Below are positions 1 to 64,000 of a stretch of 64,000 nucleotides of DNA, piece by piece. The stretch covers positions 124,001-188,000 of the forward strand of contig JAPLFG010000001.1 in NCBI GenBank assembly GCA_026390795.1, written 5' to 3'. This DNA comes from Ignavibacteriales bacterium. Its GTDB lineage: Bacteria > Bacteroidota > Ignavibacteria > Ignavibacteriales > Melioribacteraceae. The position numbers and the translations under genes are program-made. Below the pieces are notes generated by a model. That model was given only the letters and a program-made list of their open reading frames with translations, was not told the origin of the DNA and made no database searches. How positions within the stretch are numbered: the first letter of the stretch is position 1; the number at the start of each line of letters is the position of its first letter.

Positions 1-384
1 AAGAAACCGATGCTTGGTATCTGCCTCGGTATGCAGCTACTTTGCGATAAATCGAAAGAGGGAGACACATCTTGTCTTGGAATTTTTTCTGTAACTACGG
101 AAAAGTTTGATGAAACAAAAATTAAAGTTCCGAATATGGGCTGGAACCAAATTAAATATGTTAAGAATTCAAAATTATTTACCGGAATTCCTGAAGAAGA
201 ATATTTCTATTTCGCAAATTCTTATTATGTTCCGGTTAATGAAAATACAACTTCAATTTGTAATTACGGTATTGATTTCTGTTCTTCGATGGAGAAAGAA
301 AATTTTTACGGAGTTCAATTCCATCCGGAAAAATCGGGCAAAATGGGGATTCAATTAATAAAAAACTTTGTGGAAATATGTTAA
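1..384 (+). CDS. hisH: Imidazole glycerol phosphate synthase, glutaminase subunit (5' truncated by window)
   Basis: Class I glutamine amidotransferase that releases ammonia from glutamine and channels it to HisF for imidazole-ring closure in histidine synthesis. The frame is already open at base 1, so the first ~75 residues lie outside the window. Seen: the nucleophile loop GICLGMQLL with its Cys, and the C-terminal FHPEKS carrying the His-Glu of the triad. It overlaps hisA by 7 nt and sits in front of hisA, hisF and hisIE, the usual order of a distal his operon. Identification is firm; only the true start is unknown. Confidence 0.95.
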   Translation, partial: KKPMLGICLGMQLLCDKSKEGDTSCLGIFSVTTEKFDETKIKVPNMGWNQIKYVKNSKLFTGIPEEEYFYFANSYYVPVNENTTSICNYGIDFCSSMEKENFYGVQFHPEKSGKMGIQLIKNFVEIC

Positions 385-1094
385 TAATACCGGCAATTGA
401 TATCTTGGACGGAAAAGTTGTCCGTCTGCAAAAAGGGGATTTCGCTACTGCGAAAAGTTATTCCGATCATCCGGTTGATCAAGCAAAAATTTATGATGAG
501 TCCGGCTTTGAATGGATTCATATTGTTGATCTCTCCGGATCAAAAGATGGAATAATTACTTCACTTAAAATTCTTGAAGAGATCAAAAAGAATACAAAAT
601 TAAAAATTGAATTCGGCGGCGGTATAAGAAACGTTGAAGATATTTCAAAACTGTTTTCTATTGGAGTTGATAAAGTTGTTGTCGGCTCACTTCCGGTTCT
701 TGATAAACCCGAATTTGAGACAGTAGTTGAAACATTTCCGCCAGATAAAATTATTATCGCTGCCGATACAAAGAAAGGTGAGGTTGTAGTAAAAGGATGG
801 AGCGAAAATTCATACCTTGAGATTAGTGTTTATATAACTCAATGCAAAGGTTATGGAATTAACAATTATCTTATTACCGATATTGATAAAGACGGAATGC
901 TTGAAGGGCCGAATTTGCGGCTTTACCATGGTTTGAAAGAACTCTTTCCCGATCTATTTCTGATTGCGTCCGGCGGTATAAGAGGGAAAAAAGATTTGGA
1001 AGATCTTAAAGAGTATAATTGCAATGCCGCTATAGTTGGTAAAGCTATCTATGAGAATAAAATTGATTTAAAGGAATTATCAAAATTTGATTAG
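378..1094 (+). CDS. hisA: ProFAR isomerase (phosphoribosylformimino-5-aminoimidazole carboxamide ribotide isomerase)
   Basis: Catalyses the Amadori isomerisation of ProFAR to PRFAR, the fourth histidine step, as a (beta/alpha)8 barrel. The 238-residue length is normal for the family. The two catalytic aspartates are visible as Asp8 (IPAIDILDGK) and Asp130 (AADTKKGE), and the phosphate-binding loops FGGGIR and ASGGIR are intact, with VGKAIYE near the C-terminus. The gene starts with ATG inside the end of hisH and overlaps hisF by 8 nt, so translation is probably coupled. A second, divergent hisA lies at 17700-18452; this copy, being inside the his operon, is the likely biosynthetic one. Confidence 0.96.
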   Translation: MLIIPAIDILDGKVVRLQKGDFATAKSYSDHPVDQAKIYDESGFEWIHIVDLSGSKDGIITSLKILEEIKKNTKLKIEFGGGIRNVEDISKLFSIGVDKVVVGSLPVLDKPEFETVVETFPPDKIIIAADTKKGEVVVKGWSENSYLEISVYITQCKGYGINNYLITDIDKDGMLEGPNLRLYHGLKELFPDLFLIASGGIRGKKDLEDLKEYNCNAAIVGKAIYENKIDLKELSKFD

Positions 1095-1839
1095 CAAAAG
1101 AATCATCCCGTGTCTCGATGTTCAAAACGGCATGGTTGTAAAGGGAATAAATTTTGTTGAACTGCGTCATGCCGGATCGGCTGTTGAACTTGCAGAAAGA
1201 TATTACAACGAAGGAGCCGATGAATTAGTTTTTCTTGATATAACAGCTTCAATAGAAAAAAGAAAAACCCTTGTAGAACTTGTTAAGCAAGTTGCCAAAG
1301 TTATAAGGATACCCTTTACAGTAGGCGGCGGAATCTCTGAACTAAAAGATATTGAAGCGTTGCTTGGAGCAGGCGCTGACAAAGTTTCTCTCAACACATC
1401 AATTGTAAAAAATCCTTCTTTAATTTCCGGAGCCGCGAAGAGATTCGGAAGTCAAGCTGTTGTTGCCGCTATTGATGTAAAAAATGTCGGATCGCAAAAA
1501 AAAGTATTTGTTAAAGGCGGAAAAGAAGAAACTGAATTGGATGGTCTTGCGTGGTGCAGAAAAGTTAATGAGCTTGGCGCCGGAGAAATATTACTAACAT
1601 CTATGGATCACGACGGAACCAAGAACGGTTACGATCTTCCATTCTTAAAAGAAGTAATTAAAAATATAACAATTCCGCTGATTGCATCCGGAGGTGCCGG
1701 TACTAAGGAACATTTTCTGGATGTTTTTAATATTGGCGTTGACGCCGCTCTTGCAGCTTCTCTTTTTCATTATGAAGAATTGACGATTTTAGAATTAAAA
1801 AAATATTTACAATCAAACGGAATTAGAGTGCGTTTATGA
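1087..1839 (+). CDS. hisF: Imidazole glycerol phosphate synthase, cyclase subunit
   Basis: Cyclase half of the HisH-HisF complex: uses ammonia and PRFAR to make imidazole glycerol phosphate and AICAR. It has 250 residues, a standard length. Catalytic Asp11 (IPCLDVQNG) and Asp130 (VVAAIDVK) are present, as are the phosphate loops VGGGIS and ASGGAG. The start is TTG at 1087, inside the hisA stop region, giving an 8-nt overlap; the residues at the barrel start (MISKRIIPCLD) match the family, so TTG is the likely true start. It overlaps hisIE by 4 nt (ATGA). Confidence 0.96.
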   Translation: MISKRIIPCLDVQNGMVVKGINFVELRHAGSAVELAERYYNEGADELVFLDITASIEKRKTLVELVKQVAKVIRIPFTVGGGISELKDIEALLGAGADKVSLNTSIVKNPSLISGAAKRFGSQAVVAAIDVKNVGSQKKVFVKGGKEETELDGLAWCRKVNELGAGEILLTSMDHDGTKNGYDLPFLKEVIKNITIPLIASGGAGTKEHFLDVFNIGVDAALAASLFHYEELTILELKKYLQSNGIRVRL

Positions 1840-2450
1840 TAAAAGCAGATGAATTGAATTTTGAAAAACTTGGCGGTTTAATTCCGGCTGTTGTTTCAGA
1901 TTCAGAAACAAATCAAGTTTTAATGCTCGGCTTTATGAATAAAGAAGCAATTGCAAAGACAATCGAAACAAAACAAGTAACTTTTTTCAGCAGAACGAGA
2001 AATACTTTATGGACAAAAGGGGAAACATCCGGTAATTTTTTGAATCTTATTGATATCAAAAAAGACTGCGACAGTGATTCTTTACTAATCCTTGCAAAAC
2101 CGGATGGACCCACATGTCATAGGGGGACTTATTCATGTTTCGGAATTGAAAAGAAGAATACTCCTTTCATAGACCAGCTTAGTCAATTGATTAAAGAAAG
2201 AAAAAAAAATCTTCCGGAAAATTCATACACAACAAAACTTTTTAAGGAAGGCGCCGATAGGATTATTCAGAAAGTAGGCGAAGAAGCAATTGAAACGGTT
2301 ATTGCCGCAAAGAACCGTAATAAAGAAGAAATTATAAATGAAACATCCGATTTAATCTATCATCTTCTAGTAATGCTTGCCGAACAGGAAATTGAGCTTG
2401 ACGAAGTTATTAATAAGCTGATTTCCCGTCATAAAATAAAATCTGAATAA
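1836..2450 (+). CDS. hisIE: Bifunctional phosphoribosyl-AMP cyclohydrolase / phosphoribosyl-ATP pyrophosphatase
   Basis: Performs histidine steps 2 and 3 in one polypeptide of 204 residues. The HisI domain occupies about residues 1-115, with LMLGFMNKEA, FFSRTRNTLWTKGETSGN and the metal-binding cysteines in DCDSDS and PTCHRGTYSCF. The HisE domain follows (about 118-204) with the all-alpha YTTKLF and QKVGEEAIETVIAA signatures. Start ATG overlaps the hisF stop. It is the last gene of the operon segment visible here; no clear intrinsic terminator follows. Confidence 0.95.
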   Translation: MIKADELNFEKLGGLIPAVVSDSETNQVLMLGFMNKEAIAKTIETKQVTFFSRTRNTLWTKGETSGNFLNLIDIKKDCDSDSLLILAKPDGPTCHRGTYSCFGIEKKNTPFIDQLSQLIKERKKNLPENSYTTKLFKEGADRIIQKVGEEAIETVIAAKNRNKEEIINETSDLIYHLLVMLAEQEIELDEVINKLISRHKIKSE

Positions 2451-2734
2451 AGCCCAGAATTCGCTTCTTTCTTGAGTTTTTAAGCTCTATTCAGCCATCC
2501 CGGTATATAAATTATATCCCACGTTAAACTTTATTCAAGAGAGTTCGATAATGATAACATAAGGGGTATAACTATAATGAAAATCAATTGGGTTCTCGAA
2601 CATAGATCAAAACTTTGCTCCCGGTCGTCTGAATTAACAAAAATAAACTTTAGTCGTTTCTATATAAAATATTATTAATCTTGTTGAAAAAAATTTACTC
2701 GAAAAATATTCAGTTTAATAGAGAGTAATTTATA

Positions 2735-3661
2735 ATGTATCGAAGCAATAATATGATGGGCGTCATACTTGCAGGCGGTGAGGGGGTTCGACTTCAAAAT
2801 TTTGTCCGGACGCTATACGGATATCACCGACCGAAGCAATATTGTACATTCACGGGTACGCGTTCAATGTTCAAACACACTATTGACCGTGCCTCAATGC
2901 TGATTCCTCAAAAGCAATTGTTTACAATTGTGAACAGCGATCACCGCAATTATGTTGCCGAAGAATCACTCAATAGAACTCCTATCACAATTATTGAACA
3001 GCCATGCCTGCGTGATACTGCGGCGGGAATTCTTTTGCCTCTTCTGAAAATTGAAAGCATTAATCCCGATGCGACCGTAGCAATCTTTCCTTCAGATCAT
3101 TACATTCTGAATGAAAAAAGGTTTATGGAACATGTTAATAAAGCTGCTCTATTTGTAGAGGAAAATCCAAAATCGATTGTCACGCTCGGAATCAAACCGG
3201 ATAGAATTGAATCCGGTTACGGATGGATCGAACCAACACGCGATCTCTTCAGCGACGGAACAACCAAAATTTTTAATGTAAAAAAGTTTATTGAAAAGCC
3301 GGACAGCAGTTATACAAAAGTTCTTATGAGTCAGGGCTGTATGATCAATACATTTGTAATGATTGGTAAATGTTCTTCGTTTATTAAACATATTAATTTT
3401 TGTCTCCCTGAACTTGTCGGTGCATTTCAACCGATCCGTGCCAAGATGGGGACTTCAATGGAAAAAATAAATATTAGACGGTTATATAAATATCTTCCAT
3501 CGTTCAATTTTTCAAAATCCGTTCTTGAAAATATTCCTCAATATCTGAACGTTCTCGAAGTTACGGATGTATATTGGAGCGATTGGGGTGATGAACACCG
3601 GATCAATTCCGATCTAGAAAGTATTAACGTTGCTATGGAAGAAGCGCTACTGGCAATGTAG
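2735..3661 (+). CDS. Mannose-1-phosphate guanylyltransferase-like sugar nucleotidyltransferase
   Basis: NTP-transferase fold enzyme expected to join a hexose 1-phosphate to a nucleoside triphosphate, most likely GDP-mannose synthesis for glycans. Seen: the nucleotide loop VILAGGEGVRL (residues 10-20) followed by RPKQYC, the family's RPKQF-type motif, then FPSDHY and EKPD. With 308 residues it is shorter than two-domain ManC proteins and lacks their C-terminal mannose-6-phosphate isomerase half. The first six residues before MMGVILAGG are unusual; a start at residue 7 or 8 is possible. It is isolated, with a hairpin just downstream. The sugar specificity is inferred. Confidence 0.75.
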   Translation: MYRSNNMMGVILAGGEGVRLQNFVRTLYGYHRPKQYCTFTGTRSMFKHTIDRASMLIPQKQLFTIVNSDHRNYVAEESLNRTPITIIEQPCLRDTAAGILLPLLKIESINPDATVAIFPSDHYILNEKRFMEHVNKAALFVEENPKSIVTLGIKPDRIESGYGWIEPTRDLFSDGTTKIFNVKKFIEKPDSSYTKVLMSQGCMINTFVMIGKCSSFIKHINFCLPELVGAFQPIRAKMGTSMEKINIRRLYKYLPSFNFSKSVLENIPQYLNVLEVTDVYWSDWGDEHRINSDLESINVAMEEALLAM

Positions 3662-3666
3662 TTTTT

Positions 3667-3690
3667 GAGAACAGGGATTCCTGTTTTCTT
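3667..3690 (+). terminator. Possible terminator after the guanylyltransferase gene
   Basis: GAGAACAGG pairs with CCTGTTTTC (one G-U pair) around a GATT loop, starting six bases past the stop codon. The T tract after the stem is short (TTTTCTT), so strength is doubtful. Confidence 0.45.
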
Positions 3691-4259
3691 GGGGGGCGAA
3701 TTTATCTTTGTAATTTAATTTAATATGCACCATTCTTATTATACCGTGAATCGTGAAAAGTGAAACGGAAGTTTCGCATTTCATCTCACGTTTCCAGTTT
3801 CTCGTTTCTCGTCTCAATCCAGCTGACTGCAAATCATTTTTAAACTGTGAGACATAATTATAAAATATTATATCTACTTAATAAAATCTTCTAAAGATGG
3901 GGATTTTTATACAGGTTACAGAAATAATCCAGAAAAGAAATACCTCAAAATAAGCTGGGGAAATGGATACTTAAAAAATCAGATCAGATTCTATCTCACG
4001 ATCTGAACAAAGTCAAACCCCGACGTGGAATCGAACATTAAATCTCCTTTCTTGTTAACATTCGCTAGTTTTAGGTCGTAAGACTTTATATATATGATAA
4101 TATGACATTTTCTTATTCCAGTTAGATTCTAATTAAGACGCAAAAAAATAGAAACGAAAATAAAAACAAAAAATTTATAGGCAGATAAACAACTTCCGCA
4201 ATGTTTACTGTTGGCGGAATAGTTAATAGTTATACCGTAAATAATTAAGGAGAATAAAA
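3691..4259. other. Gene-free stretch
   Basis: No convincing coding frame or RNA gene. It contains a compact hairpin at 3760-3777 (GTGAAAC, GGAA tetraloop, GTTTCGC) inside a segment rich in CGTTTC/CTCG words (about 3746-3815) that looks like part of a dispersed repeat, although only one copy is in the window. The end holds AAGGAGA, the ribosome-binding site of the next gene. Confidence 0.5.
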
Positions 4260-4592
4260 TTGGAAAGTATATTCCCATTGCCCATATTAAATCTTCCAGA
4301 AGCAGATGTCCTACTAGATGGAGTGAAAGCATATTTGTCACAATCAAAAACACATCAAATAGTTTTTATGCAGTTTGAAAAGGATGTTTTGTTACCAGAA
4401 CATTCTCATGCTGCACAAGTTGGGTTCATCTTAGAAGGAAAGATCGATTTAGTTATAGGTGGTAATAAACACTGTTTTGCAAAAGGAGATAGATATTATA
4501 TTCCTGAAGGTATAAAACATCCTGGTAAAATCTATGCTGGATATAGTGATATAACATTCTTTGATGAATCTAACCGTTATTCTGTAAAATAG
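4260..4592 (+). CDS. Small cupin-domain protein
   Basis: A 110-residue single-domain cupin. The metal-binding histidines are recognisable in LPEHSHAAQ (residues ~45-53) and the second motif in IPEGIKHPG, with FILEGKIDLVIGG between them. Such small cupins bind a metal and a small ligand; the ligand cannot be read from sequence. The start is TTG at 4260, supported by AAGGAGA 6 nt upstream; the first in-frame ATG (residue 37) would cut off the leading strands. It stands alone between two long non-coding stretches, with no partner gene to suggest a pathway. Confidence 0.8.
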   Translation: MESIFPLPILNLPEADVLLDGVKAYLSQSKTHQIVFMQFEKDVLLPEHSHAAQVGFILEGKIDLVIGGNKHCFAKGDRYYIPEGIKHPGKIYAGYSDITFFDESNRYSVK

Positions 4593-4962
4593 TATATAAG
4601 TGATAAGTAGGGCTGCAAGAATTGTTGTTGTAAATATTTTAATAGTAGAGAGGCTTTAGTTTTTATTTTTATGCTGGAATAAAATATTTTACTTATAAGT
4701 ACGGAATATCCCGCACCTCAAAAGCGGCCGCGTCCTCGATGAGTTCGTATTGCGTTCTTGGACCGTCAAGAACCACTCTTTATCAGAAACAAATGATGAA
4801 GAGGATCCCATTCGGATAAGTATTAATAAGGTGTCAACCTCCAACGTGTATATGAAAAAGTATGAAACAAAACCGTAATACATCTAATAAATTTGGTTAC
4901 TTTAATGTAACCAACAAAGATTTCAATGCGTCAAACGTAGGCATAAAAGATAGGATTATAAA
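4593..4962. other. Gene-poor stretch with a start-less open frame
   Basis: Bases 4699-4878 (+) stay open for about 59 codons, with a coding-like and locally GC-richer composition (reads LKSGRVLDEFVLRSWTVKN and so on) but no plausible start or ribosome site. It may be the tail of a decayed gene. A perfect 8-bp hairpin lies at 4893-4914, and nothing else is recognised. Confidence 0.4.
4893..4914. promoter_or_regulatory. Perfect inverted repeat upstream of DUF4395 gene
   Basis: TTGGTTAC and GTAACCAA form an 8-bp perfect dyad around TTTAAT, 49 nt before the ATG at 4963. It has no T tract, so an operator or leader structure is more likely than a terminator. No regulator can be assigned. Confidence 0.35.
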
Positions 4963-5625
4963 ATGAAGAACGTAATAAAATTCGGGGAAGATGTTGAAGG
5001 ATATAATATTGCTGTTCTAAATGAACGTGAAATAAGAGCGGCAGCAGGAATTCTATTCTTCTTTACATTTCTCTCTTTAATGTTCATTCTGTTTAAGGAA
5101 GACTTTCTACTAATAAAGTATGTTATAACTGTCTTCCTCACGGATTTTATTATACGTGTATTTGTTAATCCCAGATTTTCTCCCACATTAATAATCGGGC
5201 GTTTGATTGTTAGGAATCAAGTGCCGGAATATGTCGGTGCCCAGCAAAAAAAGTTTTCATGGGCAATCGGCGTTGTGTTGTCGGCTATAATGTTCGTTAT
5301 GTTTGTGATTGTAAACGCATTCAGCCCAATTACCGGTATTGTATGCCTTATCTGCTTGATATTCTTATTCTTTGAATCTGCATTTGGTATTTGTTTAGGG
5401 TGTAAATTTTATTCAATGTTCTATAAAGAAAAAGCTCAATATTGTCCGGGTGAAGTCTGTGATGTAAAATCAAAACAAGAAATTCAAAAAACTTCATGGG
5501 TTCAAATGCTTGTTGTCTTAGGACTTATTGCTTTCATTTTCCTCACTGCCATTATATTTAATGATAATTTTAGCATAAAACCTCATGCCTTATTCGGAAA
5601 CAGTAATACTACTCAAACAAAATAA
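4963..5625 (+). CDS. DUF4395 family integral membrane protein
   Basis: A 220-residue membrane protein with roughly five hydrophobic segments (about residues 27-45, 50-66, 84-105, 108-130 and 160-180). The motif FGICLGCKFY after the fourth segment, followed by CPGEVCD, is typical of the DUF4395 family and supplies four cysteines near the membrane face. Family function is not established; some relatives lie near thiol-redox or sulfur genes, so a redox role is possible but unproven here. The gene is monocistronic, with a perfect inverted repeat 49 nt upstream. Confidence 0.8.
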   Translation: MKNVIKFGEDVEGYNIAVLNEREIRAAAGILFFFTFLSLMFILFKEDFLLIKYVITVFLTDFIIRVFVNPRFSPTLIIGRLIVRNQVPEYVGAQQKKFSWAIGVVLSAIMFVMFVIVNAFSPITGIVCLICLIFLFFESAFGICLGCKFYSMFYKEKAQYCPGEVCDVKSKQEIQKTSWVQMLVVLGLIAFIFLTAIIFNDNFSIKPHALFGNSNTTQTK

Positions 5626-5857
5626 AAGAGAGATTAATTTTTAATAATACTTTTCCTTAGAGGATAACGCGGCTAACATAAAATATTTTGCAAATCTCCA
5701 GTCATTCATTGCGTTAGGAATAATGACCGGCGGAGTTCAAAAGTAACTTATAATTTATTAGCGAAACTTTCTAAACTGAATTGCCTTTCGGCAGAATCTT
5801 TTGTTAATGTTTGAATGTACAAAGAAGACCATTGTGCAGTTAAAGAAAGGAAATTAT

Positions 5858-6496
5858 ATGCAGAAAATATTCTTTGCCGTTCTGATGATTACAGCAGTAG
5901 GCGTTTCAACAACACCCGCTCAATTAATAAAAAATTACGGTATAAAAGCCGGCTCTACATCCACGACTCAATCATGGAATTGGCCTGCTCAGTCGGGTGT
6001 AATTGCAAATTCAGAGCCGCAGCAGGGACTGGATGTTGGTTTCTTCGTTGAGTGGTTTGATCTTCCGGCGCTGAGTGCAATAACGGAGATTCACTATACT
6101 CAAAAAGGCTCAAAAGAAAATACTAATATAATGATCACCGACTTACAGCATCCCGATGGGACCGGTAGATTCCTCTCTTATTCAACACGAATTAGTTATT
6201 TAACAATACCGGTACTATTAAAAGTAAGAATGAATCTTGGATTGTTTGCCCCGTATCTATTTGCCGGACCAAGATTCGATTATAAACTTTCCAGCAGCAG
6301 CACTTCAATTTCTTATGACCCCAACAAACTAGATATCGGCGGGACATTTGGGATCGGGTTGGATTTAGCACCAATTTTACCAAGCCGGTTTGCATTGGAA
6401 TTCCGGTACAGCCCAACATTCCAGGATTGTTATTCCAATAATTCATTGAAAGTCAGGAACAGTTCAATGGAATTTCTGGTTGCATTAAATTTTTGA
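5858..6496 (+). CDS. Outer-membrane beta-barrel protein (PorT-like fold)
   Basis: A 212-residue exported protein with a signal peptide (MQKIFFAVLMITAVGVSTTP, cleavage near AQL) and alternating beta strands ending in FLVALNF, whose terminal Phe is the usual C-terminal signature for outer-membrane insertion. An upstream GTPase or enzymatic motif is absent. The start chosen is ATG 5858, preceded by AAAGAAAGGAAA; the frame is open back to 5801, but that extension would bury the signal peptide. It resembles the outer-membrane beta-barrel (PF13568-like) proteins common in Bacteroidota. The function is unknown. Confidence 0.75.
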   Translation: MQKIFFAVLMITAVGVSTTPAQLIKNYGIKAGSTSTTQSWNWPAQSGVIANSEPQQGLDVGFFVEWFDLPALSAITEIHYTQKGSKENTNIMITDLQHPDGTGRFLSYSTRISYLTIPVLLKVRMNLGLFAPYLFAGPRFDYKLSSSSTSISYDPNKLDIGGTFGIGLDLAPILPSRFALEFRYSPTFQDCYSNNSLKVRNSSMEFLVALNF

Positions 6497-6656
6497 GATA
6501 GCATCAATTACATAAAAATGGTAAGGTAATTTATAATTCTTCCGTGGCCGAAAGGCGACTTACAAAGAACTTGATAGTTTTATAAATTCAGTTATGTAAA
6601 ACGATAAAATTTATTTTTGGAAAGGTAAATAATCAAAATTGATGGAGAAGAAGGGA

Positions 6657-7589
6657 ATGAATATCTACCGCAACATTCTACAGGCAATTGGAAACACATC
6701 GTTAGTTCAACTTCGCAATGTTGTTCCGCCAGGTTGCGCAAAAATATTTGTAAAACTTGAATGGGAAAATCCAACCGGAAGCATGAAAGACCGTACTGCT
6801 CTTGCAATGATTTCGAAAGCAGAGGAAGACGGCAGATTGAAACCCGGCGATATGATTGTTGAATACACAGGCGGCAGTACCGGGATTTAGCTTGCGTTGA
6901 TTTGTGTTGCAAAAGGATACCGGATTCATATAATTACTTCGGATGCATTTAGTCAGGATAAAAGAAATCAGATGACTGCTTATGGTGCCGACATAACAAT
7001 TATTCCAAGCGAGGGTGGACTTACAACAAAGAAATTGATTCTAGAAATGATTGAAGCAGCAAGAGAGTTCAGCAAGCAGCCTCACACGTACTGGACTGAC
7101 CAACTTAAGAATCTTGACAGTATAGTTGGTTATTATCCTTTGGCAGAAGAAATCTGGAATCAAACTAATGGGGAAGTTGACTTATTTATTCAGTCGGTTG
7201 GGACAGCAGCATCATTGAGAGGTGTTGCAACTATTTTAAAGAAACGAAATCCCAATATCAAAGTGATTGCGGTTGAACCGGCTGAATCATCAATACTGTT
7301 GGGAGGTCAACCCGGTCCACATAAAATAGAAGGAGTTGGAATTGGTTATATTCCACCATTGTGGGATCCAAGTCTTGTAGATGAAATTATTGCAGTGAAA
7401 ACCGAAGACGCGAAAGAAATGACAAGACGTTTAGCCCGCGAAGAAGGGTTGTTTGCAGGCACTTCATCAGGCGCAAATGTAGTGGCAGCAATTCGAGCTG
7501 GGGAACGGTTAGGTCCGGAGAGCACAATTGTTACTTTAATGGTTGATTCCGGTTTAAAATATCTTAGTACTGATGTCTATAAAAAATAA
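6657..7589 (+). pseudogene. Cysteine synthase family (PLP) gene interrupted by an in-frame amber codon
   Basis: A CysK/CBS-like beta-replacing enzyme of 310 codons that would use PLP to make cysteine from O-acetylserine and sulfide. Codon 78 is TAG (6888-6890), directly after the phosphate-binding GGSTGI, where relatives usually carry serine (GGSTGISLA); TCG to TAG is one base change. Before it are IGNTSLVQL and the PLP lysine in NPTGSMKDR; after it 233 codons continue in the same frame with no further damage. A restart at TTG 6897 would lack the PLP lysine. TAG is an ordinary stop in this window (hisA, the guanylyltransferase), so recoding is unlikely. A recent pseudogene or a base-call error. 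Confidence 0.8.
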
Positions 7590-7635
7590 AATAATTGCAA
7601 ACAAAGATCAGTTCAACGGATTAAGGAATCTAAAA

Positions 7636-7941
7636 ATGGAAAAGAAAAAAATTATATTTCTACCAATTGCAATCATGCTGCTAATTATGTTGAGCGGATG
7701 CGCGGATTTGATTCAATACCAATATTCGAAAGAGATTCAGCAGGTAGGGTTTTGGTATGGACTTTGGCACGGAATGATAATGCCGATAAGTTTTATAATA
7801 TCACTGTTCAATAATCAAGTTGCGGTCTACGCAGTCTATAATAACGGAGTATGGTATAACTTCGGTTTTCTATTAGGATTGAGCATGTCGATCGGCGGTG
7901 GAAGTTCGGCTTCTACACGTAAAGCAAAATTCCGTAAATAA
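7636..7941 (+). CDS. Small putative lipoprotein / membrane protein
   Basis: A 101-residue protein with an N-terminal hydrophobic segment ending in the lipobox LSGC (MEKKKIIFLPIAIMLLIMLS then GC), a second hydrophobic stretch (GMIMPISFIISLF) and a glycine/serine-rich end. The start is ATG 7636 with AAGGA nine bases upstream; the longer frame from 7573 overlaps the end of the preceding gene and displaces the signal sequence. Homologous small proteins with the same FWYGLWHG core occur in other Bacteroidota as far as I recall, but no function is known. It may be co-transcribed with the broken cysteine synthase 46 nt upstream. Confidence 0.65.
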   Translation: MEKKKIIFLPIAIMLLIMLSGCADLIQYQYSKEIQQVGFWYGLWHGMIMPISFIISLFNNQVAVYAVYNNGVWYNFGFLLGLSMSIGGGSSASTRKAKFRK

Positions 7942-8090
7942 TAATCTGATTAAAATCCGTGAGTTCTCTTCTCCTAAAGACAGAAGTGAAATTCGTCGGA
8001 AGTAATTAAACCGGTGGTTGGAAAGAAATAATTCTTATTTTTCGGCTGCCGTTAATCAATCAATATCAAAATAGGAGAGTATTTTAATTA

Positions 8091-8708
8091 GTGAATGAAC
8101 CAACCTTATTCCCGCCAGAAAGCAGCGTAGAATTCAAATTCGATAAAAATTATTTCGAGGAAGAAAAATTTGAAAAGTTATCGTTTCAGCAGTTACGCCT
8201 TAACGATGTTGAATTCTTTATGTGCGAATTCGACGGAGTAGTCTTCACAAAAACCGTATTCAATTCATGCCGTTTTGAAAAATGCAAATTTACAAACTGC
8301 GATCTAAGTTTGGCAAAAATTAATAACAGTTCGTTTTTAGATGTTATGTTCGAGAGCTGCAAACTAATTGGGATCGATTGGACAAAGGTTTGTCAACCGC
8401 TTAAAGTGGACTTTCTAAAATGTAAACTTAACGATTCAATCTTTTTCAACATGGATTTCAGGTCAACCGGAATAGTCTCTTGCGAAGTGCATAATGTTGA
8501 TTTTGAACAGACAAATCTGAGCAAAGCAAATCTTAAATCATCGGATTTTCTGAACAGTACATTTTCAAATACTAATTTATCATTGGCTGATTTCACAGAT
8601 GCAATAAATTACCGCATCAATCCAAATAATAATAATATCAAGAAGGCAATATTTTCTCTACCCGAGGCAATCACCCTTCTTGATTCATGGGATCTTGAAA
8701 TAAAATAA
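8091..8708 (+). CDS. Pentapeptide-repeat protein, Qnr-like
   Basis: A 205-residue right-handed quadrilateral beta-helix protein. Repeats with Phe/Leu at the central position run from about residue 25 to 165 (CEFDGVVF, CRFEKCKFTNCDLS, ADFTDAINY). The helix is interrupted by GIDWTKVCQPLKV, and the C-terminus (KKAIFSLPEAITLLDSW) is the dimerisation tail seen in Qnr-type proteins that mimic DNA and protect DNA gyrase. The start is GTG 8091 with AGGAGAG at 8073-8079. The fold is firm; gyrase protection is only inferred from resemblance to chromosomal Qnr-like proteins. Confidence 0.8.
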   Translation: MNEPTLFPPESSVEFKFDKNYFEEEKFEKLSFQQLRLNDVEFFMCEFDGVVFTKTVFNSCRFEKCKFTNCDLSLAKINNSSFLDVMFESCKLIGIDWTKVCQPLKVDFLKCKLNDSIFFNMDFRSTGIVSCEVHNVDFEQTNLSKANLKSSDFLNSTFSNTNLSLADFTDAINYRINPNNNNIKKAIFSLPEAITLLDSWDLEIK

Positions 8709-8747
8709 AATTATTCTGCTATTTTTAATATAAATCAAGAGTATAAA

Positions 8748-9257
8748 ATGAATGAGTTGATCAAGACCAATAAACCGGAAGTAACAATTCGATTTGCTAA
8801 AGAAAAAGATGTTCTGTTAATACTAAAACTAATCCACGGAATTGCCGAATATGAAAAATTATCGCATGAAGTTGTTGCAACTGAAGAAGTCCTTCGGAAC
8901 TCGCTTTTCGGCAAAACTAAGTATGCAGAAGTTTTGATTGCCGATTATAAAAATGAAGCAGTCGGTTTTGCTCTTTTCTTTCACAACTTCTCTACATTTT
9001 TAGGAAAACCCGGAATTTATCTTGAAGATCTTTTTGTTAAGCCGGAAATGCGCGGAAAGGGAATTGGAAAAATTCTTCTTACTTATCTAGGCAAGATTGC
9101 AATTGAACGTGATTGCGGGCGCCTCGAATGGAGTGTACTGGATTGGAATGAACCCTCAATTAAGTTTTATAAGAATCTCGGTGCAAAACCGATGGATGAG
9201 TGGACAGTTTTTCGCGTAACTGGAGAAGCAATTAAAAAACTAGCCGAGCAGTTTTAA
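8748..9257 (+). CDS. GNAT acetyltransferase, diamine/spermidine N-acetyltransferase-like
   Basis: A 169-residue GNAT enzyme transferring acetyl from acetyl-CoA to an amine. The CoA-binding loop is visible as RGKGIGK (motif A), preceded by YLEDLFVKPE and followed by LEWSVLDWNEPSIKFYKNLGA, an arrangement typical of the SAT1/diamine acetyltransferase branch. The early segment IHGIAEYEKL also matches that branch. The substrate is inferred. It stands downstream of the pentapeptide gene by 39 nt and may share its transcript; it converges with the aminotransferase at 9265, leaving seven bases between them. Confidence 0.82.
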   Translation: MNELIKTNKPEVTIRFAKEKDVLLILKLIHGIAEYEKLSHEVVATEEVLRNSLFGKTKYAEVLIADYKNEAVGFALFFHNFSTFLGKPGIYLEDLFVKPEMRGKGIGKILLTYLGKIAIERDCGRLEWSVLDWNEPSIKFYKNLGAKPMDEWTVFRVTGEAIKKLAEQF

Positions 9258-9264
9258 TTTAATT

Positions 9265-10734
9265 TCAACCCAGTTCGAACCAATTTTTTATTACTTCAAA
9301 TTCTTCCTCGCTGTGAGATTTATGACAATATTCATTTGTCTTTGGCGAGTAAGTGTAATCTTTAGACCACTCTTTAACATTTATAATTACTTCTTCAATC
9401 GCAGTCAGGATAAAATTCAATTCTTCATTTGTCATCGTAGGATGAAGTGATAAACGTACCCATCCTGGTTTTTCGGAAAGATCGCCGTGATTAATTTTAT
9501 CTGTAATTCGCTTAGAACGAGTCGGATCAACGTGTAAAAGATAGTGACCGTACGTTCCGGCACATGAACAGCCTCCGCGCACTTGAATTCCAAAACGGTC
9601 GTTTAATAATTTTACCATCAAGTTATAATGAATGTCTTCCACGTAGAAAGAAACAATACCGAGCCGTTTTCTAGTTTCTTGCGCGAGAATATGAACCGAA
9701 GGAATTTTATCGAATCTGGCAAAGGCTGTTTCAAGAAGTTCGTGTTCGCGTGCTAATATATTTTTTGTTCCAATTTCATCTTTCAAATTAATTGCAAGAG
9801 CTGTTTTAATTGCTTGAAGGAATCCGGGAGTTCCGCCGTCTTCACGCAGTTCTATATCTTCAAGATATTTATGACCGCCCCATGGATTTGTCCAATCCAC
9901 AGTTCCTCCGCCGGGATTATCCGGTACTTGCCGTTTATACAAATTGGAATCGAAAATTAAAACTCCTGAAGTTCCCGGACCGCCAAGAAATTTATGAGGA
10001 GAGAAAAAGATTGCATCAAGTTTTTCAAGCGGGTCTTCCGGATGCATATTAATGTCAATGTAAGGAGCCGCAGCTGCGAAATCTACAAAACAAAGTCCTC
10101 CACGTTGGTGCATCATTTTCGCCATTTGATAGTAGGGCGGTTGGATTCCGGTTACGTTTGAAGCCGCCGTGAATGAGCCAATTTTAAATTTCCGTGTTTT
10201 ATATTTATTAAGCAGTTCTTCAAAGTGTACCAGATCAACCATTCCTTGTTCGTCAGGTTCGATTATTACAACCTCGCAAATTGTTTCCAGCCATGAAGTC
10301 TGATTCGAATGATGTTCCATGTGAGTTAAAAATATGACCGGTTTTTCTTCATCTGGAATGTTAGTGTATTTTTGAAGTTGTTCGCAGACACGAAGCCCGA
10401 GCAAGCGCTGGAATTTATTTACAGCGACTGTCATACCGAATCCGGCAAAAATAATTACATCTTCATTAGAGGCATTTACATGATGTTTGATTATTCTTTT
10501 TGCTTCGGCATAAGCCCTGGTCATCGTAGTTCCGGTAACTGATGATTCGGAATGCGTGTTGCCGACGTATGGATAAAATTTATCAGTCAGTACATTTTCA
10601 ATCGGCTCATAGAGACGTCCGCTTGCAATCCAATCCGCATAAATAATTTTTTTTCTTCCGTAAGGGGAATCGAATTCTTGATCTATGCCGATTATATTTT
10701 TTCTGAATTTGGAAAAATATTTTTCTGGTGACAT
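9265..10734 (-). CDS. Class V aminotransferase, cysteine desulfurase-like
   Basis: A 489-residue fold-type I PLP enzyme of the NifS/SufS superfamily. Seen: THMEHHSNQ for cofactor stacking, CFVDFAAAAPY with the PLP aspartate, the Schiff-base lysine Lys248 in SPHKFLGGPG, and RGGCSCAGTYG near residue 390, where the SufS-type catalytic cysteine lies. It is about 80 residues longer than IscS/SufS, so it may be a specialised relative (cysteine desulfurase or selenocysteine lyase-like) rather than the main Fe-S cluster enzyme. It stands alone on the minus strand and no Fe-S assembly genes flank it. Confidence 0.8.
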   Translation of the reverse strand: MSPEKYFSKFRKNIIGIDQEFDSPYGRKKIIYADWIASGRLYEPIENVLTDKFYPYVGNTHSESSVTGTTMTRAYAEAKRIIKHHVNASNEDVIIFAGFGMTVAVNKFQRLLGLRVCEQLQKYTNIPDEEKPVIFLTHMEHHSNQTSWLETICEVVIIEPDEQGMVDLVHFEELLNKYKTRKFKIGSFTAASNVTGIQPPYYQMAKMMHQRGGLCFVDFAAAAPYIDINMHPEDPLEKLDAIFFSPHKFLGGPGTSGVLIFDSNLYKRQVPDNPGGGTVDWTNPWGGHKYLEDIELREDGGTPGFLQAIKTALAINLKDEIGTKNILAREHELLETAFARFDKIPSVHILAQETRKRLGIVSFYVEDIHYNLMVKLLNDRFGIQVRGGCSCAGTYGHYLLHVDPTRSKRITDKINHGDLSEKPGWVRLSLHPTMTNEELNFILTAIEEVIINVKEWSKDYTYSPKTNEYCHKSHSEEEFEVIKNWFELG

Positions 10735-10796
10735 GGTTATTTTTTTTTAATGAATAAAATGATGATTATTATTAAGCAATTTTGATAAAGCACAAA

Positions 10797-12212
10797 TTAT
10801 TTTACTGTCTGAATTATCCAATCTGCGATCGTTTGTAAAAAGCCGGGTACAAATTCTTTCTGTAATTCATTGTACTCGCCCGGGCTGCCTGTCTTGGCTT
10901 CTTGATAAAGATGATTTGCTTTAGGGAAAATGATTGATTTAAAATTATTATTACCGCCTGATCTTAAAGCTTCTTCCATTTTCGGTTTATTTTGATTTAC
11001 TGGAACCTGTAAATCAAGTTCGCCGAAAGTCATTAGAACAGGCACTTTTACTTTTTGAAGTGTCGGCGCGGGATCGTATTTAATAAAATATCTGAACCAC
11101 GGATTGTTAAAAAGTATAATCTGTGATTGAACGGTGGAATTAATATATGCGTTCTTATCTTTAATTGATGCTTTAATTTCTTTACTTAATGTTTCAAAAT
11201 CTTTTTCTGCAAAAGCTGTAATATCTTTCTTAATGTCATTCAAATCTTTGTCGTTACTTAATGCTTTGTTAATTTCTTTTTGGAGAGCAAGATTTTCGTC
11301 AATCAAACTATCTGCAACGCCGCTCGCTTTCAAGATCATTTTTTGCTGTTCAAGTAAAACATCTCCTCCATTCACACCGGTACCGGACATAAGAACGAGG
11401 AAAGCAACATTATTGGAATTTGCCGCAACAAGCGGGGCAATAATTCCGCCTTCACTATGCCCGAGAAATCCAATTTTCTTTGGATCAATATTTTTTTGTT
11501 TTATTAAGAAATCAATTGCCGCTCGGGCATCTTCTGCAAAATCTTCCGTTGTTGACTGCATCGTATTTCCAGTAGAACCACCTACACCTCGGTCATCATA
11601 ACGTAAAACGGCAATTCCTTTTCGTGTGAGATAATCGGCAATTTTTTGAAAAATTTTAAATCCGTAAATTTCTTCATCACGGTTTTGCGGTCCGCTGCCG
11701 GTTAAAAGAATAACTGCCGGATATTTTTTTTCTTCTTTAGGAATTGTCAGAGTTCCGGCTAATAAGATTCTGCCGCTCTTGAAGGCAACTTCATCTTCGA
11801 AATAGGGAAGGGGCTCATCAATTTTTGGTTCGTTTTGCTGTACTGCTTTTGGTTCTTCCATTTTTGCAAGATAAAAAGTACCTTGAATTCCCGCTTGTAA
11901 AATTTTTCCTTTTATAGAATCGGCATTTAATTCCCCATCAAAATTTGCAATTCCCGCTTGACTTGGGAGTTCAAAATGAACATTATTTTTTTTGAATGTG
12001 AAAACCGCGAGTTGATAATTATTTAATTTTTGAGAGGGGATGCTCATAAAGGCATTTAGTGTTTTTTTTGTTTTTTCAACTTTAATCTGGAAATCCAAAT
12101 TCATTGTGAGCATCTTGATTTTACCACTCCAATAACCGGCAATATCATTCTGAGCATTAGTCTGAGAAAAAATAAAAACCAGAGCAATAAACGTTTTGGC
12201 TAATCGCTTCAT
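10797..12212 (-). CDS. Secreted alpha/beta hydrolase (S9/S33-like) with N-terminal beta domain
   Basis: A 471-residue exported serine hydrolase. A signal peptide (residues 1-20, ending NAQ) is followed by a beta-rich domain of ~100 residues and then the hydrolase domain from about 135. Nucleophile Ser253 lies in GFLGHSEGG, the oxyanion region in LLTGSGPQNRDE, an acid in FGELDLQVP and the catalytic His in KANHLYQEA. Family members are esterases or peptidases acting in the periplasm; the substrate is unknown. Downstream of the sigma-factor gene on the same strand, but separated from it by a terminator hairpin. Confidence 0.82.
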   Translation of the reverse strand: MKRLAKTFIALVFIFSQTNAQNDIAGYWSGKIKMLTMNLDFQIKVEKTKKTLNAFMSIPSQKLNNYQLAVFTFKKNNVHFELPSQAGIANFDGELNADSIKGKILQAGIQGTFYLAKMEEPKAVQQNEPKIDEPLPYFEDEVAFKSGRILLAGTLTIPKEEKKYPAVILLTGSGPQNRDEEIYGFKIFQKIADYLTRKGIAVLRYDDRGVGGSTGNTMQSTTEDFAEDARAAIDFLIKQKNIDPKKIGFLGHSEGGIIAPLVAANSNNVAFLVLMSGTGVNGGDVLLEQQKMILKASGVADSLIDENLALQKEINKALSNDKDLNDIKKDITAFAEKDFETLSKEIKASIKDKNAYINSTVQSQIILFNNPWFRYFIKYDPAPTLQKVKVPVLMTFGELDLQVPVNQNKPKMEEALRSGGNNNFKSIIFPKANHLYQEAKTGSPGEYNELQKEFVPGFLQTIADWIIQTVK

Positions 12213-12262
12213 GATTACTATCCACTCCTTAAATTATCGATTAGAAAAATAGTGATTTAAAA

Positions 12263-12292
12263 CAAAAAAGCCGCTGCAATGCAACGGCTTCT
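12263..12292 (-). terminator. Intrinsic terminator of the housekeeping sigma gene
   Basis: On the minus strand AGCCGTTGCA pairs with TGCAGCGGCT (one internal mismatch) and is followed by TTTTTTG. It lies 18 nt past the stop at 12311, separating that gene from the hydrolase downstream. Confidence 0.85.
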
Positions 12293-12310
12293 TTTGTAAG
12301 CAACAATATT

Positions 12311-13171
12311 TTAACCAAGATAAGCTTTAAGATTTTTACTACGAGTTGAATGACGTAATCTGATTAGTGCTTTTTCTTTAATTTGTCTTACACGCTCACG
12401 CGTCAGATTTAACTTTTCGCCTATTTCTTCAAGCGTTAGAGAATGTTCCTTGCCGAGTCCAAAGTAAAGACGAATTACTTCAGCTTCTCTTTCTGTTAAT
12501 GTAGAAAGAGAACGTTCAATTTCTGCTTTCAAAGATTCTTTCATTAATGTAAAATCCGGAGCCGGTTGATCTTCATTCGGCATGACATCGAGCAGACTGT
12601 TGTTATTATCTTCGCTATGTGCAAACGGCGCATCCATAGAAACATGGCGTCCGGCAATTTGCATTGCATAAGTAACATCAGAAACATCCATATCGAGCTG
12701 TGTAGCAATTTCTTCCGGGCTTGGTCTTCTTTCATACTCTTGTTCAAGCTGGCTGAGTGCTTTTCCCATTTTATTGAGAGCACCTACACGGTTAAGAGGA
12801 AGACGAACCATTCTGGACTGCTCTGCAATTGCCTGCATAATAGACTGGCGAATCCACCACACCGCATAAGAAATAAATTTAAATCCGCGAGTTTCATCAA
12901 ATCTTCTGCCCGCTTTAATGAGACCAAGATTACCTTCATTTATAAGATCACCTAACGGTAGACCTTGATTCTGATACTGTTTAGCCACACTCACAACAAA
13001 TCTTAAATTAGCTTTGGTTAATTTTTCCAAAGCCATTTGATCTCCCTTTTTGATTCTAATTGCTAAATCAATTTCTTCATTGGGAGTAAGAAGATCTACT
13101 TTTCCAATTTCCTGAAGGTACTGATCTAAAGATTTACTCTCACGATTAGTAAACTGCTTCGTTATCTTCAA
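12311..13171 (-). CDS. rpoD: Housekeeping RNA polymerase sigma factor (short RpoD/SigA)
   Basis: A 286-residue group 1-type sigma factor. Region 1.2 ([17 protein letters not shown]) begins almost at the N-terminus, so region 1.1 is missing, as is usual in Bacteroidota. Region 2 shows [21 protein letters not shown] and the promoter-melting [13 protein letters not shown]; region 3 has RLPLNRV; region 4 ends in the helix-turn-helix [22 protein letters not shown]. There is no ATG in the open frame upstream: the start is TTG at 13171 with AAGGAGAAG before it, and the frame closes at TAA soon upstream. Its own terminator follows. Confidence 0.95.
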
Positions 13172-13502
13172 ATCCTTACTTCTCCTTAATTATTTTTAAA
13201 TTTTTTACAATTATTTCCGAAAACTAAATGCTGTATTTTTACTTTTAATGCATAATAAAGTTCCTTAAGAGAAGAATTTAATTCTCACTTAAAGAAAAAC
13301 TTTTTCACCCAACTCTATTTGATAACGCGAGGATTTCTAAAAGAGAGCCCGGATACAAAATTAAAAGTAGGTTTTTGATATGTTTTTATGAAAATCACCG
13401 CCCAATAATAAGTAAATTTCCAAATATTATCTATAAAAATTATCATTTATTTACAAAAATTAATTGTTTTCCGGCTAATCCATTTATCCATCGGTTTGAG
13501 TG
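13172..13502. other. Intergenic stretch carrying the sigma-factor promoter region
   Basis: About 330 AT-rich bases between two minus-strand sigma genes. It must hold the promoter of the main sigma gene near its left end, but I could not assign -33/-7 or -35/-10 boxes with confidence. No RNA gene or open frame is seen. Confidence 0.4.
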
Positions 13503-14171
13503 TTAATGTATTAATTCCGGATTGATTGATTTACTGATCATTAGTTTATCAAGCATTTTTATAGTTTTATTATCTTTCTCATTTTTGCTTTTTGTCTTTA
13601 GGAATCCATTCTCCTTAGCATACTGCATTAGTAGAGCATATAACATTTTACGAGCACGATGCAGACGAGATCTAACTGTTCCTACCGGACAATCAACAAA
13701 ATCAGCAATTTCTTCGTAAGAATACCCTTCTATATCGCTCAAAAAGACTACAGTACGAAAATCATCGGGTAATATGGATAATGCATTTGTTATCTCGTCG
13801 TCAAGAACATTGCTAAAAGCATCATTTTCGTAATGCTGGGTTTTAACTTCCTCAGATTTGATGGTTTCATAAAAATTTTGAACATCGTCATAGTCGACTT
13901 TGAAAGGCTCCTTATTAGTTTTACGGTAATTGTTTATGAATGAATTTTTCATAATCTGAAAAAGCCAAGCTTTAGCATTGGTACCTATTTCAAATTTATC
14001 AAAAAACCTGAAAGCCTTTAATAACGTGTCCTGTACTAAATCTTCTGATTCGTCTGGATCACTCGTCATTTTGAGTGCAAAACTCTTAATTGCAGGTAGA
14101 TGGGGAATTACTACATTATCAAAATCAATATATTTTTTATCAATTAACTTATTTGTTTCAATCTTCCTCAT
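13503..14171 (-). CDS. ECF-type RNA polymerase sigma factor
   Basis: A 222-residue sigma-70 family factor with only regions 2 and 4. Region 2 reads LPAIKSFALKMTSDPDESED followed by LVQDTLLKAFRFFDKFE and AWLFQIMKNSFINNYRK; region 4 has LSILPDDFRTVVFLSDIEG and the helix-turn-helix YEEIADFVDCPVGTVRSRLH. A ~35-residue lysine-rich tail extends past region 4. No anti-sigma gene is adjacent (its neighbours are the main sigma gene and a metal-binding YHS protein), so the signal it answers to cannot be told. Relatives without a partner occur in Chlorobi/Bacteroidota. Confidence 0.9.
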   Translation of the reverse strand: MRKIETNKLIDKKYIDFDNVVIPHLPAIKSFALKMTSDPDESEDLVQDTLLKAFRFFDKFEIGTNAKAWLFQIMKNSFINNYRKTNKEPFKVDYDDVQNFYETIKSEEVKTQHYENDAFSNVLDDEITNALSILPDDFRTVVFLSDIEGYSYEEIADFVDCPVGTVRSRLHRARKMLYALLMQYAKENGFLKTKSKNEKDNKTIKMLDKLMISKSINPELIH

Positions 14172-14274
14172 TGTTGTACTTTCGATAATTAATATTTAAC
14201 TGTATAACCATCTTAGATAAAAGATAGTTCAATACTGTAACCTATCGTCGAATGTTTGAAAAGAGATAATGATT

Positions 14275-14300
14275 GAATACCCCGGATTACTCCGGGGTGT
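14275..14300 (-). terminator. Hairpin after the YHS gene
   Basis: CCCCGGA and TCCGGGG form a strong 7-bp stem around TTAC, eight bases past the minus-strand stop at 14308. No proper T run follows, so it may be a weak terminator or an RNA-stabilising hairpin. Confidence 0.5.
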
Positions 14301-14307
14301 TTGAAGA

Positions 14308-14922
14308 TTATTTTGTGCCTATAAATTTTGTTCCATCGTCGCTTAAATTTTTCAAGTATTTTTCAGGTTCTTTCTTGAATTTAGAAATACAACTCGAACA
14401 GCAGAAACCGATTACTTTCCCTTTGTATTCAACTGTTTGAGTTTCAAGATCAACCTCTTCGCCTGAAACAGGGCATACTTTATTCCAGATTGAAAGAGAA
14501 GTTTGATTTTTTTGATCGTCAGATTTTGAATCATTATTCAGTACCGATTCTCTTACTTTGAAACCTCTTTTGACCAGTTTTGAGTTAGCATCGGGCAGCG
14601 AAATTTCTCTCAAATCCATTCCGCATTCTGGACATTCGCCTTTTGTGTCAGAAATAACATTTAATTCCATCGGACATTGAAAGATTTTACCATCGTTATT
14701 TTTATCAATTGCCATTAAATCAATCGTCCCTTTATGTACTTTATTGGAATCTGGAAGGGAAGAACTTTTTTTGTTATGCATTTTCATTCCGCTCATATTG
14801 TGCATCTTCATTTGAGTTTTGGTTGAATCTTTCATTTGCATCGACTCTTGCGCAAAAGAGGAGCAAGAAAACACCAATGTAATTGCTATTAAAAATGTGC
14901 CGAAACTATTTCTTTTTAACAT
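14308..14922 (-). CDS. Exported heavy-metal-binding and YHS-domain protein
   Basis: A 204-residue secreted protein, probably handling copper or another soft metal. It has a signal sequence with a lipobox-like FSCSS, then a methionine/histidine-rich linker (QMKMHNMSGMKMHNK), a heavy-metal-binding domain (FQCPMELNVIS and CPECGMDL, residues ~82-106) and a C-terminal YHS/TRASH-like domain (CPVSGEEVDL, GKVIGFCCSSCISKF, residues ~148-190). This domain pair is common in copper-resistance loci and CusB-like proteins. GGTAAAGGAG precedes the ATG. No efflux genes flank it, so it may be a stand-alone metal scavenger. Confidence 0.82.
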   Translation of the reverse strand: MLKRNSFGTFLIAITLVFSCSSFAQESMQMKDSTKTQMKMHNMSGMKMHNKKSSSLPDSNKVHKGTIDLMAIDKNNDGKIFQCPMELNVISDTKGECPECGMDLREISLPDANSKLVKRGFKVRESVLNNDSKSDDQKNQTSLSIWNKVCPVSGEEVDLETQTVEYKGKVIGFCCSSCISKFKKEPEKYLKNLSDDGTKFIGTK

Positions 14923-15190
14923 TTTATCTCCTTTACCTAATTAATTAGTATTGTTCAAAAATCTCTTTTTGTTTGATGATTCCATAATAATATTGTTCTC
15001 ATTTTGCGATATGCGCAATTTCAGCTTTGGCTGGAATGACATTCTATTTGATCCCGTATAACTGCGTCTTCTTCAATTGTACATTGCAAATATAGAAGAA
15101 AGATTTTTTTGCTTACTAAAAAAAAGTTATTTTTGAATACAATGTTTCAACTATAACTTATATACTAGAGTTCCAATTAACGAGGATTTT

Positions 15191-15814
15191 ATGAAAGTTA
15201 AACCAATTTACATATATCTCGGTGTTATTATTGTATTTATAGCCGCGGTCATATTCTTTTCAAGAACAACAAAAAATTCAAATACAGCGTCTGAAATTAG
15301 TTCGGATGCCAAAATGCCAAACGACGATATTCATAGCAAAATGAATTCTCAAGGTAATGGCGATACTCCTAATAAATCGAATGTAATTAAAGAAGCAGTT
15401 GAAAAGATAAACAATCTTAAAGCTGCCGTTGAGAAAAACCCGAACGATACTTTAAAGACTCGTGAATATGCAGATTTATTAATTGCTCACAAACCGGATG
15501 AAGCAATTAAACTTTACGAAAAAATTATCAAGGTTGACCCAAAGAGAATCGATATTCTGTTGCAACTAACTTATGTTTATTTCAATCAAGGTAATTTGAA
15601 TAAAGCGGAAGAATATAATTCCAAAGTATTGGCGGTTGATAAGAACAATTTGATTGCTCAATACAATATTGGCGGGCTGGCGCAAGCTAAAGGTGATGAT
15701 AAAAAGGCAATTGCCGTATGGCAGGATCTAGCAAAAAAATATCCTCAAACTGAAGTTGGTCGTATTGCCGGTGAAGTTGTAAAACAACTTAACCAGAAAG
15801 CCGCAGTTAAATAG
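15191..15814 (+). CDS. Membrane-anchored TPR protein
   Basis: A 207-residue protein with one N-terminal membrane segment (residues ~5-24), a polar linker rich in Ser/Asn, and at least three tetratricopeptide repeats between ~75 and 190 (KPDEAIKLYEKIIKVDPKR, GNLNKAEEYNSKVLAVDKN, AKGDDKKAIAVWQDLAKKYP). It resembles the cytochrome c biogenesis CcmH/NrfG-like TPR class and other periplasmic scaffolds, but no catalytic motif is present and there are no biogenesis genes beside it. A strong terminator follows immediately. Confidence 0.75.
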   Translation: MKVKPIYIYLGVIIVFIAAVIFFSRTTKNSNTASEISSDAKMPNDDIHSKMNSQGNGDTPNKSNVIKEAVEKINNLKAAVEKNPNDTLKTREYADLLIAHKPDEAIKLYEKIIKVDPKRIDILLQLTYVYFNQGNLNKAEEYNSKVLAVDKNNLIAQYNIGGLAQAKGDDKKAIAVWQDLAKKYPQTEVGRIAGEVVKQLNQKAAVK

Positions 15815-15837
15815 AACCTTTGACAATTATTCGTCGT

Positions 15838-15869
15838 AACCCGGCTTAATCATAGGTCGGGTTTTTTTT
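15838..15869 (+). terminator. Intrinsic terminator of the TPR gene
   Basis: AACCCG (15838-15843) pairs with CGGGTT (15858-15863) and a run of eight T follows. Its right part reaches into the last codons of the convergent gene at 15850. Confidence 0.85.
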
Positions 15870-16653
15870 GTTCAGAAAATATTTTGGTTATTAAAGAGCC
15901 TGGAATTTTTTCGAAATAAAAATTATTTAATACAATACCTTTCGGTGAGTTATTCCAAATTTCATTTGATAATTCTTTTCGCTGTGTAATTTTTAAGCTT
16001 CTCTTGAATTTCGATTTTTCCGCAACAACATAAAACGGTTTTTTAAAATATTTACCTGAGAGAGCCAATTGTAACGTCCCAACTTTATTAATAATGCTCC
16101 CATCCTTTAAGACAGTATCCGCGCCTACCAATATACAATCGCATTTTCTAACATAAGATGGAGCCATCGCTTCGGTGATAATTTCGACCTTTATTTTACT
16201 ACTCAATAATTTCTTGGCTAGAATTCTTCCTTCAAATTTTGGACGTGATTCGCAAATAGTAACTATTAAATAATTTGTTTTTGCCAGATTTCTTATTGTT
16301 TCTAAAACGGTACGGCTGTTTGAAATTGTTAAAATTGATTTCTTGTTTTGCAAAAAGGGCATAGCACTAGTGTATATTTCCCAATATGATGTTTCCGCTT
16401 TACTTTCGGTTGCGGTAAAGAATTCCATTATTACCTGCTTGCTATGAACATTTGATTTAAGTTCAGCTAAGTACCTTTGAATATTTTGAAAGGAAGAAAA
16501 CTGAATTTGGGCTTGTTGAATAAATTCCAGTGGGTGTTTTACATCAAATAAATATTTTTTGCAAAACGTATTTAGTTTTAATAATAAATCAACACTGCCC
16601 GATGTTTTATCGGAAAGTAATTTATTAAATGCAATCTGCGTTTTTTTATTCAT
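15850..16653 (-). CDS. eIF-2B alpha/beta/delta family protein, ribose-1,5-bisphosphate isomerase-like
   Basis: A 267-residue protein of the eIF2B/MtnA superfamily. An N-terminal helical region (1-100) leads to the Rossmann-like part with ILTISNSRTVLETI, the CESRPKFEGR loop that holds the catalytic Cys/Arg context in MtnA and R15P isomerase, and VGADTVLKDGSIINKVGT with the catalytic Asp. It is shorter than MtnA (about 340-370), closer to the ribose-1,5-bisphosphate isomerase branch. It is the last gene of a minus-strand set with UspA, a cNMP-binding protein and a second hisA. The substrate is inferred and could also be another ribose phosphate. Confidence 0.7.
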   Translation of the reverse strand: MNKKTQIAFNKLLSDKTSGSVDLLLKLNTFCKKYLFDVKHPLEFIQQAQIQFSSFQNIQRYLAELKSNVHSKQVIMEFFTATESKAETSYWEIYTSAMPFLQNKKSILTISNSRTVLETIRNLAKTNYLIVTICESRPKFEGRILAKKLLSSKIKVEIITEAMAPSYVRKCDCILVGADTVLKDGSIINKVGTLQLALSGKYFKKPFYVVAEKSKFKRSLKITQRKELSNEIWNNSPKGIVLNNFYFEKIPGSLITKIFSEQKKPDL

Positions 16654-16668
16654 CGGGTGATGAATCTG

Positions 16669-17145
16669 TTATTTGGCACTGAACTGAAAACCTTTAATTG
16701 GTTCACGCAATGTGAGAACCGGGCAAGGAGCTTTACGAACAATTTTTTCAGCCGTACTTCCAAAGAGTAAGTGTTCTACTCCGGTGTGTCCATGAGATGC
16801 TATAATAATTAAGTCAATATCTTTTTCCTTTGCTTCTTCTATAATCTCAACAAAAGGTTTACCGGTTCTGATCATAGTGCCGACTTTCAATGATGGATCA
16901 ATGGTTTTTGCGAGATTGTTCAATTCCTCTTCCGCACGCGCATGAAGATCAACATCCGTTGAAGGAATTGCGATTTGTCCCATGCTGAAGTCAGCGGGAT
17001 AAATCATCGGTTCAACCACATAGATAAGGTAAAGATTTGCATTGAATTCTTTAGCGAATTGAGATGCATATTTTAAAGCATTCTTAGAATAATCAGAGAA
17101 ATCAATTGGTGCTAAAATATTTTTTATTAGCTTGGTCGGCTCCAT
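16669..17145 (-). CDS. Universal stress protein UspA family
   Basis: A 158-residue USP fold protein. It starts with LIKNILAPIDFSDYSKNALKYA and ends with the ATP-binding signature SHGHTGVEHLLFGSTAEKIV (G-2x-G-9x-G-S), so it should bind ATP. The ATG at 17145 is preferred because GGAGG lies just before it; the longer frame from 17178 overlaps the upstream gene by 22 nt and adds no conserved sequence. It sits 11 nt from the cNMP-binding gene, so the two are almost surely one transcript and may respond to one signal. Confidence 0.9.
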   Translation of the reverse strand: MEPTKLIKNILAPIDFSDYSKNALKYASQFAKEFNANLYLIYVVEPMIYPADFSMGQIAIPSTDVDLHARAEEELNNLAKTIDPSLKVGTMIRTGKPFVEIIEEAKEKDIDLIIIASHGHTGVEHLLFGSTAEKIVRKAPCPVLTLREPIKGFQFSAK

Positions 17146-17156
17146 GCTGTCCTCCA

Positions 17157-17690
17157 CTATTTTATTCTTGTTCTGCAATAGAGAGAAAAATAATCTTGAT
17201 TTAAATTACGCAGACGGGTAGCAACAATTATAGATATACCGCGCAAAATATTTATTCCTTCTTTGGGATGTGCTTCAACGAATTCATATAAGTCCGGTCT
17301 GAAGATCACTGCCAGTTGAGATTCTTTTAATGCAGTTGCAGATGCGGAACGTTTTTCTCCGTCTAATAATGCAATCTCTCCAAAGAAATCCCCGCGTCCT
17401 AGCAATGCCAAGTCGAAACGGTCTCCTTCTGCATCCTGAGAAATTAAAACTTCGCCGCTTATAATAATGTAAAGTGCTATTCCCGGATCGTTTTGAAGAA
17501 AAATAGATTCATTAGCAGAATATACCCGGTTGTGAAAAGTCTTCATTAAAAGTTTGAGAAGTTTTGAGTTTAGATTTTGAAAGGGAGGCATTGAAAGAAG
17601 AACTTCTTCAAGTTCACTTTTTTCCGTTGGTGTCTTGAAAAGATTTGACCAGAAACTGCTCTTTGCTAAACCGGTAGAGCTATTTTCCAT
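17157..17690 (-). CDS. Cyclic-nucleotide-binding domain protein without DNA-binding domain
   Basis: A 177-residue protein consisting of a CAP-like cNMP-binding domain (about residues 35-150). The phosphate-binding cassette FFGEIALLDGEKRSASATA keeps the Glu and Arg expected for cAMP or cGMP binding. No helix-turn-helix, kinase or transporter domain follows; the C-terminus is a helix (GISIIVATRLRNLNQDYFSL). It is therefore not a Crp-type transcription factor but a stand-alone sensor, perhaps acting on neighbours such as UspA. The ATG at 17690 is preceded by GAGAGG; the upstream hisA-like gene ends 9 nt before. Confidence 0.85.
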   Translation of the reverse strand: MENSSTGLAKSSFWSNLFKTPTEKSELEEVLLSMPPFQNLNSKLLKLLMKTFHNRVYSANESIFLQNDPGIALYIIISGEVLISQDAEGDRFDLALLGRGDFFGEIALLDGEKRSASATALKESQLAVIFRPDLYEFVEAHPKEGINILRGISIIVATRLRNLNQDYFSLYCRTRIK

Positions 17691-17699
17691 TTTAACCTC

Positions 17700-18452
17700 T
17701 CAGTTAAAAATTCCAGATTCTGCTACACGCCAAATTTTTTGACAAGGAAATTTATTCTCATATAAAGCACGACCAATAATAACAGAATCAACATGTTCTG
17801 AAGCTTCACGCTGCAATTTAATCAAATCTTGGAAACCTCCAATACCGCCGGAGTGTGTTACTTTTATTTCAGCAGCTTCGGCAACCTGCTTTGATAATTC
17901 AATATTCGGTCCGGTTAACATTCCGTTTGTTTTAACATCGGTTACTACTATTCGTTTTACACCGCAAGATTTTAAAAACTTTGCGTATTGAACAGCAGGA
18001 AGATGAGTCCGTTGCTGTCTGCCTCTTGTTACAACTTCATTATTTACAACATCTATTGCCGCAACAACTTTATTGGGCGAGAAATTGTCCAATATTTTTA
18101 TAAATTCACGCGGATTCTCAAATGCCATTGAACCAATCACAACTCTAGCAACACCAAGTTTAAAAGCATCTTCTGCATCGTTATAACTTCCTATCCCTCC
18201 GCCGAGTTCCACAGGAATAATAACGGATTCGCAAATTCGTCGTATTATTTCAGAATTTGTACGAGTGTGTTCATGTGAAGCGTTAAAATCAACTACATGA
18301 AGACACTTCGCATTTTCAGCTCGCCATATCATTGCCATTTCAACCGGATCGTCACCAAACTCAGCACAACCCAATTCCGGGATCCCTTGTACAACTCGAA
18401 CTGTCTTACCGTCTTGAATATCAATCGAAGGAATAACTAAAATCTTTACCAT
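17700..18452 (-). CDS. Second HisA-like isomerase (paralogue outside the his operon)
   Basis: A 250-residue (beta/alpha)8 barrel of the HisA/HisF family. Both catalytic aspartates remain: Asp11 in IPSIDIQDGK and Asp134 in AAIDVVNNE. Phosphate loops ELGGGIG and HSGGIGG and the C-terminal VIIGRALYENKF are intact, so the enzyme is probably active. It differs strongly from the operon copy at 378-1094, so it is not a recent duplication. It leads an operon with a cNMP-binding protein, UspA and an eIF2B-like isomerase. It could be a second ProFAR isomerase or act on a related phosphoribosyl aldose (as PriA or TrpF relatives do); the sequence alone cannot decide. Confidence 0.82.
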   Translation of the reverse strand: MVKILVIPSIDIQDGKTVRVVQGIPELGCAEFGDDPVEMAMIWRAENAKCLHVVDFNASHEHTRTNSEIIRRICESVIIPVELGGGIGSYNDAEDAFKLGVARVVIGSMAFENPREFIKILDNFSPNKVVAAIDVVNNEVVTRGRQQRTHLPAVQYAKFLKSCGVKRIVVTDVKTNGMLTGPNIELSKQVAEAAEIKVTHSGGIGGFQDLIKLQREASEHVDSVIIGRALYENKFPCQKIWRVAESGIFN

Positions 18453-18570
18453 ATTATTTCCGAATGGACTTATTCAGCCCACAATCTTTTATTAAATGCT
18501 GTGGTAAAAATAGCTAAATGAGAGGTAAAAGAAAATGAATATAATGTTGTGACAATTTGAGGAGAAAATA

Positions 18571-18843
18571 TTATTGAGCAAACATCTTCATCTGATCATA
18601 TAAGGCAACAGCGGTATCAAAATCGAATCGGGCTCGTATTAAAAAACCTTCATTTCTATCCTTGGCTAGAGGCGGTTCCGGCTCCCATTCCATGTTTGAG
18701 TTTAGTACCAAGTTTTTCTCGCTATCGATTATAGCCCATTTTGCGGCACCATTTATATTGGATTTCATAATCAGATGAATTTTTCCATCCAACGCAAATT
18801 TAAGGGCTTTCTCAAACCATTTTGTTTTTTCTTCCAATGTCAT
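18571..18843 (-). CDS. Conserved hypothetical small protein
   Basis: A 90-residue soluble protein I do not recognise. Composition is balanced: an N-terminal amphipathic helix (LEEKTKWFEKALKFALDGK), a beta segment (WAIIDSEKNLVLNSN) and a C-terminal helix (FDTAVALYDQMKMFA). There is no signal, membrane segment or cysteine pair. It is divergently oriented to the hydrolase at 18923 with about 80 nt between them, and about 120 nt downstream of the second hisA operon's promoter region. Coding is likely from the clean frame and ATG start; the function is unknown. Confidence 0.6.
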   Translation of the reverse strand: MTLEEKTKWFEKALKFALDGKIHLIMKSNINGAAKWAIIDSEKNLVLNSNMEWEPEPPLAKDRNEGFLIRARFDFDTAVALYDQMKMFAQ

Positions 18844-18922
18844 ACTTCTTTTTTAATAATTATTCTGTGAATCTGTACTTATTATCGTATAAAAACTAAA
18901 ATCGTTTAAGGACTTTTAATAA

Positions 18923-19837
18923 TTGAATCAAAAAATTCATGATCTCCTAGTAATTCTATTTCTTGACTTTCCGAAGTCAAAACCTCATATTTGCCGCTAT
19001 ATGAATAGAGACTTCACTTTAATTGCTTCTGACGGCGAAAAACTTAATATTACTACTTATCTGAATGAGCAATTATTTTTCGGTAAAACGATTATTTTTG
19101 TTCACGGATTCAAAGGATTTAAAGATTGGGGGTTTGGACCTTATCTTGGCGAATATTTCGCGAATAAAGGTTTTTTCGTAATTACTTTCAATTTTTCGCA
19201 TAATGGCATTGGTGACAGTAAATTTGAATTCACCGAAATCGAAAAATTTGAAGAGAATACATTTAGTCGAGAAGTCAGAGAACTGAATGAACTTCTCGAT
19301 TCGGTTAGAAAAGGATTTTTTAAAAAGATCGATCCAAATTCGAAAGTTGGATTAATTGGACACAGCAGAGGTGGAGCAGTAGCCATATTATCAGCTGCTA
19401 AGAGAAATGATGTAAATGCCGTAGTAACTTGGGCTGCAATTTCGAAATTAGACAGATATTCGCTCCGCCAAAAAAATGAATGGCGTAAAAAAGGTTTTTT
19501 TGAAATAATGAATGTGCGAACAAAGCAGATGATGAGATTAAATCTTTCAACTCTTGATGATATTTTACAAAATGAAAGCAGTTCATTGAATCTTGAAAAT
19601 GCTTTGAGAAATTTGAATATACCGTTACTTATAGCGCATGGAGATCAAGACCTTGCTGTGCAGATCTCCGAAGCGGAAATGTTGTATGATTGGTCGGATA
19701 AATCAAAAACTGAATTGTTCAAAATTTTCGGCACAGGACATACCTTTGATATTGTGCATCCATTTTCCGGTACAAACGCGAAGTTTGATAAACTATTGGA
19801 AGAGACAACAAAATTTTTTATTAAAAATCTTAACTAG
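18923..19837 (+). CDS. Alpha/beta hydrolase (cytosolic esterase/peptidase-like)
   Basis: A serine hydrolase with the HGFKGFKDWG oxyanion motif, nucleophile elbow LIGHSRGGA, acidic residue in HGDQDLAV and catalytic His in GTGHTF. No signal peptide is apparent. The given start is TTG 18923, with AAGGAC ten bases upstream (304 residues); ATG 19001 (YMNRDFTLIASDG) would give 278 residues and matches the usual beginning of relatives, so the start is uncertain. The following BioY gene begins 8 nt after the stop, which suggests one transcript, but no shared role is evident. Confidence 0.82.
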   Translation: MNQKIHDLLVILFLDFPKSKPHICRYMNRDFTLIASDGEKLNITTYLNEQLFFGKTIIFVHGFKGFKDWGFGPYLGEYFANKGFFVITFNFSHNGIGDSKFEFTEIEKFEENTFSREVRELNELLDSVRKGFFKKIDPNSKVGLIGHSRGGAVAILSAAKRNDVNAVVTWAAISKLDRYSLRQKNEWRKKGFFEIMNVRTKQMMRLNLSTLDDILQNESSSLNLENALRNLNIPLLIAHGDQDLAVQISEAEMLYDWSDKSKTELFKIFGTGHTFDIVHPFSGTNAKFDKLLEETTKFFIKNLN

Positions 19838-19845
19838 AGGAATTT

Positions 19846-20421
19846 ATGGCCATAAAAGAAAAAGTTAAAAACAATCCGTTGGTAACAACGTTAATTAAAA
19901 TAAGAAGTTCGGAATTATTCTGGGTAGTTACATTTGCGGTTCTAACAACATTTGCGGCACAAGTTTCGGTACCAACACAGCCGGTTCCATTTACACTTCA
20001 AACAATGTTGGTTTTACTATCCGGCGCTTTTCTCGGCTCACGTAATGGCGCTTACAGTCAATTGCTATATCTTGTTGCGGGCGTAATCGGTTTACCGGTA
20101 TTTGCCGGTTTTAGTTTTGGCTTTGCACGATTGATCGGTCCTACGGGTGGATTTCTTATATCATTCCCGTTTGCTGCATTTTTGGTCGGATATATCTTAG
20201 AAAAAAATCAAAAAACGATTACAATTTTATTGTCATTTGTTACCGGACAGATATTGATTCTTCTTGCAGGTGCATCATATTTAGCTCTTTTTATGAACGG
20301 AAATTATATAAATGCATTATTTAGCGGTGCAATTATTTTTTCTGTATGGGATATAATCAAAACAGCAGCGGCATTTAGTATTTATAAAGCCGTCTCTAAA
20401 AAATATCCAAAGCTTCCATAG
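19846..20421 (+). CDS. bioY: Biotin transporter substrate-binding (S) component
   Basis: A 191-residue integral membrane protein with about six segments. The family markers are the early FAAQVSVPTQPVPFTLQTML (substrate-contact region) and GAYSQLLYLVAGVIGLPVFA with GPTGGFLISFP. BioY works as the S component of a group II ECF transporter, or in some bacteria alone. No bioMN energising genes are in the window. AGAGGAA precedes the ATG. It sits tightly between the hydrolase and the Fe-S oxidoreductase; no biotin riboswitch or BirA-type operator is seen upstream. Confidence 0.93.
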   Translation: MAIKEKVKNNPLVTTLIKIRSSELFWVVTFAVLTTFAAQVSVPTQPVPFTLQTMLVLLSGAFLGSRNGAYSQLLYLVAGVIGLPVFAGFSFGFARLIGPTGGFLISFPFAAFLVGYILEKNQKTITILLSFVTGQILILLAGASYLALFMNGNYINALFSGAIIFSVWDIIKTAAAFSIYKAVSKKYPKLP

Positions 20422-20435
20422 CGATTGCGCCAAGC

Positions 20436-22433
20436 ATGATCAGACAGATAATTTTCTCTATAATCTTTGTCGGTGCGTTTGGATTTCTTTTCTATAATTT
20501 GAAAAGAATTCTTTCATACATTAAGCTTGCACAACCGGAAGATCGTTTTGGTAATCCAGTCCAAAGAATTAAAAGTGTATTGAAAATTGCATTCGGGCAA
20601 TCAAAAATTTTACGCGAACCGATTGCCGGTTCAATTCACTTTCTGATTTTCTGGGGATTTATGCTTTTCCTATTTGCAGTTGGAGAAGCCATTCTGCAAG
20701 GTTTTTTCCCGTCGTTCTCTTTACGTTTTCTTGGACTAGTTTATACGGCAATAACACTTGTCCAGGATATTTTTGGAGTCCTAGTAGTCATCTCTGTTGT
20801 ATGGGCTCTGAATAGGAGATTTATTCAGAAAGTGCCCCGGCTGAATGTAAAAGGCCATAAACTTGATGCGGCAATAATTCTTTTGTTGATACTCGGCGTT
20901 GTGTTATCAATGTTTGGTCAGACCATTACACACATTGCAAATTCAAATTTTGTTTTAGCAAATTTTGAAATACGTCCTATTTCATTTTATTTAAGCGGAT
21001 TATTTTTTAACGGTGGGAGTGAAACTTCGCACATTTTGTATGAAGTTTTTTGGTGGACGCATATTCTGATCATTTTTGGGTTTATGAATTTTCTCCCTTA
21101 TTCAAAACATTTTCATGTCTTCACTTCTATTCCGAATGTTTATTTTTCAAAATTTGGCAGTAAAAAATACGCTCTCAAGAAATTAAATCTGGAAGATGAA
21201 AATTTAACTCAATACGGAGCTGCCGATTTTGAACATTTATCATGGAAACAAATCCTAGATGGATTTTCATGTACGGAATGCGGACGATGCACAGCCGCAT
21301 GCCCGGCTGCTGCAACCGGAAAGAAATTATCACCCCGGGAAATAATTGTAAATATCCGTCATCGAACAGAAGATAAAGCCCCCTTGATTTTGGTAAAGAC
21401 ATCTGATGACAATGAGATGATTCAAAAAACATTGGTACATAATTATATAACCGATGAAGAACTCTGGGCGTGTACAACGTGTATGGCTTGCGTTCAAGAA
21501 TGTCCTGTTACTATAGAGCATCTTGATTCAATAGTAGATATGAGACGAAATCTTGTTTTAAGCGAATCAAATTTTCCATCAGAATTGAATACTGTTTTCA
21601 AAAATATAGAAAACAACTTTACACCGTGGGCATTTAACTCACAGGATAGAGCAAATTGGGCTGAAGGAATGAATATAAAGACAATGGCGGAAGATGCAAA
21701 TACCGAATATTTATTCTGGGTTGGTTGTGCCGGTTCGTTTGATGCCCGATATCAAAAAGTGACGAAAGCATTTGCAACTTTGATGAAGAATGCTAATGTT
21801 GATTTCAGAATTCTTGGAATAGAAGAAAAATGTAACGGGGATACGGCGCGTCGCCTTGGAAATGAATATTTGGCTCAAATGATGATGCATGAAAATGTTG
21901 AGACTCTAAACAATTATGGCGTCAAAAAAATTGTTACCGGATGCCCGCATTGTTATAATTCATTGAAAAATGAGTATCCGCAATTCGGCGGAAATTTTGA
22001 AGTTGTTCATCATACAGAATTGATTAATCAACTTCTTGATGAAGGGAAGATCAAACTCAAGAATGAAGAAGCAAAATCAAAAATTACTTATCATGATTCA
22101 TGTTATCTAGGAAGATACAACGGCATTTATGATTCACCGCGTGATTCGTTGAAAATGATAAATGGCGTAGAACTGATAGAAATGAAAAGAAATCGTGATA
22201 AAGGATTTTGTTGTGGTGCGGGTGGCGGAAGAATGTTTCTTGAAGAAACCGAAGGAACACGAATAAACAACAACAGGGCAGAAGAAGCAATAGGGACTAA
22301 AGCCGATACAGTAGCTTCGGCATGTCCATTCTGCATGACAATGATGAATGACGGAATTAAGTCATTTGAAAAACAAGAAACGGTCCAGGTAAAAGATGTA
22401 GCTGAAATTGTACTCGAAAACTCAATCCAATAA
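20436..22433 (+). CDS. EtfD-like membrane Fe-S oxidoreductase (heterodisulfide reductase-related)
   Basis: A 665-residue membrane protein thought to pass electrons from an electron-transfer flavoprotein to menaquinone. Residues 1-235 hold about six membrane segments of the NarI/DUF3483-like type. Two 4Fe-4S motifs follow (CTECGRCTAACP and CTTCMACVQECP, about 282-360), then two CCG domains with CNGD, GCPHCYNS and GFCCGAGGGRM and ACPFCMTM. This order matches FadF/EtfD proteins linked to fatty-acid beta-oxidation. etfAB are not in the window. A histone-like gene follows 26 nt later. Confidence 0.82.
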   Translation: MIRQIIFSIIFVGAFGFLFYNLKRILSYIKLAQPEDRFGNPVQRIKSVLKIAFGQSKILREPIAGSIHFLIFWGFMLFLFAVGEAILQGFFPSFSLRFLGLVYTAITLVQDIFGVLVVISVVWALNRRFIQKVPRLNVKGHKLDAAIILLLILGVVLSMFGQTITHIANSNFVLANFEIRPISFYLSGLFFNGGSETSHILYEVFWWTHILIIFGFMNFLPYSKHFHVFTSIPNVYFSKFGSKKYALKKLNLEDENLTQYGAADFEHLSWKQILDGFSCTECGRCTAACPAAATGKKLSPREIIVNIRHRTEDKAPLILVKTSDDNEMIQKTLVHNYITDEELWACTTCMACVQECPVTIEHLDSIVDMRRNLVLSESNFPSELNTVFKNIENNFTPWAFNSQDRANWAEGMNIKTMAEDANTEYLFWVGCAGSFDARYQKVTKAFATLMKNANVDFRILGIEEKCNGDTARRLGNEYLAQMMMHENVETLNNYGVKKIVTGCPHCYNSLKNEYPQFGGNFEVVHHTELINQLLDEGKIKLKNEEAKSKITYHDSCYLGRYNGIYDSPRDSLKMINGVELIEMKRNRDKGFCCGAGGGRMFLEETEGTRINNNRAEEAIGTKADTVASACPFCMTMMNDGIKSFEKQETVQVKDVAEIVLENSIQ

Positions 22434-22459
22434 ATCACTCACTAACAGTAGGAGGTAAC

Positions 22460-22660
22460 ATGAACGAAAAATATTTAAAACTTATTGACTTCTTAAAAGG
22501 TCTAGAACCCGACGTAGCAAAATTCTACGAGAAAGGGCAATCCGCTGCCGGCACACGTCTGAGAAAAGGTCTCAGCGAGTTGAAGAAGTTAACTCAAGAT
22601 TTGCGTAATGATGTTCAAGATACAAAAGCACAACGCAAAGCTGCTAAAGGCGGAAACTAG
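22460..22660 (+). CDS. Histone H1-like (Hc1-type) DNA-binding protein
   Basis: A 66-residue, lysine-rich basic protein of the Hc1/histone H1-like family of Bacteroidota and Chlamydiae. The core GQSAAGTRLRKGLSELKKL matches the family's K-AAGTR-RK pattern, followed by basic residues in its tail (KAQRKAAKGGN). Expected role: nucleoid compaction. AGGAGGTAAC before the ATG is a near-perfect ribosome site, implying strong expression. A strong terminator closes the unit. Confidence 0.82.
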   Translation: MNEKYLKLIDFLKGLEPDVAKFYEKGQSAAGTRLRKGLSELKKLTQDLRNDVQDTKAQRKAAKGGN

Positions 22661-22683
22661 TCTTTAAGTTTTCTCTTAGTTTT

Positions 22684-22720
22684 ATAGGTCGGGTTAGTTT
22701 TAGCCCGACCTATTTTTTTT
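22684..22720 (+). terminator. Strong intrinsic terminator after the H1-like gene
   Basis: ATAGGTCGGG (22684-22693) pairs perfectly with CCCGACCTAT, followed by TTTTTTTT. Its right arm word TAGGTCGGG also occurs in the terminator at 15852-15861. Confidence 0.92.
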
Positions 22721-22783
22721 CTCAAAGTATTTTCTCTGGTGATGTCAATGATTATAGTTAGAAATAGGTAACTCCTTTTGATA

Positions 22784-23938
22784 ATGAAAAACTTATCTAT
22801 CTTATTCATAACAACGATTTTAGGATTCCAATTCTTCTCCTGCCCGGTTTCAAAAGTAAAAAAGAATGATATCGATTCTCTCCGTACAGTCACAATTTCC
22901 TTCACCGGAGACTTGATGTGTCATACTCCTCAGATGGATTTTGCAAAAGTTAGCAAAGACAGTTTTGATTTTAAACCGGCTTTTAGAGTAGTGAAAAAAT
23001 ATTTATCGGCTTCCGATTTAGCGATTGGAAATCTGGAAACAACAATTGCCGGGAAGAAAAACCACTACAGCGGTTACCCATTGTTCAATTCTCCTCATGA
23101 ATATCTTGATGCTTTAAAAGATGCCGGATTTGATCTTTTGTTAACAGCAAATAATCATTGCCTCGACAGAGGTAAAATCGGAATCATAAATACAATTGAT
23201 AAAATTCGTTCTATCGGAATGAATTCTATAGGCACTTACAAAACTCAGCAAGACAGAGATTCAACCAGGATATTTGAAATTAACGGAATCAAAATTGCAG
23301 TACTCGCTTACACTTACGGTTTGAACGGTAATTACATCTCAAAAAAAGAAAAGTATTTGGTAAATGTAATTGATACAAATCTGATTAAGCTCGATATCCA
23401 GTCAGCGAGGAAGAAAAATGCCGAAGTTGTTCTTGTTTATTTTCATTTTGGCGAAGAATACCAGCGCAAACCAAACTCATTTCAAAAAGAAGTAGTGAAG
23501 TTTGCAATTGATTGCGGTGCCGATATGATAATAGGAAGTCATCCACATGTAATTCAGCCACTTGAATATTTTACTTCTAACAAAAATAAAATTGGAGAAG
23601 GTTTCATTGCTTATTCGCTTGGTAATTTTATTTCAAACCAAAGATGGCGCTACTCTGATGCTGGAGTAATTCTTAATTTTTCGTTAATTAAAAACATTTA
23701 TACTGGTTTAATCAGATTATCTAATGTTTCTGTGTTGCCGACTTGGATTTTTAAAGGAAAGACAGAAAGCAAAAATGAATTTGTCATTCTTCCTGCCGAC
23801 ACAACAATAAGTAAATCAAATAATTTCGTAATGGAAGCAGACCGGATTAAACTTCTCCAGTCAAACAATGACACGCGTAAAATGTTTGAATCAATTCAAA
23901 ATCATATATACCTTCCGTTGAACGAAAAATCCAACTAA
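22784..23938 (+). CDS. CapA family lipoprotein (poly-gamma-glutamate synthesis-type)
   Basis: A 384-residue exported lipoprotein (lipobox FFSC near residue 20) with the CapA/PgsA metallophosphatase-like domain. Seen: SFTGDLMCHT, NLETTIAG, LLTANNHCLDRGK, VYFHFGEEY and the diagnostic ADMIIGSHPHVIQP followed by AYSLGNFIS. Relatives bind or hydrolyse polyglutamate or act on cell-surface polymers; no pgsB/C genes are near, so the substrate is open. ATG 22784 is preferred to TTG 22778 two codons earlier. It is transcribed from after the H1 terminator and lies in front of an MFS gene. Confidence 0.85.
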   Translation: MKNLSILFITTILGFQFFSCPVSKVKKNDIDSLRTVTISFTGDLMCHTPQMDFAKVSKDSFDFKPAFRVVKKYLSASDLAIGNLETTIAGKKNHYSGYPLFNSPHEYLDALKDAGFDLLLTANNHCLDRGKIGIINTIDKIRSIGMNSIGTYKTQQDRDSTRIFEINGIKIAVLAYTYGLNGNYISKKEKYLVNVIDTNLIKLDIQSARKKNAEVVLVYFHFGEEYQRKPNSFQKEVVKFAIDCGADMIIGSHPHVIQPLEYFTSNKNKIGEGFIAYSLGNFISNQRWRYSDAGVILNFSLIKNIYTGLIRLSNVSVLPTWIFKGKTESKNEFVILPADTTISKSNNFVMEADRIKLLQSNNDTRKMFESIQNHIYLPLNEKSN

Positions 23939-24003
23939 TCTGTTGGACTTATTAAATCGCATTTATTTTTTTATCTTTGCATCGAACTAAATAGAAACTT
24001 TGA

Positions 24004-25203
24004 ATGGCCAATAAAAATAAAGCTTCTTTAGGCATAATCTTCGTAACAATTTTCATCGATTTAATGGGTTTCGGAATCCTGATTCCAATTCTCCCAACAT
24101 TTGCCAGTAAGCAACTCGGAATTTCAAACTTTGGAATCGGTTCTATTATTGCCATTTTCTCTTTGATGCAGTTTGTTTTCAACCCTATGCTCGGCAAATT
24201 GTCTGATAGAATCGGCAGGCGGCCTGTAATTCTTGCAACTCAGCTTATGACAGCAGCTTCGTATGTCATTTTCGCTTTTTCAAATTCATTTGCATTGCTT
24301 TTCTTTTCAAGAATGTTGGCGGGACTCGGCGGAAGCAACATTGGCGTTGCTCAAGCTTATATTGCTGATATTACAACGCGCGAAGAACGGGCAAAAGGGA
24401 TGGGAGTAATTGGTGCCGCATTTGGATTAGGTTTTGTTTTTGGTCCTGTAATTGGTGCGTTGCTGGCTAAGTATGGATATAATGTGGCTGGTATTGGAAG
24501 CGCCTGTTTCACATTAACGGCATTTACTTTTGCTTACTTCAGGTTACCGGAATCTCTGAAAGAAAAGAAAACCGATGGAAAAGTTAAGATCAAAATTTTT
24601 GATTTCGCTTTTGCCAAACATGTAATGACTAATACATCTATCGGATTTTTAATTGTTCTCTACTTTTTGATAATTTTTTCGATTGCCAATATTTACGGTA
24701 TGTTCCCGATACTTGGTCATTTGTTTTATCATTTCAGCGATCAACAAAACGGGATGCTCTTTGGGATTACCGGATTGGTAGGTGCATCTATTCAAGCTGG
24801 ATTTATTAGAACGCTTTCAAAAAAGTTAAATGATAAAACAATCGTTCTTATAGGTATCTTTTTCATGATTATTGGGCTCGGATTTTTACCGTTTGGAGGT
24901 AATTTTTTAGGTGTAGCAATCATAATTTCTATTATGGCAGTTGGAGGGGGAATACTTCAACCAATTATTCCGAGTATGATTTCAAAATTTTCACCCGAAG
25001 ATCAGCAGGGTGCAATATTAGGATTCAGTCAATCAATCTCAGCTTTTGCGCGCGTGCTTGGTCCGTTATGGGGAGGATTTTCTTATGATGCATTTGGTTA
25101 TCAATTTCCGTTTGTGACTGGTGCCGTATTTACATTTATTACGTTTATTGTTGCAATCTATTTATTGAAACCCAATAGTTTGGAAGTACCTCAAAATGTT
25201 TAA
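24004..25203 (+). CDS. MFS drug/tetracycline-resistance-type exporter
   Basis: A 399-residue major facilitator with about twelve membrane segments. MFS motif A is clear between segments 2 and 3 (GKLSDRIGRRPV), the first segment has FIDLMGFGILIPILP, and motif C-like GAAFGLGFVFGPVIGA in segment 5 is the antiporter signature of TetA and other DHA1 exporters. Expected: proton-driven efflux of a lipophilic compound; the substrate cannot be assigned. Its stop overlaps the ATG of the dus gene by 8 nt, so the two are translationally coupled despite unrelated roles. Confidence 0.85.
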   Translation: MANKNKASLGIIFVTIFIDLMGFGILIPILPTFASKQLGISNFGIGSIIAIFSLMQFVFNPMLGKLSDRIGRRPVILATQLMTAASYVIFAFSNSFALLFFSRMLAGLGGSNIGVAQAYIADITTREERAKGMGVIGAAFGLGFVFGPVIGALLAKYGYNVAGIGSACFTLTAFTFAYFRLPESLKEKKTDGKVKIKIFDFAFAKHVMTNTSIGFLIVLYFLIIFSIANIYGMFPILGHLFYHFSDQQNGMLFGITGLVGASIQAGFIRTLSKKLNDKTIVLIGIFFMIIGLGFLPFGGNFLGVAIIISIMAVGGGILQPIIPSMISKFSPEDQQGAILGFSQSISAFARVLGPLWGGFSYDAFGYQFPFVTGAVFTFITFIVAIYLLKPNSLEVPQNV

Positions 25204-26188
25204 AGTCGGAAAACTGAATATAGATCATGCTCTTCTGCTTGCGCCTATGGAAGATGTTACAGACATCGCTTATAGAAGACTCTGCAAAGAGTTGGGAGCG
25301 GATGTAGTTTATACAGAGTTTGTGAATTCAGATGGGTTGATTCGTTCAAATAAAAAAACTGAAAAGAAACTTGAAATCACTGATGAAGAACGTCCGGTTG
25401 GAATTCAAATTTATGGCGGTAATCTTGAACCGATGATTGAAGCCGCAAAAATAGCGGAATCTAGAAATCCGGACTTGATAGATATAAATGCCGGATGCTG
25501 GGTAAAAAAAATTGCTACGCGGGGTGCAGGTGCCGGTCTTCTCAAAGATCCTTGTTATATGCAGAGTATGGTTGGAGCAATTGTAAATGCTGTGACTATT
25601 CCGGTAACTGTTAAAACAAGAATTGGCTGGGATGCAGATTCTATAAATATTCTGGATATAGCAAAACGTGTTGAAGATGCAGGTGCAGCTGCATTAACTG
25701 TTCATTGCAGAACACGAAAACAAGGTCACAGTGGTGAACCGGATTGGAATTGGATTCCAAGAGTCAAGGAAGTAGTTAAAATTCCGGTAGCATTGAACGG
25801 AGGCATCTTTACTGCAGACGATGTTAAACAAGCATTTCAGGAAACAAAGGCCGATGCTATTATGATAGCACGGGGTGCTATTGAACATCCTTGGATTTTC
25901 AGAGAAGCAAAAGAATTATTGCTTGGAATTCCAGTTAATCAAGTTTCACCTTATGAAAGAATTCATACAGCGCTTCGGCACTTAAGATATTCTCTTGAGT
26001 TGAAGGAACCGCGAGCAGCCATTATCCCATTTCGAAAATATTATGCGGGATATTTGAAAGGACTCCATAACTCAAAGGAGATCCGGCAAGAATTATATCA
26101 GCAACTTGAATATGCTCCCATCGAGGATATTTTATTAAAGTATCTTGAACAGATAAATTCTTTTGAACAAATTGGAAATTCAATTTAA
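25196..26188 (+). CDS. dusB: tRNA-dihydrouridine synthase (DusB family)
   Basis: A 330-residue FMN enzyme reducing specific uridines in tRNA with NADPH. Seen: LLAPMEDVTDIAYRRLC, VGIQIYGGN, the catalytic cysteine in DINAGCWVKK (usually GCPVKK, so Pro is replaced by Trp), VKTRIGWD, VHCRTRKQGHSG and NGGI with IARGAIEHPW. Length and order match DusB. It overlaps the MFS gene by 8 nt and is followed 12 nt later by apt, so a three-gene operon is likely. Confidence 0.92.
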   Translation: MFKVGKLNIDHALLLAPMEDVTDIAYRRLCKELGADVVYTEFVNSDGLIRSNKKTEKKLEITDEERPVGIQIYGGNLEPMIEAAKIAESRNPDLIDINAGCWVKKIATRGAGAGLLKDPCYMQSMVGAIVNAVTIPVTVKTRIGWDADSINILDIAKRVEDAGAAALTVHCRTRKQGHSGEPDWNWIPRVKEVVKIPVALNGGIFTADDVKQAFQETKADAIMIARGAIEHPWIFREAKELLLGIPVNQVSPYERIHTALRHLRYSLELKEPRAAIIPFRKYYAGYLKGLHNSKEIRQELYQQLEYAPIEDILLKYLEQINSFEQIGNSI

Positions 26189-26200
26189 TAAGAGGGAATT

Positions 26201-26722
26201 ATGGAACTGAAAAAATTGATTAGAGATGTACCGGACTTTCCAAAGAAGGGAATTATTTTTAAAGATATTACAACACTTCTAAAGAGTCCAATGGGACTTA
26301 AAGATTCGGCAGAAGAATTATATAACTTTGCCAAAAACAAAGGAATAACAAAAGTAGCTGGTATTGAATCTCGTGGTTTTATTTTAGGTGCATTAATCGC
26401 TGAAAAGCTTAATGCGGGATTTATACCGATTAGAAAACCTGGAAAACTTCCCGCCGAAAAAATATCAGAAAGCTATTTGCTTGAATACGGCAGTGATTCT
26501 ATAGAAATACATAAAGATGCAATTCAACCCGGAGATAAAGTTTTGCTCCATGACGATCTGCTTGCCACCGGAGGAACAATGGAAGCTGCCTGCAAGTTAA
26601 TAGAAAAGTTAGACGGGGTAGTTGTTCAAATTTCCTTTCTGATCGAACTCGACTTTTTGAAAGGCAGAGATAAATTGAAATCTTATGATGTTCGTTCAAT
26701 TATTCAGTACGGTTCGGAATGA
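26201..26722 (+). CDS. apt: Adenine phosphoribosyltransferase
   Basis: A 173-residue purine-salvage enzyme converting adenine and PRPP to AMP. The adenine-binding GIESRGFILG and the PRPP loop VLLHDDLLATGGTMEAA are complete, with FKDITTLLKSP near the N-terminus. GAGGG precedes the ATG. The 3' end overlaps the convergent rsmI gene by 19 nt, so both C-termini are encoded by the same bases on opposite strands. Confidence 0.96.
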   Translation: MELKKLIRDVPDFPKKGIIFKDITTLLKSPMGLKDSAEELYNFAKNKGITKVAGIESRGFILGALIAEKLNAGFIPIRKPGKLPAEKISESYLLEYGSDSIEIHKDAIQPGDKVLLHDDLLATGGTMEAACKLIEKLDGVVVQISFLIELDFLKGRDKLKSYDVRSIIQYGSE

Positions 26723-27417
26723 TCTTGTGACTTTCGTTCCTTCCAATTGAGCGGTGCAATTGTAACTACAAATTCACCTTTAATAATTTTTTTATCAAAG
26801 TCCGCGAGTATTTCTGACGGTGTTCCTCGCCAGGTTTCTTCAAATTTTTTTGTTAACTCCCTTGCAACAACAACCTGTCTAGCAGGCATATATTCATTTA
26901 GTTCTTCTATAAGTTTTTTTATACGGTAAGTTGATTCGTAAAGGACAATTGTTCTCTCTTCTTCGAATAACTGTTTAAGTTTTTTCTGGCGTCCCTTCTT
27001 TTGTGGCAGAAAGCCTTCAAACACGAAAGAATCTGTCGGCAATCCGCTTATACTCAAAGCCATAATTGCTGCATTAGCCCCGGGAATGCCAACAATTTCA
27101 ATTCCATACTCAATGAATTTATTGACTAACCGAACCCCCGGATCTGAGATACAAGGAGTGCCGGCATCTGATACCAGTGCGCACGACTCTCCGGTTTCTA
27201 ATCTCTCTAAAATTTTTTCAATTGATTTCGATTCGTTGTGTGCGTTGACTACGATAAACGGTTTACTGATTTGAAAATGATCGAGTAAAATTTTTGTTAC
27301 ACGAGTGTCTTCACAAAGTATGAAGTCTACCAATTTTAATGTCTCTACCGCTCTGTAGGTTATATCACCAAGATTACCTATTGGGGTAGCGATAATAAAA
27401 AGGGTTCCTCTCTTCAT
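26704..27417 (-). CDS. rsmI: 16S rRNA (cytidine-1402-2'-O)-methyltransferase
   Basis: A 237-residue SAM-dependent tetrapyrrole-methylase-fold enzyme that methylates C1402 in 16S rRNA. The N-terminal LFIIATPIGNLGDITYRA, ALVSDAGTPCISDPG and GLPTDSFVFEGFLPQKKG motifs are diagnostic. It lies downstream of the lat gene on the same strand but behind that gene's terminator. It overlaps apt tail to tail. Confidence 0.95.
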   Translation of the reverse strand: MKRGTLFIIATPIGNLGDITYRAVETLKLVDFILCEDTRVTKILLDHFQISKPFIVVNAHNESKSIEKILERLETGESCALVSDAGTPCISDPGVRLVNKFIEYGIEIVGIPGANAAIMALSISGLPTDSFVFEGFLPQKKGRQKKLKQLFEEERTIVLYESTYRIKKLIEELNEYMPARQVVVARELTKKFEETWRGTPSEILADFDKKIIKGEFVVTIAPLNWKERKSQDHSEPY

Positions 27418-27443
27418 ACTGAAATTCTCTTTTTACAAAAATA

Positions 27444-27472
27444 AAAAAACCCCAATAACAATTGGGGTTTTT
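27444..27472 (-). terminator. Intrinsic terminator of the lysine 6-transaminase gene
   Basis: On the minus strand AAAAACCCCAAT pairs with ATTGGGG(TTTTT) and a T-rich tail continues into TTTATTTTTG. It sits 19 nt after the stop at 27491. Confidence 0.85.
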
Positions 27473-27490
27473 CTTAAAAATCTATTGAAA

Positions 27491-28852
27491 TTACAATTTA
27501 TGCAGTTTGTGGAGTGCATTTTTGATTCTTTCCATACCGTCATCAATATTATTTTTTGCAATAGTTAGAGTCGGTCTGAATCTAACAGAATTGTTTCCGC
27601 AGCCAAGCATAATCATTTTATTTTTGTAAAGTTCTTCAAGAAATTTTTTCCTGATCTCTGCAGAGGGCAAATTAAAAGAACACATCAATCCTAAACCGCG
27701 TGCTTGTGATACATATTCCGGGTATTCGTTTTGAATTTCTTTTAAGTTTTCTAGTAAATAGGCCCCCATAATACCTGCATTATCAACCAGATTTTCTTCT
27801 TCTATGATTTCAAGACTTCTTCGCGACCTCACCATATCTGTAAGGTTACCGCCCCAAGTAGAATTAATTCGGCTCGATTTCTTAAAAACATTTTCCGAAA
27901 TATCATCAATTCGATCGCTCACCATGATTCCGCAAATATTAGTTTTTTTTCCGAATGCCATTATATCAGGTTCAACAAAATATTCATGTGCCCACATTTT
28001 GCCTGTCATTCCAACACCGGTTTGAACTTCATCAAACATAAGAAGGATTTCATTTTCATCAGCAATTTCACGAAGCTTTAAGAAAAACTCCTTTCTGAAA
28101 AAATTATCTCCGCCCTCACCTTGAATTGGTTCAATTATAATTACAGCGATATCATCGGGATTCTTTTTTATTGCTAAATATATTTCTTCAATTGCCTGGG
28201 TTTCTAATTTGATTATCTCATCCAAATTGTCTTTGAGTGGAAAAGTAATTTTTGGATTTATGATTCTTGGCCAATTGAATTTTGGATAATGCGCGATTTT
28301 AACTGGGTCTGTATTAGTGAGAGACATTGTATATCCCGAACGGCCATGGAATGCTTCCCGGAAGTGAATTACCTTTTGTCCGCGTTCTTCCTTATAACCT
28401 TTTATGAAATTTTTACGCACCTTCCAATCGAATGCAACTTTCAAACCATTTTCAACTGCGAGTGCGCCACCGTCAACAAAGAAGAGATGCTTGAAATAAT
28501 CCGGCACAGCAACGCGTGAAAGGGTCTCAACAAATTTTGCCATCTCAACTGTGTAAATATCTGAATTTGATGGTTTATTGATTGCCGCAGTAGCAAGTTC
28601 TTCTCGAAACTCCGGAGTGTTCATCTTAGGATGATTGATGCCTACTGGAGATGAAGCGAAGAATGAAAAAAAATCTAAATATTCATCACCCGTTTTTTCA
28701 TCTACTATTGTTAAACCATGACTTTTTTTCAAGTCTAATACAAAATCAAATCCATCAACAAGCATTCTCTTGCTAAGAATCTCGTGAACATTTTGAGCCG
28801 TTACATTTGTATTAATTTTTTCTGAATTTAGTATGTTGATTGAAGTATCCAT
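27491..28852 (-). CDS. lat: L-lysine 6-transaminase
   Basis: A 453-residue class III PLP aminotransferase that moves the epsilon-amino group of lysine to 2-oxoglutarate, giving a piperideine/2-aminoadipate semialdehyde. Seen: FFSFFASSPVGINHP, DGGALAVENGLKVA, EPIQGEGGDN, LMFDEVQTGVGMTG and the PLP lysine in MAFGKKTN (residues 302-303). The DGGALAVE and FGKKT forms distinguish LAT from ornithine or acetylornithine enzymes. The start is ATG 28852 with GGTGGA before it; a GTG three codons upstream is possible. It stands alone, likely a lysine-catabolism entry. Confidence 0.9.
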   Translation of the reverse strand: MDTSINILNSEKINTNVTAQNVHEILSKRMLVDGFDFVLDLKKSHGLTIVDEKTGDEYLDFFSFFASSPVGINHPKMNTPEFREELATAAINKPSNSDIYTVEMAKFVETLSRVAVPDYFKHLFFVDGGALAVENGLKVAFDWKVRKNFIKGYKEERGQKVIHFREAFHGRSGYTMSLTNTDPVKIAHYPKFNWPRIINPKITFPLKDNLDEIIKLETQAIEEIYLAIKKNPDDIAVIIIEPIQGEGGDNFFRKEFFLKLREIADENEILLMFDEVQTGVGMTGKMWAHEYFVEPDIMAFGKKTNICGIMVSDRIDDISENVFKKSSRINSTWGGNLTDMVRSRRSLEIIEEENLVDNAGIMGAYLLENLKEIQNEYPEYVSQARGLGLMCSFNLPSAEIRKKFLEELYKNKMIMLGCGNNSVRFRPTLTIAKNNIDDGMERIKNALHKLHKL

Positions 28853-29094
28853 CAGTTCCACCGTAAATAAAAGTGTGAATAAAATAGTTGAGAAAATCTG
28901 AAAGATGGAAAATCAATTAGAAGACTTGTTCAAAGCGGGAGGCAGCATAATTTCTTAGATTTTTTCTGCCCGTTATTTTTGAAAATATTTTATACTTGCA
29001 CATAGGTTAACTAATTTTTCTGGTCAAAGATAGTTATATTTAATTGTACTTTCAATTTATTATCGTTTTGAAATTGATTCTGTTGAGTTCGAAG

Positions 29095-29721
29095 ATGAAA
29101 AAACTATTTGGCTTCAGTCGTTTTGGCAAACCATTGATATTAATTGCAATAGGATTGTTCTCTTCTTTTATTATTATTTCATGCGGAAAAGGGAAGAATG
29201 ATCAAGCCGATTCAGACTACTTTTCGTTTGATAAATCAAAACTAGGGATGGAAGTTGTTGATCAGGATCTTGGAATAAAATTTTACCCGCCAATTAGCTG
29301 GGAGTTAAGACAAACATTAATCTCAAAAAAAATAGAGGCACGGGATGTAGCAAACCCCGGCGATCATTTTATATATGAACCGACTTATGTGTTTTTTGAT
29401 AATTCGTCCGGCGGATTACTAAGTGTGGGTAAAGTTGTAACAAACGATACATCATTAGCCAAAAGTTCGCGGTTGAACTATTACAAGGGATTGATCAGCA
29501 CAAAACATAAAAACGATAAACTCTCAAGCAGTAATTTTATTCATTCTAAAATTTATTTTTCCCAGTTTACTATTGAAAAACAAAATCTCTTCTCTTATAA
29601 ACTGGTTTTTGAAAATAATGCCGGTCAGATAATCCAATTTGATTACACAATTCCTTCCGGTTATTTGGAAACCGCACAGCCGCTGATTAAATCATCGATC
29701 GGATCAATTAGACCGCAGTAA
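29095..29721 (+). CDS. Putative lipoprotein of unknown function
   Basis: A 208-residue exported protein. The N-terminus has a hydrophobic signal ending in the lipobox IISC (MKKLFGFSRFGKPLILIAIG, then FSSFIIISC). The mature part holds a mixed alpha/beta region (VVDQDLGIKFYPPISWELR) resembling small PsbP/PhoX-like or DUF-type lipoproteins that bind hydrophobic ligands, but no known family is certain. The start at 29095 is chosen because the upstream extension to 29044 gives a second hydrophobic stretch and lacks a ribosome site. It is monocistronic upstream of pdxJ (70 nt). Confidence 0.65.
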   Translation: MKKLFGFSRFGKPLILIAIGLFSSFIIISCGKGKNDQADSDYFSFDKSKLGMEVVDQDLGIKFYPPISWELRQTLISKKIEARDVANPGDHFIYEPTYVFFDNSSGGLLSVGKVVTNDTSLAKSSRLNYYKGLISTKHKNDKLSSSNFIHSKIYFSQFTIEKQNLFSYKLVFENNAGQIIQFDYTIPSGYLETAQPLIKSSIGSIRPQ

Positions 29722-29791
29722 AAAGTTAGGCACTGTAACTCTTCCATATTTTTTTTAATTTCACATCAACAAATTTAGTGAAAGGTTAAAA

Positions 29792-30505
29792 ATGAGATTC
29801 TGTATTAACGTTGATCATGTTGCAACATTGAGAAATGCACGTGGAGAAACTCAGCCGGATCCTGTAACATTTGCTTTGATGGCAGAACAATTCGGAGTAG
29901 ATGGAATTGTTGTTCATCTGCGTGAAGATCGAAGACATATCAATGAACGCGATGTTCGTCTTCTTCGCGAACTAATCACGACTAAGCTTGATCTTGAAAT
30001 GGCGCCGGTTAATGAGATAATAGAAATTGCGTGTGATATTCATCCGGAACTTGCGACACTTGTACCTGAGAAACGGCTAGAGCTAACAACCGAAGGCGGA
30101 ATTAATGTTATTGATAATATCGATCAAATTCGATCTGCCATTGAACGTTTGCATGAAGCGGAAATTCCCGTTTCTATTTTCATCGAACCTGATATAAACC
30201 AAATTGATGCTGCAGCCGAAATAAATGCAGACTTCATAGAAATTCACACCGGTAATTACGCTAATGCCGTAAATGAGGAAGATATTTTTGAAGAACTTGA
30301 AAAGGTAAGACTTGCAGCTAAACATGCTAAAAAACTTGGACTCGGTGTGAATGCCGGGCACGGTTTGAATTACATCAACATGAAAGAATTTCTTGCTGTC
30401 GAAGAAATCGATGAAGTTAGTATTGGTCATGCGGTACTTGCACGGGGAATGTACGTTGGCGCAGAACAAGCAATCAAAGAGATGATTGCGTTAACGAAAA
30501 GATAA
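29792..30505 (+). CDS. pdxJ: Pyridoxine 5'-phosphate synthase
   Basis: A 237-residue TIM-barrel enzyme that condenses 1-deoxyxylulose 5-phosphate with 3-amino-2-oxopropyl phosphate to form PNP in DXP-dependent vitamin B6 synthesis. Seen: CINVDHVATLRNAR, the VHLREDRRHI catalytic-histidine loop, TTEGGINV, IEIHTGNYA and VNAGHGLNY. AAAGG precedes the ATG. Its presence implies the DXP-dependent B6 pathway, and the B6 product serves the PLP enzymes in this window. Confidence 0.96.
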   Translation: MRFCINVDHVATLRNARGETQPDPVTFALMAEQFGVDGIVVHLREDRRHINERDVRLLRELITTKLDLEMAPVNEIIEIACDIHPELATLVPEKRLELTTEGGINVIDNIDQIRSAIERLHEAEIPVSIFIEPDINQIDAAAEINADFIEIHTGNYANAVNEEDIFEELEKVRLAAKHAKKLGLGVNAGHGLNYINMKEFLAVEEIDEVSIGHAVLARGMYVGAEQAIKEMIALTKR

Positions 30506-30586
30506 AGCGTTGTAAAATATTCATTGATGGGATATTTTATTATGGAGTAAAAGTATAGAATTATTAAAGCAGGAAGAAAGAATTAT

Positions 30587-31381
30587 TTGAAATTATCTAT
30601 AAAAGAAACTTCTCTTAAAAAAAAGTTAGAACTTCACTATAAATATTTTGATTTCTCAAAAATATCTCCCGACCCATTAGAATTTCCGCACCGTTTTAAA
30701 AATTTTTATGACATAGAAATCTCCGCATTTATCTCTTCTATTTTTGCGTATGGAAACGTCAAACAGATTAACAACTCGCTCGAAAAAATTCATCAACTGA
30801 TGAATAACCAGCCGCACGAGTTTGTAAAAAACTACTCTTATGCCGAAGGATTAAAACTCTTCAGTGATCTGAAGCACCGCTTTTATTCAAACGAAGATAT
30901 TGCGAAACTATTTTATTCACTGAATAAAATTTATTTGAATTACGGCTCGCTCAAATATTTTTTCCTTCTATACTATTTTGAGAAGGATCCAAATCTTAAA
31001 AATGTCATTTCTTTTTTCTCAAGAAATTTTGTTGAATTAAGTTCAGAGAAAGGAAGCGTCACACACGGAATTAAATTTATGATTCCTGACCCGCTGAAAG
31101 GAAGTGCGTGTAAGAGAATGAACCTCTTTTTAAGATGGATGGTAAGAAAAGATGAACTCGATTTCGGCTTATGGAATGAAATCCCGGCGTCTAAACTTGT
31201 CATCCCGGTGGATACTCACGTGGCCAAAATTTGCAAGCAACTTAAACTAACAAAACAAAAGAATGTATCCTGGAAAATGGCAGAAGAAATTACTGACCGG
31301 CTAAAACGGTTTGATGACTCGGATCCGGTGAAGTATGATTTTGCAATCTGTCATATCGGGATGAGAAAATTAATTTTCTAA
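30587..31381 (+). CDS. TIGR02757 / DUF2400 family protein
   Basis: A 264-residue conserved protein. The segments DPLEFPHRFKNFYDIE, SIFAYGNVKQI and the late VIPVDTHVAKICKQL are those of the TIGR02757 family of Bacteroidota and relatives, a predicted HhH-GPD-like fold. The function is unestablished; a nucleic-acid repair role is sometimes suggested by the fold. The start is TTG 30587 with AGGAAG upstream. It ends 12 nt inside the convergent gene at 31370. Confidence 0.78.
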   Translation: MKLSIKETSLKKKLELHYKYFDFSKISPDPLEFPHRFKNFYDIEISAFISSIFAYGNVKQINNSLEKIHQLMNNQPHEFVKNYSYAEGLKLFSDLKHRFYSNEDIAKLFYSLNKIYLNYGSLKYFFLLYYFEKDPNLKNVISFFSRNFVELSSEKGSVTHGIKFMIPDPLKGSACKRMNLFLRWMVRKDELDFGLWNEIPASKLVIPVDTHVAKICKQLKLTKQKNVSWKMAEEITDRLKRFDDSDPVKYDFAICHIGMRKLIF

Positions 31382-33457
31382 CTTTTGTCTGTGCCGGGTT
31401 TGGTAATTAAAATAATCTGGATTGTATTTCTGAACTAATTCGAAATGTGTTTTTGCAAGAGGAATATTTTTTTTGATTGAATAATGCCTGCCCAAATAGA
31501 AATGAGCTAAGGAAAGATAATCGTCTTTATCTGCAGCATCCTCCATTATTCTGAATCCATTTTCTTTATTTCCTTCTTTTTCATACAACAGCCCTAACTG
31601 ATATTCTGCTCCTGTAAAATTGACCGGCCCGATTTTTTTAATCTGTTCGCAAATCGATAAAGCTCTTTCTCTAAACTCCGGCTTGTTTTTGATATTTAGA
31701 AGATTGTTGTAAAGATTAACATAATTTGAATCGAATTTGGAATTTTCTGAAAAGCGAATCATTTTATTTTTTTCTATCGCCGGAGATTTACGTTTGTAGA
31801 TTGTCTCTACGTAATTTTCTATTGCATTGAAGAAATAAGGGTAGTAATTATTGACGAAATCTTCAGACAAAAAAAGTGCGCGTTCGGCATAAGCACTCGG
31901 CTTGAGGCCAGTTGAAAAATAAATGTAATCCGGTTCTTGCGAAAGGAGGTAATCAATATTATAATTTCTTTCTTTCCAACCGCTAAGACTGCCGGAAATC
32001 ACTTTAATCGGTTTCGGGTTATGAGCAATTGTGGCATCTGTAAGACCCAGCATATCAATTACTCTAGCATTAGAATAGTATGAGACCGCTCCGATTGTAG
32101 TTGCAGCAACTATTAATTTTCTCTCTGATTCAATTTGCTTTTGTGCCAACCACTTTCCGCTTGCACTCATTTTCTTCACCAACTGATTTTCGAAGTAAGA
32201 ATATTTTTCGATCTTTTCTTTTGGAGTTATATAATTATAATAAATTATTAGAAGGGAAATAATGATCGTACCAATTGCCGGAAGGTTTTCAAAACTATTC
32301 TTTATTCTCTTCTGCAAAACATTTCCCAAAGTGAGAAAAGACTTTATGAAAAGAATATAAATTAAAGGGAGAACCGGAAGAACAAACCTGAATAGAGGAA
32401 GTACATCACCACCGATTACAATAGAGTAAATTATAAAAATCATTATAATCGATAGGAGCAAACCAATATTTTGTTTTGCTTCCTTGTTAATGAAAAGTAA
32501 TGATGCCGAAAATAAAATGGTTCCGTATAGCAGATAAGTTTTAAAGAAATCATAAATGTAATCTAATCCCGCAGTCAAATATTCATAAGAAAGTCCGGTC
32601 TTCGCATAAAATGTATTTGGAAGAGGGAAGCCGTAATAAAAAAGCCGGAAGATAAGAAGTGCAAAATTTGTTAAGAAGAATATCAAGATTGGAGTTCTAT
32701 TCTTCTCTGAAACAATCTCTCTAAAAAATATATTTAATGCAATATTCTCATGCTTTTTATACAGACGGAACCAGAAGTGAAGGATTAGAACAATGAATAA
32801 CAAAACAGCTTCAGGACGGACGAGTGATGCGATAGAAATAAAAACAGAAAAACGGGTTAAAGGTTTTTCATACCGGATTGCTTCGAGATATAAATAAATT
32901 GAAATGAGAAAAAATGAAATGAAAAGTGTTACCTCCATTCCGCTTATTGCCCAATATTGAAATGCTCCTGTAAATGCAAGCATTGTAGCCGGAAGTAAAT
33001 TTACCAATGCACCAAAAAATGTTTTTTCTCCTTTCAAAGAGGGAGTTGTATATAAAATGTTGTTTGAGAAAAATAATTTTGTTAGTAAGAAGGTAATCCA
33101 GATTGATAGAATGCCTAATGCTACTCCGGAAATTTGAGAGAAACCGACTAGATCTAAACCTAAAATTTTTACAGAACTTAGAATCAATACCCACAAAATA
33201 CTGGTGAACCCTTCAACTCTTTCGCCAATATTGAAAACCAATCCGTGACCGTCAATAAAATTATTTGCATATCTAAATGTTATGAACGCATCATCCTGAA
33301 TATGTTTGTTCTGATAACACATCAAAATGAAAAGAATACTTAGAATTGTTAAATAAACATAGGAAAAGTCGAAAGGTAACGATTTGATTTTCCCGTTCTT
33401 TGGGATACTAATGGTTTTAACTTCTGCTGATTTTATCTTTTGTTTCTTTGTCTTCAA
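31370..33457 (-). CDS. GT-C type membrane glycosyltransferase with C-terminal TPR
   Basis: A 695-residue polytopic protein. About ten membrane segments (roughly residues 30-410) carry the luminal motif QDDAFITFRYANNFIDGHGL followed by VFNIGERVEGFTS, typical of prenyl-phosphate-sugar dependent GT39/GT-C enzymes, with the catalytic aspartates in DDAF. A soluble part includes a C-terminal tetratricopeptide region (about 615-690; YQLGLLYEKEGNKENGF, LSLAHFYLGRHYSIKKN). It probably transfers a sugar from a lipid carrier to a surface glycan or protein; acceptor unknown. The start is TTG 33457; no upstream in-frame ATG exists. Confidence 0.78.
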   Translation of the reverse strand: MKTKKQKIKSAEVKTISIPKNGKIKSLPFDFSYVYLTILSILFILMCYQNKHIQDDAFITFRYANNFIDGHGLVFNIGERVEGFTSILWVLILSSVKILGLDLVGFSQISGVALGILSIWITFLLTKLFFSNNILYTTPSLKGEKTFFGALVNLLPATMLAFTGAFQYWAISGMEVTLFISFFLISIYLYLEAIRYEKPLTRFSVFISIASLVRPEAVLLFIVLILHFWFRLYKKHENIALNIFFREIVSEKNRTPILIFFLTNFALLIFRLFYYGFPLPNTFYAKTGLSYEYLTAGLDYIYDFFKTYLLYGTILFSASLLFINKEAKQNIGLLLSIIMIFIIYSIVIGGDVLPLFRFVLPVLPLIYILFIKSFLTLGNVLQKRIKNSFENLPAIGTIIISLLIIYYNYITPKEKIEKYSYFENQLVKKMSASGKWLAQKQIESERKLIVAATTIGAVSYYSNARVIDMLGLTDATIAHNPKPIKVISGSLSGWKERNYNIDYLLSQEPDYIYFSTGLKPSAYAERALFLSEDFVNNYYPYFFNAIENYVETIYKRKSPAIEKNKMIRFSENSKFDSNYVNLYNNLLNIKNKPEFRERALSICEQIKKIGPVNFTGAEYQLGLLYEKEGNKENGFRIMEDAADKDDYLSLAHFYLGRHYSIKKNIPLAKTHFELVQKYNPDYFNYQTRHRQKLEN

Positions 33458-33662
33458 CGGTTTATTCCATATCCAAACTAAATATCCTTATTAACCATGT
33501 GTAATTCAAGTATCAATTACGTCAATTGTACCTAAATAATTGTATGATTCTTTGAGATAAAAAATGTTGCTCTGCTAAGGATACATATTTATATTAGCCG
33601 AAGCGTTATCGGACTGTTAGTAACTCACAAATAAATAATCTCACCACTTACAGGAGAAAATC

Positions 33663-35612
33663 ATGGCGGAACAAAAGAAACATGTTCCATTTGTTTCATC
33701 GGAAACAAATATGGCAGAATTTACAATTCGAGCTCTTGTGATCGGACTTGTCCTTGCAGTAGTTCTAGGTGCGGCAAATGCGTATCTAGGATTGAAAGCT
33801 GGAATGACAATAGCCGCCACTTATCCGGCCGCTGTTATCGGCATGGCAATAATTAAACTTTTTAAGGGAACGATTCTCGAAGAAAATTTTGCCCGTACTG
33901 TTGGTTCAATTGGTGAATCAATTGCTGCCGGTGCGATCTTCACTTTACCCGCATTTTATATTGCGGGAATATGGGATCCTTTTTTCACTCCGGGAAATTA
34001 TGCACTATCTGCAGCAATTATGATGGCTGGTGGTGTTCTTGGAATTATGTTTGTAGCAATGCTTCGCAGAGTGATGGTTGAAGATGTTGAACTTCCTTTC
34101 CCGGAATCCGTAGCAGCTGCAGAGATTCATAAAGCTGGCCGCCATGGTGGAACCGGCTCTAAATTTTTATTCAGCGCAATGGGTTTTGGCGCAGCTATTC
34201 AAGCTTTAGGACAATTTAGATTATTCGCAACAAGTGCAGACGGACTTATTTCTTTAAGTAAAGGAAATATTTTATTTCGTTCTCCAGACGTTAGCCCAGC
34301 CTATATGGGCGTTGGATATATAATTGGTCCGAGGTTGGCTGCATTGAATTTTAGCGGTGGTGTAATTGCTTGGGGACTACTAGCCCCACTTATTACTTAT
34401 TTTAAATTCGGTACTACTCCCATGGAAGGTCTTGATTGGGCAGGAACTATCATTGCAGTTTGGAAAACATATGTTAGACCAATCGCAATCGGTGGAATGT
34501 TGGTTGGCGCCGCATTTACATTATGGAAAATGAGAAAAAATTTAATCACAGGTATTGCGCGGTCGGTTGGTGATGTTAAGAAAGCTGCTACCGGCGAGCA
34601 CGTTGTAGATCGAACAGAAAAAGACATTTCATTTAAATGGATTATGATCGGTATTCTTCTGACCGGAGTTGCAACATTTTTCATCTACAATTATTTCGCA
34701 CAAGATTTAGTTGCAGCATTAGTTGCAACAATCGTTATGATTGTAGCCGGATTTTTCTTTGCTGCAGTTTCTGGTTATCTAGTTGGAATCATCGGATCAA
34801 GTAATAATCCAATTAGCGGTTTAACTTTATCAACTTTAGTTGTTGCGGCATTGTTAATGGTTGCTCTTGGTATGAAAGGAATACAAGGAGTTGGAGCCGT
34901 ACTTGGAGTTGCCGCTGTTGTTTGTGTTGCGGCAGCCGTTGCCGGTGAGATGCTTCAGGATCTAAAGGCAGGTCATATCCTTGGTGGTACACCTTGGAAA
35001 ATGCAGATCGGCGATTTAATTGGCGTAGCAGTTTCTGCCGCCGTAATGTTTATTCCACTTATAGTCTTACACGAAGGTGATATAAAAATGGGAGGCACCG
35101 GGTTTGGTGGTGAAAACCTACCTGCACCACAAGCAAGTTTAATGGCAATTCTATCAAAAGGAATTGTTGCCGGTGATATGGAATGGATCTTAATCTTTAC
35201 AGGTATGTTGATGGGTGTTGGTTTTATTATGATGAATGTTAAAAGTCCGATGCTTGTTAGCGTTGGTATGTACTTACCATTAGGAACTACATTTGCAATT
35301 TTTGTTGGCGGTTTAATTAAAGGTGCCGTTGAAATGGTAAATGAAAAGAAGAAATTTAACGCTGCTCAAAAATCAAGGGTGGAAAATAATGGAATACTAA
35401 TAGCCGCTGGTCTAATTGCCGGCGAAGCCTTAATTGGGCTTTTATTCGCGGCATTGGCTTTCTTCGATATATCAATATACCATATTTTTGAAAACCCAAG
35501 TTTCTATGTCAGTTTATTAGTGTTTGCTTTTATAGCTTGGTTGTTAATTAGGATTCCGGTTAAGAATGCCGGAAGACCCGATGAACCAGCTCCTCCTCAA
35601 GTATCTATGTAA
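33663..35612 (+). CDS. Oligopeptide transporter, OPT family
   Basis: A 649-residue transporter with about 15-16 membrane segments. The N-terminal AEFTIRALVIGLVLAVVLGA leads to NAYLGLKAGMTIAATYPAAV, the OPT/YSL family mark, and further on SNNPISGLTLSTLVV and GEMLQDLKAGHILGGTP recur in the bacterial peptide-transport branch. Substrates are likely short peptides, in line with the dipeptidase two genes downstream. ACAGGAG precedes the ATG. A terminator-like hairpin lies right after, before the PqqD gene, and may partly shut off the downstream genes. Confidence 0.88.
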   Translation: MAEQKKHVPFVSSETNMAEFTIRALVIGLVLAVVLGAANAYLGLKAGMTIAATYPAAVIGMAIIKLFKGTILEENFARTVGSIGESIAAGAIFTLPAFYIAGIWDPFFTPGNYALSAAIMMAGGVLGIMFVAMLRRVMVEDVELPFPESVAAAEIHKAGRHGGTGSKFLFSAMGFGAAIQALGQFRLFATSADGLISLSKGNILFRSPDVSPAYMGVGYIIGPRLAALNFSGGVIAWGLLAPLITYFKFGTTPMEGLDWAGTIIAVWKTYVRPIAIGGMLVGAAFTLWKMRKNLITGIARSVGDVKKAATGEHVVDRTEKDISFKWIMIGILLTGVATFFIYNYFAQDLVAALVATIVMIVAGFFFAAVSGYLVGIIGSSNNPISGLTLSTLVVAALLMVALGMKGIQGVGAVLGVAAVVCVAAAVAGEMLQDLKAGHILGGTPWKMQIGDLIGVAVSAAVMFIPLIVLHEGDIKMGGTGFGGENLPAPQASLMAILSKGIVAGDMEWILIFTGMLMGVGFIMMNVKSPMLVSVGMYLPLGTTFAIFVGGLIKGAVEMVNEKKKFNAAQKSRVENNGILIAAGLIAGEALIGLLFAALAFFDISIYHIFENPSFYVSLLVFAFIAWLLIRIPVKNAGRPDEPAPPQVSM

Positions 35613-35620
35613 TTTATTTA

Positions 35621-35654
35621 ATGTCCCGGTATAATAACCGGGACATATTTTTTC
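35621..35654 (+). terminator. Hairpin with T run between the OPT and PqqD genes
   Basis: ATGTCCCGGT pairs with ACCGGGACAT around ATAATA, followed by ATTTTTTT. Strong by structure. It is inside the apparent operon, so it would give partial termination or mark a second promoter downstream. Confidence 0.8.
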
Positions 35655-35667
35655 AAAAAGGAATATC

Positions 35668-36048
35668 ATGCAGGTAAGTTTTTCTGAACGACGAAAAATA
35701 TTAAAAGGCGCAAACTATTTAGAACTAACTCCACTTCGATTGTATGAAGAAGAAATTTCAGAAGAAAATTTGGTTTCTATTATTATTCCAAAATTTCAAA
35801 ATAAATTTGCAGTCCGGTTTATTAATCCAAAATTAAAATCACCTGTAATCAGACTGAAATTAGACGAATTAGGTACCGCTGTTTGGTTGTTGATTGACGG
35901 AAAAAGAAAAGTTGATAAAATCGGTAAACTTCTTCTGGAAAAATTTGGGGATAAAATTGAACCTGTAAATGAGAGATTAACAAAATTTTTAACAGGACTT
36001 TATGAACAACGTTTCATCACATTCCAAGAAATAAATAAAGGAAATTAA
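35668..36048 (+). CDS. PqqD-like protein
   Basis: A 126-residue protein of the PqqD fold, a peptide-binding chaperone that presents peptides to radical-SAM or other enzymes in RiPP pathways. Seen: VIRLKLDELGTAVWLLIDGKRKVDKIG, where the DELGTAVW and IDGKR positions match PqqD (quoted in two parts: IRLKLDELGTAVW, LLIDGKRKV). The usual substrate is a precursor peptide, but no radical SAM or precursor is adjacent; neighbours are an OPT importer and PepD. AAAAAGGA precedes the ATG; the next gene starts 2 nt after the stop. Confidence 0.75.
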   Translation: MQVSFSERRKILKGANYLELTPLRLYEEEISEENLVSIIIPKFQNKFAVRFINPKLKSPVIRLKLDELGTAVWLLIDGKRKVDKIGKLLLEKFGDKIEPVNERLTKFLTGLYEQRFITFQEINKGN

Positions 36049-36050
36049 CG

Positions 36051-37511
36051 ATGGGAGAAGTATTAGGACAATTAAAACCAGAATTATTGTGGAATCATTT
36101 TGAAGAGATCTGCAGAATTCCGCATCCTTCAAGAAAAGAAGAGAAACTTGCTCAGTATATCGTTTCGTTTGCTAAAAAAAATAATTTGGAAAGCGCACGT
36201 GATGATTTCGGCAATGTTGTAATTCGTAAAGCTGCTACTCCAGGTAAAGAGAACCTGTTACCGGTAGTGATGCAGGGTCATCTTGATATGGTGGCTGAAA
36301 AAAATTCCAATGTAACTCACGATTTCGAAAAAGATCCAATTCAATGTTATATCGATGGCGATTGGGTTAAAGCCAAAGGAACAACTCTTGGCGGTGATAA
36401 CGGTGTTGGAGTTGCGGCAGCACTTGCAATTATGGAATCTAATGATATTGAACATGGTCCAATTGAAGCCTTATTTACACTCGATGAAGAAACTGGATTA
36501 TTCGGCGCACAGGCCCTTAAACCAGGATTTTTGAACGGTAAAATATTGATGAACCTTGATTCCGAAGAAGATGGCGCTCTCTATATCGGCTGTGCAGGTG
36601 GACAGACTACAATTGCAAAATTTAAATCTGATTTGAAAGATGTTCCTGGAAAAACTACGGCGTTTGAAATTAAAGTATCCGGTTTGAAAGGCGGACACAG
36701 CGGATTGGACATCAATGCAGGTCGCGGCAACGCAATTAAATTGATGACTCGTTTACTTCATGAACTTAATTATACTTTCGGAATTCGTCTTGTAAGTATT
36801 AACGGCGGAAGTAAACATAATGCAATTCCTCGTGAAGCATTTGCTGTAATAAGAGTAGACAAAAAATTTGGTGCCGAGACTCTCGCTTATATAGAGAGAT
36901 ATTGTAAAATTGTTCAAGCCGAAAATTCAACAGTTGAACCTGATTTAGCAGTTGTAGCAACGGAATCTAAATCGAAATCTAAAGTAATGGATAAAACTAC
37001 AACAAAGCACCTGATCGATTCTCTTTATGCAGTGCCGAACGGCGTTATAAAAATGAGTGCTGATATTCCAGGTTTAGTAGAGACCTCAACGAATCTTGCT
37101 GTTGTAGTTACGAAAGGGAAAGTCGTAGAAGCTACATTGAGCCAGAGAAGTTCTGTCGAATCTGAGAAAAATGATATCTCGAATTCAATAGCAGCATTTT
37201 TCAAATTAGCAAAAGCAGAAGTAACTCAAGGTGATGGTTATCCTGGATGGAAACCTGATATTAATTCTACTGTGCTAGTAACTATGAAAAATGTATATCA
37301 TCAAATGTATGGGAACTATCCTGAAGTAAAAGCTATTCATGCGGGACTGGAATGCGGAATAATTAAAGAACATTATCCTGATATGGATATGATTTCTTTT
37401 GGTCCTACTCTTATGGATGTTCATTCACCGGCTGAAAAAATTCAAATCAGCACAGTTTCTAAATTCTGGGATCTACTAAAAGCAGTTTTAAAAAATATTC
37501 CTTCTAACTAA
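36051..37511 (+). CDS. pepD: Aminoacyl-histidine dipeptidase (M20C)
   Basis: A 486-residue di-zinc peptidase. Metal ligands and catalytic residues are seen in VMQGHLDMV, TLGGDNGVG, LDEETGLFGA, MNLDSEEDGAL and MDVHSPAEKI, with the dimerisation/lid domain inserted between. It hydrolyses dipeptides such as Xaa-His in the cytosol. With the OPT transporter and PqqD-like protein upstream (2-nt gap) it forms a peptide import and use unit. An 11-bp inverted repeat (37519-37529 with 37559-37569) follows. Confidence 0.93.
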   Translation: MGEVLGQLKPELLWNHFEEICRIPHPSRKEEKLAQYIVSFAKKNNLESARDDFGNVVIRKAATPGKENLLPVVMQGHLDMVAEKNSNVTHDFEKDPIQCYIDGDWVKAKGTTLGGDNGVGVAAALAIMESNDIEHGPIEALFTLDEETGLFGAQALKPGFLNGKILMNLDSEEDGALYIGCAGGQTTIAKFKSDLKDVPGKTTAFEIKVSGLKGGHSGLDINAGRGNAIKLMTRLLHELNYTFGIRLVSINGGSKHNAIPREAFAVIRVDKKFGAETLAYIERYCKIVQAENSTVEPDLAVVATESKSKSKVMDKTTTKHLIDSLYAVPNGVIKMSADIPGLVETSTNLAVVVTKGKVVEATLSQRSSVESEKNDISNSIAAFFKLAKAEVTQGDGYPGWKPDINSTVLVTMKNVYHQMYGNYPEVKAIHAGLECGIIKEHYPDMDMISFGPTLMDVHSPAEKIQISTVSKFWDLLKAVLKNIPSN

Positions 37512-37518
37512 ATTTTCT

Positions 37519-37569
37519 TGCTCTTGATCTTAATCTTATTTTTGCAGATTAACTTCAGGATCAAGAGCA
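37519..37569. repeat. Inverted repeat after pepD
   Basis: TGCTCTTGATC and GATCAAGAGCA are exact reverse complements, 29 nt apart, between pepD and the next gene. The long loop and lack of a T run leave its role open (rho-independent stop is weak). Confidence 0.4.
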
Positions 37570-37594
37570 TGATTATTCTATAATTAGAGACTTC

Positions 37595-38956
37595 ATGGAA
37601 ACTCAATCCTTACAAAAACCGGAACCGCATGCATTGCTAAGATGGGGAATTCTTCTTCTCATCAGTTTGGCAATGTTTGGCAATTACTATATATATGATT
37701 CAGTAAGTCCTCTCGCAGATCTTCTCGTTAAGCAACTACATTTCACAGATTCCGATATCGGTTTGCTTCAAGGGATTTACAGTTTTCCAAATATTATAAT
37801 GGTTCTTATCGGCGGAATTATAATAGACAGGATCGGCACAAGAATCTCCGTCGTGATTTTCACACTTCTAATTATGATAGGTGCGATTATCACAGCGTTA
37901 AGCAGTCAATTATTTTTCATGGCTGCCGGACGTTTGATTTTTGGTATGGGTGCTGAATCTATGATAGTCGCGATCACAACAATTATAGCAAGATGGTTTA
38001 AAGGAAAGGAATTGTCGTTTGCATTCGGTTTGAATTTGACTGTAGCACGTCTTGGTTCTTTCCTGGCACTTAATTCTCCCACATGGGGAAAAAGTTTATA
38101 TGAATATTGGCAGACACCTTTATTAATAACGATTGCTGCCGGAGTATTTGCATTTGTTACTATTATAATTTATTACATTCTGGATGCTTACGCAGCTAAG
38201 AGATATGCCCTTCCGGAAGAAGGAAAGCAGGATAAAATTGTATTCAAGGAAATTTTTACTTTTCATAAATCATTCTGGTATATCACCGCACTTTGTGTAA
38301 CGTTTTATTCTGCCATGTTTCCATTTCAAACATTCGCAATTAAATTTTTTCAAGATGCGCACGGTACTTCCCGTGAAGTAGGGGGAAATCTTTCGAGTAT
38401 GCTAACATTGGCGGCAATGTTTTTCACACCGCTTTTTGGATTGATGGCTGATAAGATTGGAAAAAGATCTTTGTTAATGATGTTCGGTTCTCTTCTAATT
38501 ATTCCTGTTTATCTCATGATGGCTTATAAATTTGGCAGACTGGCAGTAATGTCTCCGTCAGATTTTATAAATATTAATATCAACTTTGTTGATATTCATG
38601 CCGCCATCCCAATCTATCTACTTCTTCCAATGTCGATGATGGGAATAGCATTCTCTCTTGTTCCGGCGGTAATGTGGCCTTCGGTAGCTCTTATTATTGA
38701 CAGTCCCAAACTTGGTACTGCATACGGATTGATGACTATGATTCAGAATATCGGTTTATTCGGATTCAATCTACTCATCGGTTTTGCAAATGATTTTTCC
38801 GGAGCGAGCGCAGCTAATCCTGCAGGTTATAATGCGGGAATGTGGATTTTCTCTTCACTCGGGTTCTTCGGATTACTCTTTGCATATCTTTTAAGGCGAA
38901 GTGAACTCGGTGCCAATGGACACGGTTTGGAAAAAGGGTACTCCAAAACAAATTAA
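37595..38956 (+). CDS. MFS transporter
   Basis: A 453-residue major facilitator with about twelve membrane segments and the motif A-like GIIIDRIGTRISV between segments 2 and 3. The family resembles bacterial MFS carriers annotated as nitrate/oxalate-formate-like or uncharacterised ACS-type; the substrate cannot be told. It has short polar ends, no signal, and a long central cytoplasmic loop (about residues 195-225). It follows pepD by 83 nt and could belong to the same peptide-use region, but nothing in the sequence proves it. Confidence 0.75.
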   Translation: METQSLQKPEPHALLRWGILLLISLAMFGNYYIYDSVSPLADLLVKQLHFTDSDIGLLQGIYSFPNIIMVLIGGIIIDRIGTRISVVIFTLLIMIGAIITALSSQLFFMAAGRLIFGMGAESMIVAITTIIARWFKGKELSFAFGLNLTVARLGSFLALNSPTWGKSLYEYWQTPLLITIAAGVFAFVTIIIYYILDAYAAKRYALPEEGKQDKIVFKEIFTFHKSFWYITALCVTFYSAMFPFQTFAIKFFQDAHGTSREVGGNLSSMLTLAAMFFTPLFGLMADKIGKRSLLMMFGSLLIIPVYLMMAYKFGRLAVMSPSDFINININFVDIHAAIPIYLLLPMSMMGIAFSLVPAVMWPSVALIIDSPKLGTAYGLMTMIQNIGLFGFNLLIGFANDFSGASAANPAGYNAGMWIFSSLGFFGLLFAYLLRRSELGANGHGLEKGYSKTN

Positions 38957-38994
38957 ATTTTTGTAAATTTCCATCACTAGAATAGTGATACTGA

Positions 38995-39735
38995 ATGAAA
39001 TCTTCTTTCATCAAATATTTTTTTGGAACTCTTTTACTTTTAACAGTTTCTTCAACACTTAATGCGCAGACATTTGGTTTTGGTTGCTTAGGTTTAAGCG
39101 GTTTCTATGCCGGAATTTCTCAAGAAAGTTATAATGCTTCCGGTATAAATGATCATCTTAATGTAAGACTCTTTAATCTTCAATCCGGTGATGCAATTAA
39201 ATTTGAAAAGGGAACCGGTTATAGAGTGGGCGCAAATTTTATTCGCGTAAAATTTGATAAGGTCTTTATTTCTGCAAAAGGATATTATCAGTTTCTAAAA
39301 GAGGAACATACCACTTCGGTTTTATCTTCGGGTTCTAATTTAACTTCAACACATACTCTCTCTATGAACCACTGGGGAGTTGGAATTGATTTCGGTGTTA
39401 AACTTTTCTGGATCCTCGATTGGAAGGTAGTGGAAGGAGATGTAACTTTTTATAACGGAGACTTTACTTCGGAATATTCAAAAGACAATATTTTTCAAAG
39501 TGATGAAAAATATAATCTCGATAAAACCAAAGTAGGTTATTATTTAGGCTCCGGATTAATTCTACATATAATCCCGGATTACATTAGTCTTGAAGGAACC
39601 GCTGGATATAATTTTTTGAAATTAGAGAGCATGAAGCGAACCGATTCTTTAGGTAACGAAATTTTTATAAATAATGCGGTACCGTCTGGCGGTTTCAGCG
39701 CTACAATTCAATTAAACGTTGGCTTTCCTTTCTAA
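38995..39735 (+). CDS. Outer-membrane beta-barrel protein
   Basis: A 246-residue exported protein. A signal peptide (MKSSFIKYFFGTLLLLTVSS, cleavage near NAQ) is followed by alternating beta strands and a C-terminal strand ending FPF, the usual terminal aromatic of outer-membrane barrels. I do not recognise a defined family. The gene lies between an MFS gene and an aminopeptidase gene (11 nt gap) and is probably co-transcribed with the latter. Confidence 0.68.
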   Translation: MKSSFIKYFFGTLLLLTVSSTLNAQTFGFGCLGLSGFYAGISQESYNASGINDHLNVRLFNLQSGDAIKFEKGTGYRVGANFIRVKFDKVFISAKGYYQFLKEEHTTSVLSSGSNLTSTHTLSMNHWGVGIDFGVKLFWILDWKVVEGDVTFYNGDFTSEYSKDNIFQSDEKYNLDKTKVGYYLGSGLILHIIPDYISLEGTAGYNFLKLESMKRTDSLGNEIFINNAVPSGGFSATIQLNVGFPF

Positions 39736-39746
39736 TTGCTGGGAAT

Positions 39747-40709
39747 ATGAAATTAACACAACTTGACAAAGCTTCCATAATTGCAATCCGTGATTGCATG
39801 GGCACACAGCCTAATGAGACAGTTCTAATCGTTACGGATGAATTCAAAAAGAAAATCGGTTATTCGCTTTTTCAAAATGCAAAACGTCTTGGGCATGAAT
39901 CATTATTTGTAGAAATGAAATCAAAAGAAATGCATGGTCAGGAACCGATACCACAAGTTGCGGAGCTTATGAAAATGTTTGATGTTGTTTTATGCCCTAC
40001 TGCAAAGTCACTAACACATACAAATGCAAGAAGAAACGCTTCAGCGTTAGGTGTACGTATTGCAACATTTCCAGGTATTACAGAAGAAATTATGATACGG
40101 GGATTGAATGCAGATTATCATAGAATTGCAGCTCTCACTATCAAACTTCAAGAAATATTAAATGATGTCAATCTGGTTAGAGTAACAACGCCGCTTGGAA
40201 CTGATATTACGATGGACATCACCGGAAGGAAAGCTCTTCCGAGTAAAGGACTCTTTCATAAAAAAGGGGAAAGCGGAAATCTTCCTACTGGTGAAGCTTA
40301 TATTGCACCGCTCGAAGGAAAATCGAACGGAGTTTTTTTTGTTGACGGTTCGATGGCATCACTTGGCGTTGTAAAAGGGAAACCGATTCGTATTGAAGTT
40401 AAAGATGGTTTTGCAATAAATATTTCCGGCAGCGCTCAAGCAAAAAAACTTGATGCTACATTAAACAAATTTGGAAATCTATCAAGAAACATTGCGGAAT
40501 TTGGTATCGGTACAAATCACAAAGCTAAATTGAGCGGCGTTCTTCTGGAAGATGAAAAAGTAATGGGGACAATCCATATTGCTCTCGGCGATAATAAATC
40601 GATGGGAGGAACTGTTGATATTCCGATCCATCTCGATGGCGTTGTTAAGAAACCAACAGTTTATTTCGATGGGAAAATGATAATGAAGAACGGTAAACTA
40701 TTGGTTTAA
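39747..40709 (+). CDS. M29-like aminopeptidase (AmpS/PepS/leucyl aminopeptidase T type)
   Basis: A 320-residue peptidase of the M29-related aminopeptidase group. The N-terminal Rossmann-like half (ETVLIVTDEFKKKIGYSLFQ) and the metal/catalytic half with EFGIGTNHKAKLSGVLLEDE, GTIHIALGDN and IHLDGVV are typical. Cytosolic release of N-terminal amino acids is expected, consistent with the peptide-related genes upstream. It ends 109 nt before the helicase gene. Confidence 0.82.
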   Translation: MKLTQLDKASIIAIRDCMGTQPNETVLIVTDEFKKKIGYSLFQNAKRLGHESLFVEMKSKEMHGQEPIPQVAELMKMFDVVLCPTAKSLTHTNARRNASALGVRIATFPGITEEIMIRGLNADYHRIAALTIKLQEILNDVNLVRVTTPLGTDITMDITGRKALPSKGLFHKKGESGNLPTGEAYIAPLEGKSNGVFFVDGSMASLGVVKGKPIRIEVKDGFAINISGSAQAKKLDATLNKFGNLSRNIAEFGIGTNHKAKLSGVLLEDEKVMGTIHIALGDNKSMGGTVDIPIHLDGVVKKPTVYFDGKMIMKNGKLLV

Positions 40710-40818
40710 AGCTATAATTTTAATCACTTGGTCGTTTACTCAAGATTATCCAACTAAATTAAATTGAAAAATCCCATCATTTTTTTGTATATTTGCCGAC
40801 CAAAAAACAGACCACTCA

Positions 40819-42996
40819 ATGAAAATACTAAACCAACTTAACGACAAACAGCTAGAAGCTGTAGAATACAATTCCGGTCCGCATATGATAGTTGCCGGTG
40901 CCGGATCCGGTAAAACACGCGTTTTAATGACTAAAATCGCATATTTAATTGAAGAAAAAGGATACGACCCTTCAGAAATTTTAGCTCTTACTTTTACTAA
41001 TAAAGCAGCAAAAGAGATGAAAGAGCGAATTAAGAGCTTGATTGGTAAAAAAGCCGAACATCTGTGGATGGGCACGTTTCATTCAATTTTTGCTCGAATG
41101 CTAAGAGTTGAATCAGATAAGCTTAATTACAAACCTAACTTTTCGATTTATGACCGTGAAGATTCACAGTCATTAGTTAGTAATATTATGTCCAATCTTA
41201 ACATAAATTTAGAAAACCTTTCTTCAAATGGAGTTCAGCATAAAATTAGTTTTATGAAGAACCAGATGATGTCGCCGGAAGAATATTTGAAACACAATGC
41301 TACAACACCGTCAGATAGAAAATTAGGTGAGATTTATGCAGAATACAACCAACGGCTATTTGAAAATAACGCAATGGATTTTGATGATCTTCTTTTAAAA
41401 CCGATTGAACTCTTTGAAAAAAACGAAAAGGTATTAAGTAAATACAAAAAAATGTTCAAGTATATTTTAGTTGATGAATATCAGGATACAAATAAAGCTC
41501 AATATGAATTATTAAAATTATTGAGCCCTCTAAAAGATAAAGTTTGTGTTGTTGGAGACGATGCACAGAGCATCTACAGCTGGCGCGGTGCAGAAATTAA
41601 AAATATGCTCAACTTCAAAAAGGATTTTAAAGGGTCTAAAATATTCCGTCTGGAACAGAATTACAGATCAACTAAAATGATTTTAGCCGCCGCGGATTCT
41701 GTAATTAAGAACAACACCGGACAGATTCAAAAAACACTATGGACGCAAAATAATGACGGCGAAGAACTAACCGTTATGAGAGCTTCCGATGAAAAAGACG
41801 AAGCATTTCAAATTTCTAAAAGAATCAAAAAAGAGATTACTACACGCAAACTTTCTTTAAATGATATTGCAATCTTTTATAGAATCAATTCACAGTCGCG
41901 TGCTTTGGAAGATGCATTACGCCGAGAAAAAATTCCGTACAAAATTGTCGGCGGTGTTGAATTCTACAGAAGAAAAGAAGTTAAAGATGTATTGGCTTAC
42001 TTAAGAATGTTGTCAAATCAGAATGATGAAGAAAGTTTACTGCGCGTTATGAATTTCCCTCAGCGTGGGATCGGTAATACATCAATCTCAAAAATGATAT
42101 TGTTTGCTCGTAAACTTAATATTTCTCTTTTTACTACAATGTCACGCGTTTTTGAAGTAATTGAAGTAAAAGAAAGAATTCAAAAAAATGTTAAGCAGTT
42201 CAAGCAATTACTCGATAAATACATTGATCTAAAAAGCAAATTTTCCCTTGGAGAGTTAACTGCGGCTCTTGTAGATGAACTTGGTATTTTGAAAATCTAT
42301 AAAGAAGAAGGAACTCAAGAATCATTAGCACGGTACGACAATATTCAGGAATTGGTTTCTGCAGTTCAGGATTACAGTAAAACAAATCCGAATTCTTCTC
42401 TCGACGATTTTCTTTCTGAAGTTTCACTGATTGCCGGTGTTGACCAATATGATGAAAAAGTAAATTCTGTAACTCTGATGACAATACATAGCGCGAAGGG
42501 TCTTGAATTCCCGATCGTTTTCATTACCGGTTGCGAAGAAGATATCTTTCCTCTCAGTCAAAAATTTGATAATGAATCAAAGCTTGAAGAAGAGAGACGA
42601 TTATTTTATGTCGCAGTTACGCGTGCAAAAGAAAAAGTATTTTTAAGTTATGCACGTTCACGTTACCGCTTTGGAGAAGTTGCATATCAAAGCAAATCAA
42701 GATTCCTTGATGAACTTGATGAATCAACTTATGAAGAATTAAACGGTGCGGCCGGAAGAAAAGCGGGAAGAAAAAAGAAAACTTTTTATGATGAGTTCTA
42801 CCAGGAAAGTTACGATGAATTCGACCAGGAAAGACGCTCACTTCGAGTCGGAAGTCGTGTTACACATTCTGTTTTTGGAATGGGAAAAATATTACAAATT
42901 ACAGGCACAGGCGATATGCAAAGAGTTGCGATTGCATTTGAAGGTGTGGGGACTAAACAACTTCTAACTAAATTTGCAAATTTAAAATTAGTTTAA
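40819..42996 (+). CDS. UvrD/PcrA-type superfamily 1 DNA helicase
   Basis: A 725-residue ATP-dependent 3'-5' helicase for repair and replication-fork processing. Motif I GAGSGKTRVL, Ia LTFTNKAAKEMKERI, II VDEYQDTNKAQY, III VVGDDAQSIYSWRGA, IV FRLEQNYRS, V LMTIHSAKGLEF and VI YVAVTRAKEKVFLSYA are all present. The C-terminal GSRVTHSVFGMGKI is the Tudor-like domain that binds RNA polymerase in UvrD/PcrA. Complete and of normal length. Confidence 0.96.
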   Translation: MKILNQLNDKQLEAVEYNSGPHMIVAGAGSGKTRVLMTKIAYLIEEKGYDPSEILALTFTNKAAKEMKERIKSLIGKKAEHLWMGTFHSIFARMLRVESDKLNYKPNFSIYDREDSQSLVSNIMSNLNINLENLSSNGVQHKISFMKNQMMSPEEYLKHNATTPSDRKLGEIYAEYNQRLFENNAMDFDDLLLKPIELFEKNEKVLSKYKKMFKYILVDEYQDTNKAQYELLKLLSPLKDKVCVVGDDAQSIYSWRGAEIKNMLNFKKDFKGSKIFRLEQNYRSTKMILAAADSVIKNNTGQIQKTLWTQNNDGEELTVMRASDEKDEAFQISKRIKKEITTRKLSLNDIAIFYRINSQSRALEDALRREKIPYKIVGGVEFYRRKEVKDVLAYLRMLSNQNDEESLLRVMNFPQRGIGNTSISKMILFARKLNISLFTTMSRVFEVIEVKERIQKNVKQFKQLLDKYIDLKSKFSLGELTAALVDELGILKIYKEEGTQESLARYDNIQELVSAVQDYSKTNPNSSLDDFLSEVSLIAGVDQYDEKVNSVTLMTIHSAKGLEFPIVFITGCEEDIFPLSQKFDNESKLEEERRLFYVAVTRAKEKVFLSYARSRYRFGEVAYQSKSRFLDELDESTYEELNGAAGRKAGRKKKTFYDEFYQESYDEFDQERRSLRVGSRVTHSVFGMGKILQITGTGDMQRVAIAFEGVGTKQLLTKFANLKLV

Positions 42997-43032
42997 TGAA
43001 ATATTAACTTCAGATTATGAGAGGAAATTAAA

Positions 43033-44079
43033 ATGAAACTTGGTGTTTTGACGGGCGGGGGAGATTGTCCGGGGTTGAATGCTGTTATTAGAGCAGTTGT
43101 TAGAAAAGCGATACAATTTGATTATGAAGTGATCGGGATTCGTGAAGGATGGAAAGGATTATTAGAGAAGAATTTTGTCGAGCTTGATAGAGAATCGGTT
43201 TCGGGAATTCTTCATAGAGGCGGAACTATTCTCGGTACATCTAGGACAAATGTTTACAAAGAAAAAGATGGTGAAGAAAGAATCATTAACAATATGAAAG
43301 AAAGCGGAATTGATGCTCTTGTTGCTATTGGCGGTGAAGATACATTAGGAATAGCAGCTAAATTATTCAAAGCCGGTGTTAAAGTAGTCGGAGTTCCCAA
43401 AACAATTGATAACGATTTATTTGGAACAGATTATACTTTTGGTTTTGATACCGCTGTTAATATCGCTACTGATGCAATTGATCGTCTTCATACAACAGCC
43501 GAATCACATAACCGCGTTATGGTGGTTGAGGTTATGGGACGGCATGCGGGTTGGATCGCGATTCATTCCGGTATCGCAGGTGGAGCGGATATTATCTTAA
43601 TTCCTGAGAGACCTTTCAATATAGATGAAGTATGCAGTGTGATAATGAAGAGACATTCAGGTAAAAGAAATTTCAGTATTGTAGTTGTATCCGAAGGTGC
43701 AAAACTTCAAACAGAAGAGACAATGGATAAGGATGGATCTTTTATTCTAAGCAGTATGAAAAAAGATTCATTTGGTCATGTGCGTCTCGGTGGAATTGGA
43801 AATATTTTAGCTGATGAAATTGAGAAGCGGACCGGATTTGAAACTCGCGCTACAGTTCTTGGTTATATACAACGCGGTGGCAGTCCATCTGCTTTTGACC
43901 GTGTACTTGGAACCCGTTTTGGGGTATTTGCAACAGAACTTGTTAATCAAGAAAAGTGGGGAATGATGGCCGCATTAAGAGGAAATGAGATTGTTGCCGA
44001 AAGTTTAGATGTAGCTGTAGGTCAACTTAAACTTGTTGATGCAGAATTATTCAATGTAGCCAGTACTTTTTTTGGATGA
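43033..44079 (+). CDS. 6-phosphofructokinase, predicted pyrophosphate-dependent
   Basis: A 348-residue PFK forming or reversing fructose 1,6-bisphosphate. The core residues are TGGGDCPGLNAVIR, GGEDTLGIA, PKTIDNDLFGTD (Asp126 as base) and MGRHAGWIA. Asp103 (in GGED) and Lys123 (in PKTIDND) correspond to positions 104 and 124 of E. coli PfkA, where Gly/Gly marks ATP enzymes and Asp/Lys marks PPi-dependent ones; the GGEDTLG form also matches the actinobacterial PPi-PFK. Phosphoryl donor PPi is therefore likely, and the reaction reversible. AGAGGAAA precedes the ATG. Confidence 0.9.
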   Translation: MKLGVLTGGGDCPGLNAVIRAVVRKAIQFDYEVIGIREGWKGLLEKNFVELDRESVSGILHRGGTILGTSRTNVYKEKDGEERIINNMKESGIDALVAIGGEDTLGIAAKLFKAGVKVVGVPKTIDNDLFGTDYTFGFDTAVNIATDAIDRLHTTAESHNRVMVVEVMGRHAGWIAIHSGIAGGADIILIPERPFNIDEVCSVIMKRHSGKRNFSIVVVSEGAKLQTEETMDKDGSFILSSMKKDSFGHVRLGGIGNILADEIEKRTGFETRATVLGYIQRGGSPSAFDRVLGTRFGVFATELVNQEKWGMMAALRGNEIVAESLDVAVGQLKLVDAELFNVASTFFG

Positions 44080-44109
44080 TAATAAATTTAAATTGGAAAA
44101 AAATGAAAA

Positions 44110-44137
44110 GTCCCGCTTATAGCGGGATTTTTTTTGT
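44110..44137 (+). terminator. Intrinsic terminator of the phosphofructokinase gene
   Basis: TCCCGCT pairs with AGCGGGA around TAT(A), followed by TTTTTTTTG, about 30 nt past the stop. Confidence 0.88.
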
Positions 44138-44226
44138 GATCCGTTTAGTTTTTTTTTCTAACTCAAATTTGAAAAATCTATCTATTACAAAAGTGAATCT
44201 TCTAAAAAATTATTTCTTTGAGAACG

Positions 44227-44290
44227 GTCATTCCTAAGAAAATGGAATGCAATTTAATTCTAAAAAGATTCCTGCATATACGGGAATGAC
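44227..44290. repeat. Possible dispersed miniature repeat
   Basis: GTCATTCC (44227-44234) and GGAATGAC (44283-44290) are exact reverse complements, with an inner imperfect match GATTCCTGCATATACGGGAAT. The GTCATTCC...GGAATGAC ends are common in genome-wide dispersed palindromic repeats; only one copy is in the window. Confidence 0.4.
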
Positions 44291-44456
44291 AAGTGAATTT
44301 TTAAATGTTTGTTTAATTTTTATTTTTTTTGAAAACCGCCATCTAGCTATGGGCATTTCTTGTTCAAGAATTTAATTTTTATAGAATCTTATATATTTAA
44401 ACGAACTTAAAATGGACATAAGGTGCAATATTCCATAGTCTTAAACTAGATTTTTA

Positions 44457-44485
44457 TTGACAATTCATGTCTGAAACTGTAATTT
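44457..44485 (+). promoter_or_regulatory. Candidate sigma-70-type promoter of cassette 1
   Basis: TTGACA (44457-44462), 17-nt spacer, TAATTT (44480-44485). The same TTGACAATT word begins the promoter of cassette 2. A transcript would start near 44492 with a leader of about 156 nt. Confidence 0.45.
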
Positions 44486-44580
44486 CACACCAGTTACCAG
44501 CCGAAGTAACAAGAAAACATTAGTTTGTAAAAAAATTAAATGCCGCGAGGGCGCGGTGGTTTACTTGTGTCAAAATATTA

Positions 44581-44644
44581 TTACCAGCCAACAGCCAAAA
44601 ATAGTACAGCCGAAAGAAATTTTTTTTAATCACATAAGAGGGTG
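44581..44644 (+). promoter_or_regulatory. Cassette leader motifs, copy 1
   Basis: TTACCAGCCAA (44581), CAGCCGAA (44607) and AATCACATAAGAGGGTG (44628-44644). The same three blocks occur before the second surface-protein gene, with the first two spaced exactly 26 nt apart in both. The last block includes the ribosome-binding AGAGGG. Confidence 0.55.
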
Positions 44645-44647
44645 CTT

Positions 44648-47600
44648 ATGAAAAAACTAATTACATTGCTAATTTTTATTCCATTGATATTATCTGCGCA
44701 AGCAGGACCACCAACACCAACACCAGCGGATGCAGCCCCAACGATTTCGCTGAATCTTGCTTCGATCTCATGGACGGCATTTGATGATGGAAACGGTGTG
44801 GGAAATTATGATGTGGAATTAGCCGACGCTTCTTTCGCGGGTTCTCATTCGACTGTTGCTTTCGCAACAAATACAGCAGCGACTACATTGGCAATTCCAA
44901 CTCTGCTCATTCCTTCAAATACTTATTATTGGAGAGTGAGAGATACTAATATTGATGGTGCGGGTGCAGATGGACCATGGTACACGTTTTCTTTTACAAC
45001 CATTCTGCTTCCAACTTCTCAAGCGTCAGCAGTAGTTATTTCAAGTGTTACAACAACTTCATTCCAGGTTAACTGGACAGTTGGAAACGGTGCAACCGAA
45101 GCGGTATTTGTTCGTACTGGCAGTACAGGTACGGCATTTCCCATCAACGGCACAACTTATACACCGAATACCCTATTTGGCTCGGGTACTCAAATCAGCG
45201 CTAGCGGTTGGTATTGTGTTTTTAATGGTGGGCCTGGTGGTCCAGTAACCGTTACGGGTCTTACAGCTGGTTCGACATATTCCGTAATGGTATGCGATCT
45301 TAATGGTGGCGTCGGTACTCAAGCTTACAATATTAATACTGCAGCCGGCAATCCAAACACCCAGGTTACTATGCCTGTAGTAACAACAACTCCGATCACT
45401 GCTGACATTCTGGTGGGTACCAGTGTTTTCAGCGGAGGAAATGTTACTTATGGTGGCTCAACTGTAACAGTGCGCGGTGTATGCTGGAATACATCTGGTA
45501 CACCAACGACTGCAGATCCGAAGACTACTAACGGTGCAGGCGGTGGAACTTTTACAAGCACAGTTACACCATTAGTAGTTGGTACTCAATATTATTTGAG
45601 AGCATATGCAACTAATGCAGCAGGTACAGCTTATGGAAATGAAGTGACATTTGTAGCAGCAAATTTTAATGCTAGTGCATCAATTTCAACTAATTTTGTT
45701 ACGGGTGTAAGTATTCTCCCTGTTTTTGATTGGGATGCAATTGGTGCAGGAACAACTTATACTCTGGAAGTTTCAACCAGTTCATCATTTGGCTCCTTAA
45801 TTACATTAACCGGTAATGCAGGTATTGTTGGTAATTCATATACTGTTATCTATCCTGAATTCCTAAATAATGGAACACTTTATTACTGGCGTGTGAAAGC
45901 AACTGTTGGAGCTGGGGCATTGAATGGTATCTATTCACCTGCATGGCAGTTTACATCGGTCAATATTTCTAAACCGGAAATCAATCCAATTAATCCGGGA
46001 GTTACTTCCGCATTTATCGGATGGTATCAGGTTCCTTACTCATCCGGTTTAAAGTTCGATTTATATCGAGCTACTAATGTAGGAATGACAGCCAATCTAA
46101 CAACAGTGACTGATCTCACCAATTCCTATTATACTTATAATGGATTAAGCAACGGTACAACTTATTACTTGCAGGTTCGCGCAAAGAACTCCACAGGGGC
46201 TGTTATTATTTCTTATTCTGATGTAAAATCATTCACAACTTTAGCTCCGCCAAAACCGACTATTTCTTATCCTATCGGTGGTGTTACGGTCTATGCTTCT
46301 ACTCCTACATTCTTCTGGTATATTGAGGGCAATGAACCAGCTCTCGATTATGAAATTGAATGGCAACCTTTGGCAACTCCATTTACAAACGTTCCTCAGA
46401 TTACAACTACATCAAACAAATTATATAAAACTCTTACGACTGCTCTAACTGCAGGTGGTTCTTATCATTGGCAAGTTAGATCAAAGGCGGGAGCCAACGT
46501 ATCAAGTTGGTCAGATCCAGCAACATTTGTAGAGTTTAGCAGTTTGGCCACAGTACCGCCTGTTCCATTCCCATCCTGGCCTGCTGGAAGTCCTACACCA
46601 ACAATTTATAATAATCCTCCTGTTCTCTATTTCTATATCGATGTATACGCAACAGGTCTAGAATTCCAGGCACAGTATTCACCAGCTAACACATTATTAG
46701 GCGGGGCAGGAACTTCATTTAATAATTCACCGGTCGATTTACCATGGACTACTGATCTGTTCTCTGCGGTAGAAATTTCCTTAATTCCGGGAAATACATA
46801 TTATTGGCATGTTAGATCGAGGTTAGCAGCAAATCCAGGTGTTGTTTCTCTTTACTCCGATCCCGCATCTTTCAAAATTGCTACAACTGCAAGCGGCGCA
46901 GCTACTACTCCAATCCCTTCAGCTCCGGTTGGGGGAATAATTCTTGATAGTCCACTTTCAGGAATTACGTTAGCATGGACTGCTCCAGCTACTGAACCAT
47001 TGCAGTATCAGGTCAGGATTGCGCAAAGTTCCAGTGTTGACGGAAGTGGTATGTTAGATCATCCATTGGCAGTTTCGACAACGGCAGGCGGAGGATATCC
47101 AGTAAGTGATCCAACCAATTCTATCCTAATAACTGACATACCATATTCGGTAACACCAGGAGCGACTTATTACTGGCAAGTAAGATCTAGATTGGTTTCA
47201 AACCCTCTAATTTTTTCCGCATGGTCAATGGTTGCGACATTTTCAACAGCCGCCGGATCTTCTTCCGTAGTACCATTGGTTATCAGCCCTAACTATGGAC
47301 AACCGATAAATAACACTAGTGCAATATTAACCTGGAAGATACCGGTACCGACAGAATCTCACTTGAAATATGATTTACAATATTCAAAGAATTCGAATTT
47401 CAATAATATACAAACGATAACAAATCTAAATGAATCCGTTGCACAAGTATCGGGACTAGAATCAAACACAAGATATTATTGGAGAGTATTATCAAAGACG
47501 GATAATGGTTCAGTATCAAGTTACTCTACAACAGGATCATTTATTACAAGCGGCACTACAGCAGTTGAAAATCAAGAAGTTATTCCAACCCAATTTGAGT

Positions 47601-47866
47601 TATCACAGAACTATCCAAATCCATTCAATCCAACGACAAGGATAAATTTTGCTATACCTCAAAATTCATTTGTATCAATAAAAGTATATGATATGCTTGG
47701 TCAAGAAGTAAAGACCTTAATCAATCAAGAAATGGTATCGGGGAATCATTCAATTGATTGGAACGCTGATAACAACTTAGGAATCAAAGTAGCCACCGGA
47801 ATGTACATTTACAGGATAACAGCCGGAAACTTTGTTTCAACTAAGAAGATGGTATTAATTAAATAA
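44648..47866 (+). CDS. Large fibronectin-III-like cell-surface protein with T9SS type A sorting domain
   Basis: A 1072-residue secreted protein. Signal peptide (MKKLITLLIFIPLILSAQA) then a run of about eight Ig/fibronectin-III-like domains, each ending in a YYWRVR-type strand, and a C-terminal type A sorting domain (FELSQNYPNPFNPTTRI and the final KKMVLIK). Expected: export by T9SS and surface attachment. ATG 44648 with AGAGGG is preferred over GTG 44642. Its C-terminal ~640 residues are homologous to the product of the next big gene. A 30-codon gene follows 30 nt after the stop. No enzymatic motif seen; an adhesin or matrix protein is likely. Confidence 0.85.
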   Translation: MKKLITLLIFIPLILSAQAGPPTPTPADAAPTISLNLASISWTAFDDGNGVGNYDVELADASFAGSHSTVAFATNTAATTLAIPTLLIPSNTYYWRVRDTNIDGAGADGPWYTFSFTTILLPTSQASAVVISSVTTTSFQVNWTVGNGATEAVFVRTGSTGTAFPINGTTYTPNTLFGSGTQISASGWYCVFNGGPGGPVTVTGLTAGSTYSVMVCDLNGGVGTQAYNINTAAGNPNTQVTMPVVTTTPITADILVGTSVFSGGNVTYGGSTVTVRGVCWNTSGTPTTADPKTTNGAGGGTFTSTVTPLVVGTQYYLRAYATNAAGTAYGNEVTFVAANFNASASISTNFVTGVSILPVFDWDAIGAGTTYTLEVSTSSSFGSLITLTGNAGIVGNSYTVIYPEFLNNGTLYYWRVKATVGAGALNGIYSPAWQFTSVNISKPEINPINPGVTSAFIGWYQVPYSSGLKFDLYRATNVGMTANLTTVTDLTNSYYTYNGLSNGTTYYLQVRAKNSTGAVIISYSDVKSFTTLAPPKPTISYPIGGVTVYASTPTFFWYIEGNEPALDYEIEWQPLATPFTNVPQITTTSNKLYKTLTTALTAGGSYHWQVRSKAGANVSSWSDPATFVEFSSLATVPPVPFPSWPAGSPTPTIYNNPPVLYFYIDVYATGLEFQAQYSPANTLLGGAGTSFNNSPVDLPWTTDLFSAVEISLIPGNTYYWHVRSRLAANPGVVSLYSDPASFKIATTASGAATTPIPSAPVGGIILDSPLSGITLAWTAPATEPLQYQVRIAQSSSVDGSGMLDHPLAVSTTAGGGYPVSDPTNSILITDIPYSVTPGATYYWQVRSRLVSNPLIFSAWSMVATFSTAAGSSSVVPLVISPNYGQPINNTSAILTWKIPVPTESHLKYDLQYSKNSNFNNIQTITNLNESVAQVSGLESNTRYYWRVLSKTDNGSVSSYSTTGSFITSGTTAVENQEVIPTQFELSQNYPNPFNPTTRINFAIPQNSFVSIKVYDMLGQEVKTLINQEMVSGNHSIDWNADNNLGIKVATGMYIYRITAGNFVSTKKMVLIK

Positions 47867-47896
47867 TAATCTTTAATACTAGAAGAGGAAACTAAA

Positions 47897-47989
47897 ATGA
47901 AAAATATCAGCGCTCGAATCATATTTTTTCTTGTAATAGCTGCGGTAGGTCTAGCCCTGTACGCATGTCATCAAGCATATTTTGTATAG
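47897..47989 (+). CDS. 30-residue micro-lipoprotein/peptide, copy 1
   Basis: A small gene of 30 codons with GAGGAA upstream of the ATG. It begins MKNISARIIFFLVIAAV and ends GLALYACHQAYFV. The N-terminus is a signal-like hydrophobic helix, and LYAC resembles a lipobox (Tyr at -2 is unusual); cleavage would leave CHQAYFV. The last 13 residues are identical to copy 2 at 52033 while six of the 13 codons differ, all synonymously, so the peptide is under selection. It is encoded between the surface-protein stop and a terminator. Function unknown; a peptide signal, lipid-anchored tag or small membrane protein are all possible. Confidence 0.75.
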   Translation: MKNISARIIFFLVIAAVGLALYACHQAYFV

Positions 47990-48000
47990 CTGAATAAAAA

Positions 48001-48012
48001 AATAGATACAAT
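48001..48012 (+). repeat. Conserved 3' UTR word, copy 1
   Basis: AATAGATACAAT lies just after the micro-gene and recurs at 52139-52150 after the second one, in both cases shortly before the shared terminator hairpin. Confidence 0.6.
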
Positions 48013-48024
48013 TATTTATTGTGA

Positions 48025-48057
48025 GAAGGTCACCAATTTTGGTGACCTTCTTGCATT
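48025..48057 (+). terminator. Cassette terminator, copy 1
   Basis: GAAGGTCACCAA (48025-48036) pairs perfectly with TTGGTGACCTTC (48039-48050), then TTGCATTTT. The AGGTCACC...GGTGACCT core is the same as in the terminator at 52158. Confidence 0.85.
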
Positions 48058-48223
48058 TTAAAGATAGAGTCATTCATAATTTATTTTCAATTCTTAGTCT
48101 TCTCAATAAGTAATTTGAAAAACTTTGGTAACCTTCATTTAAGATAAACTCATTCTCTAATTTCAAATAAGATAGCAATGTGATTTATATCAATTTTTTT
48201 TTTAATAAAAAGATAGAATATCC

Positions 48224-48251
48224 TTGACAATTAATTTAAAATGGATATATT
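48224..48251 (+). promoter_or_regulatory. Candidate promoter of cassette 2
   Basis: TTGACA (48224-48229), 16-nt spacer, TATATT (48246-48251). Transcription would begin near 48258, giving a leader of about 108 nt. Confidence 0.55.
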
Positions 48252-48257
48252 ATCCAT
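48241..48257. promoter_or_regulatory. Palindrome over the -10 box (operator candidate)
   Basis: ATGGATA, TAT, TATCCAT: perfect 7-bp arms centred on the -10 element, a position where a repressor dimer would block polymerase. The first cassette has no such palindrome at its promoter. Confidence 0.4.
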
Positions 48258-48296
48258 AGAGATTAGAAAAATATAGTATATAATATCTTTTTACTC

Positions 48297-48363
48297 TTAC
48301 CAGCCAAGTAGAGAGAAAAATTCAGCCGAATTTTAAATATCTTATTAATCACTTAAGAGGGTG
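48297..48363 (+). promoter_or_regulatory. Cassette leader motifs, copy 2
   Basis: TTACCAGCCAA (48297), CAGCCGAA (48323) and AATCACTTAAGAGGGTG (48347-48363). Spacing of the first two is 26 nt as in copy 1; the gap to the third is 24 versus 21. Confidence 0.55.
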
Positions 48364-48365
48364 TC

Positions 48366-51300
48366 ATGAAACAAAAATTAACTGTTTTTGCAATTATAAC
48401 GTTAATAAGTTTCAACGTTATCTTTGCTCAAGTTCCCGCTGCACCATTAGCTTCGGCGGCGACTTCGATAACTGCTACATCATTTACTGCAAATTGGGCA
48501 TCGGGAGGTGGAGCGGCTGAAACAGCCTACTATCTGGATGTATCTACAAGTAGTTCTTTTGCATCATTTGTTTCCGGATATAATAATTTAAATGTAGGTC
48601 TCGTTACCTCGTACTCTGTTACGGGTTTAACTGCCGGTCCAACTTACTATTATAGAGTAAGAGGATATAACGGATTCGGGAGTAGCCCCAATTCAAGTAC
48701 TATTGATGTTGCAGGTATTTCAGTTGCATCTGCTGCTACATCAATTTCAAATTCCGGTTTCACTGCTAATTGGAGTGCGGTAGCAGGAGCTTCTTCATAT
48801 ACATTAACAAATGTAGTGGATGGTTCAAGTCCTTATTTTTTAATTGTTGGTACTTCTTATGCTGTCACAGGTTTAACTGCCGGCACAATGTATACATATA
48901 GTGTTCAAGCAGTCAGTACTAGTTTATCAATAAGTACGGCTTCTAATTCTATAACGGTTTGGACAATTCCTTCCGATCCAGTTTCATCTGCAGCAACCGA
49001 TGTTGCAGGAACAAGTTTTTCAGCAAATTGGAGTGCATCCACTGGTGCGACAGGATATTATTTAGATGTAGCAACAGATGCCGGATTTTCTTCATTTGTT
49101 TCCGGATATAATAATTTAGCACTCGGAGTTGTTACAACTTATTCAGTAACCGGATTATCATCGAACACGCCATACTGGTATAGAGTTCGTGCATTCAATA
49201 CTGGTGGTACTAGTGGAAATTCAGGAACACAGACTACAACTACCGGTCCTCTGGCAAATGCTGCAACTTTGATAACCCAAACGTCCTTTCAAGCAAATTG
49301 GGCAGTTGCTGCCGCAAATAATTATTTAGAAGTTTCCACCTCACCAACTTTTGCTGGTAACATCGGTGGAAATTTTGCTGGAACATTCGATTTCGGAGTT
49401 GTCTCAAGCACTCCGGTAAGTGGGCTTACTGCGGGTACAACTTACTATTATAGAGTAAGCACTGCAGCTGCAACGCCCCCATATTCTAATACAATAACAG
49501 TTGTTACAGTTCCGCCAGCTCCAGTTTCTTCAGCAGCTTCAAATATAGCCGGCACAAGCTTATCGGCAAATTGGTCTTCGGCTTCCGGTGCAACAGGTTA
49601 TTACTTAGATGTTGCAACGGATGTTGGTTTTACATCATATGTTTCTGGATTTAATAATTTAAATGTTGGAAACGTAACAACTTATTCTGTTACTGGATTA
49701 ACAATTAGTACCCCGTATTATTACAGAGTTCGTGCTTACAATGGAAGCGGCACAAGCGGAAATTCTTCAACTCAAAATCCAACAACTGGTCCAGCAGTGC
49801 CATTAATTGGTGGGTCAAGTCCAGCAAATTATGCAGTCGGTGTTACAATTCAACCATCATTTGCATGGTCGGGAGGTGTTAGTTACGACTTCCAAATTGA
49901 CGATAACAGCGACTTTAGTTCACCGATTATATCTTTAAATGCTAATCCAAGTACATCGTATAGTTTTGCACCATATGTTAATACGTCAACAATCTTACTG
50001 GCAAATGGGACAACTTATTATTGGAGAATTAGAAAATTTGGTCCACCTAACAGCGATTGGACACCAACTCAAGAATTTACTACAGTCAATGCTGCAACGC
50101 CATATATGAATCCTACTCTAACTGGTGTTACTACTGCATATATCTCATGGCATCCTGTTCCGTATTCATCAGGTTTATATTACGATTTGTTGTGGTCGGC
50201 TAGTGCAAATATGGCTGGTTTCACTACTGTAGCTAGACTTGATACAACTTCATATACATTAACAAATTTAGTACAAGGTACAACTTATTATGTTCAAGTT
50301 AGAGCAAAGAATACCGCAGGAACAGTAATAATAACTTATTCAAGTGTAACGACTCCTTTTACTGCCACTGCACCGCCTATTCCTTATAGATCCTATCCAA
50401 TTGACGGCGCAACAAGTTATGCATTGAAACCAACATTTTTCTGGTATATAAAAGGAAATGAACCGTTTTTAGATTATCAAATTCGTTATAGACTATCAAC
50501 GGATCCTTATCCAGGTGTACCTCAGGTAACAACAACATCAAACAAATTATACAAAACAATCTCCACAGATTTAGTAGCTGGATCAACTTATTACTGGCAG
50601 GTTAGATCGTTCATTGGCGGAGTTTATTCAAACTGGTCAACAATTGGAGATTCATCCTTTGTTATGTATACAAGCTTAGCAAGTTCACCAATTGTTCCAT
50701 ATGCATCGTGGCCATCGGGAGGCGCTACTGTATATGTTAATCCTCCTGTATTATATTATTATATTGATGTATATGCAACCGGTTTGGAATTTCAAGTTCA
50801 GTATTCTACGAGTTCTTCTGTTGGCGGAGGAGGAGATTTTTCAGTTTCTCCGGTTACATCAACTTGGACTACAGACTTGTTTTCGGCACTTAATGCCTCA
50901 CTAATTCCAAATCAACTTTATTACTGGCATGTTAGATCAAGATTAGCCGCAACACCGGCATCAATTTCCGCTTGGTCTTCAACTGTGAATTTCTTAGTTG
51001 CAACGACGGCAAGCGGTGCGGCAACGACGCCAATACCTTCAACTCCTGTTGGTGGACAAATATTAGATAGTCCGCTTTCCGGAGTAACTTTGTATTGGTC
51101 AGCTTTTTCAACTCAAGTATTGGATTTTGAAGTAAGGATTGCTCAGAGTTCGAGCGTTGATATTAATGGTAGGTTGGACCATCCATTAGCAACTTCTGCG
51201 GCCTGGATAACAAACGCGGCAACATCAATAACCGTTACTTCTATTCCTTATACTTTAACAGCTGGAGCTTCTTATTATTGGCAAGTAAGATCTAGGTTAA

Positions 51301-51971
51301 ACACAAATAACCTTATAGTCTCTCCATGGTCAATGGTTGCAAGCTTTGCTACCGCCGCCGGATCGTCATCAGTAGTGCCATTAGTTATCAGTCCTAACTA
51401 TGGACAGCCGATAAACAATACAAGTGCAATACTAACATGGAAGATTCCGGTACCAACTGAAACGCATTTGAAATATGATTTACAATATTCCAAGAGTGCG
51501 GATTTTAGTAATGCGCAGGCAAAAACAAATCTTGATGAACCGGTAATGCAAGTATCCGGACTAGATCAAAACTCAACTTATTATTGGAGAGTATTATCAA
51601 AGAACGATAATGGTTCGATCTCAAATTATTCAACAACAGGAACATTCAAGACAAGCGGAGCTACTAGCGTAGAAGGAGAAGAAGCAATACCGACAGCATT
51701 TGAGTTATCACAAAACTATCCAAACCCATTCAATCCAACAACAAGAATCACTTATGCACTTCCACAGAATTCATACGTAACCATTAAGGTTTACGATATG
51801 TTAGGACGTGAAGTAAGAACATTAATAAGTGGTGAAATGTTGGCCGGAAGTCATTCGGTTGAGTGGAAAGGAGAGGACAATTTAGGTGGAAAAGTAGCAA
51901 GCGGTGCTTACATATACAGAATAACCGCGGGCAATTTTATTTCCACAAAGAAAATGTTATTACTGAAGTAA
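48366..51971 (+). CDS. Large fibronectin-III-like cell-surface protein with T9SS type A sorting domain, paralogue
   Basis: A 1201-residue secreted protein. Signal peptide (MKQKLTVFAIITLISFNVIF, cleavage near AQ), about eleven Ig/FN3-like modules and the C-terminal T9SS type A domain (FELSQNYPNPFNPTTRI, ending KKMLLLK). Modules 1, 3 and 5 (about residues 24-115, 205-295, 385-480) are close internal repeats with YYLDV and SGYNNLNVG-type strands. The C-terminal ~650 residues match the neighbour at 44648, often identical in sequence (SSVVPLVISPNYGQPINN) but differing at synonymous sites, so the duplication is old and conserved. A 30-codon gene follows 61 nt later. Confidence 0.85.
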   Translation: MKQKLTVFAIITLISFNVIFAQVPAAPLASAATSITATSFTANWASGGGAAETAYYLDVSTSSSFASFVSGYNNLNVGLVTSYSVTGLTAGPTYYYRVRGYNGFGSSPNSSTIDVAGISVASAATSISNSGFTANWSAVAGASSYTLTNVVDGSSPYFLIVGTSYAVTGLTAGTMYTYSVQAVSTSLSISTASNSITVWTIPSDPVSSAATDVAGTSFSANWSASTGATGYYLDVATDAGFSSFVSGYNNLALGVVTTYSVTGLSSNTPYWYRVRAFNTGGTSGNSGTQTTTTGPLANAATLITQTSFQANWAVAAANNYLEVSTSPTFAGNIGGNFAGTFDFGVVSSTPVSGLTAGTTYYYRVSTAAATPPYSNTITVVTVPPAPVSSAASNIAGTSLSANWSSASGATGYYLDVATDVGFTSYVSGFNNLNVGNVTTYSVTGLTISTPYYYRVRAYNGSGTSGNSSTQNPTTGPAVPLIGGSSPANYAVGVTIQPSFAWSGGVSYDFQIDDNSDFSSPIISLNANPSTSYSFAPYVNTSTILLANGTTYYWRIRKFGPPNSDWTPTQEFTTVNAATPYMNPTLTGVTTAYISWHPVPYSSGLYYDLLWSASANMAGFTTVARLDTTSYTLTNLVQGTTYYVQVRAKNTAGTVIITYSSVTTPFTATAPPIPYRSYPIDGATSYALKPTFFWYIKGNEPFLDYQIRYRLSTDPYPGVPQVTTTSNKLYKTISTDLVAGSTYYWQVRSFIGGVYSNWSTIGDSSFVMYTSLASSPIVPYASWPSGGATVYVNPPVLYYYIDVYATGLEFQVQYSTSSSVGGGGDFSVSPVTSTWTTDLFSALNASLIPNQLYYWHVRSRLAATPASISAWSSTVNFLVATTASGAATTPIPSTPVGGQILDSPLSGVTLYWSAFSTQVLDFEVRIAQSSSVDINGRLDHPLATSAAWITNAATSITVTSIPYTLTAGASYYWQVRSRLNTNNLIVSPWSMVASFATAAGSSSVVPLVISPNYGQPINNTSAILTWKIPVPTETHLKYDLQYSKSADFSNAQAKTNLDEPVMQVSGLDQNSTYYWRVLSKNDNGSISNYSTTGTFKTSGATSVEGEEAIPTAFELSQNYPNPFNPTTRITYALPQNSYVTIKVYDMLGREVRTLISGEMLAGSHSVEWKGEDNLGGKVASGAYIYRITAGNFISTKKMLLLK

Positions 51972-52032
51972 CAGTAAAAACAATTCAACTAAAAATAGAT
52001 AACTCAAATTAAAAGAAAGAAAAGAGGCGGAA

Positions 52033-52125
52033 ATGAAAAAGATAAGTGCATCACTCTTTTTGTTGTTCGTGCTGGCGGTAATAGGCTTAGCCTTATATGC
52101 ATGTCACCAAGCGTATTTTGTATAG
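52033..52125 (+). CDS. 30-residue micro-lipoprotein/peptide, copy 2
   Basis: A 30-codon gene with AAAGAGGCGGAA before its ATG. It starts MKKISASLFLLFVLAVI and ends in the same GLALYACHQAYFV as copy 1. The hydrophobic part differs freely while the C-terminal 13 residues are fixed; that pattern fits a cleaved signal peptide with a functional tail. Six synonymous differences in 13 codons argue for coding. It precedes the terminator at 52158. See copy 1 for possible roles. Confidence 0.75.
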   Translation: MKKISASLFLLFVLAVIGLALYACHQAYFV

Positions 52126-52138
52126 ATTAATAAAATAA

Positions 52139-52150
52139 AATAGATACAAT
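52139..52150 (+). repeat. Conserved 3' UTR word, copy 2
   Basis: AATAGATACAAT, identical to 48001-48012, between the micro-gene and the terminator. Confidence 0.6.
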
Positions 52151-52157
52151 GATTATG

Positions 52158-52190
52158 AAAAGGTCACCATTTCTTGGTGACCTTTTTTTT
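52158..52190 (+). terminator. Cassette terminator, copy 2
   Basis: AAAAGGTCACCA (52158-52169) pairs perfectly with TGGTGACCTTTT and runs into eight or more T. Same core as the copy at 48025 but with a better T run. Confidence 0.9.
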
Positions 52191-52240
52191 AAACTCGATA
52201 ACACTCCTTATATTGCATCTATAATTATTATCGGGTGAGA

Positions 52241-53278
52241 ATGAAACTCTCGTACAAAAAGTACACTCTGGAATTGAAACATCAATTTAGGATAGCGTAT
52301 AGCTCAAGAAAAACTACTCCAATTGTTTTGGTAAAGATTGAAGATAATGGATTTACTGGCTATGGCGAGGCATCGCTTCCTCCTTACCTGCCGGAAACTC
52401 AAGATTCTGTAATTGATTTTCTTCGAAAGATAGATAAGAAAAAAAATGAAGACCTAACTCATCTGCCAAAATTAATTAGTGAGATAGATACCATTGCACC
52501 GAATAACAATGCGGCTAAAGCGGCAATTAACATTGCTCTGCATGATCTGGTGAGTAAGATTAATCATCAACCATGTTATGAATATCTGAAAATCCCTAAA
52601 AGTAAATCGCAATTCACATCGTTTACAATAGGAATTGATGAACCAAAAATAATGAAACAGAAGATACGCGAAGCAGAGCATTTCAAAATTATCAAAGTAA
52701 AATTAGGGACCGATCAAGATGATGAGATAATCAAACTGATTAGGAAAGAAACAAATAAACCTCTTTATGTTGATGTCAACCAGGGCTGGAAAGATGTAGC
52801 GTATGCAATTCGTATGTCGCAATGGCTTCACCAGCAAAATGTATTATTAATAGAACAGCCATTTAACAAAGATGATCTGGAGAGTAGTTCTAGACTTTCC
52901 GAAAAATCTCCAATACCAATAATTGCAGATGAGTCAATACTGAGATTGAGCGATCTTGATAAAATTAAAAATTCATTCACAGGTATAAATATCAAATTGA
53001 TGAAATGTACCGGAATGTATGAAGCGGGAAAGATTATAAAAGCTGCGCGTCAAAATGATCTTAAAATAATGTTTGGATGTATGACTGAAACTTTGTGTGC
53101 AATTTCAGCCGCAGCACAATTTGCCTCACTGGTGGATTTTGTAGACCTGGACGGTAATTTGCTAATTACTAATGATCCTTTTGATGGAGAACCTTCGGAA
53201 GAGGGGGTTCTAAAACTTTCTGAAAAAGATGGGCTTGGATTGGAATTGAAGGAAGACTTTGACTTTACTGAATTATAA
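52241..53278 (+). CDS. Dipeptide epimerase (enolase superfamily, L-Ala-D/L-Glu epimerase-like)
   Basis: A 345-residue enolase-superfamily enzyme, probably epimerising L-Ala-D-Glu or another dipeptide from peptidoglycan or protein breakdown. The capping domain (SRKTTPIVLVKIEDNGFTG) is followed by the barrel with catalytic KVKLGTDQD (acid/base Lys), the metal ligands DVNQGW, IEQPF and ADESI, and the second Lys in INIKLMKCTG. The CMTET motif near residue 288 is that of the dipeptide epimerase group. ATG 52241 is preferred over GTG 52235. Monocistronic. Confidence 0.85.
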   Translation: MKLSYKKYTLELKHQFRIAYSSRKTTPIVLVKIEDNGFTGYGEASLPPYLPETQDSVIDFLRKIDKKKNEDLTHLPKLISEIDTIAPNNNAAKAAINIALHDLVSKINHQPCYEYLKIPKSKSQFTSFTIGIDEPKIMKQKIREAEHFKIIKVKLGTDQDDEIIKLIRKETNKPLYVDVNQGWKDVAYAIRMSQWLHQQNVLLIEQPFNKDDLESSSRLSEKSPIPIIADESILRLSDLDKIKNSFTGINIKLMKCTGMYEAGKIIKAARQNDLKIMFGCMTETLCAISAAAQFASLVDFVDLDGNLLITNDPFDGEPSEEGVLKLSEKDGLGLELKEDFDFTEL

Positions 53279-53358
53279 AAATATCAAAGTGTAATGCAGT
53301 TTAATCTTCTTTCTCAATTGATTATATTCTTGTTATAAAATAAAGGAGGAGAAATAGT

Positions 53359-54021
53359 ATGCCGAAGAATTATGTCTCTAACAAAGATGAAACTGTTCGA
53401 ATGTTTGAGAATGATTTTTTGGAAGCACTTTCTCACGTGCACTGGACAGTTCCATTATGGTTATTTGTACCAATAATCATTGTTATGTTATATGAGGGTC
53501 TGTATATTTTTTCTGTTCCGTTTTCTAAATCCATGCTGCTTATTGTATTCGGATTATTCATATGGACTTTTACTGAATACACGTTACATAGATTTGTTTT
53601 TCATTATCAGCCTAAAAGTAATTGGGGGAAGCGGTTGCATTTTATTGTGCACGGAGTACATCACGATTATCCAAAGGATTCAAAAAGACTTGTGATGCCG
53701 CCTTCGGTTAGTCTGCCGCTTGCGTCATTCTTTTTTATTCTATTTAATTCTTTATTTGGTAATGCTTATGTATTTCCGTTTTTTGCCGGATTCTTGATTG
53801 GTTACTTATTTTATGATATCACTCATTATGCGATACATCATTTTAATATGCACAATAAATTCTGGCTAGCGATAAAAAATCATCATTCAAAACATCATTA
53901 CCAAAATCCAGATTTAGGATACGGTGTCAGTCAACCAACTTGGGATTACGTATTTCGAACATCATTCTCTGTAAAAGAAAATACGCAAGAGAATGAAACT
54001 AAACTCATTAATCAGAAGTGA
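53359..54021 (+). CDS. Fatty acid hydroxylase superfamily protein (FA2H-like)
   Basis: A 220-residue integral membrane di-iron hydroxylase. Three to four membrane segments and the histidine clusters HRFVFHYQ, HGVHHDYP, HYAIHHFNMH and NHHSKHHYQ, with the final GYGVSQPTWDYVF, match the fatty-acid 2-hydroxylase (Scs7/FAH) group of the sterol desaturase superfamily. It would 2-hydroxylate an acyl chain, perhaps of a sphingolipid or ornithine lipid. AAAGGAGG precedes the ATG, a perfect ribosome site. Next gene is a GH9 lipoprotein 42 nt later. Confidence 0.85.
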   Translation: MPKNYVSNKDETVRMFENDFLEALSHVHWTVPLWLFVPIIIVMLYEGLYIFSVPFSKSMLLIVFGLFIWTFTEYTLHRFVFHYQPKSNWGKRLHFIVHGVHHDYPKDSKRLVMPPSVSLPLASFFFILFNSLFGNAYVFPFFAGFLIGYLFYDITHYAIHHFNMHNKFWLAIKNHHSKHHYQNPDLGYGVSQPTWDYVFRTSFSVKENTQENETKLINQK

Positions 54022-54063
54022 GCTAGTGATAACTAAGAAAAATTTCCAGCTTAAAGGAAGCAT

Positions 54064-55731
54064 ATGATTTTTCAATGTGTAAAAATAATTTTGTATTTCC
54101 TTGTATTAGGTACGGTAAGCAGCTGTACTCTAAATCTTAATGCGGAGCCCGAAATATTTGTTCGTTTTAATCAACTTGGATTTACTCCAAACGATATAAA
54201 AACTGCTGTGGTTCTTTCAACTACTAATATGGATGGGAAATCTATTTCTATTGTTGATTCTAAGAGTGATAAAAAAGTTATTTCAGTTTCATTCGGTATA
54301 AATCAAGGACCGTATGGAAATTTTCCTTTTACATACTTAATAGATTTCAGTCAAATCAAAAACAGCGGCGACTATTATCTTCTATATTCAAAACAGAGAA
54401 CGTACCAGTTCAAGATCAGTGAACAAGTTTATAATGGACTCGCAGATACTCTACTTCAATTCTTTAGAGTTCAGAGATGCGGTTATACGGACCCATTACT
54501 TCATAAAGTTTGTCATATTGCAGATGCAACCAGCATCATTGATGGTAAACAAACCATTGCAAAGACAATTGATGTTACCGGCGGCTGGCATGACGCAGGC
54601 GATTACGTGAAATTCCTTAATACAACTGCATTTTCAACTTATCTCTTATTGTTCTCATATGATTTCGATCCGGGTAAGTTTGGATTCGACAATAATAAAA
54701 ATGGTATTCCCGATATTCTTGAGGAAGCAAAAGTTGGTTTAGACTGGATGCTGCGTTGCTACAATGATAAGAATAAAGTAGTAACACAAGTTCAAAATTT
54801 GCGCGACCATGATGTTGGCTGGCGTTTACCAGAAGACGATCCGCTCGGATTCGATCGTCCGGCATTTGTTGGAATGGGAAAAAATCTTATAGGTATTTAT
54901 TCTGCAACAATGGCGTTAGCATCGAGAATATGGCGCGATAAATTAAAATATCCGGAATTTTCAAATCAGTGCATTACTGCTGCAGAAAATATTTATTCTA
55001 TTAGAAATAAAGTTGCCAATGTTGATAGTAGTGGCAGCGGTCAATATCTTGATTCTAAATTCGAAGGTAAACTTGCTCTAGGTGCTGTTGAACTTTATAT
55101 GACTACTCAGAAATCATCTTATCTAAATGATGCTTCAACTTATGCTGATTCTGCTGGATCGGATTATTGGTGGAGTTGGGGAAATGTAAATTCTTTAGCA
55201 GATTACCGTTTAGCAAAATTCATTCCCCGTTTCTCCGGGTTCATTAAAAAAAATCTAGATGAGTTTAATACAAATAAAAACAGTAATCTATTTGGAAAGG
55301 GAACAGAATTAAGTTGGGGAACAAATGTTACCTTATTAGGTATTACTTTGCAAAATATTCTGTATAAAAAATTAACGAATGATAATAAATTCGATTCAGT
55401 TGCAGTATTTCAAAGAGATTTTATTCTTGGAAGAAATTCATGGGGAGTGAGTTTCATTTCAAATGTCGGCAAAAATTTTACAATTAATTTTCATCATCAA
55501 ATTGCAAAAATTAAAGGAAAACTTCCGGGTGGGTTTGCCGCTGGTCCAGCAACAAAAGAATTTGTAGATAATTCGAAAATTGTTTTCGAGAAAGCAGATA
55601 AATATGCTAAATTTCAAACGAAGGATTCTTACTATCGAGATGATAGAATGGATTATATAACGAACGAACCCACAATAAGCGGAAATGCAACAGCAATATT
55701 TGTATTCGGAAATTTATCGTCTCGGAAGTAG
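54064..55731 (+). CDS. Glycoside hydrolase family 9 lipoprotein (cellulase-like)
   Basis: A 555-residue exported enzyme, lipid-anchored through lipobox VSSC (residues ~18-21). An N-terminal CelD_N-type Ig-like domain (FVRFNQLGFTPNDIKTAVVL) precedes the GH9 (alpha/alpha)6 domain. Catalytic acids are visible in VTGGWHDAGDYVKF (Asp base) and DYITNEPTISGNATAIF (Glu acid), with GRNSWGVSF and FHHQIA between. GH9 cleaves beta-1,4-glucans with inversion; a different beta-glucan target is possible because this gene is followed directly by an exopolysaccharide-like locus. AAAGGAAG precedes the ATG. Confidence 0.9.
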   Translation: MIFQCVKIILYFLVLGTVSSCTLNLNAEPEIFVRFNQLGFTPNDIKTAVVLSTTNMDGKSISIVDSKSDKKVISVSFGINQGPYGNFPFTYLIDFSQIKNSGDYYLLYSKQRTYQFKISEQVYNGLADTLLQFFRVQRCGYTDPLLHKVCHIADATSIIDGKQTIAKTIDVTGGWHDAGDYVKFLNTTAFSTYLLLFSYDFDPGKFGFDNNKNGIPDILEEAKVGLDWMLRCYNDKNKVVTQVQNLRDHDVGWRLPEDDPLGFDRPAFVGMGKNLIGIYSATMALASRIWRDKLKYPEFSNQCITAAENIYSIRNKVANVDSSGSGQYLDSKFEGKLALGAVELYMTTQKSSYLNDASTYADSAGSDYWWSWGNVNSLADYRLAKFIPRFSGFIKKNLDEFNTNKNSNLFGKGTELSWGTNVTLLGITLQNILYKKLTNDNKFDSVAVFQRDFILGRNSWGVSFISNVGKNFTINFHHQIAKIKGKLPGGFAAGPATKEFVDNSKIVFEKADKYAKFQTKDSYYRDDRMDYITNEPTISGNATAIFVFGNLSSRK

Positions 55732-55885
55732 TTTTAATGCTGTACTATAATGATCCAACAGTTTTTATATTCTCACTTTAGGATTTTAAAAGAGATGAAA
55801 ATGCTGATTTTCTCCCGAATTATGCTGTTTTACTGGCATATTTGTTGGTTTTAATCAGAAGTCTAAAATCTATTAGGTAAATAAT

Positions 55886-57142
55886 ATGGTTGGAAATATA
55901 CGACGAATACCATCTGGCTTTTCTTTCATTGATAAGAATTGGGGTGGAATTTACAAAGGTGGAAGTTACATGCTGGTTGGTCCGCGTAAATCGGGAAGAA
56001 CACTTATCGGATTGCAATTTGCGCTTGAAGCTGCAAAATCTTCTGAGGTATGTCTTTATTTTACATTAATGCGCCCAAAAGATTTGATGATTCAAGCAGC
56101 ATCTTTGAATTTCGATATTCAATCTTACATGAATCAAAATCTTATAATTGTTGTTCGTGTTGCCCCCCCTAATGGAATTTATGATATGTACAATCCGGAT
56201 GATTATCTCGTTGAATATTTGAATGATATAGTAACAGTAGTAGATCAATACCGTCCTTCAAGAATAATTTTTGATGAGTTGACTCCGTTTGTAGGTTTTA
56301 AGAATTTGGATTATTTACAAGCTGCTTTTGTTCATACATTAGAAACGATTGAAGAGAAAGATATCACAAGTTTGTTTATCATCAGTGAACCTGCAACAAA
56401 AAAAGCTTTTTCAATTGTTGAAGGGCTCTCTCAAAATGTAACGGCAACTATTGAATTGAAAAAAGAAGGGGAAACAAGAGAAGAACGGTTTCAAGGTGGA
56501 AAAGTTACTATTACACCAAACGTTGGGCATACCGAAGGGCAGTTCACGGATAATTATAGAATTGAACCATATAAAGGAGTTACAACAGAATTTTCACCCC
56601 CCACAAAAACTATTGAAGAACTTCCTGCAATGCCGCGAGGACGTAGTTTTAATAAACCTACAAGAATAGATGTACCCTCAGAGCCTTATGCTTTCTCGAA
56701 CGTATATAATTATAATGATTTTCTTTTGATTCTTAATAATCAAATTGCACTTTACAAAAGTACCGGGCAAAGCTTCAATCTTATTTCTTTTAGATTAGAT
56801 CCTGCAGCTCCTCTAAGAGGTTTATTGACAATACAACAGTTACAGAATGCTATCCGTTTATCTACAAGTAAGAAGGATAAAATTTGTATTGTTGATAATA
56901 AAGTAATAGTTCTTTTGGTTAGAGGAAGTCTTAAAAGCTCTATTGATCTGATGTCTAATATGCAGAACAATTTACCTAGCCATGACCAGAACTATATAAG
57001 TGTAGTATTAGATTTTATTTCCATATATAATATTGAAGTGGATGAACGTATAGAGAATGCAGAATCAATGATGGAACTAATCCATAACTCCGATGCGAAT
57101 TCTATGCAAAATTATCAGCCGCTCAATAAATTTATAGGGTAA
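55886..57142 (+). CDS. KaiC-like RecA-fold ATPase with diverged C-terminal domain
   Basis: A 418-residue protein. The N-terminal ~240 residues match the KaiC/RadA-like ATPase fold (IPSGFSFIDKNWGGIYKGGS and Walker B SRIIFDELTPF, about 125-134). Walker A reads VGPRKSGRT (residues 31-39), with Arg38 where Lys is expected. After a proline-rich linker (~240-270), residues ~275-400 form an alpha/beta domain (FLLILNNQIALYKSTGQSFN, KVIVLLVRGS) that could be a degenerate GGDEF-like fold; that is a guess. It leads the exopolysaccharide-like operon (1-nt overlap with the next gene), so a regulatory role is inferred. Confidence 0.7.
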   Translation: MVGNIRRIPSGFSFIDKNWGGIYKGGSYMLVGPRKSGRTLIGLQFALEAAKSSEVCLYFTLMRPKDLMIQAASLNFDIQSYMNQNLIIVVRVAPPNGIYDMYNPDDYLVEYLNDIVTVVDQYRPSRIIFDELTPFVGFKNLDYLQAAFVHTLETIEEKDITSLFIISEPATKKAFSIVEGLSQNVTATIELKKEGETREERFQGGKVTITPNVGHTEGQFTDNYRIEPYKGVTTEFSPPTKTIEELPAMPRGRSFNKPTRIDVPSEPYAFSNVYNYNDFLLILNNQIALYKSTGQSFNLISFRLDPAAPLRGLLTIQQLQNAIRLSTSKKDKICIVDNKVIVLLVRGSLKSSIDLMSNMQNNLPSHDQNYISVVLDFISIYNIEVDERIENAESMMELIHNSDANSMQNYQPLNKFIG

Positions 57143-59610
57143 TGAAAACATATTTGAAAATACTTCTAATATTCATATTTATTTCTGCTGTAACAATCCA
57201 TTCTCAGAACAAATCCGAGTCTTTTAAAAACCAAGGTAAAAAACATCAAAAACAAAAAGTTAGGGAAAACACCGAGTCAAAAATAGATAGTTCTTTCCGT
57301 GTCCTGAATAACGAACCGGAAAACTTCCAATTACGTTTTGGTCTTATTGATGAACTTATAAAAACTAATCGTTACGATGAAGCTTACCAGCAACTTCAGT
57401 ATCTCGAACCGGCGTATAAAGACGATGAAAAATTTAAATCTCAATTCAAAATTGTTACTGACTTCCGTGACAGTACCTTTAACCGGGAGGTAGAACATTA
57501 TACTGTTTTGCTTAAAGAAAATCCTTTGGATAAAGAAGCAGTTATGAAACTTGCTGCTGCATATGGAAATCTTTTATACTACAATAGCGCCATAGAAATT
57601 TTAGAAGAATTCCTGCAGAGCATTCCGGAAGATCAAGATTTGGATGCACGGTTCAAATATTCCCAATATTGTGCGTGGAATTATGAATGGGAAAAAGCGA
57701 CTTCACAAATTGATAAATTGCTGGAACTTGACCCGGACAATTTAGATTATCAACTTTTACGCGCACAAATATGTATCATGACGGTTACCAATCTTGACTT
57801 AGCTGAAAAATATTTGTTAAATGTTTTTAGCAACCGTACGAATGACTTGAATGTTTTGACTGCTTTAACAAATCTCTACGTCTGGAAAACTGATTTTCAT
57901 GAAGCGGAAAAATATTTGAACTTATCAAAACAAATTGCTCCCAATAATCATGATGTTGAAAATTCCGGAAAAAATCTAGTCTCAAAAAAGGCAGATTATG
58001 ATGCTCAAATTGCATTACAATCTTTGAGAGTTGATGCTAATAATTTATTCTCCGATGGGAATTGCAGCGACGCGTTCGAAAAATATTCTAAATATATTTC
58101 AAGCAAATCTGTTGTTACCCGGGATGAATGGGTCGAATATGCAAACATCTCATCTTGTGCAAAGAAATATGCAGAGGCAATTGGGGCTTACAGCAAAGCC
58201 ATTGATCAACAATATGATTTCTCACTTTCTATTAAAAGAGCGATAAATTATTACTACAATCGGGATACTGTCCGGGCAGCCCAAGAACTTGAATCCTTGA
58301 GTAAAGTTGATCAAAATAACGATGAATACCGACTAATATTAGCCGATGCATATACAAAAACATTTCAGTTGGAAAAAGCTGATGAGATTTACCATGATCT
58401 TCTTAGAAAAACTAACGATGAGAATCAAATACAGCTGATTGACACACAAATGATGGCATTAGGTGAAAATTATGTGGAAGATAAAAAATTAGAAAAAGGC
58501 GAAAAAATATTTGATGAAATAAATAAATCTATTACGGCTCCTTCTACCAAAAATGAATTAAATAAGAAATTTATTTTTTTGGGTGATGCTTATGTTATGA
58601 ATGAAAGATACGGTGATGCAAAACGTATTTACGGTAATTTATTGGAAGAGTCTCAAGATACAATGGAATTGATAACAATAAAAGAAAGAATTAGCTGGTT
58701 ACCGCCCTCTGGTTTCAACCGTAGAATCTCAGAAGTTAAAAACCTTTTTTCGGTCTTTCTTCCTAACGAGATGAATATAATTCCATTTTCAAATTATTAT
58801 AGTGATAATCAAAAATACAGCTTAATGAATTATGGACTTCAGACTGAAGCAATATTTTCCAAATATTTTTCTCTTGGTGCATCAGTTACTAGAGCAAATA
58901 TTAGTAATAGCTTAATTGACAAAGACTTTACCCAATTAAAAGGGAATGCCCGGCTCAACCTTTTTGAGTCCGTTACATTGAAAGGGAGTTACGGATTTTG
59001 GAAAATATTTGACGAACCTAATAAAACAATTGGCGATGTTTCTATTCAATTTAATATGGGGAACGATCTATCTGCGTTATTATCGTTCGAGAAGAATGAT
59101 TTAAGAATGACAAGGTATTCTTCTAATTTTATTTTCTCTCGGATTAATATTGATAATTATCTCATGAATCTTAATTATGATTATAAGGGATTATTTAAGC
59201 TTGCTGGAAATTATAATTATTTCAAATTGGGCGATGGAAATGAAGGGAATGATTTTCAGTTTAGAATAAGTAGAAAATTTTTTGAGAACGGTAATTTTGG
59301 GTACGAATACTTCTTCTCAGATTATTCTTTTATATCTGAGCATTATTACTCACCCCAAAATTATTACTCACATTCTTTATGGAGTGAATGGAATTGGATC
59401 TTTAAGAATTTGAAATTAGAAGCCGGTGTGAAAATTGGCTATGTTCCTTCTGCAGATTTTTTCCTTTTAGATTTATCATTGGGCGCAATTTACAATCCGG
59501 TAGCTAATCTTGATCTGGTTGGAAAAATTGCCTATGGAAATAATCCCAGATACGGTGATAGCTATAAAAATATTTCTGTATCCTTATCAGCTCTTTTTGG
59601 AGTTTTTTAA
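57142..59610 (+). CDS. TPR and outer-membrane beta-barrel protein (PgaA/YaiO-like exporter)
   Basis: An 822-residue exported protein with signal peptide (MKTYLKILLIFIFISAVTIH, cleavage near SQN). Tetratricopeptide repeats fill about residues 45-545 (EKATSQIDKLLELDPDN, DFHEAEKYLNLSKQIAPNN, EKADEIYHDLL), then a beta-barrel of ~260 residues (FSKYFSLGASVTR to LSALFGVF, terminal Phe). TPR plus barrel is the layout of PgaA, BcsC and AlgK-AlgE style polymer exporters; the barrel looks YaiO-like. Its ATG overlaps the ATPase stop by one base (TAATG). It should guide a polysaccharide across the periplasm and outer membrane. Confidence 0.78.
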   Translation: MKTYLKILLIFIFISAVTIHSQNKSESFKNQGKKHQKQKVRENTESKIDSSFRVLNNEPENFQLRFGLIDELIKTNRYDEAYQQLQYLEPAYKDDEKFKSQFKIVTDFRDSTFNREVEHYTVLLKENPLDKEAVMKLAAAYGNLLYYNSAIEILEEFLQSIPEDQDLDARFKYSQYCAWNYEWEKATSQIDKLLELDPDNLDYQLLRAQICIMTVTNLDLAEKYLLNVFSNRTNDLNVLTALTNLYVWKTDFHEAEKYLNLSKQIAPNNHDVENSGKNLVSKKADYDAQIALQSLRVDANNLFSDGNCSDAFEKYSKYISSKSVVTRDEWVEYANISSCAKKYAEAIGAYSKAIDQQYDFSLSIKRAINYYYNRDTVRAAQELESLSKVDQNNDEYRLILADAYTKTFQLEKADEIYHDLLRKTNDENQIQLIDTQMMALGENYVEDKKLEKGEKIFDEINKSITAPSTKNELNKKFIFLGDAYVMNERYGDAKRIYGNLLEESQDTMELITIKERISWLPPSGFNRRISEVKNLFSVFLPNEMNIIPFSNYYSDNQKYSLMNYGLQTEAIFSKYFSLGASVTRANISNSLIDKDFTQLKGNARLNLFESVTLKGSYGFWKIFDEPNKTIGDVSIQFNMGNDLSALLSFEKNDLRMTRYSSNFIFSRINIDNYLMNLNYDYKGLFKLAGNYNYFKLGDGNEGNDFQFRISRKFFENGNFGYEYFFSDYSFISEHYYSPQNYYSHSLWSEWNWIFKNLKLEAGVKIGYVPSADFFLLDLSLGAIYNPVANLDLVGKIAYGNNPRYGDSYKNISVSLSALFGVF

Positions 59611-59910
59611 TAATCTCAAGATCAAACAGAACAATTGCAGTAAGTGAATTTGATCCTATGAATAAAAATGATTTATAAGATTATTCTGCACACTTCCTTT
59701 AAGAGTTACTTTTAACGTATTTTCTTGCAACAAGTTAATAAAAAAACTATATTCGTCTCGATGTTGTTTCTTAATGAGTCAGAATTACTATTAATTTAAT
59801 CTTGGGACATCTGAAAGCAAGAATAGTATTGAAATTTCGATTTAATCGCTTGATTTAATGGCACCATCATTGTTTAATTAAATTGATTAATATCCAATGC
59901 AAGAATAATA
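59611..59910. other. Gap inside the exopolysaccharide-like locus
   Basis: About 300 AT-rich bases with no open frame that I trust. A repeated GATTTAAT word occurs near 59838-59860 (ATTTCGATTTAATCGCTTG and the following GATTTAATGG). The region may carry a promoter for the polymerase gene; nothing is certain. Confidence 0.35.
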
Positions 59911-61350
59911 GTGGACTCAAAAAATCAAAAATATCAGATTGCCCTCGATAACAGAGAGGTCAAACCGCCCAAAAGAAATCTTGGAGCTGAAAAATTAAGG
60001 GTAATTTTCATTTCTGGATTTATTTCTCTTCTATTGATCATCACAATTATTTTAACAGTCCCATTAACCGTTCTATCCTGGAGTGGTTTGTTCGTTTATT
60101 CATCAATCGTTTCGTTAGTTATCTTTTTGTTTATTTTGTTGATCAGATATTTCGGCATCCTTTTCATGGCTTATTTCTACAATACGAGATATACAGTTCA
60201 GAATAAGGAAGGTTATTATCCTTTCATTTCAATTATTGTCCCGGTTTTTAATGAAGGAGTGGTTCTAAAATATTCAATTGAATCCCTTCTGGATATTGAT
60301 TACCCGAACTATGAAATTATAATAGTAAATGATGGTTCGACTGATGATACTTCGATTGTAGGTGAATTGTTAGTAGGCAATCAGAGAGGACGGAACGGGC
60401 TTATTAAAGTTTCGATGATTAATAAGCCAAATGGGGGTAAAGCTAAAGCCTTGAATGCTGGCATACAATATTCTGAAGCCCAATTTGTTTTATGCATGGA
60501 TGGAGATTCTCAATTAACTCCTAATTCTTTAAAAATGGCTGTACGACATTTTATTGATCCGGCAGTTGGCGCAGTTGCAGGCAATGTAAAAGTACAAAAT
60601 AGAAAAAGAATATTAACTGACCTTCAAGCGCTTGAGTATTTAGAAGGATTAAATATGGCACGAAGCGCCCAAGGATTTATTCAAATGGTGAATATTATTC
60701 CAGGTCCCATCGGTTTATTTAGAAAGACTGCCTTAAGGGATGCGGGATTTTATTCAAGTGACACGTTCGCTGAAGATGCAGATGTTACTCTTAAAATTTT
60801 AGCTCACGGTTGGAGAATTGTTTATGAACCGAATGCTATTGCGTATACCGAAGCTCCTATAACTATATACCAGTTATTAAAACAAAGATATAGATGGACT
60901 AGAGGAATTCTTCAAGCAATAAGAAAACATAAACGGTATCTTTTCAATCCAACCGTTAATTTTAATAATAGTTTGATAATGTGGTCAATGTTTTACGAAG
61001 CATTAATTTGGCCGGCAATGAATATCTTTGTAAATCTTTATTTTATAATTATTGCAATCTTTTACGGTTTATCGAGTTTTATCTTCTTATGGTGGATTGG
61101 TATTGCAGTACTGGATCTTATGGCTGCCGTATATTGCGTAGCAGCGGAAAAAGAAGAATTTAGATTAGTACCGTATGCAATTATTTACAGAATTGTATTC
61201 ATCCTATTGATAGATGTTACAAAGGCAATGGCAACTGTTGAAGAATTTCTTGGAGTTAGGATGACCTGGGGGAAATTAGAAAGAACCGGTTTAGGTAATT
61301 CTCCAAGCTCTACTTCCAAACCTATTCCTGTTACGGTCGCATCAAAATAA
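59911..61350 (+). CDS. Processive family 2 glycosyltransferase (PgaC/BcsA-like polymerase)
   Basis: A 479-residue membrane glycosyltransferase. Two N-terminal membrane segments (~29-50 and ~58-82) precede the GT2 domain with SIIVPVFNEG, IIIVNDGSTDDT, CMDGDSQ (DxD-type), AEDADVT and the processivity motif KQRYRWTRG (Q..RW), followed by membrane segments from ~350. This is the layout of enzymes that both make and extrude polymers (poly-N-acetylglucosamine, cellulose, hyaluronan); the sugar is not readable. Start GTG 59911; no ATG fits. It follows the exporter gene by 300 nt and precedes two small/accessory genes. Confidence 0.88.
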   Translation: MDSKNQKYQIALDNREVKPPKRNLGAEKLRVIFISGFISLLLIITIILTVPLTVLSWSGLFVYSSIVSLVIFLFILLIRYFGILFMAYFYNTRYTVQNKEGYYPFISIIVPVFNEGVVLKYSIESLLDIDYPNYEIIIVNDGSTDDTSIVGELLVGNQRGRNGLIKVSMINKPNGGKAKALNAGIQYSEAQFVLCMDGDSQLTPNSLKMAVRHFIDPAVGAVAGNVKVQNRKRILTDLQALEYLEGLNMARSAQGFIQMVNIIPGPIGLFRKTALRDAGFYSSDTFAEDADVTLKILAHGWRIVYEPNAIAYTEAPITIYQLLKQRYRWTRGILQAIRKHKRYLFNPTVNFNNSLIMWSMFYEALIWPAMNIFVNLYFIIIAIFYGLSSFIFLWWIGIAVLDLMAAVYCVAAEKEEFRLVPYAIIYRIVFILLIDVTKAMATVEEFLGVRMTWGKLERTGLGNSPSSTSKPIPVTVASK

Positions 61351-61374
61351 CAAAAGATTTTAATAGAGGTTTTT

Positions 61375-61863
61375 ATGGAATTAATTCCAATACTTTCTCT
61401 CATCATTTTGGTTGCAACGATCTCCACATTCATACTATCTGTGGGTGCTTACATTCTCTATAAAGTTAGGGAACGTAAAGGCGTTACAACTCAAGTTGCT
61501 CAGCCGGCGGCATTACCGGCAGAACTCTTGGCTCCTGCACCCCTGCTTTCCGAGCAAAGACTTACTCCTGAGAGAAGAACATTCGATATTCCCCAACAGG
61601 AGTTTGGATTTGAATATCAACGTCAACCTTCTAATATACCATATGAAGATACAACTCGCGGTCCTGAATTAAGACCAACATTTGTTGGGACATCGCCACC
61701 TACATATGGAGAAAGATATCAGAAGCCAACAGGAGAATCAGCTCATTTTAATGAACAGGAACGCCCAGGCCCGAAGAAAAAATTTATGCGATATACAAAT
61801 GAAGGTTATGTTGATCCATCGAGTCAAGATCGTAAACAAGAGGATAATTTGAGGTGGCGGTAA
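61375..61863 (+). CDS. Small single-span membrane protein of the exopolysaccharide-like locus
   Basis: A 162-residue protein with one N-terminal membrane segment (about residues 5-27; ELIPILSLIILVATISTFI) and a long, Pro/Gln/Arg-rich, probably disordered cytoplasmic tail (QPAALPAELLAPAPLL; FEYQRQPSNIPYEDTTRG). No known family is evident. It lies between the polymerase and the deacetylase-fold gene, overlapping the latter by 10 nt, so it is likely an accessory membrane subunit. GAGG precedes the ATG. Confidence 0.65.
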   Translation: MELIPILSLIILVATISTFILSVGAYILYKVRERKGVTTQVAQPAALPAELLAPAPLLSEQRLTPERRTFDIPQQEFGFEYQRQPSNIPYEDTTRGPELRPTFVGTSPPTYGERYQKPTGESAHFNEQERPGPKKKFMRYTNEGYVDPSSQDRKQEDNLRWR

Positions 61864-63752
61864 AAGAAGCCAAAGGGCTTAAAGTAAATTATCTAATAAT
61901 TTTTCTTAGCGGGTTAGTTCTACTGATCTCGGCAGTTCTTGTTTTTCTTCTCATTGTAAAAAATATTTATGGGAATTACGAGCTTAGAGAAATCCTTCCT
62001 ACAAAAGAAAACCTAAAATTCCTCTCAAATGAAAAAAGAACCAAAGCCGGAATTTTGTATTCAAAATATACCGAGAATATGCTAAACCCGGGAAGTACAT
62101 GGCTAAAGGATAATGTTGATACATGGAAACAAAAAATAAAAGATGCAAAATTAGATTATGATATAATTACCGATCAAACAATTGAACTCGGCGAACATTT
62201 CGAATATAAATTGATTGTTTTACCGGGTTCTAAGTCTTTGAGCGATAAAGAAATAATGCAGCTGAAACGTTATGTTGAAAACGGTGGTAGTATTTTCGTT
62301 ACCGGCGGTCCTGCTACTTATTCGGATGAAGGAAAATGGAGAGGGTGGGATTTCTTTAAAGAAGTATTTGGAATGAATTTTAACCGTGAAATTAAACCGG
62401 AAGAATATTATAAAGTACATACATTGCGCGGTAATCTTCCCATTACAGCCCAGATTCCTACTGGTTACGCTTTAAAAGTTGCAACATGGGATCGCCCAAT
62501 TTATGCCGAGGTGGTTGAACCAAGAACAACACAAGTAAGTTTCTGGTATGACTTCAGGAGAGAAGCCGGACTAGTAAGAGAAGAGATTCAAAAGAGTGCA
62601 GGTATTTCATACGGTACATATGGTAAGGGCAGATTTGTTTGGTACGGATTTGAAATTAATTCGGTAATTGGGGTTCAAAAAGATTACATCTTTTTTGAAA
62701 GACTCTTTAATAATTCAGTTAACTGGTTAATATATCAACCGACAGCATTTGTAAAAGATTGGCCGGCGCAGTATGACGCGGCTTTAGTTATAGTGCCTTC
62801 AATTAAAGAACAGCCAGGTAATATTTATAATCTCACAAAGATTTTAAATACCTCTAAAACACCAGTAACATATTTTATTGATCCATCGGTCGCAACTCAA
62901 AATCATGGGTTTGTTAGATCGTTAGCCAAAAACGGCGAATTAGGTGCTATAATTGATTTAGGATATATTGAATCGCCTCTAGATACAGTCAATAAATTAT
63001 TTAGTAAGGAAGTACAGTTTTCAACATTTAAGTTTGTGACGGATACATTAAGGAAGATTAGTGGGAAACCTATTAGAGCAATAATGCCGTTAAACGGGTA
63101 TTACGATGATAATACACTTCAAGCGATGGCATCTCTGAATTATGAATTTTTGGTTACTGATTCATTAACAGACCGCTCGGTGCCGGAAATTAGAGTTAGA
63201 AATAATAAACCGATAATGATTATTACAAAAACCGCACGCGATGATTATGAAGTAGTTCGTAATTATGGTTTAGTTAATACATCCTTTCAACGGTATACTT
63301 ATGAAGAAGATGTTGACCGTGTGTTATTTGAGGGAGGGCTTTATGTTTTCAAGGTACATACAGATTACCAGCTGCAGCCGCAATATTCTTCTGTAATCAG
63401 TGACATATTAAAGTACGCAGCTAGCAAAAAGATGTGGATTACTTCTTTAAAGGAATTACAAACTTGGTGGATGAAACGTCAAGGTGTTGAAGTTAGGTAT
63501 GAAACAAGAAGTAAGCGAAGGATTGCTGTTGAGTTTACAAATCCAAGAAATGAAAAAATTGATTCATTGGTTATCCAAGTGAACCTTAATAAGAAAGTAA
63601 AAAATGTAGAGGTCTCTTCAGACATTATTAATACTAAAATTCCAAAATATAAATTGACAAGTGAAGGTCAAACCATCTATTTCTACTTAGAAAAAATGGA
63701 TGCGCATGAATCTCGCTCTTTACTTGTAGATTTTGATAATGTCGAAAATTGA
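61854..63752 (+). CDS. Membrane-anchored GATase-like plus polysaccharide-deacetylase-fold protein
   Basis: A 632-residue protein. A membrane segment (~residues 13-35) is followed by a class I GATase-like/beta-galactosidase-trimerisation-like domain (ELGEHFEYKLIVLPGSKSLS, VENGGSIFVTGGP; ~55-300) and a NodB-type deacetylase fold (~300-525; YDAALVIVPS, AIMPLNGYYDDNTLQAMASL, FLVTDSLTD), then a beta-rich C-terminus. The deacetylase metal motif (usual TFDDG and HxxxH) is replaced (VIVPS; AIIDLGYIES), so enzyme activity is doubtful. Start GTG 61854, overlapping the previous gene. Probably a polymer-binding scaffold of the locus. Confidence 0.7.
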   Translation: MAVKEAKGLKVNYLIIFLSGLVLLISAVLVFLLIVKNIYGNYELREILPTKENLKFLSNEKRTKAGILYSKYTENMLNPGSTWLKDNVDTWKQKIKDAKLDYDIITDQTIELGEHFEYKLIVLPGSKSLSDKEIMQLKRYVENGGSIFVTGGPATYSDEGKWRGWDFFKEVFGMNFNREIKPEEYYKVHTLRGNLPITAQIPTGYALKVATWDRPIYAEVVEPRTTQVSFWYDFRREAGLVREEIQKSAGISYGTYGKGRFVWYGFEINSVIGVQKDYIFFERLFNNSVNWLIYQPTAFVKDWPAQYDAALVIVPSIKEQPGNIYNLTKILNTSKTPVTYFIDPSVATQNHGFVRSLAKNGELGAIIDLGYIESPLDTVNKLFSKEVQFSTFKFVTDTLRKISGKPIRAIMPLNGYYDDNTLQAMASLNYEFLVTDSLTDRSVPEIRVRNNKPIMIITKTARDDYEVVRNYGLVNTSFQRYTYEEDVDRVLFEGGLYVFKVHTDYQLQPQYSSVISDILKYAASKKMWITSLKELQTWWMKRQGVEVRYETRSKRRIAVEFTNPRNEKIDSLVIQVNLNKKVKNVEVSSDIINTKIPKYKLTSEGQTIYFYLEKMDAHESRSLLVDFDNVEN

Positions 63753-64000
63753 TTTGGTCTCCAATATTGAATATTCTCAGTTATCGACCGAGAATTATAT
63801 ACGATAGAAGAAATATGAAACGCACGTCAGAAATCTTTTAGTTGTGGATAAATATTTAATTATATGCTTTAGATATAGTAATTCTATGAAAAATTGAGTT
63901 TATTATTGCTGTAAAAACTGTTTCTCATTCATTAAATTTGGATCATAAAAAAAATAAATAGATGAACCACCCAAAGAAAAAAATATTTACTTATTTAATT
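63753..64000. other. Non-coding right edge
   Basis: About 250 AT-rich bases after the last gene with no coding frame, RNA gene or clear terminator; a following gene, if any, starts beyond the window. Confidence 0.5.

Follow-up and report, generated by a model that had tools for sequence, protein, structure and literature searches.

A family of 30-codon genes behind giant type-A T9SS surface protein genes in Ignavibacteriales, possibly encoding a membrane peptide dedicated to one cargo class

The window analysed here, a 64,000-nt stretch of DNA from an Ignavibacteriales bacterium, contains two cassettes in which a giant FN3-type surface protein gene is followed by a 30-codon gene, across a gap of 30 nt in cassette 1 and 61 nt in cassette 2 (Table 1). 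The original prediction had called both small ORFs, and their coordinates, translations and identical 13 C-terminal residues were all reproduced; as it had also noted, six of the 13 tail codons differ between the two genes (Gly, Leu, Leu, Tyr, His and Ala), synonymously in every case. Both giant products carry a C-terminal domain (CTD) that scores above the 23-bit cut-off of TIGR04183, the T9SS type-A sorting domain, and PorU is encoded in the window's genome (954 bits); both are accordingly assigned to T9SS type-A cargo.

Table 1 Features of the two cassettes (window coordinates)
Feature	Position	Strand	Description
Surface protein 1	44648..47866	+	About 1072 aa; Sec-type signal peptide by eye, FN3-type domains, T9SS type-A CTD; alternative GTG start possible at 44642
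Surface protein 1, conserved FN3 stalk	45995..47578	+	Profile A3, 570 bits
Surface protein 1, CTD	about 47612-47854	+	TIGR04183, 45.4 bits
30-codon gene 1	47897..47989	+	Encodes MKNISARIIFFLVIAAVGLALYACHQAYFV
Terminator-like hairpin 3′ of gene 1	48025..48050	+	GAAGGTCACC-AATTTT-GGTGACCTTC; by reading, missed by scan
Promoter-like TTGACA-16-TATATT 5′ of cassette 2	48224..48251	+	11/12 consensus match only; 21 such sites versus a shuffle mean of 16.8
Surface protein 2	48366..51971	+	1201 aa; Sec-type signal peptide by eye, FN3-type domains, T9SS type-A CTD
Surface protein 2, conserved FN3 stalk	50094..51683	+	Profile A3, 556 bits
Surface protein 2, CTD	about 51717-51959	+	TIGR04183, 39.1 bits
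30-codon gene 2	52033..52125	+	Encodes MKKISASLFLLFVLAVIGLALYACHQAYFV
Terminator-like hairpin and T run 3′ of gene 2	52160..52189	+	AAGGTCACC-ATTTCTT-GGTGACCTT; by reading, missed by scan

Both 30-codon genes are members of a family so far without a name. The expectation that further genomes would carry the tail was borne out by 77 copies in 48 genomes of Ignavibacteriales, 46 of these genomes belonging to Melioribacteraceae (the family of the window) and two to a sister family. A single-sequence search with the window peptide recovered more copies in relatives at E-values as low as 1e-14, and a profile built from those first copies picked up new ones in genomes outside the set it was made from (E 1e-9 to 1e-16); the recurrence of the small gene therefore lies far beyond chance expectation. 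A third copy is present in the window's own genome (G000:C1:25207), members in one genome (G076) have longer N-termini, and Stygiobacter electus 09-Me (L131) carries the family. A search of 395 genomes of the phylum with profile A1, in which only 20 candidates were scored in many genomes and divergent copies could escape, gave no short-ORF match at E < 1e-3 beyond the order; one match from this profile (G211, E 6e-4) sits within a 235-codon frame. A DNA pattern for LALYACHxxYF, restricted to the H-type tail, matched 22 stretches in a collection of 84,980 genomes, 21 of them in records labelled Melioribacter, Melioribacteraceae, Stygiobacter, Ignavibacteria/Ignavibacteriales or Bacteroidetes bacterium (the last being one record with two stretches). 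A Ruminococcus stretch was set aside, its frame continuing beyond the motif and the helix being absent. Genes as short as 30 codons are easily overlooked by gene finders. The peptides had no Pfam match at E 0.01 or better and no NCBIfam match above its cut-off, and no account of such a gene was found among the open-licence PMC papers listed, judged by titles and abstract openings.

The peptide, chiefly its C-terminus, is under strong purifying selection, as the original prediction had claimed: computed over 155 pairs, pN/pS is 0.06 across the last 13 codons and 0.39 across the preceding codons. A Shine-Dalgarno match of at least 4 nt precedes the small gene in 57/69 cases, compared to 14% for any ATG (n = 3334) and 48% where the ATG is the first in a long ORF (n = 99). 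A non-coding RNA or a chance ORF is ruled out by the low pN/pS of the tail, the near-constant length and this Shine-Dalgarno enrichment.

The predicted position of the small gene behind a T9SS surface gene proved to hold nearly always, the product of the preceding gene ending like a T9SS type-A sorting domain in 74 of the 76 assessable copies. In the non-redundant set, 68/69 assessable small genes lie behind such an end at a distance of at most 129 nt, while of 20,000 sites drawn at random from these loci 1.35% passed the loose CTD test and 0.9% the stricter one. An intact copy in G030:C2 stands alone, without a partner. Terminators, when computed across the family, were found 3′ of the small gene in 35/69 cases and between cargo and small gene in 2/66; 12 of the 15 cargos that have the conserved stalk and no small gene have a terminator directly 3′ of the cargo stop. 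This terminator position is counted in favour of cargo and small gene being a two-gene co-transcribed unit. It is very improbable that the product is a type I toxin-like hydrophobic peptide travelling as a passenger of surface-protein cassettes; type I toxins are of similar size and hydrophobicity, but the linkage to T9SS cargo and the placement of the strongest constraint at the C-terminus both speak against such a passenger.

The small gene associates with one class of cargo, defined by the FN3 stalk and usually by a long form of the CTD. Within the window's genome, 3 of the 64 sorting-domain genes have the small gene; these are the three with the common FN3 stalk, and they are exactly the three strong matches to the stalk profile. 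When the 64 TIGR04183 genes were placed by coordinates and short hydrophobic ORFs were sought in the next 350 nt, the peptide was found behind none besides the three known, and the idea of a general tail to all T9SS genes was rejected on this count. Among stalk cargos, at least four of five CTD signature residues occur in 60/65 with the small gene and 6/15 without it (Fisher p 3e-5, relatedness uncorrected), a contrast that is partly circular because the columns were picked by comparing cargos with and without the small gene. A cruder signature pattern was matched by 50/69 cargos with the small gene, 5/15 stalk cargos without it and 0/61 other cargos of the window's genome; an alignment-based count found 4/5 signature residues, without a small gene, in 5/56 other cargo CTDs of that genome, a comparison set from a parse that counted at least one gene twice. 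Nine of the 15 stalk cargos lacking the small gene also lack the signature and six have it, and the existence of such cargos means that the peptide is not strictly required. Four seemingly stalk-less cargos had been taken to show that the peptide targets the CTD, but this argument was withdrawn, as they do not separate CTD from stalk: three still score against the stalk profile (54 to 162 bits), and L096, the fourth, has its 5′ end cut off. The count of A|Q signal-peptide sites was 12/59, obtained with a poor pattern, and no conclusion is drawn from it.

The stalk profile finds at least some match in all but one of the 69 small-gene cargos, and whole cassettes occur as tandem duplicates (G019 has six, G001 three); common descent could therefore account for most of the linkage. 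An ancestral cassette would then have been duplicated while the peptide served the envelope independently of its neighbour. We consider this unlikely, since the peptide is maintained by strong selection and a CTD gene still lies upstream in nearly every assessable copy.

The lipobox proposed in the original prediction fits 64/68 distinct peptides (Cys, A/S at −1, L/I/V/C at −3), but four peptides lack the Cys, with A, S, S or I in its place and the rest kept, and the constraint on the peptide exceeds what a lipobox requires. Relative to 21 local lipoproteins, chosen by our own pattern and unproven, position −4 is A/S in 68/68 distinct peptides (versus 4/21), position −1 is Ala in 65/68 (versus 2/21), and the stretch before the Cys is 23 residues long in 58/64 (control median 19, range 13-24). 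Five or six residues follow the Cys, the N-terminus is positive in most aligned peptides, and conservation along the helix has no clear 100-degree period. Signal length and lipobox composition differ from those of other local lipoproteins (a usual, not strictly defining, trait), and the pattern is as compatible with a defined membrane peptide as with a lipoprotein signal.

Two other readings bear on this anatomy. Signal peptidase II may remove the 23 residues and leave a lipidated peptide of 6-7 residues (typically C-H/Q-x-x-Y/F-F/L) in the outer membrane, as an anchor, spacer or signal without a direct role in T9SS export. The prevalence of the Cys, the residues around it (L/I/V at −3 in 67/68, A/S at −1 in every Cys-bearing peptide), the mostly positive N-terminus, the short tail and an LspA encoded in the genome (119.7 bits) argue for such cleavage, but we regard it as somewhat unlikely: the Cys-less members retain the remainder, with Ala still at −1 and an aromatic residue or Leu still at the end, the −4 constraint and near-constant length are foreign to lipoboxes, Ala at −1 is unusual among local lipoproteins, and the linkage to T9SS cargo would be left unexplained. 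Alternatively, an uncleaved single-pass inner-membrane microprotein could adjust either Sec or the T9SS motor to very large cargo, with the Cys acting in helix packing or redox chemistry. The four members without Cys, the small residues at −4 and −1, the extended N-termini in G076 and the run of exactly 23 residues that leads up to the Cys position in 57/61 copies with one possible ATG are consistent with this second arrangement; it is nonetheless improbable, as 94% of distinct peptides have the Cys within a good lipobox frame and helix conservation is without clear periodicity.

The reading we favour, tentatively and as possible rather than probable, is that the product is a membrane peptide acting as a dedicated accessory for the export or anchoring of one type-A T9SS cargo class. 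Its gene would be the second in a unit with the giant T9SS-secreted surface protein. We infer that the positive N-terminus stays inside, that a single hydrophobic helix spans the membrane and that the tail of 5-6 residues after the Cys points outward, the Cys being lipidated in most family members. The peptide would aid FN3-stalk cargo, as a rule with a W-x-G-x-D-N-x-G-x-K-V CTD (long form), in export or anchoring, in a manner like that of the PorP/SprF partners encoded behind type-B cargo; direct contact with the cargo or the translocon is a guess from the linkage. A more specific version, in which the accessory represents a new class and is a lipopeptide of 6-7 residues, among the smallest lipoproteins known, that is dedicated to one type-A class and steers where or how it is anchored, seems doubtful. 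Should a dedicated partner exist, PorV alone would not handle type-A cargo, and the cassette would offer a minimal system for studying how T9SS cargo is delivered to its final place; because Stygiobacter electus 09-Me carries the family, a culture-based test may be feasible.

Several known systems resemble this arrangement in part. LptM, a small lipoprotein chaperone of LptD, is likewise tiny and lipoprotein-like, and its model (NF047847) aligns weakly across residues 1-24; however, the window peptides score 13.7 and 10.3 bits, below the 27.7 cut-off, E is 0.1 or less in 2/48 family members, and the genomic setting of LptM differs from that of a small gene behind T9SS cargo. Entericidin B (NF007487) and the colicin lysis lipoproteins (PF02402) are also very small lipoproteins, with best E-values of 0.098 and 0.043 in one of 48 members each; neither is known to be linked to the T9SS. 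The analogy first drawn to enterococcal sex pheromones is weak: both involve a short peptide about a lipobox, but those pheromones are cut from the signal peptides of larger lipoproteins, whereas here there is no larger parent, the tail after the Cys is conserved, and the small gene moves together with one for a surface protein. In gene order the arrangement resembles that of type-B T9SS cargo, for which two reports describe a cognate PorP/SprF-like partner encoded directly downstream, as in SprB-SprF (PMC12618676, PMC9143113). In both cases the gene for a T9SS surface protein is followed by that for a membrane partner (in our case a putative one). Compared with SprB-SprF as described there, the cargo here has a type-A CTD, both window cargos being placed outside type B on the basis of their type-A TIGR04183 match, and the downstream product is a peptide of ~30 residues rather than an outer-membrane barrel. 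If the more specific lipopeptide version is true, type-A cargo would own a private partner, as type-B cargo does.

The small gene behind giant T9SS surface-protein genes encodes a peptide that is under selection, looks translated and is linked to a single class of T9SS cargo (the upstream surface protein). Both open reading frames of the original prediction are present in the window, each of 30 codons and with the same 13-residue end, and the divergence claimed for this tail is indeed synonymous only (6 of 13 codons differ, all synonymously). Both upstream proteins carry FN3-type domains and a C-terminal domain (CTD) above the TIGR04183 cut-off. Neither window peptide matched Pfam at E ≤1, and NCBIfam returned only weak matches below cut-off (LptM, 13.7 bits vs 27.7); scanning the 48 rows of our small-peptide alignment A2 gave best E-values of 0.014 (Pfam) and 0.024 (NCBIfam). 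By eye, the cargos starting at 44648 and 48366, like many others, show A-Q at the likely signal-peptide cleavage site, although an excerpt of PMC5837995 gives this Q-rule for Bacteroidetes, not the whole FCB group.

Small genes of the window and their position relative to the upstream cargo gene
Feature	Position	Strand	Relation to cargo gene
30-codon gene 1	47897-47989	+	begins 30 nt past cargo gene of about 1072 residues
30-codon gene 2	52033-52125	+	begins 61 nt past cargo gene of 1201 residues

With a single window peptide as query against 57 related genomes, a third copy was found in the window's genome (G000), along with clear copies in relatives. A profile built from 23 such peptides was run on 79 genomes from the family and on another set of 395 from the phylum (in many of the latter, at most the best 20 candidates were scored). 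For the order, 164 genomes searched with a profile from 48 peptides yielded 75 matches with E at or below 1e-5. Two extra copies (genome G041; contig C30 of G013) scored weakly (E 0.002), yet are intact and lie behind a CTD gene. The family thus totals 77 copies spread over 48 genomes, of which 46 belong to the window's family and two (G033, G041) to a sister family. The original observation stands confirmed, more firmly than could be known from the window alone. Two of the 77 contain an in-frame stop (G058:C41 and G015:C4:10720), and a diverged G076 copy known by position only and a frameshifted G101 copy fall outside this count. Among the extracted loci, decayed copies are seen at L075 10720-10800 and L103 8043-8129 (in-frame TAG, in-frame TGA) and at about 2650-3200 of L147 (frameshifted, G101).

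As had been proposed, the small gene nearly always follows a T9SS surface gene. A CTD-like C-terminus is encoded upstream on the same strand for 74 of 77 copies (loose pattern; a single 329-nt outlier in cargo-to-small-gene distance is an artefact of measuring to the profile start). In a non-redundant set of 70 copies, 68 of the 69 that could be assessed pass, at distances of no more than 129 nt. When 20,000 sites were drawn at random from these cargo-rich loci, 1.35% passed the loose and 0.9% the strict pattern. The stricter pattern loses one further copy, its upstream sequence being cut. Of the 77, those not passing are G065 (73 nt of upstream sequence only), the degenerate G058:C41 and an intact orphan, G030:C2. 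This orphan (L104 9473-9556) sits, by eye, behind a cold-shock-like gene, and a T9SS open frame starts about 120 nt downstream. By our own criteria, terminator-like hairpins occur within 150 nt past the small gene in 35/69 copies and in the interval separating it from the cargo gene in 2/66; related cargo genes lacking a small gene have one within 150 nt of their stop in 12/15 cases. Since hairpins follow the small gene and rarely precede it, it probably belongs to the transcription unit of its cargo. Whole cassettes are also tandemly repeated, twice in the window, three times in G001 (adjoining a fourth stalk gene without small gene) and six times in G019; the six-cassette array (L079/L116; G019:C4, 265-297 kb) opens with a frame of 2552 codons.

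The window's genome holds 64 TIGR04183 genes, three of them followed by one, and a profile of the FN3 stalk preceding the CTD has exactly three strong matches there (446-570 bits; next best 76), the same three cargos. Judged on the 525 residues that precede the CTD, 65/69 upstream cargos form one group. Common descent of one cassette is a serious rival explanation of this linkage. The four outlying cargos include L105 and L096, with cohesin matches that are weak or clear, and L145, with a beta-helix; at full length, L105, L106 and L145 score 162, 82 and 54 bits against the stalk profile, and the L096 cargo, whose 5′ end is cut, has no match to it. At least four of five signature residues of the long CTD form W-x-G-x-D-N-x-G-x-K-V, chosen by contrasting cargos with and without small gene, occur in 60/65 stalk cargos with it vs 6/15 without (Fisher P-value 3e-5, kinship ignored); stalk cargos without small gene number at least 15, at most the best 19 candidates having been scored in many genomes. 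A cruder CTD pattern gives 50/69 vs 5/15, and 3/3 vs 0/61 in the window's genome, where an alignment-based count finds at least four signature residues in 5/56 cargos without small gene, from a set that double-read at least one gene. Two small-gene cargos (L088, L074) have 0-1 signature residues. N-terminal or middle parts vary (pectinesterase-like in L108, beta-helix in L145, cohesin/dockerin in L096, DUF5122 propeller in L114), with the C-terminal sorting domain constant across these four.

Selection on the peptide, as originally proposed, is borne out by a pN/pS of 0.06 over the last 13 codons vs 0.39 over the first 15 (155 pairs of 70-97% DNA identity, not independent). Shine-Dalgarno matches of at least 4 nt precede 57/69 copies, compared with 14% among 3334 ATGs and 48% among the first ATGs of 99 long ORFs. 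Cys is present in 64/68 distinct peptides, and each genome with a Cys-less copy (G088, G020, G013, G076) also holds a Cys-bearing one. Relative to this Cys, -1 is A in 65 and S in 3, -3 is L/I/V in 67, with a single C, and -4 is A/S in all 68; 5 or 6 residues follow, with Y/F/L/I at +4 and F/L/I at +5. This motif is a probable lipobox. The lipidated heptapeptide first suggested is plausible; the accompanying pheromone analogy is weak. Exactly 23 residues precede Cys in 58/64, a spacing that does not stem from start choice because in 61/69 copies only one in-frame ATG could serve as the start, and 57 of these 61 have 23 residues ahead of the Cys position. In 21 pattern-picked lipoproteins from the same stretches, a median of 19 residues precede Cys, -1 is Ser or Gly in 19 and -4 is A/S in 4; given these differences, the lipobox leaves part of the peptide's constraint unexplained.

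Apart from the small gene, G000 has a second, partial LspA match (C1:377715-377951, 54 bits, in-frame TGA) besides that on C5. Outside the window on the same contig, a 1805-codon frame (C1:56229-60911) is PorU-like in its N-terminal (219 bits) and C-terminal (75 bits) parts, in addition to a full PorU match at C2:40592.

We propose that the small peptide is inserted by Sec with its tail outside the inner membrane, that most family members would be lipidated, and that it may assist export or anchoring of its cargo, with the stalk, CTD or T9SS as candidate partner. The closest precedent is type-B cargo, for which excerpts of PMC12618676 and PMC9143113 describe a SprF/PorP-like partner commonly encoded directly downstream. 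Both arrangements place the gene of a private partner, here a candidate one, directly behind the cargo; the type-A cargo and the peptide nature of the candidate partner put the cassette outside that pair type. It may instead represent a variant of the arrangement of a cargo with a private downstream partner.
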